Virus record (IMG/VR): IMGVR_UViG_3300031754_000017
Coordinates: 1-29,154 of that record
Strand: one strand, 5' to 3'
DNA length: 29,154 bases
Source of the DNA: a virus
Shown here: positions 1 to 29,154 of the stretch, piece by piece
Position numbering within the stretch: position 1 is the stretch's first letter
How the letters are laid out: each line of letters starts with the position of its first letter
Notes under the pieces: generated by a model
What the model saw: only the letters and a program-made list of their open reading frames with translations
The model's database searches: none
What the model was told of the DNA's origin: nothing
Made by a program: the position numbers and the translations under genes

Positions 1-1
1 G

Positions 2-232
2 TCCTTTATCATGCTGGTCGAGATGACCGACGCGCTTCTCCTCGACAGCATGACGCTCGAACTGGCGGTGTCGCGCGAAGGCATGTACGTCGATCTCAAC
101 AGCGTTACGCAAAGCGCGTTCCAGAACGACGAGACGCTCATTCGGGCGATCGAGGAGCATGACTTCCAGATGCGCCACGACGCGAGCATCGCGGTCATCC
201 AAGGCGTCCGCTACGCGCCGGCGATCTCGTAA
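2..232 (+). CDS. Major capsid protein, HK97 fold (C-terminal part only)
   Basis: The reading frame is open from the first bases and ends at TAA 230-232, so only the last 76 residues are present. This would be the shell-forming subunit of the phage head. The segment with LIRAIEEHDF and RHDASIAVIQGV matches the usual ending of HK97-type capsid proteins, where a strand of the A domain carries an IR-x-IE-x-DF pattern followed by RHPEA-like residues. That match is from memory of the family. The following genes (head completion, tail tube, tape measure) fit a position just after the capsid gene. The true start lies upstream of the window. Confidence 0.8.
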   Translation, partial: SFIMLVEMTDALLLDSMTLELAVSREGMYVDLNSVTQSAFQNDETLIRAIEEHDFQMRHDASIAVIQGVRYAPAIS

Positions 233-233
233 T

Positions 234-263
234 CCGACCGCGGCGGGCAAGCCGCCGCATCGG
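234..263 (+). promoter_or_regulatory. Intercistronic hairpin after the capsid gene
   Basis: GCGGCGG (240-246) pairs perfectly with CCGCCGC (252-258) around a 5-nt loop, and CCGA (234-237) can pair with TCGG (260-263). It begins right after the capsid stop codon. No T-run follows, so it is not a standard terminator. A role in mRNA 3'-end protection or in setting the drop in expression after the capsid gene is inference. Confidence 0.5.
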
Positions 264-298
264 ATCTGCATAAAAATCCTCGCAAAAAGGAAACTGCC

Positions 299-796
299 AT
301 GAACCTCGTTGTCCAACGGAATATCGGCTCGATCATCGAGCTGGTGCGCGCCGGAGCGGCCTCGACCCTCACCGCCGGCGGCGCCGGCAACAACGTTGCT
401 GTGGTCGGCGCGACCATCGACCGCCAGAACATCAGCGGCGCGGGCTTCGCCGGCCAGCCTTACGGCGGCTCAATGCCGTACTCGGCCTTGTTCGGCATGG
501 CCTTCAGCGCTGTGCTCGCGGCGGGCAAGGCGCTGACCGGCGCGCTCACCGTCAACCACTCGCCGGACGGCGCGACCTGGACGCCGCTCGTCACCATTCC
601 GGCGGCGCAAGCGGCGATCTCGGCCGCCGGCGGCACCGTCGTCGGTCAGCAGAACTTCCAGGTCTCGCTGACCTCGGCGCAGCGCTATCTGCAATTCGTC
701 TGGACGCCGGCGCTGACCGCGACCTCGATCGACACCGCGTCGATCTTTCCGCTGCTGGCGTTCGGCGGCTTCGATCGCTTGCCGTCGCCGAATTGA
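299..796 (+). CDS. Capsid-adjacent hypothetical protein (possible decoration protein)
   Basis: This 165-residue protein has an ATG preceded by AAAAAGGAAA. It is rich in Ala, Gly and Thr, with a short polar start followed by beta-prone segments (for example NHSPDGATWTPL). There is no signal peptide, membrane segment or catalytic motif. It lies directly after the major capsid gene and before small head proteins, which is where many siphophages encode decoration or head-stabilising proteins. That role is inferred from position only, and I do not recognise the family. It is a separate transcript segment flanked on both sides by stable hairpins. Confidence 0.7.
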   Translation: MNLVVQRNIGSIIELVRAGAASTLTAGGAGNNVAVVGATIDRQNISGAGFAGQPYGGSMPYSALFGMAFSAVLAAGKALTGALTVNHSPDGATWTPLVTIPAAQAAISAAGGTVVGQQNFQVSLTSAQRYLQFVWTPALTATSIDTASIFPLLAFGGFDRLPSPN

Positions 797-816
797 CGAC
801 GCCGGCGGCGGTTCCG

Positions 817-849
817 CGCCGCGCCGGCGGCCCCCCTACCGGCGCGGCG
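817..849 (+). promoter_or_regulatory. Perfect 11-bp stem-loop between head genes
   Basis: CGCCGCGCCGG (817-827) is perfectly complementary to CCGGCGCGGCG (839-849), with an 11-nt C-rich loop. It ends two bases before the AAGGAC ribosome-binding site of the next gene. No T-tract follows, so it is not a classic terminator. It could protect mRNA or modulate access to that ribosome-binding site. Confidence 0.6.
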
Positions 850-861
850 TAAGGACAAGCA

Positions 862-1080
862 ATGAAGACTGTCGAGATGACGGTCGATCTCAAGCCGTTT
901 CACCGGGGCCAGCACGTCCCGCTCGAGGACGAGATCGCCGACCGGCTCGTCGCCAACGGCGACGCGATCAATCCGCGGCCCTTTCCGCCAAAGGAGCCGT
1001 CGATCGCGGATCGCGAGATCATGCGCGCGCCGCTGCCGTCAGAGGGCAAGCCGCCGCGCCGGCGCTACCTGACCAAGTGA
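862..1080 (+). CDS. Small hypothetical head-region protein
   Basis: This 72-residue protein starts at ATG 862 after AAGGAC. The N-terminal half, with segments such as LKPFHRGQHVPL and EDEIADRLVANGDA, looks like a small folded domain. The C-terminal half is Pro- and Arg-rich (ending RRRYLTK) and probably unstructured. Phages of this type often encode a similar short protein between the capsid and connector genes, but I cannot name a family. Its operon position implies a role in head assembly or completion. It ends 7 bases before the next start. Confidence 0.65.
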   Translation: MKTVEMTVDLKPFHRGQHVPLEDEIADRLVANGDAINPRPFPPKEPSIADREIMRAPLPSEGKPPRRRYLTK

Positions 1081-1087
1081 GGCATCA

Positions 1088-1354
1088 ATGGCTCTGAACC
1101 CTTACGCCGGTATGGGCGGCGATCTCCTATCGCCCGCCGGAGACGGCGCTCCGGTCACGCCGAGCGACACCGTCGATCTGCCGTCGCCGAGCCGCCGCCT
1201 TTGGATCGGCGGCGCGGGAAACGTCAAGATCAATACCCTCGCCGGCAATCCGTTGACCTATACCGGCGTTGCCGCTGGCACCTACCTCCAGATGCGCGCC
1301 TCGCGGGTGTTCGCGACCGGAACGACGGCGACGAACATCGTCGTGGAATTCTGA
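1088..1354 (+). CDS. Head-spike base protein, GTA Rcc01079 (GhsA)-like
   Basis: This 88-residue protein has the pattern SDTVDLPSPSRRLWIGGAGN near residues 26-45, followed by a TYTGVAAGTYLQ segment and an SRVFATGTTATNIV ending. From memory this matches the small spike base family named after Rcc01079 of the Rhodobacter capsulatus GTA, where GhsA and GhsB form head spikes that help particles bind the recipient capsule. Here it sits inside the head operon rather than at a separate locus, which suggests the phage head also carries a small fibre or spike. Start ATG 1088 follows a GAGG-type site. Confidence 0.7.
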   Translation: MALNPYAGMGGDLLSPAGDGAPVTPSDTVDLPSPSRRLWIGGAGNVKINTLAGNPLTYTGVAAGTYLQMRASRVFATGTTATNIVVEF

Positions 1355-1358
1355 GCTT

Positions 1359-2363
1359 ATGAACGGGCCGGTTACGATCTCCTCGATCCTCGAGGCCGCG
1401 ACCAACTACGATCTCATCGATCTCGCAACCGTCAAGGACGACATCGGCGTCACCACGACGACCGATGACGCCTATCTGCAACGCCGGATCGACGAGCTTT
1501 CCGCCGCGGCGCGCAAGTACATGAACCGGACCATTCAGGTCGAGACGGTCCGCGACAGCTTCTGGCCGCAGCGCGATCCGTTTCCTTGGCAGCTACCCGG
1601 CGGCGTGATGCCGCTTCAACTCTCGCGCTGGCCGATCGTCGGGACGATCGCGCGCTCGGCGCTCAAGCCGCCGCCGTCGCCGGCGCTTAGTACGATCGCC
1701 GGAACCGGCGCCGAGCCGGCGGCGACTTTCTTCGTCGTCACGACCTACGTGACGATCGAGGGCGAGACGCTTCCTTCCCCTGAAGTGAGCTTCTCGGTCA
1801 ATGCGGGCGCGCTGTTGGTCGTCGGACCTCCTCCCGCCGCCGCCGACAGCGCGCTTCGCCCCGCGATCGGGTGGAACGTCTACGCCGGCCTAGGACAGGG
1901 GCTAGAGACGCGGCAGAACGGTCAGGCGTCAATTCCTATGGGCCAAAGCTTCACCGTGCCGGCGACGCTCCTAGCCGGGATAGCGCCGCCGCCGGCGACG
2001 AGCGTTTCGGAAAACGGAACGGCGCTCGTCGAGGGGACCGACTATCTCGTCGATAACGCCCACGGACACCTGACGCGCCTCTTTACCGTCGACCTCTATC
2101 CGAACCGGTGGACGACCTTGCCGATCACGGTCGAGTACGCCGCCGGCTATCCGGTCGTTCCGCTCGACATCTCCGGCGCGATCTCCCGCGCCGTCAAGGC
2201 GGAATATATGGCGCGCTACCGCGATCCGACGATCAAATCGCAGAGCGCCGCCGGCATCTACGCCGCGACCTACGTCACCGCCAAGGATCCGACCTCCGGC
2301 GCGCTCTTTCCCGCCGACGTCTACGGCGTCCTCGACGGCTACCGCGTTCCGGTAATCGCGTGA
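1359..2363 (+). CDS. Head-tail connector (gp6-like) with an inserted Ig/FN3-like domain
   Basis: The protein has 334 residues. The first about 90 residues (DLATVKDDIG, then YLQRRIDELSAAARKYMNRT) and the last about 90 (ITVEYAAGYP, then ISGAISRAVKAEYMARYRDP) match the helical gp6-type connector that docks under the portal. Family members are usually 90-200 residues. Between them lies an insertion of roughly 130 residues (about residues 105-235) with GETLPSPEVS and GWNVYAG motifs, like the Ig/FN3-like modules seen in other phage structural proteins. I chose ATG 1359 because it follows the upstream stop by 4 nt and gives the canonical N-terminus. A longer in-frame start at 1269 would overlap the spike-base gene by 86 nt. 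Confidence 0.75.
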   Translation: MNGPVTISSILEAATNYDLIDLATVKDDIGVTTTTDDAYLQRRIDELSAAARKYMNRTIQVETVRDSFWPQRDPFPWQLPGGVMPLQLSRWPIVGTIARSALKPPPSPALSTIAGTGAEPAATFFVVTTYVTIEGETLPSPEVSFSVNAGALLVVGPPPAAADSALRPAIGWNVYAGLGQGLETRQNGQASIPMGQSFTVPATLLAGIAPPPATSVSENGTALVEGTDYLVDNAHGHLTRLFTVDLYPNRWTTLPITVEYAAGYPVVPLDISGAISRAVKAEYMARYRDPTIKSQSAAGIYAATYVTAKDPTSGALFPADVYGVLDGYRVPVIA

Positions 2364-2743
2364 TCGACCTCAGCGCGCAGGCCTTCACCCGGCAGGGGAT
2401 CATGCTGGTCGGGATTCCGGTAACGTTCGAACGGGTCTCCGGCTATGCGCCGAACGTCGTCATCATTAGCGCCACCGTTACCGCCAAGGTGATGAAGTAC
2501 GCGCTCGACACGGTGACGGTCGCCGAGACCGGTTATTCAGCGTCCAAGCCCGGGGCGATCCGCCAGGGCGATCGCCAGATTCTCGTCATGGCCGACGATC
2601 TCGCCGCCGCCGGCTTTCCGCTGCCGGTGCTCAAGAGCGACCGCGTTATCGTTCCCGGCGACACCATCAACATCATCGCCGTCGACGCCAACAAGCGCGC
2701 AATGGCCGGCTGCATCGAGATCGAAGCCGCGGGAGTCCAGTGA
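2360..2743 (+). CDS. Putative head-completion (stopper) protein
   Basis: This 127-residue protein starts at GTG 2360, which overlaps the connector stop as GTGA. ATG 2402 is a weaker alternative. It has an N-terminal QAFTRQGIMLVGIPVTFERV segment, then an Ig-like or beta-rich core and a C-terminal VPGDTINIIAVDANKRA stretch. Lying between the connector and the gp10-like protein, it is in the place of the head-closure or adaptor protein. No residue-level motif proves that, so the role is inferred from gene order. The product is soluble with no membrane segment. Confidence 0.65.
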   Translation: MIDLSAQAFTRQGIMLVGIPVTFERVSGYAPNVVIISATVTAKVMKYALDTVTVAETGYSASKPGAIRQGDRQILVMADDLAAAGFPLPVLKSDRVIVPGDTINIIAVDANKRAMAGCIEIEAAGVQ

Positions 2744-3228
2744 TGCCGACGATTACCGTCACGGTCGAGGATCGCGCAACCGACCGCCTGGGAAAGATTG
2801 GCCCGACCGCGCATGAGGCGCTCGACCGCGCAATCCGCAGCCTAACGCCGGAACTCTACGCCGACGTGCTCGGCCGCGCCGGCGACCATATCCATACCGT
2901 CGGAACCAAGCCCGGACTCTATCTCGCCTCGATTGCGATGGGCTACTATGACAAGGGCAAGCGCATGGGCGGCTTCGTCCGCTCCGGTTCGCCGCTCGCC
3001 CATCTGCTTGAGGCCGGGGCCAATCCGCCGGCGCACGCGATCGCCGCCAGCGCCGCCAGCGTACTCGCCTTCCAGGGCGATGCCGGGACGGTCTTTCGCA
3101 AGGCGGTGCAGCATCCAGGCGCTCGCATCCCGCCCTATCCGGCGTTCGGACCGGCGATGGACGCGCACCAGAGCGAGATCGTGGACCGGCTTCGAGAGGC
3201 CGTCCGCGAAGCCGCGAGGCAGGCATGA
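2743..3228 (+). CDS. HK97 gp10-like neck / minor tail protein
   Basis: This 161-residue protein starts at ATG 2743, overlapping the previous stop as TGATG. The pattern fits HK97-gp10-type proteins: an N-terminal strand-helix unit (VTVEDRATDRLGKIG), a middle segment with GSPLAHLLEAGANPPAH, where the LLE-x-G motif is typical, and a C-terminal segment ending PAFGPAMDAHQSEIVDRL before a basic helix. Members help join the tail to the head. The following gene has the tail-terminator position, so the neck module is complete and in canonical order. Confidence 0.75.
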   Translation: MPTITVTVEDRATDRLGKIGPTAHEALDRAIRSLTPELYADVLGRAGDHIHTVGTKPGLYLASIAMGYYDKGKRMGGFVRSGSPLAHLLEAGANPPAHAIAASAASVLAFQGDAGTVFRKAVQHPGARIPPYPAFGPAMDAHQSEIVDRLREAVREAARQA

Positions 3229-3668
3229 CCGTTGCGATCGTCGCGCGCGAGGCGGTCTACCAGGCGCTGCTCAATCTCCTGACTACGACCGGCGACTTCA
3301 AGCTAGTGTCGCGCCGCAACCGCGCGCCGGAAAGCATCGGGCCGTCGCTGTCGCCGGCGCTGTTCCTGTTCGAGGCGGGCGAAACCTATCACGTGCTGTC
3401 GCCGGGAATGCCGGTCAAGCGCTGCCTACAGGTCCTCGCCTGCTTCTACAATGACGTGGGCAGTGACTTGAACGCCTGCCCGATGACAGTGATCAACAAC
3501 GCGCTCGACGCGCTCGACATCATCCTCAAGGGCGATCCGGCAACCGGGCGCACGACCCTCAACGGCCTCGTTTACTCGCTCAAGCAGAATGGCCGCACCG
3601 AAGGCAGTCCCGGCGACCGGGAAGGCAAGGCGGTCGCAATCGTCCCTCTGGAGATCATCCTCCCGTAA
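3225..3668 (+). CDS. Tail terminator / tail completion protein
   Basis: This 147-residue protein starts at ATG 3225, with a 4-nt ATGA overlap with the gp10-like gene. An alpha/beta arrangement is suggested by an N-terminal helix (AREAVYQALLNLLT), a hydrophobic strand around SPALFLFEAGETYHV, the helix NNALDALDIIL, and a final strand AIVPLEIILP. Siphophage tail terminators, which cap the tail tube and stop polymerisation, have this size, layout and position between neck protein and tube protein. The assignment rests on order and general layout, not on a diagnostic motif. Confidence 0.65.
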   Translation: MTVAIVAREAVYQALLNLLTTTGDFKLVSRRNRAPESIGPSLSPALFLFEAGETYHVLSPGMPVKRCLQVLACFYNDVGSDLNACPMTVINNALDALDIILKGDPATGRTTLNGLVYSLKQNGRTEGSPGDREGKAVAIVPLEIILP

Positions 3669-3682
3669 GGAAAGGCTAACCC

Positions 3683-4432
3683 ATGTATATCTTCGGCTCC
3701 GGCGTCATTACCGCAACCGTCAACAACGCTCCCGGCGGCATCGCTACTCCGCTCAACATCGGGCTAGCGCAAGAGATCAGCTTCGACGAAAGCTACACGA
3801 CCAAAACTTTGTATGGTCAATATCGCCGTCCGGTCGCGATCGGCGCCGGCGAGATCAAGGCGACCGGCAAGATCAAGGCGGCGCGGTTCAGCGCGTCCGT
3901 CATGGGCGCGCTGCTCTACGGCAAGCCGGTCAATCCAGGCCAAATTACCACCGCCTTCGCCGAGCCGGGCGCGGTTCCGGCGTCGACCCCGTTCACCGTT
4001 ACCGTCGCCAACTCGACGACTTGGACCGCGGATCAAGGCGTGCAAGACGCGGTCACCGGCTTTCCGCTGACCCATGTCACCAGCGCCCCGACGACCGGAC
4101 AATACAGCGTCGCCGCCGGCGTCTACACCTTCGCTTCCGCCGATACCGGCAGGGCGGTCTTGATTTCCTACAATTATTCGAGCGCGACCGGCGGCTTCTC
4201 GCTCGCGATCGGCAACCCGCTGCTCGGCCCGACGCAGACCTTCGGCCTCAACGTCATGTGCACCGATCCGGTAACGAACAAGGTCGGGACCTATCAGATC
4301 TACAACGCGGTAATCGCCAAGTTCGCGATGGCGACCAAGCTATCGGACTTCGCCATGCCGGAATATGACTACGAGGCGTTCGCCAACGCCAGCAATCAGT
4401 TCGGCCAGTGGAACTTCCCCGATCCCGCCTAA
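3683..4432 (+). CDS. Major tail (tube) protein
   Basis: This 249-residue protein starts at ATG 3683 with a good AAGGAAAGG site. It has the beta-rich, Thr/Ser/Ala-rich composition of tail tube subunits. The opening YIFGSGVITATVN and the QEISFDESYTTKTLYGQYRRP segment are in the style of phage tube proteins of this group. A Thr- and Ser-rich insertion (about residues 95-165) looks like a surface domain. It precedes the tail chaperones and tape measure. A very stable hairpin begins at the base after its stop codon, which fits an abundant protein on a processed or attenuated mRNA. Confidence 0.8.
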   Translation: MYIFGSGVITATVNNAPGGIATPLNIGLAQEISFDESYTTKTLYGQYRRPVAIGAGEIKATGKIKAARFSASVMGALLYGKPVNPGQITTAFAEPGAVPASTPFTVTVANSTTWTADQGVQDAVTGFPLTHVTSAPTTGQYSVAAGVYTFASADTGRAVLISYNYSSATGGFSLAIGNPLLGPTQTFGLNVMCTDPVTNKVGTYQIYNAVIAKFAMATKLSDFAMPEYDYEAFANASNQFGQWNFPDPA

Positions 4433-4450
4433 CGCGCCGTCAACGGCGCG
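4433..4450 (+). promoter_or_regulatory. Hairpin directly after the tail tube gene
   Basis: CGCGCCG (4433-4439) pairs perfectly with CGGCGCG (4444-4450) around a TCAA tetraloop. It starts one base after the TAA of the tail tube gene. There is no T-run, so it is more likely an mRNA-stabilising or attenuating element than a complete terminator. Confidence 0.55.
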
Positions 4451-4479
4451 CGCGCCGCTCAACCAACGGGAGGAAACGT

Positions 4480-4776
4480 TTGGCGGTCATCATTCTTGGC
4501 GGCAACGAGTACGAGATCGGCCGTTTCAATATCGGCGAACTCAAGCGGATGACGGAAGTCGTCGACGGCGGCAGCGCCAACGGCGCTCATGTCAACGTGA
4601 TCGAACGGTCGCGCCAACTGGTCGAGATCGCGCTCGCCCGCAAGTATCCCGACCTGAAGATCGACGACGACCTCGAGACCGACATGACGGAACTCAACGC
4701 TGCAGCGTCGGTGGTCATCGATACGGCAGGCTTCGTCATGGTGGGAAAACCGAAGGCGGGGCCGGCGACCGCCTAG
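4480..4776 (+). CDS. Tail assembly chaperone, short form (gpG-like)
   Basis: This 98-residue protein starts at TTG 4480, 5 nt after GGGAGGAAACG, the only good ribosome-binding site here. Starting there gives the beta opening LAVIILGGNEYEIGRFNIGE. The C-terminal half is helical (SRQLVEIALARKYPDLKID). Size, position between tube protein and tape measure, and a downstream overlapping frame in the -1 phase all match the lambda gpG/gpGT chaperone pair, which binds the tape measure and recruits tube subunits. An ATG at 4408 lies within the tail tube gene and has no ribosome-binding site. It ends at TAG 4774-4776, inside the predicted frameshift hairpin. Confidence 0.8.
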   Translation: MAVIILGGNEYEIGRFNIGELKRMTEVVDGGSANGAHVNVIERSRQLVEIALARKYPDLKIDDDLETDMTELNAAASVVIDTAGFVMVGKPKAGPATA

Positions 4777-4970
4777 ACTTCGACCGCATCTATGGCGACC
4801 TCGCCGTCCACGCCGGGTACACCTTTCCCGATATCGATGCGATGTACCTTGAGGACTACGAAGTGCTCTGCCGTTATTGGATCGAGCATCCGCCGGTCCA
4901 ACTAATGGTGCAGGCCTATCTCGGCATCGAGCCGAAAGCCAAGCAGCGCGGACTCCCCATGCTTCCGTGA
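4480..4970 (+). CDS. Tail assembly chaperone, frameshifted long form (gpGT-like)
   Basis: This is a predicted -1 ribosomal frameshift product of about 163 residues. The first 90 codons are those of the short form, up to AAA 4747-4749. After slipping one base back on GGGAAAA, translation continues through ACC GAA GGC to TGA 4968-4970. The extension contains DFDRIYGDLAVHAGYTF and a helical YEVLCRYWIEHPP segment. This is the expected T domain, which has no usable start codon of its own near the junction. It ends 12 nt before the tape measure start. As in lambda, the long form would be a minor product needed to chaperone the tape measure. Confidence 0.75.
4743..4774 (+). promoter_or_regulatory. 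Programmed -1 frameshift signal (slippery heptamer plus stem-loop)
   Basis: The heptamer G GGA AAA at 4743-4749 is in the X XXY YYZ phase of the short chaperone frame. Four bases downstream, AGGCGG (4754-4759) pairs with CCGCCT (4769-4774) around a 9-nt loop. The second arm reaches the first base of the short-form TAG stop. This is the layout known for lambda G/GT and many siphophages. Confidence 0.8.
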
Positions 4971-4982
4971 AAGGACCCACCC

Positions 4983-7900
4983 ATGGCGTCCGATATCTAC
5001 ATCGCAATGGGCGCCGACACCGGCGAGATGGAGGCGGGGTTAGCGCGCGCCCAGGCGGCGGTGCGGCAGACCGCCGCCGAGATGCGGTCGCTGGCATCGG
5101 AGATGGTCAAGACCGGCGCCGCGACTGACAGCGAGCTTGGCGCGCGTCTCGCCGAACTTGGCTCGAAACTGGCCGACGCCAAGGAGCACGTCACCGGCTT
5201 CAAGGAGGAACTGAAGGGCACGGAAGGCGAGGGCTTTATCGGCGGCATGGTCGAGAAGGTCAAAGACTTCCTCGCCCCGCTCAACTCGCTCAAGCTCGGC
5301 CTAGGCGAAATGACGGAAGCGGTCGCCGCCGCGTTCGCGGTCGAGAAGGTGGTCGAGTTCATCAAGAGCATGGGCGAACTCGGCGAGCAGACCGAGCGCA
5401 CTGCGGCGATCCTCGGCATTACGACCGAGCAGGTAGGCGAGCTGAACTACGCCTTCACCATTAGCGGAACCTCGACAGAGAACATGAACCGGACCTTGGC
5501 GCGGTTCGAGCTAGGCCTGGCCAAGGCGCAGAGCGGGGTCGGGCCGGTCGCCGAAGGCCTGCAGGCGCTCGGCCTCAGCGCCTCGGAGCTGATCGCGCTG
5601 CCGGTGCCGGAGCAGCTGGAGAAGATCGCCGACGCGGTCTCCAAGTTCGGCGACAGCGCCACCAAAACCGCGGCGGTGCAGGCGCTCGGACGCGGCTTCG
5701 TCGAACTCCTGCCGATGCTCGACAAGGGCTCGCAGGGTTTCAAGGACGCGGCGGCAGCGGCGCAGGCTGCGGGCGTCGTCCTCAATGACTTCTCGACCAA
5801 GGAGCTAGTCGACACCCAGCACGGCTTGGTCGACCTCGGCCAGTCGGTCGAAGGCCTGGGTATCCAGGCTTTTCTGCCGCTGACCGACGCGGTCAACGGC
5901 ACCATCCAGGTGCTGCGCGATCTAATGCAGGCGTTTATCGATAGCGCCCGCAGCGGCGGCGACCTGGCTGGCATACTCTACGCAATCTCCGAAGCGCTCC
6001 GCGTCGTCGCCACCGCGATCGCCGCCGTCATCCAACTGTTCAAGATGATGGGGACCGAGGCGGCCGGCGCGCTCAACTCGATCAACGATTACTTTCAAGG
6101 CCTGGGCAAGACGGCGCGGGCGTTCTTTACCGACCTCTTGGTCAACCATGACCTGACCTTTTCCGGCATGAAGGCGGCGTCGGCAGAGGCCAATGCCAAG
6201 GTCGCCGCCGACTTCGCCGGCATGACCAAGGACGTGGCGGCCGATCTCAACCAGCTGGACGCCGAGTTCAAGAAGATCTGGAAGGGCTTCGGCGACGAGG
6301 CCGAAGACGCCGCCAAGCGGGCCAATGACGCGGTCGCCGGCGTCCACTCCGGCTTTGAAGAGGGCGGCGCGGGCGGCGCGGGCGGAAAGACAGTTCCTGA
6401 GATCGATACCTCGCCCTGGGCCGCGGCGACCCGCGAGGTCGAGGCGCTGACCGAACAACTCAAGGCCGTTGAGGACGCGCTGGCCGGACGCAAGACTTCG
6501 GTCGACACCAGCTTCTTCGAGAGCCGAGGTCACCAACGGGGCGCAGCGGAGGAAGCGCCGATCTTCGCCGATGCGCTCGAAAAGGCGATCAAGGACGCGG
6601 AGGCGGCGACCGGCAGCAAGGCGACGTTCACCAGCCTGGCGCGCACCCACGAAGAGCAGCAAAGGCTATGGGAGGAGCACCAACGGACCGGGAAGCCAGC
6701 CGTCGTCGCGCCGCCCGGCACATCGATGCACGAGTTCGGCGGCGCAGCCGACCTCCAGGCCGGTCCGGTCCTCGATTGGCTGCGAGCGCATATCAGCCAG
6801 TATCCGCTGCTGTCGGACCTCAGCAACCCGAATGACCCCGGTCATATTCAGTTTTCCGGCAGCAAAGAAACGCTCACCGCGTCGAAAGAAGCGGCGGCGC
6901 GGGCGCCCACCACCGGAGAACCGCCGACCGGCGAGGAACGCCAGAAGCTGCTCGACAAGCAGAAGGAGCTGAACCTCGAGCTAGACAAGGCGAAGCAGAA
7001 GCTTCTCGACATCAAGACCGAGGAGGCCGGCGGAACCGCGACCTCCAAGGCCAAGCTCGACATCGACATTGCAGACGCCAAAGCGAAAGGCGACGCGGTC
7101 GCCAACGCCAAGGAGCTACAGGCGGCGGCCGAAGCCGACCTCGACGCGGCGGTCAAGAACGGCGCGACGCAAGAGCGCATCCTCAAGCTCCGGACCGAAG
7201 TCGCTAAGGCGACCGAGGCGGTGACCGCTGCCGAGCAGAAGGCGGCGGAAGCGGCGGGCAAGCTCGAGGTCGAGAAGGCCAAGGCGGCGGGCGACATCGA
7301 GAAGGAGAAGGCGGCGGAGCTTGCGCTCGCCGATCTCAAGATCAAAGCCGCCGGCGCTGACAAGGCGGCGCGCGACGCGGCCGAAGCGGAGAAGATCGCG
7401 ATCGAGAAACGTTACGCCGATCAGGCGACCTCGCTCGCGGTCGAGAAGGGCAACGAGGAGATCCAAGCGGCGCACACCAAGGCGGCGAACGCGATCAAGG
7501 ATATCGATCTCGAATTTCGGGCCAAGCAGATCAGCGAGAGCCAGAAGGTCGCGCTGACCAAGGCGGCGCTCGCCGAGGAGATCGCGACCGAGCGGTCGGT
7601 CTACGCCCAGGAGCTTGCGCTCGACAATCTCCGGCCGGCGGAGCGGCAGAAGATCCTCGCCCAGCTTGCGGCGGCGGAGGAAAAATATGCCCAACAGGTC
7701 AAAGAGACGCAGCTAAAAGCCGCGGAGGACAGCGCCAAGGCGTGGCAGTCGATGGCGGACAAGGTCGCCGGCGTCCTCAACTCGCAAGTCAGCGGCATCC
7801 TGAGCGGCACGACGACGATCAAGCAGGCCTTCTCCAACATGGCGAAGTCCATCATCGAGGACGTCGCCAAATACGCGATTAAGTGGGCGGTCGAGCACGC

Positions 7901-8495
7901 CTTCGCGGCGACGCAAGTCATGGCGCAGAACCAGGCGGTTACCGCCTCGACGATCGCCGGTCAGACGGCCCAGGACGCCGCCAAGACGGCGAGCAGCGGA
8001 GTCGGCATCGCCATGCAAGCCGCCGACGCGGTCAAGTCGATCGCGATCGACGGAGCCAAGACCTTCGGCGGCGTGTTCGGCTTTCTCGCGCCTCTCCTCG
8101 GTCCGTTCGCCGCCGGTCCCGCCGCCGGCGCGCAGGCGACCGTCCTCGCCGCCGGCGCGGCGTTCGACACCGGGGCTTGGAACCTTCCGCGCGATATGAT
8201 CGCCGCGGTCCACGCCGGCGAGATGGTCATTCCGTCGCGCGGCGGCGTCGCGGACGAATTCCGCTCGTTCATGAGCGAGGGCGGCTTTAATCGCGCCGGA
8301 ACCGCCGGCGTCGGCGCGCCCGCCGGCGGCAACAAGAGCGTCTCGGTCAATCCAGCCGTCCATTTCAACGTCTCCGCGATCGACGGCCAGAGCGCCGCCT
8401 CGTTCTTCCAATCGAACCACAAGGCGATGATGAGCGCGGTCGATCGCGCGGTCCGCCACGGCTCGGCGCTCGGCTTGCGCGCCTTCAATAGATGA
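4983..8495 (+). CDS. Tape measure protein with an embedded M15-type peptidase domain
   Basis: This 1170-residue protein starts at ATG 4983 after GAAAGGAC. It should set tail length and pass into the host envelope during injection. Residues 1-480 are largely helical with hydrophobic stretches (about 95-125, 325-355). Residues about 640-890 are long Lys/Glu/Ala coiled coil. The C-terminus has a hydrophobic block (about 1020-1060) and a GEMVIPSRGG motif common near tape-measure ends. Residues about 530-625 form a lytic domain like VanY/Ply500 L,D- or D,D-peptidases: SMHEFGGAADL gives putative zinc ligands His583 and Asp590, and DPGHIQF gives Asp618 (base) and His621 (third ligand). The His-x6-Asp and Asp-x2-His spacings match that family. 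The domain would cut peptidoglycan crosslinks as the tail enters. Confidence 0.9.
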   Translation: MASDIYIAMGADTGEMEAGLARAQAAVRQTAAEMRSLASEMVKTGAATDSELGARLAELGSKLADAKEHVTGFKEELKGTEGEGFIGGMVEKVKDFLAPLNSLKLGLGEMTEAVAAAFAVEKVVEFIKSMGELGEQTERTAAILGITTEQVGELNYAFTISGTSTENMNRTLARFELGLAKAQSGVGPVAEGLQALGLSASELIALPVPEQLEKIADAVSKFGDSATKTAAVQALGRGFVELLPMLDKGSQGFKDAAAAAQAAGVVLNDFSTKELVDTQHGLVDLGQSVEGLGIQAFLPLTDAVNGTIQVLRDLMQAFIDSARSGGDLAGILYAISEALRVVATAIAAVIQLFKMMGTEAAGALNSINDYFQGLGKTARAFFTDLLVNHDLTFSGMKAASAEANAKVAADFAGMTKDVAADLNQLDAEFKKIWKGFGDEAEDAAKRANDAVAGVHSGFEEGGAGGAGGKTVPEIDTSPWAAATREVEALTEQLKAVEDALAGRKTSVDTSFFESRGHQRGAAEEAPIFADALEKAIKDAEAATGSKATFTSLARTHEEQQRLWEEHQRTGKPAVVAPPGTSMHEFGGAADLQAGPVLDWLRAHISQYPLLSDLSNPNDPGHIQFSGSKETLTASKEAAARAPTTGEPPTGEERQKLLDKQKELNLELDKAKQKLLDIKTEEAGGTATSKAKLDIDIADAKAKGDAVANAKELQAAAEADLDAAVKNGATQERILKLRTEVAKATEAVTAAEQKAAEAAGKLEVEKAKAAGDIEKEKAAELALADLKIKAAGADKAARDAAEAEKIAIEKRYADQATSLAVEKGNEEIQAAHTKAANAIKDIDLEFRAKQISESQKVALTKAALAEEIATERSVYAQELALDNLRPAERQKILAQLAAAEEKYAQQVKETQLKAAEDSAKAWQSMADKVAGVLNSQVSGILSGTTTIKQAFSNMAKSIIEDVAKYAIKWAVEHAFAATQVMAQNQAVTASTIAGQTAQDAAKTASSGVGIAMQAADAVKSIAIDGAKTFGGVFGFLAPLLGPFAAGPAAGAQATVLAAGAAFDTGAWNLPRDMIAAVHAGEMVIPSRGGVADEFRSFMSEGGFNRAGTAGVGAPAGGNKSVSVNPAVHFNVSAIDGQSAASFFQSNHKAMMSAVDRAVRHGSALGLRAFNR

Positions 8496-10078
8496 CGGAC
8501 GCGCCGCTCTTTCCCAGCCTCAAGGGACAGGGTTGGTCGGTTCACAAAAAGCCGCGGTTCGATACGCGCATCGCGGCGCACGCAACCGGACGCGAGGCGC
8601 GCTCGAACAAGTATGCGACGCCGATGTGGGATTTCGAGCTAACCTTCGACGGGCTCGATATGACCGTAGGCGGCGACTACGGCGGCCTTGGCGCGGAGAG
8701 CATGCAAACCCTCGCCGGCTTCTTCCTACAGTGCCAAGGGCGCGCTAATCCGTTCGTCTACGTCGACCCAAGCGATTGTCTCGTGACTAACGGCTATGTC
8801 GGGACCGGCGACGGCGTGACCACCGCCTTCGCCTTCACTCGGCCGATGGGCGCGTTCGCCGAGCCGGTCGGCGCGCTGGTCTCGGTCACCGGCGTCTATC
8901 TCAACGGCGCGCCGATCTTCGGCTTCATCGTCACCCAGCCCAACCTCATCACCTTCGGCACACCGGTTCCCGCCGGCGGCGTCATTACCGCCAGCTTCAA
9001 GTTCGGCTTTCCCTGCCGGTTCACCGAGGACGTCGAGGACTTCGAAGAGTTCATGGCGATGCTCTCGGGGGTCAAGACCCTGACCTTCCAGAGCGTGCGC
9101 GACATTGTTCCGCTTGAGATCGCGGCGCTTCGCACTCTCGTCTTTGAAGGCTTCCTCTCCGACGAGTTCTGCGCTCCGGCCGACTGGAACAACAATTACA
9201 ACCGCGTCATCGCGATTGGCGGCGGCGCCAGCGGCGGCGGGCCTGGAACCGGCGGCGGCGGCGGCGCCTTCACCTATCGCGACAACGTCCAGCTGAACCC
9301 GGGCCAATGCGTGCCGATTTACGTCGGCGATGGCGGCGCGGGCGGCATCGGCGGCGCCTGGGGCACGCCCGGCGGCGCGACTTCGTTCCGCAATCCCGGC
9401 GATCCCGACTACATTTATGCACAGAATGGCGGCAGGTCCGGTGGCGTTCCGGATGCGTCCTACGGCGGCACCGCAAGCCTGTGCATTCCGGCAGCCAACG
9501 CATTTAGCGGCGGCAACGGCATCGCCGACGTCAACCCGCTTGCCGCAGGTTCGAACGGCGGCGGCGGCGCGGCCGGTCCGTTCGGACAGGGCGGCAATGG
9601 CGGCTCGTCCGGCTATGGAGCGGGCAGCAATCAGGCGGGCGCCGGCGGCGGCGGCGCTGACGGCGGCGGGAATGCCGCCAATAGCACTTACGCCTACGGC
9701 AGCCCAGGCGGCGCGGCGCGCGATGGGACGGGTGCGGGAACGGCGGGCCTCATCACCGGCGTCGGCCATCCAGGTCAGGCGGGCGGGCCGGGCTCGAACG
9801 GCGGCGGCGGCGGCGGCGGCGCTGCCGGCTACTCTCCTTACGGCGGTCCTGGAGGCGCCGGCTCGACCGAGCCGCTGTGGTTCTTCGACGGTGTCTGGTA
9901 TGGCCCCGGCTCTGGCGGCGGTGGCGGCGGCGGCTTCGGCTCTCTGTTCAGCACCCCAACCGGCGCCCCGGGCGGCGACGGCGCCAAGTTCGGCGGCGGC
10001 GGCGGCGGCGGCTTCCCCAGCGGCAAGGGCGGCAAGGGCGGCCTAATCATCATCTACCTCGCACTGGAGACTTCATGA
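8492..10078 (+). CDS. DUF2460 distal tail protein fused to a glycine-rich adhesin domain
   Basis: This 528-residue protein overlaps the tape measure stop as ATGA. Residues 1-210 are a DUF2460 domain (GWSVHKKPRFDTRI, then YVDPSDCLV, then RFTEDVEDFEEFMAML), which in GTAs is the distal tail (Dit-like) ring. Residues about 235-525 are extremely glycine-rich, with many GGGG runs and few charged residues. This resembles the polyglycine-helix tip adhesins of some phages, such as gp38-type receptor-binding proteins. A glycine-rich receptor-binding extension on the Dit ring is therefore likely. A paralogous DUF2460 domain occurs at the end of the gene at 12091. The DNA contains long GGC runs in this part, so slippage-driven length change is possible. 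Confidence 0.8.
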   Translation: MTDAPLFPSLKGQGWSVHKKPRFDTRIAAHATGREARSNKYATPMWDFELTFDGLDMTVGGDYGGLGAESMQTLAGFFLQCQGRANPFVYVDPSDCLVTNGYVGTGDGVTTAFAFTRPMGAFAEPVGALVSVTGVYLNGAPIFGFIVTQPNLITFGTPVPAGGVITASFKFGFPCRFTEDVEDFEEFMAMLSGVKTLTFQSVRDIVPLEIAALRTLVFEGFLSDEFCAPADWNNNYNRVIAIGGGASGGGPGTGGGGGAFTYRDNVQLNPGQCVPIYVGDGGAGGIGGAWGTPGGATSFRNPGDPDYIYAQNGGRSGGVPDASYGGTASLCIPAANAFSGGNGIADVNPLAAGSNGGGGAAGPFGQGGNGGSSGYGAGSNQAGAGGGGADGGGNAANSTYAYGSPGGAARDGTGAGTAGLITGVGHPGQAGGPGSNGGGGGGGAAGYSPYGGPGGAGSTEPLWFFDGVWYGPGSGGGGGGGFGSLFSTPTGAPGGDGAKFGGGGGGGFPSGKGGKGGLIIIYLALETS

Positions 10079-10596
10079 TGAGCCTCAAGACAACCGCGGC
10101 TTCGGTCCTCGCGCTCGCGCTCGCGCTCGCGCCGCTTCCCGCGCTGGCGGTCGGCGGCAAGGGAACCGCTTACGCCAATTCCCTGCTCAAGCTGAACCTT
10201 CAGGCCGTCGGCATTCCCAGCATCGCCGACAACACCGCGACCGGGCCGGCGACCGTGCTATGCGTCGCCTTGCACACCGCCGATCCCGGCGCGGGTGGAA
10301 CGCAATCGACCAACGAAGCCGCCTATCCCGGCTATGCCCGGCTCTCGGTGCCGCGCACCACCGCGGGCTGGGTTGTCACCGGCGCATCCGCCAACCCTGC
10401 AAACAACCTGACCTTCAATGCCGCCACCAGCGGTACCGAAACCGAGAACTGGTTCTCGATCGCCGTCCCGACCCTCGGGAGCACCTGTACCGGCGCGCTA
10501 GTCATCATGTACCGCGGCTCGATCACGCCGGCGCTGACCGTCACCGGCGGCGTCTCGCCGCAGCTGACGACCGGCACCGTTATCAACGAACAGTGA
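10075..10596 (+). CDS. Signal-peptide-bearing tail-region protein (phage tail fibre-like family)
   Basis: This 173-residue protein starts at ATG 10075, overlapping the previous stop as ATGA. The first about 25 residues are a clear Sec-type signal: MMSLK, then a long Ala/Leu core, then a PALA cleavage-type site before VGGKG. The rest has VALHTADPGAGGTQSTNEA, GYARLSVPRT and GWVVTGASANP, a pattern I know from small phage tail-region proteins. Most relatives I recall lack a signal peptide, so export here is unusual. It may act in the periplasm, or the hydrophobic start may serve another role. Its two Cys residues could form a disulfide if exported. Confidence 0.75.
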   Translation: MMSLKTTAASVLALALALAPLPALAVGGKGTAYANSLLKLNLQAVGIPSIADNTATGPATVLCVALHTADPGAGGTQSTNEAAYPGYARLSVPRTTAGWVVTGASANPANNLTFNAATSGTETENWFSIAVPTLGSTCTGALVIMYRGSITPALTVTGGVSPQLTTGTVINEQ

Positions 10597-10606
10597 GCGC
10601 GCTGCG

Positions 10607-12094
10607 ATGGCGTGGAACTTCGGCGACAGCTTCGACCTGTACGCGGCTTCCGCCGACATGATCAACGGCTACTGGGATAGTCAAGTCACGCCCGCCAACC
10701 AGTTTTTGCAAGCGGGACGGTTCGCGGGAAGTCGGGCTTTAGTGTTGGCTGGCGCTAGTTCCCTCGTCAAATCGTCGGGCGTCAATGACCCGGTGCACCA
10801 TTTTGTCGTCTCGTTCCAGCAAACGGCGGCGATCAGCGGCTCTTCGCTCGGCAATTATTTCACTCTTTTCGACGGCGCGACGGCGCAATGCTCGATTGTG
10901 TTTCGTTCGGACGGCGCGATTTTGCTGCAATCGGGCGCAGTTGGCGGAACAACGCTGGCGACTTACACTGGCGCGTTTCCGCTAGTTTCGACTTGGTATG
11001 CCTTCGAGTTCGAAATCGTCATCAACAACACGACCGGCAGCATCGCCATTCGTAAGAACGGCAACACAGTCAACGACTTCTTTCTTGGAAGCCTCAACAC
11101 TCGCCCGACCTCGACCAACAACTACGCCAACAAGCTTCAGATCGGGCAGAACACCCTCGTCAACGCTCAAGCGTTTGACGATCTATTCTGGCAGAGCGGC
11201 GCGGCGACGGGGGCGTGGCTGGGCGATCTGCGCTGCTACACGCGGATGCCTGCGAGCAACCAGAGCGTCCAATTCACACCCGCGCCCTACACACAGACGC
11301 CGTTCGCCGCGTTTTCCGGCGGAGTAGACTTCACCGCCGGGCAGGGATGGTACATGCCGTTTACGGCGGCCTACCCGGGAACCATCGCCACGGCGACGAT
11401 GACGGTCTATGTCGCCTTCACCGGCAACGTCAAATGCGCGCTTTACAATCAAGCGGCTGGCGGGCTTCCCGGCACGGTGATCGCATCGGCGACGCCGATC
11501 AGCAATCCCGCTGCCGGCAACGCGGTCTTCACCTTCCCGACCCCGCCGTCGATCGTCAACGGCGTCCATTACTGGCTGGGGTTCTGCTGCGACACTACAA
11601 CATCGGGAAGCAGCCTGGGCGCTCGCAATCAGGTCGGCCAGAGCAGCTTGCAGGTCAGCGGCACCTACGCGGCATTCCCTCCAGCCAACCCGACCGGCTC
11701 CAACACTTCGGTCCCGATCCTTTTCTCCGTCATCATCACCCCGCAGAATTGGTCAGAGGTGAGCGAGGCGCAGCAGGACGGCCTGACCACCTATGTCTAC
11801 GACAGCAACCCCGGTGACGCCGATTTCTACAACATCGCGTCCATCGCCTCGACCCCCGCCAGCGTGATCGCGGTGACGACGCGCGCTTATGCGCAGAAGT
11901 CCGACGCAGGGACGCGCACTGCCGCTGTGCAACTGAAGTCGAGCGCGACCACCGTCGCCTCGCCGACGCTGGTGCTGACCACTTCCGGATTTCAATGGGC
12001 GTGGCGGACAGACTTGACCGATCCAAACACCAGCGCGGCGTGGACGGCAGCGGCGGTTAGCGCAGCGCAGATCGGTCCAAAGCTGATCGCATGA
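10607..12094 (+). CDS. Putative receptor-binding / tail fibre protein with a LamG-like N-terminus
   Basis: This 495-residue protein starts at ATG 10607. Residues 1-215 look like a concanavalin/LamG-type jelly-roll (FGDSFDLYAA, HHFVVSFQQT, WYAFEFEIVINN, AFDDLFWQSG). Residues about 225-380 are a second beta-rich region (FTAGQGWYMPF, VHYWLGFCCD) resembling carbohydrate-binding surface modules. The last about 110 residues (DADFYNIASI to the end) look like a small conserved tail module. No catalytic residues are evident. It sits between two adhesin-bearing DUF2460 genes, so a role in host or capsule recognition is likely. The domain names are inferred from pattern only. Confidence 0.65.
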   Translation: MAWNFGDSFDLYAASADMINGYWDSQVTPANQFLQAGRFAGSRALVLAGASSLVKSSGVNDPVHHFVVSFQQTAAISGSSLGNYFTLFDGATAQCSIVFRSDGAILLQSGAVGGTTLATYTGAFPLVSTWYAFEFEIVINNTTGSIAIRKNGNTVNDFFLGSLNTRPTSTNNYANKLQIGQNTLVNAQAFDDLFWQSGAATGAWLGDLRCYTRMPASNQSVQFTPAPYTQTPFAAFSGGVDFTAGQGWYMPFTAAYPGTIATATMTVYVAFTGNVKCALYNQAAGGLPGTVIASATPISNPAAGNAVFTFPTPPSIVNGVHYWLGFCCDTTTSGSSLGARNQVGQSSLQVSGTYAAFPPANPTGSNTSVPILFSVIITPQNWSEVSEAQQDGLTTYVYDSNPGDADFYNIASIASTPASVIAVTTRAYAQKSDAGTRTAAVQLKSSATTVASPTLVLTTSGFQWAWRTDLTDPNTSAAWTAAAVSAAQIGPKLIA

Positions 12095-13806
12095 CCGCCA
12101 TCACCTGGAACCCATCCGACAAGGACGCTCACCAAGCCCTGTCGGGCGGCAATTTGATCGCGACCAGCAGCGCTGGTTCCGGCACGGTCAATTCAGCAGT
12201 CAGGGCCACGCAGGCGGTTTCTGTTGCGGTCAAGACGTATTTCGAAATCACGTTCTCAAGCTCGGCATCGGCGCAATATTTTAGCGTCGGGGTGATGAAC
12301 AGCGCCGCTGCTCTTAACGCCAATATCGGGGCGACTAACGGCATCAACTTCTGCAACAAGTTCAACGGCTCAACATCGGCTATCTATCTGAACGGGAGTG
12401 GGTCCGGAACTTATCCAGCGCTGACCAACGGGCAAGTTTTGCGGGTCGCGGTTGACCGCGCTAACAATAAAATCTGGTTTGCGATCAACGCCAACACGTG
12501 GTCGGGAAGCGCCGTCTGGATGGGCAGCGGCGGCACGACCGACGATCCAGGGACCGGCGTTGGCGGGGCGAACATCGCTTCGGTGACGGGAACCATCTTC
12601 CCGGCAATTTCCAGTGCCTGGACTGGCGATGTCGCCACTCTCAACGGCGGCACGGCCGGTTTTGCCTACGCCATTCCGACCGGGTTCACCCAGCTCGACA
12701 CGCCGCCCGTCACCAACGCACAAGTCACTCAGGTCGGGCTCGAGGAATGGAGCAAGGCCAATCCGCTCGCGCAGGTCACCCAGGTCGCGCTCGAGGAGTG
12801 GGGGACGGTCGCGCTCGCCGTCGCCGGCGTTGGCGAGGCGGACGCTGCGGCTGTCGTCACCGGCGCCGGCGCGACCGTTACGCTTGCCGTTTCGGGCGTC
12901 GGCGAAGCAGACGCCGCCGCCGCCGCCGCCGGAGCGGGAGCGGCCATTCCGGTCGCGGCAGGCCGTGGAGAAGCGGATGCCGCCGCCGCCGTGACCGGCG
13001 CTGGCGCGGCGACGATCCCCGGGGTCGGCAGGGTTGACGCCGCCGCCGTCGTTACCGGCGCGGGCGCGGCGATCCCGACCGTCACCGGCGTCGGCGAAGC
13101 GGACGCCGCGGCAATTGTCACCGGCGCTGGCTTCGCTGGCGCCATCGGCGCCGGCGAGGTCGACGCCTTCGCCGACGTTCGCGGCATGGGCGCGATTATC
13201 GCGCCGCCCAACTCGCTGCCGTTCCTTCCCGGCCTTGGCTGGAGCGTCCATCGCCGGCCGACGTTCGACACGATCGTCGCGCCGCATTCGTCCGGCGCAG
13301 AGGTCCGCCTGGCGCTGTGGCAAAACGCGCTGTGGGAGTTCGAGCTTTCCTATGACGCGCTCGCCTCGAACGCCGCCTATCCCGGCGTCTGGACCAATAC
13401 CTTGCAGACGCTCATGGGCTTCTATCTCGCGCGCGGCGGAGCGCGAGGAACGTTCCTATTCATTGATCCGGACTTCAACTCGATGACCGGTCAGGGGATC
13501 GGCGCGGGCGACGGAACAACCGTCGCCTTCTCCTTCGTCCGGACCTTTGGCGGTCAGGTCGAGCCGGTCGGCTGGGTGACGAACGTCGCCGCGGTCTACC
13601 TCGCCGGCGCGCCCGTCACGACCGGATGGACGGTCAGCGGCAACACGATCACCTTCGCCTCGCCGCCGGCGAACGGCGTCGTCGTCTCGGCCGACTTTTC
13701 CTATGGCTTCGTCTGCCGCTTCCTTGAGGACACGATCGACTTCGAAGAGTTTATGGACAACCTCTGGCAGCTCAAGAGCCTCAAATTCCGTCAGGTGCGT
13801 TTGTGA
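12091..13806 (+). CDS. SPRY-like, repeat-linker and DUF2460 fusion protein
   Basis: This 571-residue protein starts with an ATGA overlap. Residues about 1-205 resemble an SPRY/B30.2-like domain (WNPSDKDAH, KTYFEITFSS, VLRVAVDRANNKIWFAIN). Residues about 210-243 hold two copies of a VTQVxLEEW motif. Residues about 244-368 are six degenerate GVGEADAAAVVTGAGA-type repeats of about 21 residues. Residues about 372-571 are a DUF2460 domain (GLGWSVHRRPTFDTIV, FLFIDPDFN, DTIDFEEFMDNLW), paralogous to that at 8492-9130. The arrangement suggests an adhesin head on a flexible Ala/Gly stalk anchored to a second distal-tail subunit. DUF2460 is usually at the N-terminus or alone, so the C-terminal position is unusual. 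Confidence 0.75.
   Translation: MTAITWNPSDKDAHQALSGGNLIATSSAGSGTVNSAVRATQAVSVAVKTYFEITFSSSASAQYFSVGVMNSAAALNANIGATNGINFCNKFNGSTSAIYLNGSGSGTYPALTNGQVLRVAVDRANNKIWFAINANTWSGSAVWMGSGGTTDDPGTGVGGANIASVTGTIFPAISSAWTGDVATLNGGTAGFAYAIPTGFTQLDTPPVTNAQVTQVGLEEWSKANPLAQVTQVALEEWGTVALAVAGVGEADAAAVVTGAGATVTLAVSGVGEADAAAAAAGAGAAIPVAAGRGEADAAAAVTGAGAATIPGVGRVDAAAVVTGAGAAIPTVTGVGEADAAAIVTGAGFAGAIGAGEVDAFADVRGMGAIIAPPNSLPFLPGLGWSVHRRPTFDTIVAPHSSGAEVRLALWQNALWEFELSYDALASNAAYPGVWTNTLQTLMGFYLARGGARGTFLFIDPDFNSMTGQGIGAGDGTTVAFSFVRTFGGQVEPVGWVTNVAAVYLAGAPVTTGWTVSGNTITFASPPANGVVVSADFSYGFVCRFLEDTIDFEEFMDNLWQLKSLKFRQVRL
12820..13194 (+). repeat. Six degenerate coding repeats (about 60-66 bp) of a GVGEADAAA-type unit
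   Basis: In the SPRY-DUF2460 fusion gene, the units read GVGEADAAAVV, GVGEADAAAAA, GRGEADAAAAV, GVGRVDAAAVV, GVGEADAAAIV and GAGEVDAFADV. Each is followed by a TGAGA-like or related segment. They probably form an elongated linker. Confidence 0.8.
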
Positions 13807-14669
13807 AGCCGGCTTCCTATCCGCTCAAGACCTACCTCGACGCGGCGCGGCGGAGCGACGCGCCGTTGACCTTCGCCGACTGCTTCACCATCACGCTCGC
13901 GACTCTCGACGCCTTCCACCTAACCAACTACGACCAGAACATCGTCTGGAACGGCACCACCTTCGTCGCCAACTCGGCGCTAATCGACGGGCTCAAGTAC
14001 AAATGCGCGACCGGCCTCGAGGTCGATAAGCAGCAGATCACGATCGCCGCCTATCCGACGACGACGATCAAGGGCGCGCCGTTCATGCAGGCGGTCGCGG
14101 ATGGCGCGTTCGACGGTGCGCGCGTCCAGCGGTTTCGCGTCTTTCTCTCCAATTACCTGACCGGCGGCGTTGACGGCGTCTTGCTCTTTCAGGGCCGCGT
14201 CTCGACCGTCGATGCGGTCGGCCGGACGCAGGCCAAGATCACGGTCGCGAGCGATCTCGTCGTCCTCGAATACGATATGCCGCACAACCTGTTCTCGCCG
14301 ACGTGCAGCCACGTCCTCTACGATCCCGGCTGCACCGTAAATAAGGGCTTGTTCACCTTCACCGGCAACGTCGGGGCCGGCTCGTCGCAATCGACGATCC
14401 TCTGGGCCGGAGCCAACGTCGGGATGCTGCAAGGCGCGCTATGGATGGAGACCGGTGTTAACGCCGGCATCCGGACGACGATCAAGGCGGTCGATGCCGG
14501 CGTCGCGCTCGGCCTGCTCTATCCGCTGCCGGAGGTTCCCGCCGCCGGCGATCTCTTCAACGCCTATTTCGGCTGCGACCACACGCAGGCGACGTGCGTC
14601 GCCAAGTTCAACAACGTCCAGCACTTCCGCGGCTTTCCGTTCGTTCCGCCGACCGAGCTGACGATATGA
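13803..14669 (+). CDS. DUF2163 tail hub protein, gpL-type with a probable Fe-S cluster
   Basis: This 288-residue protein starts at GTG 13803 with a GTGA overlap. The fold order matches DUF2163/phage BR0599 proteins (GTA gp13-like): an N-terminal beta domain (TFADCFTITL, VWNGTTFVAN) and a C-terminal domain holding four cysteines. These are Cys168 and Cys177 (C-x8-C in TCSHVLYDPGC) and Cys258 and Cys265 (C-x6-C in GCDHTQATC). This spacing is the one known from lambda gpL, where the four Cys hold a 4Fe-4S cluster at the tail tip. It would form the ring between the DUF2460 ring and the tail tip protein and guide DNA exit. Confidence 0.85.
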   Translation: MKPASYPLKTYLDAARRSDAPLTFADCFTITLATLDAFHLTNYDQNIVWNGTTFVANSALIDGLKYKCATGLEVDKQQITIAAYPTTTIKGAPFMQAVADGAFDGARVQRFRVFLSNYLTGGVDGVLLFQGRVSTVDAVGRTQAKITVASDLVVLEYDMPHNLFSPTCSHVLYDPGCTVNKGLFTFTGNVGAGSSQSTILWAGANVGMLQGALWMETGVNAGIRTTIKAVDAGVALGLLYPLPEVPAAGDLFNAYFGCDHTQATCVAKFNNVQHFRGFPFVPPTELTI

Positions 14670-14682
14670 GGAGCGAGAGCCC

Positions 14683-14721
14683 GATGACGCGCATATGGGC
14701 GGAACGCAAGGCTGCGCCATG
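14683..14721 (+). CDS. Possible 12-residue leader ORF coupled to the tail peptidase
   Basis: ATG 14683 follows GAGGAGCGAGAGCCCG and encodes MTRIWAERKAAP. Its TGA (14719 region, ATGA) overlaps the start of the peptidase gene, which lacks a strong site of its own. Translational coupling is plausible, but a chance ORF cannot be excluded. Confidence 0.25.
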
Positions 14722-15162
14722 ACTGCGGAGGAACAAGCGCAAAGAGAGGCGGTGGTTGCCGAAGCACGCACTTGGATACGAACAAAATGGGTTCACGCCG
14801 CCGACATCAAGGGCGCGGGCGTCGATTGCGCGATGCTGCTTGTCCGCGTCTATATCGACGTCGGCCTCGTCGCAAAGTTTGATCCGCGGCCCTATCCGCC
14901 GGACTGGTATCTCCACCGCTCCGGCGAGCGGTTCCTTGGCTTCCTGTTGGACCGCTCGCATCAGGTCGAAAAACCGGAAGTCGGCGATGTCGCGATGCTG
15001 CGCGTCGGCCGCGCCTTCGCCCATGGCGGAATCGTCTCGCGGGTCGCGCCGCTCACCATTATCCATTCGTTCCGTCCGCTCGGCTCCGTCGTCGAGGAGG
15101 AGGCGGCGCGCAACCGCCTGCTCGAATTCGACGAGGCGCTCTTCGCTTCATTCTGGGAGTGA
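14719..15162 (+). CDS. NlpC/P60 tail peptidase (GTA gp14-like)
   Basis: This 147-residue cysteine peptidase is expected to cut stem peptides of peptidoglycan during tail penetration. Cys37 in the GVDCAMLL motif is the nucleophile and His102 in FAHGGIV the catalytic His. His116 (IIHSF) could be the third polar residue. GDVAML before the His is typical of the family. I chose ATG 14719 because it gives the usual start (EAR-x-W-I helix, about 35 residues before Cys). The in-frame ATG 14695 adds eight residues but has no ribosome-binding site. It lies between hub and tip genes, exactly as in GTA and siphophage tail modules. Confidence 0.85.
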   Translation: MTAEEQAQREAVVAEARTWIRTKWVHAADIKGAGVDCAMLLVRVYIDVGLVAKFDPRPYPPDWYLHRSGERFLGFLLDRSHQVEKPEVGDVAMLRVGRAFAHGGIVSRVAPLTIIHSFRPLGSVVEEEAARNRLLEFDEALFASFWE

Positions 15163-15166
15163 CGCG

Positions 15167-17743
15167 ATGGGCTCGCTGATGGGGAAGGGCAAGAAGAACA
15201 TCAAGCCGGACTATACCGGCTTGCAATTGCAGACCGCGGTCGCGACCTTGCCGATTCCGCTCCTTTGGGGCCGGCAGAAGCTCACCGGAAATTTGATCTG
15301 GTACAATGGCTTTACGGCGTTCAAGGTCAAGCCGCATGGCAAGGGCGGCGGCAAGGGCGGCATTCTTGGCGGCGGTAGCAGCCAGACAGAGACCGACTAT
15401 CGCGCCGACATCATCCTCGCGTTGTGCGAGGGCCCGATTAGCGGCATCGGCTTTACGTGGCAGAACCAGAGCCTATTCGCCTACCAATATCTGATGTTTA
15501 ATCTGTTCTTCGGCGGCGGCGGCCCGGCGGGTGAGCAAGATATCTGGCAATGGCTGACGTGGTGGTATCCCTCGCAGGCGCTCCATTACGCCGGAACCGC
15601 CTATATGGCGGCGGCGTGGTACCAGATGGGCGCGACGCCGACGATCGGCAACTTGAGTTTTGAGGTTGTCGGCCAAATGTCCGGCTCCGGCGCGAACGGC
15701 GTCGATGCGGACCCTGCCTTGGTCATCTTCGACTTTCTAACCAATGCGCGCTATGGCGCGGGCTTCGATCCCAACTCGATCGACGGGACGACGCTATTCG
15801 GCCCCGGCGGCGACGCGAGCTTGCAGACTTATTGCAAATCGCTCGGCATCGCGATGTCGCCCTTGATCTCGTCGCAAGAGGCGGCGTCGAGCATCCTCAA
15901 CCGCTGGCTGCAGATCTGCAATTGCTCCGCCGTTTGGACCGGCGGGCAATTGAAGTTCATTCCCTACGGCGATACCGAGGTCATTGCCGGCTCGACCCAG
16001 ACCTTTACCAGAAACTTCTCGATCCCCTACGTCGTTCCGCCGGGCAGCGGCACCACCTATCAATTGCCGGCGACGATTACCGTCTCCTCGCCGGCGGACT
16101 TCGTCTCGGACGGCGGCGTCGTCTATGCCGAGAGCGGCATTCCGCTGATCTACATCGGCATCTTTACGATCACCTTTACTAACTTCACCTTGTTTCCCGG
16201 CACCTACGGCATGACGCAGCTCGGCACTTACGTCTTCGCCGAGGGCGACGAAGGCAAGCCGGTAACGATGACGTACACGGTCAAGGCCTCGACCGGCTTC
16301 GCGCCGTTGCTCACGCCGATCTACGATCTCGTCGACAGCGACTATATCGCCGACAAGGACAAGGACCCGGTCAACGTCGAGCGGGTCGACGTCTTCTCGC
16401 TGCCGGCGATCCAACGCATCGAGGTCACTAGCCGCTCGAATTCCTATTCGGTAACGCCGGTCGAGGCGCGCGACCAAGCGCAAGTCGAGATGTACGGTCC
16501 GCGGGTCGGCCCGACCGTCACCGCGCACGAGATCTGCGACGAGTTTACGATCGGGCCGGTCGTCGCGCAGTTAATCCTTCAGCGCGGCCTCTATGTCCGC
16601 GCCAAGTACACCTTCAAGCTCTCTTGGGAATTCTGCCTGCTCGATCCGATGGACGTCATTACGATCACCGACGACGCGCTCGGCCTTGAGCAAAAGAGCG
16701 TCAGGATCGTGTCGATCGAGGAGGACGACAACGGCCTCTTGACCGTCGTCGCGGAGGAGCTTGTCTCCGGCATTGGAACACCGGCGGCGAACCCAAGCTC
16801 CGGCAATCTCGGTCCGCAGCACAATTTCTCGCAGACCGCGATCTCGGTTAATCCGCCGGTTCTCTACCAGCCGCCGACCTCGCTAACCGGCGGCACCGCG
16901 CAGATCTGGGCTGGCGCGTCGCCGCAGGCGGCGGGCGCGAGCACGCAATGGGGTGGCTGTAATATCTACGCCTCGCTCGACGGAACGACCTACGCGCAAG
17001 TCTCGACGATCACCAAGCCGGTTAGTCAGGGCGTGCTCTCCGCCTATCTGCCGATCGCGATCGCCGGCACGGATCCGACCGATACGCTCTCCGTCGATCT
17101 GACGATGAGCTCAGGAACGCTGACCGGAACGGATTCGACGTCCGCCTCGCTTGGCGGCGTGACGCGATCGCTCGTCGATAACGAGTTAATCTCGTTCACC
17201 AACGCGATCCTGACCGCGACTAGCAAATACAACCTGACCGGGCTTTACCGCGGCTTGAGCGGAACGTCGCCGGCGGCGCACTCGACCGGCGCGCCCTTCG
17301 CGCATCTCGATGACGCGATCGTCACCTATGACATTCCGGCCGGTATTACTGGGCAGACTATCTATTTCAAATTCCAGAGCTTCAACGCCTTTGGCGGCGG
17401 CGAGCAGCAGCTCTCCGACTGCGCGGTCTTCACGATTGTCGTCGGGACCGCCGGAACGGCCCATCCAATCGCGATCCAGCTTCAGACCGGATCGCCGGTC
17501 GATCTCGGCGCGGTTATCGACGCGCCGGCGATCTCTGACGACTTCGGCGCGGTCACTAGCCCGGTCGGCATTACGATCGACCTCGGCAACTTTGGCGTTG
17601 TTCCGCATCCGATCGCGGTCGAGCTGGCGACCGGCAGGCCGGTCGATTTCGGACCGGTCGCCAACATCGTCACTGTCAGCGACGACTTCGGCGCTATCCT
17701 CGACGCGCCGATCCACACCACCGACCTCGGGACCGTTCCGTGA
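15167..17743 (+). CDS. Tail tip / host-specificity protein (gpJ or GTA 'megatron'-like)
   Basis: This 858-residue protein starts at ATG 15167, four bases after the peptidase stop. The opening (GLQLQTAVATLPIPLLWGRQ, then a GKGGGKGGILGGG loop, then TDYRADIILALCEGPISGIG) is typical of alphaproteobacterial phage tail tip proteins that close the tail and contact the receptor. Residues about 130-300 (LSFEVVGQ, YGAGFDPNSID, RWLQICNCSAVW) and 490-570 (DLVDSDYIADKDKDPV, YGPRVGPTVTAHEICD, PMDVITITDD) follow the hub-type beta domains. The last about 95 residues are two copies of an HPIA-x-x-L-x-TG module. It is shorter than the about 1100-1300 residues common in this family, and the extreme C-terminus probably carries specificity. 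Confidence 0.85.
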   Translation: MGSLMGKGKKNIKPDYTGLQLQTAVATLPIPLLWGRQKLTGNLIWYNGFTAFKVKPHGKGGGKGGILGGGSSQTETDYRADIILALCEGPISGIGFTWQNQSLFAYQYLMFNLFFGGGGPAGEQDIWQWLTWWYPSQALHYAGTAYMAAAWYQMGATPTIGNLSFEVVGQMSGSGANGVDADPALVIFDFLTNARYGAGFDPNSIDGTTLFGPGGDASLQTYCKSLGIAMSPLISSQEAASSILNRWLQICNCSAVWTGGQLKFIPYGDTEVIAGSTQTFTRNFSIPYVVPPGSGTTYQLPATITVSSPADFVSDGGVVYAESGIPLIYIGIFTITFTNFTLFPGTYGMTQLGTYVFAEGDEGKPVTMTYTVKASTGFAPLLTPIYDLVDSDYIADKDKDPVNVERVDVFSLPAIQRIEVTSRSNSYSVTPVEARDQAQVEMYGPRVGPTVTAHEICDEFTIGPVVAQLILQRGLYVRAKYTFKLSWEFCLLDPMDVITITDDALGLEQKSVRIVSIEEDDNGLLTVVAEELVSGIGTPAANPSSGNLGPQHNFSQTAISVNPPVLYQPPTSLTGGTAQIWAGASPQAAGASTQWGGCNIYASLDGTTYAQVSTITKPVSQGVLSAYLPIAIAGTDPTDTLSVDLTMSSGTLTGTDSTSASLGGVTRSLVDNELISFTNAILTATSKYNLTGLYRGLSGTSPAAHSTGAPFAHLDDAIVTYDIPAGITGQTIYFKFQSFNAFGGGEQQLSDCAVFTIVVGTAGTAHPIAIQLQTGSPVDLGAVIDAPAISDDFGAVTSPVGITIDLGNFGVVPHPIAVELATGRPVDFGPVANIVTVSDDFGAILDAPIHTTDLGTVP
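17461..17742 (+). repeat. Two-copy coding repeat at the C-terminus of the tail tip protein
   Basis: Copy 1 (from 17461) reads HPIAIQLQTGSPVDLG, then SDDFGAV, then TIDLG. Copy 2 (from about 17608) reads HPIAVELATGRPVDFG, then SDDFGAI, then TTDLG. The unit is about 47 residues. Confidence 0.8.
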
Positions 17744-17823
17744 TCTGGCAAGCTATCATCGTCGGCATATGCCTATTGAACATTGCGCTTGCCATCCGCG
17801 CCTTCCTCGCGCCCTACGACTAA
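17740..17823 (+). CDS. 27-residue single-pass membrane microprotein
   Basis: GTG 17740 overlaps the tail tip stop as GTGA and runs to TAA 17821-17823. The product (starting with V-I-W-Q) is almost entirely hydrophobic (AIIVGICLLNIALAI) and then ends in RAFLAPYD. It therefore looks like one short transmembrane helix with a small C-terminal tail. It fills the gap between the tail tip and fibre genes, whose start is 9 nt downstream. Coupling and the tight fit support translation. Its function is unknown. A role in the host membrane (lysis timing or exclusion) is conjecture. Confidence 0.55.
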   Translation: MIWQAIIVGICLLNIALAIRAFLAPYD

Positions 17824-17832
17824 GGAACCCAG

Positions 17833-18369
17833 ATGAGCGAGCAGCTACAACTAAGGCGCGGCACCGCGGCGCAGATTATCGCCAATACGCCGGCGCAGGG
17901 CGAGGTCTGGGTCGACACCGACGATTTCCGCCTCGTCGTCGGCGACGGCTCGACCGCCGGCGGCTATCCCGTTCCCAAGATGAGCGAAATGGGATCGCTG
18001 ATGGTCGTCGCCAAGGCGGTCAACGCCAATCTGGTCGCCGATACCCCGCTCGTCATCGACTTGCCGGATACCGTTACCCGCTACCGCATCACCCGCGTTA
18101 CTGCGCTCGCGCCGTCGATCTCGCTTACGACGGCTCAAGCGGCGCTCTACAACGCGAGCGGCGGAACCGGCGTCGCCATCTGCGCGCCGCAGGCGCTCGC
18201 CGGCCTGACGACCAACGCGGCGGCGACGGCGGGCAACGCCATCGACCTGGCGCTCGCCTTGGCGGCGGCGACCTTCTTTATCGCCACGACGCTCTATTTC
18301 CGGATTACGACGCCCCAAGGCTCCGCGGCGACGCTCGACGTCATCCTCCACATCCAGCCATACGACTGA
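17833..18369 (+). CDS. Tail fibre protein with an Mtd/hyaluronidase-type N-terminal domain
   Basis: This 178-residue protein starts at ATG 17833 after AAGGAACC. The N-terminus (LQLRRGTAAQIIANTPAQG, then VWVDTDDFRLVVGDGSTAGG) is the small beta-prism-like module shared by many phage fibres, including Mtd of Bordetella phage BPP-1. This module anchors the fibre or forms its trimer base. The remainder (VADTPLVIDLPDTVTRYRI, then LYFRITTPQGSAA) is a beta domain in the style of short phage fibre tips. It is much shorter than Mtd and no C-type-lectin end is visible. It probably forms a short receptor-binding fibre at the tip. Confidence 0.75.
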   Translation: MSEQLQLRRGTAAQIIANTPAQGEVWVDTDDFRLVVGDGSTAGGYPVPKMSEMGSLMVVAKAVNANLVADTPLVIDLPDTVTRYRITRVTALAPSISLTTAQAALYNASGGTGVAICAPQALAGLTTNAAATAGNAIDLALALAAATFFIATTLYFRITTPQGSAATLDVILHIQPYD

Positions 18370-18476
18370 CGAGAGCGGGCCTAGGACGCTGGTTTCGCGT
18401 CCGCGGCTATCAATTCCCCTGCCGGACGCAAGATCACCGCCGGCGAGCTTCTCTCGCCGATCTCGAGGACGCTCCC

Positions 18477-18665
18477 ATGCCGCAAGACGAAGCCGCCGCC
18501 AAGATCGAAGCCCTTCTCGCGAGCAAGAGCGATCTCGATCGCCGCAACGCCGAGACGCTCAATATGGGATCTTACGAGCGATGGACCGCCGACGCGCTGG
18601 AGGCGCTGCTTAAGACCGTCGCTGACCAGCAGGCGCGGGCGCTGTCACCCGCTGCGCCGGCCTGA
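18477..18665 (+). CDS. Small hypothetical helical protein
   Basis: This 62-residue protein starts at ATG 18477, about 107 nt after the fibre gene. It is mostly alpha-helical and charged (AAAKIEALLASKSDLDRRNA, then WTADALEALLKTVADQQARA), with no signal or membrane segment. It ends in TGA 18663-18665, overlapping the CTG proposed as the start of the LuxR-type HTH gene. The upstream 107 nt (18370-18476) show no convincing gene. I do not recognise the family. A role next to the lysis genes is suggested only by position. Confidence 0.55.
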   Translation: MPQDEAAAKIEALLASKSDLDRRNAETLNMGSYERWTADALEALLKTVADQQARALSPAAPA

Positions 18666-18883
18666 TCGCGCTCTCGCCGCGCGAGCGCGAATGCCTGCTG
18701 TGGGTCGCGCGCGGCAAGACCTACACCGAGATTGCGGCTATCCTCGGGATCTCGTTTGGAACGGTCAAAACCAATCTCGACTGCGCCCGCTTCAAGCTCA
18801 ATTGCGCCACCATGCCGCAAGCGACCGCAGCCGCGGTTGCTCAGGGCATCCTGACCAGCAATGACCTCGGAGGCCGAACGTGA
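18662..18883 (+). CDS. LuxR-type (GerE) helix-turn-helix protein without a normal start codon
   Basis: The frame open from 18626 to TGA 18881-18883 encodes LSPRERECLLWVARGKTYTE, then IAAILGISFGTVKTNLDCAR, a textbook LuxR-type HTH (helix 2 TYTEIAAILG, recognition helix SFGTVKTNLD). The frame has no ATG, GTG or TTG before this domain. The only candidate is CTG 18662, which overlaps the preceding stop as CTGA. A -1 slip from the upstream gene is possible, but no slippery heptamer is visible. The endolysin start (GTG 18880) overlaps its stop. A DNA-binding protein just ahead of the lysis genes might time late expression. An internal ATG would remove the HTH, so that reading is unlikely. Confidence 0.6.
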   Translation: MIALSPRERECLLWVARGKTYTEIAAILGISFGTVKTNLDCARFKLNCATMPQATAAAVAQGILTSNDLGGRT

Positions 18884-19410
18884 CCCCTAATGAATGGGAA
18901 GCCGTGCTGCGCAAGATCGCGCCGCACGGCAAGGCCGAGATTATTGAGGGCTTCGCGGCGGAGCTGCCGCGCCTGACGGCAAAATATCATATCGACACGC
19001 CGCAGCGGCAGGCGCACTACCTCGCCCAGGTCGCGCACGAGAGCGACCACTTACAGACCATGGAGGAGTACGCCAGCGGCTCGGCTTACGAGGGTCGCAA
19101 GGATCTCGGCAACGTCGTCAAGGGCGACGGCCGCCGGTTCAAAGGCCGCGGCCTCATCCAACTGACCGGACGTTACAACTATACCGCCGCGTCGAAGGCG
19201 TTCGACTATGACTTCGTTACTCAGCCGGCGGACGCCGGCAAGATGCCATGGGCGGCGGAGATCGCTGCTTGGTACTGGTCGACGCACCGGCTCAACAAGC
19301 ATGCCGACAAGGACGATGTCCGCGCCGCGACTAAGGCGATTAACGGCGGACTGAACGGCCTTGGCAGCCGGATCGCGTATCTCGACCGCGCCAAGACCGC
19401 GCTCGCATGA
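18880..19410 (+). CDS. Endolysin, glycoside hydrolase family 19
   Basis: This 176-residue protein starts at GTG 18880 after CTCGGAGGCC, with a GTGA overlap. It would cut the glycan strands of peptidoglycan for lysis. The single GH19-like catalytic domain shows AHYLAQVAHESDHL with the acid Glu54, EEYASG with candidate second acid Glu62 or Glu63, RRFKGRGLIQLTGRYNY, and AAWYWSTHRLNKHAD. These are the hallmark blocks of phage GH19 lysozymes. There is no signal peptide or SAR anchor, so release should depend on a holin, which fits the membrane protein encoded next. Confidence 0.9.
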   Translation: MTPNEWEAVLRKIAPHGKAEIIEGFAAELPRLTAKYHIDTPQRQAHYLAQVAHESDHLQTMEEYASGSAYEGRKDLGNVVKGDGRRFKGRGLIQLTGRYNYTAASKAFDYDFVTQPADAGKMPWAAEIAAWYWSTHRLNKHADKDDVRAATKAINGGLNGLGSRIAYLDRAKTALA

Positions 19411-19742
19411 CCGAGGAGCCGCCGCCGATGGGTGTTCTTGAAGAAGGCGTCAAGACCGCCGGCGGAATCGTTGACGCGCTACGAACGCAGCCATTGGCGC
19501 TCGCAATGGGCTTGATGAACATCGCCCTATTGCTCTTTCTTTTCTACTATCTGAGCCGGATTACCTCGCGCACCGAGACGACCGTCGCCGCGCTCTTTAC
19601 CGCCAATGACAAGCTCTACACGCAGTGGGCGGACATCATCAAAGACACGAACGCGCTCGTCGAGAAGTCGACCCATTGCATCCTGCCGGAGGACGCGCTC
19701 CGGCTAATGCAGAACGGACGTCCTCCTTCTCCGCCGCCCTAA
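19407..19742 (+). CDS. Holin- or spanin-like membrane protein
   Basis: This 111-residue protein starts with an ATGA overlap with the endolysin. Residues about 32-49 (LAMGLMNIALLLFLFYYL) form one strong transmembrane helix. It is followed by a charged periplasmic-style domain (RTETTVAALFTANDKLYTQW, then KDTNALVEKSTHC) and a Pro-rich tail. One helix with a C-terminal coiled segment could be a class III holin or an inner-membrane spanin. No second spanin gene with a lipobox is visible nearby. It is the last gene before the late terminator. Confidence 0.7.
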   Translation: MTEEPPPMGVLEEGVKTAGGIVDALRTQPLALAMGLMNIALLLFLFYYLSRITSRTETTVAALFTANDKLYTQWADIIKDTNALVEKSTHCILPEDALRLMQNGRPPSPPP

Positions 19743-19773
19743 AAGAAGCTTTGTCGGGTTCTTCCACAGCGAT

Positions 19774-19813
19774 CCCCCGTCCGGCTCCGCGCCGGTCGGG
19801 GGTCCTTTTTTTT
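19774..19813 (+). terminator. Rho-independent terminator of the late operon
   Basis: CCCCCG-T-CCGGC (19774-19785) pairs with GCCGG-T-CGGGGG (19791-19802) with one T-T mismatch and a 5-nt loop. After CC come eight T residues (19806-19813). It is placed 31 nt after the last + strand gene. On the other strand no T-run follows the hairpin, so it works for the + strand only. Confidence 0.9.
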
Positions 19814-19820
19814 GCCTTCG

Positions 19821-20081
19821 TCATAGCGGATCGATGTTCTCCTCCATTGCGAGGTCGAGCCAGCGGACGATCGCGCGCCTCGACGTCAAGCCGTCAACGC
19901 TCTCGCGAAGCTTGTCGAGCCCCGGGTCCGCCGCCCACGGTCCGGCGATCCACTGCCGGAAATAGGCGCGGAGCGCGGCGATCTGTCCGTCGTCGAGCGG
20001 ATCGCCGCGGAGGTACGCCTCGACCGCCGGACGGAGAACGCCGCTCGTCTCGTTCATCCAGTAGCCGGGAGCGGCGGTCAT
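19821..20081 (-). CDS. Hypothetical phage protein
   Basis: This 86-residue protein starts at ATG 20081, with GGTGA about 10 nt upstream. GTG 20096 is an alternative. It contains NETSGVLRPAVEAYLRG, then DDGQIAALRAYFRQWIAGPW, a helical pattern I recall from small phage proteins of unknown function. It then has a helical C-terminus with RRAIVRWLDLAMEENI. There are no membrane segments and no Cys. It follows the Cys-cluster gene by about 20 nt on the same strand and is the last gene of the leftward block, ending 8 nt past the late terminator. Convergent transcription meets here. Confidence 0.65.
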   Translation of the reverse strand: MTAAPGYWMNETSGVLRPAVEAYLRGDPLDDGQIAALRAYFRQWIAGPWAADPGLDKLRESVDGLTSRRAIVRWLDLAMEENIDPL

Positions 20082-20100
20082 TGGTCGTCGAGTCACCAAG

Positions 20101-20655
20101 CTAGCGCGACTCCATCACCAGATTGATGACCTCGCCGCCGAGCGCCGCCGCCGTCTCGCCGAGGCTATGGGCCTTGGTGCTCAGATTGCTTTCGACCTCG
20201 TGCCATTGCCTATCGTCAGAGAGCGCCGGCGGAAAAATGACCGCGCCGCGCTGATTGTCCCAGCGCACCAACCCGACGATATTTTCCTCCGCGCGCCGCT
20301 CAAGGTAGCGACGCAGCGCCGGATCGCGGTGCGCGTCGGCAAAGCTTGGATCGACCCAGATCTGCACCGCCTGGATGGCCTCCCGCGCGCCAGTCTCGTT
20401 ATTCAACATCGTAATGTGATCTGGTATGACGTCGAGGACGTAGTGCGAGCGATCAGGACGCGAGAGATCCGCGGTGTCGTTGTTGACCAGCCAGCGGCAC
20501 GTCCAGAGCGCGCATTCGTGCGGCATTCCCGCCTTGTGATAGACGAGGCAACCCTTGCCGGTCTTCTGGTAACGACAGCGCACGCCCGCGCCTTTGCCGA
20601 GCGAATTGACCGGAAGAAGCTTGCAGCACAGCTGGCAGTCGCCGCACTGTCTCAT
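20101..20655 (-). CDS. YkgJ-type cysteine-cluster protein
   Basis: This 184-residue protein starts at ATG 20655, which overlaps the upstream small gene's stop as ATGA. Starting there puts the C-x2-C-x2-CC motif (CGDCQLCCKLLPV) at residue 4, the usual place. In-frame start codons further upstream, such as ATG 20679, have weaker support. Further Cys/His ligands follow (VRCRYQ, GCLVYH, HECALWTC). YkgJ-type proteins bind a metal or Fe-S centre, but their biochemical role is poorly defined. The rest (VLDVIPDHITMLNN, RDPALRRYLERRAEENIVGL) is soluble. It lies between the lysis module and the att region, where phages often carry lysogenic-conversion genes. Confidence 0.7.
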   Translation of the reverse strand: MRQCGDCQLCCKLLPVNSLGKGAGVRCRYQKTGKGCLVYHKAGMPHECALWTCRWLVNNDTADLSRPDRSHYVLDVIPDHITMLNNETGAREAIQAVQIWVDPSFADAHRDPALRRYLERRAEENIVGLVRWDNQRGAVIFPPALSDDRQWHEVESNLSTKAHSLGETAAALGGEVINLVMESR

Positions 20656-20900
20656 TCGTGGCTCGCCGGCAAAGACCATTCTGACGCGCGGATCAACCAA
20701 TCGATAGCGCGCCGGCCATATGGGTTCAGATGTATCGCCGCAAAGAGTTTGAAGCGCCGGGCCTCGCGGCGTGAGCAAAATTGCATCGTGATCTGGCCTC
20801 GGCCGTTGGAAAGATGCCGTATAGGCCCCTTCTCAATAGGCCCGCGTGGACACAGCCAGATCAAAACTCGACGGGCGGCCCGCCTCTTGAGGTTTCTCAC
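20652..20900 (-). CDS. Small basic hypothetical protein coupled to the Cys-cluster gene
   Basis: This 82-residue frame starts at GTG 20900 and ends in a 4-nt ATGA overlap with the Cys-cluster gene. It is very basic (RNLKRRAARRVLIWLCPRGP near the start, many Arg/Lys later) with a short hydrophobic patch VLIWLC. The ribosome-binding site is weak. The overlap and fit between two genes favour a real coding frame, but the composition could also arise by chance in high-GC DNA. No function can be suggested. Confidence 0.4.
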   Translation of the reverse strand: MRNLKRRAARRVLIWLCPRGPIEKGPIRHLSNGRGQITMQFCSRREARRFKLFAAIHLNPYGRRAIDWLIRASEWSLPASHE

Positions 20901-20925
20901 TTTATCGGTTGCCCCGCCGGCTTAT

Positions 20926-21345
20926 TTAAGTGGGTTGCGGCCGGCTTGAGTCGTCCTGGTGAATGCCCATCCGAACCTCAATCTCATGAATGTGCGTCCA
21001 CACCCGTTCAATCGAGGAGGTTTGGTCAACCCGCCTCTCGATCGCCTCGATGTGCTGCCGCATCAAATCGAGCGCTTCGAGGACGGGCGCTTGCGCTTGC
21101 TGGTTGCTCTTGGCGAGTCCATCCTCGAGCCTCTCGATCCGCCGCTCCGTTCGATCGCTCTGGAGCCTTATCTCCGTTCGAAACTCGTCCAGCTTCGTAA
21201 TGTTGGCGCGGATGCCTTTGTCGGCTCCGCGGATAGCTTGGTCGAACCTCAAGATGACGTAAATCAGCGCCGCCGTATTGGTGATAATAGCGATCGTCTG
21301 GATCCCGTCGATCCATGCTTCCACGACATCTACATTCAATATCAC
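20926..21345 (-). CDS. Membrane-anchored coiled-coil protein
   Basis: This 139-residue protein has GTG 21345 as the likely start, 7 nt after GGAGGGGGG. Residues about 14-32 (IQTIAIITNTAALIYVILR) form one transmembrane helix. Residues about 45-115 are a charged coiled coil (TEIRLQSDRTERRIERLEDG, IEAIERRVDQ). The topology resembles inner-membrane spanins or exclusion proteins. It lies on the opposite strand from the lysis genes, next to the tRNA, so it is probably expressed with the leftward block. Function is unproven. Confidence 0.6.
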   Translation of the reverse strand: MILNVDVVEAWIDGIQTIAIITNTAALIYVILRFDQAIRGADKGIRANITKLDEFRTEIRLQSDRTERRIERLEDGLAKSNQQAQAPVLEALDLMRQHIEAIERRVDQTSSIERVWTHIHEIEVRMGIHQDDSSRPQPT

Positions 21346-21389
21346 GCGTAAGCCCCCCTCCAATTGTCATAATCTTTGTTGGAGAAAGG

Positions 21390-21467
21390 TGGTCGGAGTG
21401 GCGTGATTTGAACACGCGACCTCATCGTCCCGAACGACGCGCGCTAACCAGGCTGCGCTACACTCCG
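21390..21467 (-). tRNA. tRNA-Pro (anticodon CGG), CCA end encoded
   Basis: Read on the minus strand, the acceptor stem CGGAGTG pairs perfectly with CACTCCG. The D-stem is GCGC/GCGC, the anticodon stem CGTCG/CGATG (one G-T pair) with loop TTCGGGA, and the T-stem GCGTG/CACGC with loop TTCAAAT. The discriminator is A (21393) and CCA follows at 21390-21392. All conserved positions are present, so the gene looks functional. It lies in a phage region beside the att-like sequence, so it is either phage-borne or the host target gene at a prophage junction. Confidence 0.93.
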
Positions 21468-21513
21468 ACAGCGCCCTCTTTTGGAAGGCGCGAAACTCCT
21501 ATTTGACCCATTC

Positions 21514-21737
21514 CGTTGCACAATCCGTTGCACCACTATTTGTCTGGGATTGCTAAGATCTTGAAATATTGGTCTAAATAATAGGATTAGAACCTTCGAT
21601 CTTATCGTCCCGAACGAAGCGGTCTAAGGCTCACGCGTTGATATTATTGACGTTTTTCGTTGCGTTTAGCTCAAATTGTCCCCGTTTGTTCCTCTCATTG
21701 CGTTGCATGCGTTGCACCAGGTCCTCTTTGCGTTGCA
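21514..21737. repeat. attP-like region: CGTTGCA arm-type repeats around a tRNA-like core
   Basis: CGTTGCA occurs in the same orientation at 21514-21520 and 21526-21532 (both as TCCGTTGCAC) and at 21701-21707, 21710-21716 and 21731-21737 (as GCGTTGCA). A near copy, CGTTGCG, lies at 21658-21664. The two left copies and three right copies flank the tRNA-like core (about 21604-21617). Clustered short direct repeats on both sides of a core, next to a tyrosine integrase gene, are the layout of integrase arm-binding sites. GGTCTAA also repeats at 21571 and 21621, flanking the core. Confidence 0.6.
21581..21627 (-). pseudogene. Decayed tRNA-Pro half (probable att core)
   Basis: The + strand at 21601-21627 matches the intact tRNA region 21421-21447 at 23 of 27 positions, with 14 bases identical (21604-21617: the anticodon stem-loop). 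Homology continues weakly through the T-arm (GATTAGAAC versus GATTTGAAC). The T-stem and acceptor stem are not complementary to any 5' half, so it is not a working tRNA. It most likely is the crossover region of the att site or a scar of earlier recombination. Confidence 0.65.
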
Positions 21738-22015
21738 CAAAGAAGTTGGTCCGCGAATTGCTCAACTAGGTCTTGGTCGTCGCGCGAACAGCCAATCGAG
21801 ATTTGACGTCCGCCGTCCAACTCAACCACGACCCATACTTCATGGTTCGGGCGCAACGGCCGACCGGACAAATATTCGGCGAGTTTCTTTTCCGCGCCCG
21901 ACCGGTCATCAGCGCGATAGCCAGTCGAGATATGACGGCCTCCGTCTAGGATGTACCAGAATTTGTTTCCGCGAACGTCGCGAAGCCATAGCCGAGGAGG
22001 TTTCTTTGGATTCAT
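21695..22015 (-). CDS. Stand-alone tandem integrase arm-binding-domain protein
   Basis: This 106-residue protein starts at ATG 22015, overlapping the upstream stop as ATGA. Residues 8-49 (RLWLRDVRGNKFWYILDGGR onward) match residues 9-50 of the neighbouring integrase at 32 of 42 positions, the N-terminal arm-DNA-binding region. Residues 61-91 (WVVVELDGGRQISIG, then DD, then FADQL) are a second, diverged copy of the same motif. No catalytic domain follows. The coding end overlaps the right-hand CGTTGCA repeats. A protein with two arm-binding modules and no recombinase domain could compete for, or bridge, integrase arm sites. That is inference. A decayed integrase fragment is the alternative, but the frame is intact. 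Confidence 0.7.
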   Translation of the reverse strand: MNPKKPPRLWLRDVRGNKFWYILDGGRHISTGYRADDRSGAEKKLAEYLSGRPLRPNHEVWVVVELDGGRQISIGCSRDDQDLVEQFADQLLCATQRGPGATHATQ

Positions 22016-22227
22016 GGCCGCCGCTCTGGTGATGGCGTGGGCGCCTGGGTAGGCTGCCCCTGTGGCGTCAGGTAGATGACGACCGGAGGCGGGGGCGGGG
22101 TCGAGCCGATCTTGTAGCCGAGCAGCCCGAACACGGCGGCGAAGATCGCCGCCATCGCGCCTAGAAGTACCGCAAGGTTGCGCGGCGTTTCCCAAAACGT
22201 CTGTTTGCGTCTGAGATCAATATCCAT
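22012..22227 (-). CDS. Small single-pass membrane protein with a Pro-rich tail
   Basis: This 71-residue protein starts at ATG 22227 with AGGAG 8 nt upstream. A charged N-terminus (MDIDLRRKQTFWETPRN) leads into one transmembrane helix (LAVLLGAMAAIFAAVFGLLG, about residues 18-37), then a PPPPP run and a Pro/Gln/Thr tail. Similar short proteins occur widely in Hyphomicrobiales genomes with no known role. It is the first gene of a two-gene unit with the arm-binding-domain protein (4-nt overlap). The pairing of a membrane protein with a DNA-binding protein beside attP is notable, but a joint function is unproven. Confidence 0.7.
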   Translation of the reverse strand: MDIDLRRKQTFWETPRNLAVLLGAMAAIFAAVFGLLGYKIGSTPPPPPVVIYLTPQGQPTQAPTPSPERRP

Positions 22228-22280
22228 TTTGAGAAGCTCCTGTTTTAGTGCCGTTTCTTTCTTCAGCGGTCATTCGACTG

Positions 22281-22333
22281 GCCCTGCAGGGCGAAAGTGG
22301 ACCCGCCGACCGTTGCCACGCGGTCTCGGCGGG
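22281..22333. promoter_or_regulatory. Palindrome and imperfect hairpin downstream of int
   Basis: GCCCTGCAGGGC (22281-22292) is a perfect palindrome. CCCGCCGA (22302-22309) plus CCG pairs with CGG plus TCGGCGGG (22326-22333) with a TC bulge. It lies in the 213-nt gap between the integrase stop and the small membrane-protein gene. No T-run follows on the minus strand, so a weak terminator or protein-binding site is possible. Confidence 0.4.
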
Positions 22334-22440
22334 CCCAGTCTAATGTGGCGTTTATCGTTCAGTGATCTTGAGCCCATCGTCTTAATCGCGAATGTGACCC
22401 CTCCGGCGCAGATCCCCTACGCCGAAGCTCTTTCCACCCG

Positions 22441-23538
22441 TTATATCCGCCCCTTTCTGGTAATGGCGTTGGCGACCGCCTTGTGCTGATCGGGGCAGTG
22501 GTGCCCGTAGACGTCATTGATGACCTTCGGCGAGACGCCGAAGAAGTCGCTGACCTCCCAGATCGGCGCTCCGTTTTGGAGCGACCAAGAGATCGCCGTA
22601 TGGCGCAAAGTATGCGGCGTCACCTTCCCACCAAGTCCAGCCTCGACGACGCTCCGGGCAAACGCCTTCTTGACGCTAAGAACCGGCTCACCGTTGAATT
22701 CGACAACCGCCTTCGTCGAGATGCCGCGCCGCTTCCATCGGCGTATGTGGGCGAGAAGGCGATCCGGTAGCCGGACAGGCGGCTGGCGCTTGTTCGTCTC
22801 CGCCGTACCCGGCGCGCGGCGATAGAGGACGCCCTGATCGAGATCGACGTAGCCGCGGCCGATCGCGGGGCCCATAGCGGCCCCGCAGACGGCCGCCGAG
22901 CGAGTTCCGGTATAGATTGCGACCAAGATAAAGCGAGCGACGTGCTGGCGGCTCCTACGGCCCGTAGCGTGGCCTTTCTGGACTTCGCGGTAGCGCCACG
23001 CCGCTCGAATAAGACCGGCCGCCTCCGAACGGGTCAGCCATCGTTCGCGGGGCGCCGCCTTCGCCGGCAGTTCGATATCGCGGCGAAAGTCAAGATCGAG
23101 AATTCTCTCGTCGTATGCGTAGCCAAGCGCGGCGCGCAAGTCTTCAAGCTCGCGTCTTGCGGATTGCTCGCTGCCGCGGTGTATGGCGTAGTCCCGGCAA
23201 AGGCGCTTGTTGAGCGCGGTGACCGATTTTGTCCCGAAGAAGCCAAGCAGCGAAGTAACCCGCAGTCCAAGCTCATACGGTCGAGCAATCTTGGCGCCTC
23301 GATCTTGCTGGTAGATATTTAAGACTTCGGCGATCGAGATGGCAGCGGGGTCACGACCGCTGTCGCGGTTCGGCTTGACGTGGGCCGTGATATATTCCGC
23401 GAGCTTTTCTTGAGCCCCCGCGCGGTCATCAGCGCCGCAGCCAGTTGTGATCTGGCGTCCGTTGTCGAGGATGTACCAGATTTTGTTTCCGCGGACGTCC
23501 CTAAGCCAAAGGCGGGCGGGCTTGGCAGTATTCGACAT
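22441..23538 (-). CDS. int: Tyrosine recombinase (phage integrase)
   Basis: This 365-residue enzyme would catalyse recombination between attP and the bacterial att site. It starts at ATG 23538, three bases after GAGGGG. The arm-DNA-binding region is residues about 9-50 and the core-binding SAM-like domain about 65-155 (ISIAEVLNIYQQDRG). The catalytic domain is about 165-365. Visible active-site residues are Arg213 (TGTRSAA), Lys250 in the hairpin, His309 and Arg312 (PHTLRHT), and the nucleophile Tyr344 (DVYGHHCPD). At the usual second-His position a Gly is seen (DFFGVS), as in relatives with a YGHHxP motif. It overlaps the excisionase-like gene by 220 nt and lies about 0.9-1.9 kb from the att-like core. 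Confidence 0.95.
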   Translation of the reverse strand: MSNTAKPARLWLRDVRGNKIWYILDNGRQITTGCGADDRAGAQEKLAEYITAHVKPNRDSGRDPAAISIAEVLNIYQQDRGAKIARPYELGLRVTSLLGFFGTKSVTALNKRLCRDYAIHRGSEQSARRELEDLRAALGYAYDERILDLDFRRDIELPAKAAPRERWLTRSEAAGLIRAAWRYREVQKGHATGRRSRQHVARFILVAIYTGTRSAAVCGAAMGPAIGRGYVDLDQGVLYRRAPGTAETNKRQPPVRLPDRLLAHIRRWKRRGISTKAVVEFNGEPVLSVKKAFARSVVEAGLGGKVTPHTLRHTAISWSLQNGAPIWEVSDFFGVSPKVINDVYGHHCPDQHKAVANAITRKGRI

Positions 23539-23744
23539 AATCCCCTCATCTCCTCCACGCTCGCGAGCGTGGTGTATTGCTTTCCCGCGATCGTCTCGAC
23601 CGCTAACCGGCCCTTTGCAATTTCCCGGCGGAGACCGCTCGCGGTCATTGACCCATCGGGAAAAGCCAGTCTTGCGGCGATGTCGAGCCTAAGCGGAGTA
23701 TCCGGCGCGACGCTGGTCGGATCGACCATTCGAGCTTTGGTCAT
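23319..23744 (-). CDS. Excisionase-like / HTH DNA-binding protein overlapping int
   Basis: This 141-residue frame starts at ATG 23744 after AGGAAACC. Residues 17-70 (PLRLDIAARLAFPDGSMTAS, then GLRREIAKGRLAVETIAGKQ, then YTTLASVEEM) form a winged-HTH-type domain like excisionases and small regulators that commonly precede integrase genes in alphaproteobacterial prophages. The last about 73 residues (23319-23538) lie in another frame of the integrase N-terminal region. They are Ser/Thr/Arg-rich and low in complexity, so they may be non-essential overprinted sequence. If it is the excisionase, it directs excision by binding near the att arm sites. Confidence 0.75.
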   Translation of the reverse strand: MTKARMVDPTSVAPDTPLRLDIAARLAFPDGSMTASGLRREIAKGRLAVETIAGKQYTTLASVEEMRGLCRILPSPPAFGLGTSAETKSGTSSTTDARSQLAAALMTARGLKKSSRNISRPTSSRTATAVVTPLPSRSPKS

Positions 23745-23851
23745 TATTCGGTTTCCTAGGAAAGATGCAAGTTTTGCTTTCAGCGGCTCTGTGGTATGAT
23801 CCGGCTCAGCCGTGCCAGGGCTCCGATCCCTCGGCTTCGGTCAGGGCTGGT

Positions 23852-23870
23852 CGGGCGTTGTCAGCGCCCG
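23852..23870. promoter_or_regulatory. Stem-loop upstream of the excisionase-like gene
   Basis: CGGGCG (23852-23857) pairs with CGCCCG (23865-23870) around a 7-nt loop. It lies between the small gene ending at 23892 and the excisionase-like gene starting at 23744, in a 147-nt gap that probably carries the int/xis promoter. There is no T-run on the minus side. Confidence 0.35.
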
Positions 23871-23891
23871 ATCGGCCCGCCTCAATCTCGA

Positions 23892-24095
23892 TCATAGCAA
23901 CCGCTCCGTCTTCGTCTCCTCGGTGACTAGCCGCGTGTAGTCGTCAACGATCGCCGCCATCGCCGCGATCTCGTGGTCGATTTTCTCCTGTGTCTGTAAG
24001 CCGCTCTTGACCCGCTTGGGATAGACGCTCCGGCGGAGCGCAAGCTCGCGTTGCGCGCACTTGAGCTTGTCGAGATTGCTGATCGGCGCGGTCAA
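23892..24095 (-). CDS. Small hypothetical early protein
   Basis: This 67-residue protein starts at TTG 24095, right after GAAGGAAA and overlapping the previous stop as TTGA. It is helical and charged (ISNLDKLKCAQRELALRRSV, then KIDHEIAAMAAIVDDYTRLV). The DKL-x-CA-x-REL pattern is one I recall from small early proteins of alphaproteobacterial phages, with no known function. It closes the recT operon: recT, a 23-residue ORF, an HTH gene and this gene, with 4-nt overlaps between the last three. Confidence 0.7.
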   Translation of the reverse strand: MTAPISNLDKLKCAQRELALRRSVYPKRVKSGLQTQEKIDHEIAAMAAIVDDYTRLVTEETKTERLL

Positions 24096-24292
24096 TTTCC
24101 TTCTCCATCGGCGGCGGCTTCGCCGCGCTTGCGGCCATGGTTGAGTCTCTTTGCAAGCCCCAGCTCACGCGCCTTGTAGACTACCGTTGGGTAGCCAACG
24201 CCGATCCGTTCGGCGCAGTAATAGAGAGGCACGCCCTCGGCCCGCAGTCGGTGGAGCGCCGCTACCATCTCCGGGGTCCAGCGAACTGTCAT
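24092..24292 (-). CDS. Small helix-turn-helix protein
   Basis: This 66-residue protein starts at ATG 24292, overlapping the preceding micro-ORF stop as ATGA. WTPEMVAALHRLRAEGVPLY, then YCAERIGVGYPTVVYKAREL forms a simple HTH like those of Hin-type or GcrA-like small DNA-binding proteins (turn at IGVGYPT). The C-terminus is basic then acidic (KRLNHGRKRGEAAADGEGN). A role in early regulation or recombination is likely but unspecified. Confidence 0.75.
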   Translation of the reverse strand: MTVRWTPEMVAALHRLRAEGVPLYYCAERIGVGYPTVVYKARELGLAKRLNHGRKRGEAAADGEGN

Positions 24293-24360
24293 AGCCGTCC
24301 ACGTAGCCGCGCGATCTCCGCGGCCTTAACGGCGAGTTGGGTATGCGCGGCGCGTCTCAC
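24289..24360 (-). CDS. 23-residue micro-ORF between recT and the HTH gene
   Basis: GTG 24360 follows GGCGGGAGCGATAGC and encodes VRRAAHTQLAVKAAEIARLR plus GRL. It ends in ATGA overlap with the HTH gene. It would be a single basic amphipathic helix. It may simply feed ribosomes to the HTH start, which lacks its own clear site. Confidence 0.45.
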   Translation of the reverse strand: MRRAAHTQLAVKAAEIARLRGRL

Positions 24361-24379
24361 GCTATCGCTCCCGCCGTTA

Positions 24380-25678
24380 TTATCCGCGCATCCGTTCGAT
24401 CTCGGCGGCCATCTGCTTGAGCTTGCGGGTATGGCCGACCGTCATCACCGCCTGCTCGTCGCCGTTCAGGTCGTCGTCGAGCCAGCGGTCGAGCGCGACG
24501 GTTCCTTGTTCGCGCGCGATCCTCTCGCCGGTCCGTATGAGATCTTGAAGGAGCGCAACGCGGTCGAGCGTTCCGTTGTCGTCCGGTGGACTATCGTCCG
24601 GCGGCGGCGGTTCGGCGCGACTGCGCGAAGAGGACGCGGAGCGGTTCGTCTCGGCTGTTTGGGCGCTCGATAGCGAAGGGGAAGGACCCTCGCTCCTTTC
24701 GTTACGAGGGGAGGAGCCCCGGCGCCCCGCGTCTCTCGCGCCAACAGGGGAACTGCTTCCGCCTGCCGGCGTTTCGGGCAACCGCTCACCCGAAATCTGT
24801 TCGATGATTTCGCCTGTCTCGACGTCGTGCGGCGGTATGTCCTCGATTCCGACGAGCGCGTCGATGCGGTCAGAGAGCGACTTCGGTCGAGGTCCGGCGA
24901 CGACTTTATCACTCGCGCTCTTAAGATCATATAACTCGTCGTCGCGGCGAAGAAGATCGTCGAGGTCGGTGCTCATCGGAAGCACCTTGGAGTGCCGGCG
25001 CGCGACGGTTTTCTTCGCCGCCTCGTCGTAGGACTTGACCCACATAGGCGAGAAGTTTCCGTCCCGGTCGCGCTTCGAATAGGTATCGCGCACGCAGTCG
25101 ATATCGAACCGCGACATCACGTCTCGGCTCTTCTCGCCGGTCTTCAGGACCGCAATCGAATAGGCGAAGGTCAGCGGACCCGGATCTATGTGCGCGCGGA
25201 GCCGCTCGGCATATTGCTCGTCAGTCTCGGCGCCGCTCCGTTCGAGCGGCTTCGGCATATACGGCTTGTGCTTGATATAGGGATCGTCGCCCTCCTCATA
25301 GTCGAATTTGTCCTTGGCGTGGACGGCGTGGACGTCCCACGTCGCGATCGTCTCCGAATTGCGGACCTTCTTGCGAAGGCCGGCGATCATCGGCATCCAG
25401 ACGACCTTGTCGATCCACTCCTTGCCGATCTTGGTCGAATAGATGACGAGCGCGCCCTCGCGACCGTCCGGCAGCAAGCCGTCTTGAGCGGCCTTCATGC
25501 ACGAGGTCCAGAAGCTCGCTCGATCCGCGTTCTGGAGCTTCGGATTCATCTGAACCGCGGTCATCACGACGCGGACGTAACGCTCGACCGGAATATGCGC
25601 CGGCAAGGCCGCCCGAAATTGCGGCCGGCGCGCGCCTAACTCGGCGGCGATCGTTAGTGCCTTGGTCGGTTCGTTCAT
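24380..25678 (-). CDS. recT: RecT-family single-strand annealing protein
   Basis: This 432-residue protein starts at ATG 25678 after GAGGAC. Residues about 15-260 are a RecT domain (IPVERYVRVVMTAVQMNPKL, then DGREGALVIYSTKIG, then WMPMIAGLRKKVRNS, then YSKRDRDGNFSPMW, then VARRHSKVLPMS). It binds single-stranded DNA and anneals homologous strands. Its partner exonuclease is encoded just upstream. Most RecT proteins have about 270-330 residues. Here residues about 300-365 are a disordered Ser/Pro/Arg stretch and residues about 370-432 a further helical domain (VALLQDLIRTGERIAREQG, ending AAEIERMRG) of unknown role, possibly for a partner such as SSB. Confidence 0.9.
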   Translation of the reverse strand: MNEPTKALTIAAELGARRPQFRAALPAHIPVERYVRVVMTAVQMNPKLQNADRASFWTSCMKAAQDGLLPDGREGALVIYSTKIGKEWIDKVVWMPMIAGLRKKVRNSETIATWDVHAVHAKDKFDYEEGDDPYIKHKPYMPKPLERSGAETDEQYAERLRAHIDPGPLTFAYSIAVLKTGEKSRDVMSRFDIDCVRDTYSKRDRDGNFSPMWVKSYDEAAKKTVARRHSKVLPMSTDLDDLLRRDDELYDLKSASDKVVAGPRPKSLSDRIDALVGIEDIPPHDVETGEIIEQISGERLPETPAGGSSSPVGARDAGRRGSSPRNERSEGPSPSLSSAQTAETNRSASSSRSRAEPPPPDDSPPDDNGTLDRVALLQDLIRTGERIAREQGTVALDRWLDDDLNGDEQAVMTVGHTRKLKQMAAEIERMRG

Positions 25679-25687
25679 AGCTTGTCC

Positions 25688-26623
25688 TCACTTGATGGCG
25701 ACGGCGCGATACGAGGTCGCCTTGACCTCATAGCCGGCGCGCTTGACGGTCTTTGCGGTTATCACTCGACCGTCTCCGAGTGTTCCTCTCGCGGCGTTGC
25801 CCAATAGGTGGATAATCTCCGCGTCGAGCGGCTTGCGCTGTTTGCCGGCGGCGTCGCCGGCGTTTTCGATCGCCTTGAGCCGTGTGCGCTCTTTGACTAG
25901 ATCGAGCGCGCGCTCGTTGCCGGCGAGATCGACCTCGCCGCCGTCGTCGTCGGCGTAGATCCGTGCGATCGCCGCGGCGTCCTTTCCGTAGTCCGGCGGA
26001 TAGGGACGCTTCTCAGCGACCCGCGCCCAGAATTCCTCGACCAGCGAACGGAGCTTGACTATTAGCTGCGGACGGAGCGGTATATCGACGACGTACATCT
26101 CGAGGCCGCCGTCGCCGAGCGCCATCGCCGCCGCCGCTGCCCACTTGCCGGACGTCAACGCCGCCTCGACGCTCGCTTGAACGGCGATCCAGAGCGGAAC
26201 TTCGACCTCGCCCTCCTCGCCGCGCCAGCCCTTCTTGAACGCGAAATGACCGACTGTCTTTAACTGGACGACGCCGGAGCCGGCGATGTCCGGTCGCGAG
26301 GCGAGCGCGTCAGGAGACGCGCCGAGGCGCAGTATTGGATCGCGGTAGTAGAAAGGATGCGGCGCGATAATCCAGTCCGGCTTCTCCTCCTGCAGGAGTT
26401 GAAGCGCGATCGGCTCAAGAAGCCGTCCGCGCCGCATCGCCGGCGTCTCGATCCGGTCCTCGACGAGGAGGCCGCTCTTGAGCGCCCAGAGCTTGTAGGG
26501 CGTCATGTGCGGATGGACGCCTTCGCCGAAGAGCGCGGCGGCGACGGACGCGGTCACGTCCTGTTCACGCCGCTTGAGCCAGCTAGCGCGGTCGGTAATC
26601 GCGAAGCGCGCGATCTCAGACAC
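25688..26623 (-). CDS. YqaJ-type viral exonuclease (PD-(D/E)xK)
   Basis: This 311-residue nuclease would degrade one strand of double-stranded DNA for RecT. It starts at GTG 26623 after GGAG. Its blocks match the YqaJ/lambda-exo family: REQDVTASVAAALFGEG with a DVTAS helix start, RRGRLLEPIALQLL (Glu70), LGASPDALAS (metal ligand Asp105), VVQLKTV (Gln120-x-Lys122), and WIAVQASVEAAL. The usual ExK is QxK here, a variant that may occur in this subgroup. The C-terminal about 110 residues form an additional basic/helical domain. It ends 9 nt before recT, so the two are co-transcribed. Confidence 0.88.
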   Translation of the reverse strand: MSEIARFAITDRASWLKRREQDVTASVAAALFGEGVHPHMTPYKLWALKSGLLVEDRIETPAMRRGRLLEPIALQLLQEEKPDWIIAPHPFYYRDPILRLGASPDALASRPDIAGSGVVQLKTVGHFAFKKGWRGEEGEVEVPLWIAVQASVEAALTSGKWAAAAAMALGDGGLEMYVVDIPLRPQLIVKLRSLVEEFWARVAEKRPYPPDYGKDAAAIARIYADDDGGEVDLAGNERALDLVKERTRLKAIENAGDAAGKQRKPLDAEIIHLLGNAARGTLGDGRVITAKTVKRAGYEVKATSYRAVAIK

Positions 26624-26837
26624 CGGCCAACTCCATCAGTTTGGCGACGAAGGCCTGCGTCGCGTCGCGGGTTCGCTCGTCCAAGTCTTGCAACCGCGCG
26701 AACGAGACGCTGTCGTCGGCGTCGCGGCGCCAATAGTCGATCAAAGCGTGCTCGTGCGCGCGGTAGAGCGCGCCAAGCTCGGTCGCCATGAACCGCTTGT
26801 GCCGTTCAAGCTTGGCGAGCCATTCGGGATCGCTCAT
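26616..26837 (-). CDS. Small hypothetical early protein
   Basis: This 73-residue protein starts at ATG 26837, overlapping the upstream stop as ATGA. A longer in-frame start at 26888 would lie inside the upstream gene. It is helical and charged (EWLAKLERHKRFMATELGAL, then FARLQDLDERTRDATQAFVA). It overlaps the exonuclease start by 8 nt, so it is part of the same transcript. I do not recognise the family. The size and helical content would suit a small recombination or replication partner, but that is only a guess. Confidence 0.65.
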   Translation of the reverse strand: MSDPEWLAKLERHKRFMATELGALYRAHEHALIDYWRRDADDSVSFARLQDLDERTRDATQAFVAKLMELAGV

Positions 26838-27025
26838 CCGCGCATCTCTTCCCACTGCTCGATCGTCTGCTTCATTCTCTCGTACCAAGTCCGCGCCTTG
26901 ACCTCGTCGCGCGTGTTCAGGCTCGCCCAGTAGATCTTGCCGCGCTTCTCGATCTCGTAGCGCCAGATGCCGCGCTCGGAGCGGAAGAGGCGGACGAGGC
27001 GGAACGGCGGCGCGCTATTCTTCAC
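26834..27025 (-). CDS. Small hypothetical early protein
   Basis: This 63-residue protein starts at GTG 27025 with AGGGG about 9 nt upstream, after the TAG of the neighbouring gene. It has strand-like segments (FRLVRLFRSERGIWRYEIEK, RGKIYWASLNTRDE), then a Trp-rich helix (WYERMKQTIEQWEEMRG). The layout suggests a compact single-domain protein, perhaps nucleic-acid-binding by its basic first half. No family is recognised. Confidence 0.65.
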   Translation of the reverse strand: MKNSAPPFRLVRLFRSERGIWRYEIEKRGKIYWASLNTRDEVKARTWYERMKQTIEQWEEMRG

Positions 27026-27036
27026 ACCCGCAGCCC

Positions 27037-27297
27037 CTAGCCGAGGTCGAGATTGGCGAGCGCCTCCTTGGCGCTGTCGATCGACGTTACCGCCTCCTCA
27101 AGCGCGGAGGCGGCTTCCTCGAGCGCGGTCGCGAGTGCTTGGCCCTTCTCGCTTTCTTGCGCCTTCTCGCCCTTGGATTCGAAAGCTTCGCGCTCCTCGC
27201 CGGCGACCTCGCGGATGCTCGATGCGAGATCCTCAAGCGAAACTTCCTCCAGCGCAGAGATCGCGTCGCCAATCGTCTTTTTCTGTTTCGCGTTCAT
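27037..27297 (-). CDS. Small acidic coiled-coil protein
   Basis: This 86-residue protein starts at ATG 27297, overlapping the previous stop as ATGA. A basic first few residues (MNAKQKKTIG) precede a long, very acidic helix (DAISALEEVSLEDLASSIRE, ALATALEEAASALEEAVTSI). It is probably a coiled coil or helical bundle. Highly acidic small early proteins can mimic DNA, but this one also has regular Ala/Leu heptads, so a dimeric coiled coil is the simpler reading. Confidence 0.7.
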   Translation of the reverse strand: MNAKQKKTIGDAISALEEVSLEDLASSIREVAGEEREAFESKGEKAQESEKGQALATALEEAASALEEAVTSIDSAKEALANLDLG

Positions 27298-27584
27298 GTA
27301 ACTTCCTCCCCGATCCCGACGAGTCCGCCGCGCGCGATCCAAGCGTCGTAATCGGCGCGGCTTCCCCAGCAGGCGGCCGGCAGCGACCGGAGCATCAAGA
27401 GCGCATAGCTCGGCAGGATCTCCGCGTTCTCGTCGTCGGCGCGCCGCGCCGCCTCGATCAGGTCATTTTGGAAGATCGCGCGGAGAAAGTATCCCGGCTC
27501 GATGCCGCGCTCGACGTAGCGGACAATACCCGGGCGCATCCGCTCCGGAACGTCGAGCCAATTGACCTTGTCGAACCATGACAT
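27294..27584 (-). CDS. Hypothetical phage protein (YVERGIEPGYFL type)
   Basis: This 96-residue protein starts at ATG 27584, overlapping the previous stop by one base (TGATG). The pattern RPGIVRYVERGIEPGYFLRA, then IFQNDLIEAARRADDEN, then LPAACWGSRADYDAWIARGG resembles a small protein frequent in phages and conjugative elements of many bacteria. Its function is unknown to me. It is helical and soluble and part of the early operon. Confidence 0.75.
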   Translation of the reverse strand: MSWFDKVNWLDVPERMRPGIVRYVERGIEPGYFLRAIFQNDLIEAARRADDENAEILPSYALLMLRSLPAACWGSRADYDAWIARGGLVGIGEEVT

Positions 27585-28072
27585 CAGTGCTTGCTCTCAC
27601 CGGGAAGGAGATCGTCGAACCGACTGACGGTGAAGCCGGGAAGCATCGGCAGCGGTTCGAGATCGACGCATCGGCCGCTTCTTTTGTCGCGGACCATCGC
27701 CCAGCTTGCGTGCTTGGTTTCGAAGCCGTTGGTCGCCATCGCGACGATAACCTCTTGCCGGTTTGGATCGTCGCGCGGAAGCACGCCGGTTTCCTCGTTC
27801 CAAGTCACCGGCTGTTTCGTCATCCAGGCCTCGGTGAGGAAGCTATAGGCGAGCGCGCCGCCGTGCTTCTTCATCTCTTCGCGGGCGTAGCGGACCGCCT
27901 TGAGCTTCTCGTCGTTGTTCTGCCACGGCATCTGGAGGACATGGATCTGGTCCGGATAGACGATCACAAACGACGACATTAGGTCTTCGCCCAAGCCGAT
28001 CAGCACAAGCTTGGCGTGATCAAACGCGAGCTTGAGAAGGTCATCGATCTTCGTTGGCGGCGGCGTCTTCAT
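27584..28072 (-). CDS. Hypothetical early protein
   Basis: This 162-residue protein starts at ATG 28072, with AAGGCGG upstream in the preceding gene. It has an alpha/beta pattern: helix DDLLKLAFDHAKLVLIGLGE, strand SSFVIVYPDQIHVLQMPW, helix LKAVRYAREEMKKHGG, strand ALAYSFLTEAWM, then REVIV-type strand and NGFETKHASWAMVRDKR. This resembles small alpha/beta proteins common in phages of this group but without a known role. There are no catalytic motifs. It is co-transcribed with flanking genes. Confidence 0.7.
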   Translation of the reverse strand: MKTPPPTKIDDLLKLAFDHAKLVLIGLGEDLMSSFVIVYPDQIHVLQMPWQNNDEKLKAVRYAREEMKKHGGALAYSFLTEAWMTKQPVTWNEETGVLPRDDPNRQEVIVAMATNGFETKHASWAMVRDKRSGRCVDLEPLPMLPGFTVSRFDDLLPGESKH

Positions 28073-28075
28073 AGG

Positions 28076-28315
28076 TTAGCCGCCTTGCGCGAGTGGCGGC
28101 TTGCCAAGCGCCGCGCGATCGGTGGCGCGCGTCTCCGGCGTCAGCGGCGGAGAGCAGAGCGGACAAAGCAACAGGTAAACGCCGTGTTCGCACGTCATCG
28201 GATAGCGCCGCTTCCGTCCATCGCGATCGAGTAGCTCCGGGCTCGGCGGCGGTTCACGGAGGCCGGAGCGCGGCGTCTGCGGCGCGGATCGCCGGCGCAA
28301 GATCGGGAATTTCAT
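28076..28315 (-). CDS. Small protein with a Cys/His zinc-binding-like motif
   Basis: This 79-residue protein starts at ATG 28315, overlapping the upstream stop as ATGA. A basic Pro/Arg-rich N-terminus is followed by TCEHGVYLLLCPLCSPP, with C-x-H and C-x-x-C pairs spaced like a small zinc ribbon. The C-terminus is unstructured. The composition is partly that of high-GC non-coding frames, but the Cys/His pattern and the 4-nt overlap support a real gene. It may bind DNA or a protein partner. Confidence 0.6.
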   Translation of the reverse strand: MKFPILRRRSAPQTPRSGLREPPPSPELLDRDGRKRRYPMTCEHGVYLLLCPLCSPPLTPETRATDRAALGKPPLAQGG

Positions 28316-28608
28316 TGGTCGAGGATAGATAGGACGGTGGTGCAGATTGCCGCGGCGATTGCGTCTACGACCTCGTCCGACAATAGCGCCACCGCGGCGG
28401 CGAACTGGTCGGGCGCGTTGAGCGTGGTTTCGATAAGACTCTCGGCCTCGCGGCGCAGGCGGCGGCGCGTCTCTGGCGTCATCGGAAGATCGAGGAGGCT
28501 GAAGTCGAGAGCGTTACGTTGGGTGGAGAGCGTCACGGCGATTTGTCCTTCCGGTCCGCCCGGCGATGGTACGGCAAGCTCACTGTACGATGCAAGTTTT
28601 TCTTGCAT
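28312..28608 (-). CDS. First gene of the leftward early operon, hypothetical
   Basis: This 98-residue protein starts at ATG 28608. GTG 28626 is an alternative. Neither has a Shine-Dalgarno sequence, so a leaderless or unusual start is possible. It contains KLASYSELAVPSPGG, a strand-like QIAVTLSTQRNALDFSLLDL, helix TPETRRRLRREAESLIETTL, and a hydrophobic C-terminal helix (SDEVVDAIAAAICTTVLSIL). A perfect inverted repeat covers the first codons, suggesting control at the promoter or at translation. The family is not recognised. Confidence 0.65.
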   Translation of the reverse strand: MQEKLASYSELAVPSPGGPEGQIAVTLSTQRNALDFSLLDLPMTPETRRRLRREAESLIETTLNAPDQFAAAVALLSDEVVDAIAAAICTTVLSILDQ

Positions 28609-28610
28609 CG
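28588..28610. promoter_or_regulatory. Perfect 9-bp inverted repeat over the early operon start (operator candidate)
   Basis: CGATGCAAG (28588-28596), TTTTT, CTTGCATCG (28602-28610) is a perfect inverted repeat. It covers the ATG at 28606-28608. The half-site GATGCAAG recurs at 23767-23774, 23 nt upstream of the excisionase-like gene start. Related CTTGCAT and GATGCAA words lie at about 28847 and 28863. A dimeric repressor site or an RNA hairpin that blocks translation are both possible. Confidence 0.5.
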
Positions 28611-28626
28611 CTGACAGAGCGTTCAC

Positions 28627-28984
28627 TTGCGCTGAGGAATCAACCGCTTACGAGAACCCTAGCGAAAACTGTCCACAGCCACGCCTTTTGGGTAGCAAAA
28701 ATTAATTTTTAACAACCGGCAATTGTCCGCGCGCGCACGGATTCACGTATCGCCGCGCGCAAATATCGTTCTCCCCACATCTGTTAAGGGGCTAAGTCCA
28801 CGGTTGTAGTTTAGAATGCAACCGCCCGCGCGAGTGACCGCTGGACTTGCATGCGTTCGATGGATGCAATGAGGAAATTCGGCTGGCGCTCATAGATGAC
28901 GATTGCGTGACAGAGTCCGTCATTGTGGTATCTTTTTTTGGCGCCGCGCGGTGCGCGACGTGAGCGAAACGGAAAGGAAAAACC
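28627..28984. promoter_or_regulatory. Divergent non-coding control region
   Basis: About 360 bp without a convincing gene lie between the leftward early operon and a rightward gene. It is AT-richer than its surroundings at 28690-28715, where AAAAATTAATTTTT (28697-28710) is a perfect 14-bp palindrome. GTCCAC occurs twice (28671, 28798). GGTTG and CAACC at about 28802-28822 form an inverted repeat. TGGACA on the minus strand (about 28670) and TTGCGT on the plus strand (about 28904, 17 nt from TGGTAT) are weak promoter-like words. It presumably holds divergent promoters and operators. Confidence 0.45.
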
Positions 28985-29154
28985 GTGGCTCATCTCGCCG
29001 ACGTTGGTTTGCCGGATGTCCTACTCGCTATCGTTGCAGAATTGCGCGTGCTAGAGCGGCGGCTACACGATTCGTCAGATCCTCGTCGCGGCCGGCTGCT
29101 TGTTGCTCAGATTGCGGCCGGCGAGCAGCTCCTATCACAGCTCGCGCAAGGAAC
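28985..29154 (+). CDS. Divergent rightward gene, partial (hypothetical)
   Basis: GTG 28985 follows GGAAAGGAAAAACC and opens a frame that runs past the window end (56 codons visible). The product begins VAHLADVGLPDVLLAIVAEL, then RVLERRLHD, then a helical RGRLLVAQIAAGEQLLSQLA. It is leucine-rich and alpha-helical with no signal peptide. An overlapping minus-strand frame covers the ribosome-binding site and is probably not real. It starts the transcript opposite to the early operon, where a lysogeny or replication control gene would be expected. No HTH is visible in the available part. Confidence 0.6.
   Translation, partial: MAHLADVGLPDVLLAIVAELRVLERRLHDSSDPRRGRLLVAQIAAGEQLLSQLAQG

What the first reader, a model, noticed from the sequence alone, without database searches (positions are those of the whole stretch)
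21695..22015. Stand-alone protein made of two integrase arm-binding modules, beside attP
Residues 8-49 match the arm-binding region of the adjacent integrase at 32 of 42 positions, and residues 61-91 are a second diverged copy. No recombinase domain is present, the frame is intact and the start overlaps an upstream gene. It sits between the presumed arm sites and int. A protein that occupies or bridges arm sites without cutting could control the choice between integration and excision, act as a directionality factor, or block superinfecting integrases. I know of no described factor of this design.
Basis: partly seen in the sequence, partly recalled or inferred. Interest (0 to 1): 0.78.

Follow-up and report, generated by a model that had tools for sequence, protein, structure and literature searches.

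The report
Stand-alone integrase arm-binding protein beside attP
A phage carries, right beside its DNA-integration site, a small protein made only of copies of the DNA-gripping end of its own integrase; it looks like a real protein that could occupy the integrase's docking sites without cutting DNA, but so far it is a one-off and untested.

Summary
ORF 21695-22015(-) encodes 106 aa. Residues 8-49 match the N-terminal domain of the adjacent integrase at 32/42 positions, and residues ~58-92 are a second, diverged copy lacking the first strand. No catalytic domain is present, and its ATG overlaps the stop of a small membrane-protein gene. Comparison with sibling phages fixes attP: TGCAACG arm-type sites flank a decayed tRNA-Pro(CGG) core. 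The P-arm sites lie inside the 3' end of this ORF. In most siblings attP follows int directly (median 86 bp to the tRNA T-loop; 843 bp here). Module 1 shows purifying selection (dN/dS about 0.16; 18 of 27 specific changes at third positions). The usual directionality factor is already present: an Xis homologue of Rhizobium phage 16-3 overlaps int. No homologue of this two-module protein was found in viral contigs, phages, plasmids or ~1,480 genomes. Independent arm-domain proteins without a catalytic domain do exist: arm + GIY-YIG between int and attP in Stappia, and an arm + Xis fusion. Best explanation: an integrase-derived, non-catalytic arm-site binder that competes with integrase and damps recombination. 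Binding and effect are inferred, not shown. Main rival: an incidental fragment duplication without a selected role.

The parts
21695..22015 (-). stand-alone two-module arm-domain protein, 106 aa (P0001)
   Evidence: intact ORF; HMM hits 3.7e-24 and 1.7e-7; codon-position bias
21869..21994 (-). module 1 (residues 8-49), beta-beta-beta-alpha, 32/42 identical to integrase residues 9-50
21740..21844 (-). module 2 (residues about 58-92), diverged and without the first strand
21698..21739 (-). C-terminal tail (residues 93-106), encoded by the three P-arm sites
   Evidence: direct reading of the sequence
22012..22227 (-). 71-aa small membrane protein; its stop overlaps the start of the arm protein (ATGA); relatives sit elsewhere in other phages, without an arm protein
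22441..23538 (-). tyrosine integrase, 16-3 type, 365 aa
   Evidence: Pfam Phage_integrase 3e-6, PHROG integrase 2.5e-36; 41-43% identical to integrases of 16-3, AP-16-3 and X2_25
23319..23744 (-). Xis (excisionase) homologue overlapping the integrase N-terminus
   Evidence: 44.6% identical to 16-3 Xis, E 3.7e-26, same overlap
21701..21707 (+). P-arm arm-type site (CGTTGCA on +, TGCAACG on -)
21710..21716 (+). P-arm arm-type site
21731..21737 (+). P-arm arm-type site
21570..21619 (-). attP core: decayed tRNA-Pro(CGG) anticodon arm and 3' half
   Evidence: aligned by position and sequence to the intact tRNA-Pro 3' half at the attP of L010
21514..21520 (+). P'-arm arm-type site
21526..21532 (+). 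P'-arm arm-type site, 12 bp from the previous one
21390..21467 (-). complete tRNA-Pro(CGG) gene beside the P' arm
   Evidence: ARAGORN

Best explanation
P0001 arose by partial duplication of the arm-binding domain of a 16-3-type integrase, was doubled to two modules, and is kept as a protein. It is probably made from the same transcript as xis and int, by translational coupling to the small membrane-protein gene. It most likely binds the same TGCAACG arm-type sites as the integrase, possibly two neighbouring sites at once. Lacking core-binding and catalytic domains, it cannot form the arm-to-core bridges that integrase needs, so it competes with integrase at the arms and damps recombination, mostly once enough has accumulated. 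Shown: the domains, the intact frame, the codon-level constraint on module 1, and the attP map (by comparison). Inferred: expression, binding, and effect on recombination.
For: Homology of both modules to the integrase arm domain. Protein-level constraint on module 1: dN/dS 0.16 against int; P0001-specific changes at codon positions 1/2/3 = 7/2/18, neutral P 5e-5; 10 aa changes against 17.6 expected, P 6e-4. Confident beta-beta-beta-alpha model of module 1. Residues that track the arm motif in close relatives are mostly kept: L23 with Q28 goes with GTGCAAYGG (L010, L018, window int) and R23 with K28 with GTGGCCCAG (L015); module 1 has L23/H28 and module 2 has Leu/Gln. Arm sites are paired 9-12 bp apart. 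[quoted passage not shown] In KplE1, excess integrase lowers excision (PMC2951348). A second, independent catalytic-domain-less arm protein lies between int and attP in L051.
Against: Not found in any sibling phage, including those with 81-83% identical integrase, nor in viral, phage or plasmid collections. Module 2 lacks a strand and models at low confidence. Q28H, N25G, C33Y and G34R could alter DNA recognition. Part of the low dN/dS may date from before the duplication. The protein's C-terminus is only translated arm-site DNA. Fold searches gave no match to a solved arm domain.
Confidence: 0.42

Rival explanations
1. An incidental fragment: a recent partial duplication of int that landed in the int-attP gap, a place that tolerates cargo. 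It is still open by chance and recent ancestry and has no selected role.
For: Present in a single phage. Other siblings carry unrelated ORFs in the same gap: MazG-like in L101, nuclease-like in L117, membrane protein in L146 (these names are from reading the sequences, not from a family search). Genomes also hold truncated or frameshifted integrases that leave arm-only frames. Module 2 is incomplete.
Against: Third-position bias and the deficit of amino-acid changes on the P0001 branch; 63% of neutral simulations of module 1 alone acquire a stop; an internal second module is not what simple truncation gives; start-stop overlap with the upstream gene.
Confidence: 0.33
2. A directionality co-factor: P0001 fills a particular subset of arm sites (for example the P' pair) and biases the system toward integration or excision together with Xis.
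For: Overlaps and abuts attP; two modules suit the paired sites; an arm + Xis fusion protein exists elsewhere (L094), showing that arm domains can be joined to directionality factors.
Against: A normal Xis homologue is already encoded; arm domains alone are not known to bend DNA as RDFs do; the arm + Xis fusion has no integrase of this family within about 2.8 kb and may be a remnant.
Confidence: 0.15
3. A trans-acting shield against superinfecting or resident integrases with the same arm specificity, or a repressor of transcription through attP.
For: It would bind shared arm motifs; L018 shares the GTGCAACGG sites and L010 has the near-identical GTGCAATGG.
Against: No direct evidence; only two single TGCAACG sites occur elsewhere in the window and none at the int promoter.
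Confidence: 0.1

Closest known systems
N-terminal arm-binding domain of tyrosine integrases (lambda Int NTD, Tn916 Int NTD; 'AB domain' in PMC8138268)
   Same: same order of three strands and a helix, same gene of origin, same expected ligand (arm-type repeats at attP)
   Different: here it is a separate protein without core-binding and catalytic domains, and in two tandem copies
Int / Xis / attP module of Rhizobium phage 16-3
   Same: homologous Int (41.5%) and Xis (44.6%), same xis-int overlap, attP just behind int (annotated in NC_011103); integration at tRNA-Pro(CGG) in 16-3 is from memory
   Different: 16-3 has no annotated ORF between int and attP; arm-like repeat AATCATTGCC instead of TGCAACG
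Arm + GIY-YIG (MUG113/T5orf172) protein of a Stappia albiluteola prophage (L051 5705-6169)
   Same: stand-alone arm domain, encoded between a complete related integrase and a tRNA-Pro 3' end (presumed att site)
   Different: one arm module fused to a GIY-YIG-like domain; not homologous outside the arm domain
Recombination directionality factors (lambda Xis, KplE1 TorI, 16-3 Xis)
   Same: small DNA-binding protein acting, if at all, on att arms
   Different: these bind their own sites with a different fold (winged helix in lambda Xis, from memory); P0001 is built from the integrase domain, and an Xis is already present

Membership tests
Arm-binding domain of 16-3-type tyrosine integrases | sequence match to a profile of integrase N-terminal domains | tested here: met
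   module 1 3.7e-24, module 2 1.7e-7; 5000-shuffle control for module 2
Arm-binding domain of 16-3-type tyrosine integrases | three strands and one helix | tested here: met
   module 1 E8-14, E17-24, E27-34, H38-51 at pLDDT >90; same for the int domain. Module 2 has only two strands and the helix.
Arm-binding domain of 16-3-type tyrosine integrases | fold match to a solved arm-binding domain | tested here: inconclusive
   Foldseek and VIA-align list no integrase arm domain; small common fold
Arm-binding domain of 16-3-type tyrosine integrases | binds arm-type repeats at attP | not testable with these tools
   sites mapped; binding needs an experiment
Tyrosine recombinase (whole enzyme) | core-binding and catalytic domains | tested here: not met
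   no Pfam or PHROG match, no catalytic HMM match
Recombination directionality factor (16-3 Xis family) | homology to Xis | tested here: not met
   P0001 matches the integrase arm profile in its own frame; the xis-frame equivalent of the duplicated stretch carries stops
Recombination directionality factor (16-3 Xis family) | changes the direction of recombination | not testable with these tools
   needs in vitro or two-plasmid assay
Dedicated family of stand-alone arm proteins | homologues in several phages with conserved linkage to int/attP | tested here: not met
   none with two modules in viral contigs, phages, plasmids or sampled genomes; L051 is a different architecture

The most novel reading that the evidence does not exclude
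P0001 and the Stappia arm + GIY-YIG protein are two instances of a recurrent strategy: phages detach the integrase arm-binding domain and use it, alone or as an adaptor, to address other activities to attP (site occupancy here, perhaps attP- or rival-directed cleavage there).
Probability: 0.2. Interest if true: 0.75.

Novelty: new variant of a known kind. Interest (0 to 1): 0.5.

Why it matters
Integrase arm sites decide whether a prophage goes in or out. A natural non-catalytic arm-site binder encoded in the att module would be a new control layer on top of Xis and host factors, and a ready-made, genetically encoded brake for integrase tools. It can be tested with purified domains and a few oligos. 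The set of siblings with different arm motifs and aligned domains also gives a natural data set for the arm-domain recognition code.

Tried and rejected
(1) P0001 as excisionase: rejected as first choice because the 16-3-type Xis is already present. (2) P0001 as broken integrase: no catalytic remnant follows; the C-terminus runs into P-arm DNA. A 17/19-bp match between the 3' end of int and DNA just upstream of P0001 was seen, but it is too short to build on. (3) Searches for full-length homologues: viral contigs, phages, plasmids and about 1,480 genomes gave none. The viral and genome-contig scans use short exact peptide patterns, so distant relatives could be missed; the genome survey used the arm profile and looked for short frames. 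(4) Structure search against PDB with P0001 and with the int arm domain: no match to a solved arm domain, many unrelated matches. (5) Profile searches of PDB sequences and Pfam with the arm family: nothing significant. (6) Short arm-only frames in genomes were checked one by one: L077, L079, L080, L091, L092, L095 and L097 are frameshifted or interrupted integrases; L063 is a decayed integrase; L093 is an integrase cut off behind xis; L045 stops at a contig end; L076, L078, L096 and L098 are lone fragments without a convincing intact gene. (7) The small membrane protein was followed as a possible partner: its relatives occur in other phages without an arm protein beside them. (8) A tree of module 1 does not resolve whether it split from the window's own integrase or earlier (support 36-51). 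(9) Literature: no described stand-alone arm-domain factor found, in an open-access library only.

Full report
OBSERVATION. The minus-strand ORF 21695-22015 is intact and encodes 106 residues. Residues 8-49 equal residues 9-50 of the adjacent integrase (22441-23538) at 32 of 42 positions; at DNA level this is 96/123, E 4e-25. A profile built from related integrases finds the first module with E 3.7e-24 and a second one behind it with E 1.7e-7. The second module alone scores 32.5 bits while the best of 5000 shuffles scores 10.7. AlphaFold2 gives module 1 as three strands and a helix at pLDDT above 90. Module 2 is two strands and a helix at about 60-67, so it lacks the first strand and is less certain. 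Nothing of the catalytic domain is present. The ATG overlaps the TGA of a 71-aa membrane-protein ORF as ATGA.

SETTING. The window is a 29,154-base IMG/VR record. Its integrase is 41-43% identical to those of Rhizobium phages 16-3, AP-16-3 and X2_25. The ORF overlapping the integrase start (23319-23744) is 44.6% identical to the Xis of 16-3, E 3.7e-26, with the same overlap as annotated in 16-3. So the standard integration/excision pair is present.

attP. Lining up the DNA behind int with siblings L010 (83% identical integrase), L015 (81%) and L018 (66%) shows the same order in all: P-arm repeats, a GGAACAAA block, a tRNA-like core, then P'-arm repeats. In the window the repeats are TGCAACG, at 21701, 21710 and 21731 (P) and 21514 and 21526 (P'); L010 has GTGCAAYGG, L018 GTGCAACGG, L015 GTGGCCCAG. 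The three P sites form the last codons of P0001 (LCATQ...GATHATQ). In 42 relatives with a recognisable tRNA T-loop behind int, the median distance from the end of int is 86 bp; in the window it is 843 bp. P0001 and the small membrane gene thus occupy an extra stretch of roughly 700 bp between int and the P arm. The seven-base motif alone is not rare in the window as a whole (7 seen, 3.7 expected); it is the cluster of five in 220 bp, in the sibling layout, that carries the argument.

SELECTION. Module 1 against the integrase: dS 0.99, dN 0.16, ratio 0.16, differences by codon position 10/2/21. Against three integrases, the changes peculiar to P0001 are 7/2/18 by position. Random placement gives that third-position excess with P 5e-5 and gives 17.6 amino-acid changes where 10 are seen (P 6e-4); 63% of simulations acquire a stop. 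The xis frame, which also constrains the integrase copy, is broken in P0001, so xis coding does not explain its constraint. Limit: the branch includes time before the duplication, the tree position is unresolved, and module 2 has no close relative to test.

DISTRIBUTION. No second example of this protein was found in viral contigs, phages, plasmids, or in about 1,480 genomes searched with the arm profile. The profile is frequent in the order of G001 (the Stappia genome, Hyphomicrobiales; 54 of 397 genomes) and rare in the wider class sample (4 of 385). Among the short frames, most are broken integrases. Two are not: L051 5705-6169 (Stappia albiluteola prophage) is an arm domain fused to a MUG113/T5orf172 GIY-YIG domain, lying between a complete integrase and a tRNA-Pro 3' end; L094 4320-5012 is an arm domain fused to an Xis domain. 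So detaching the arm domain has happened more than once, but not as one conserved family.

MECHANISM. In lambda, Int subunits must bridge arm and core sites, and the pattern of bridges sets the direction (PMC4880445). In KplE1, excess integrase lowers excision in vitro and in vivo (PMC2951348). A protein with arm modules only should take arm sites without making bridges. The residues that track the arm motif among close siblings (L23 and Q28 with GTGCAAYGG; R23 and K28 with GTGGCCCAG; P0001 numbering) are L23/H28 in module 1 and Leu/Gln in module 2, so recognition of TGCAACG is plausible but not shown. I therefore favour a competitor that damps integrase (0.42), ahead of an incidental fragment (0.33), a directionality co-factor (0.15) and a shield against other integrases (0.10).

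COMPARISON AND NOVELTY. The domain is known; the stand-alone, tandem, attP-embedded use is not described in the papers found (open-access library only). It is filed as a new variant of a known kind. Interest is moderate because the function is untested and the protein is so far unique, though the tests are simple.

Noticed in passing
window 21390-21467 and 21570-21619: The phage carries a complete tRNA-Pro(CGG) gene right beside its attP, while the tRNA-Pro 3' half inside the attP core is decayed (T-loop and acceptor changed); L010 and L011 keep an intact 3' half and no full gene. It may replace a host tRNA that integration would break.
   Followed up: partly
L051 5705-6169 (+): Arm-binding domain fused to a GIY-YIG (MUG113/T5orf172) domain, encoded between a complete integrase and a tRNA-Pro 3' end in a Stappia albiluteola prophage; possibly a nuclease addressed to att arms.
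   Followed up: partly
L094 4320-5012 (+): Single ORF joining an integrase arm domain to a 16-3-type Xis domain; no integrase of the same family close by, next to a serine-resolvase-like gene.
   Followed up: partly
L101 5082-5334, L117 5131-5647, L146 5239-6034: Other unrelated ORFs (MazG-like, nuclease-like, membrane protein, named from reading only) sit in the int-attP gap of related phages; the gap seems to be a cargo slot in a minority of this clade.
   Followed up: partly
attP regions of window, L006, L009, L010, L012, L015, L018, L032, L070: Arm-site motifs differ widely between related integrases (TGCAACG, AATCATTGCC, CGGTCCGC, TGTACCAGA, GTGGCCCAG, CCGCACCG, AGCGGGGGC) while the arm domains align; a natural set for deriving a recognition code.
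   Followed up: partly
window about 22025-22043 against the 3' end of int (about 22456-22474): 17/19-bp match between the last codons of int (ANAITR) and DNA just upstream of P0001 in the P0001 frame; could be a trace of a head-to-tail int duplication or chance (E 0.007).
   Followed up: no
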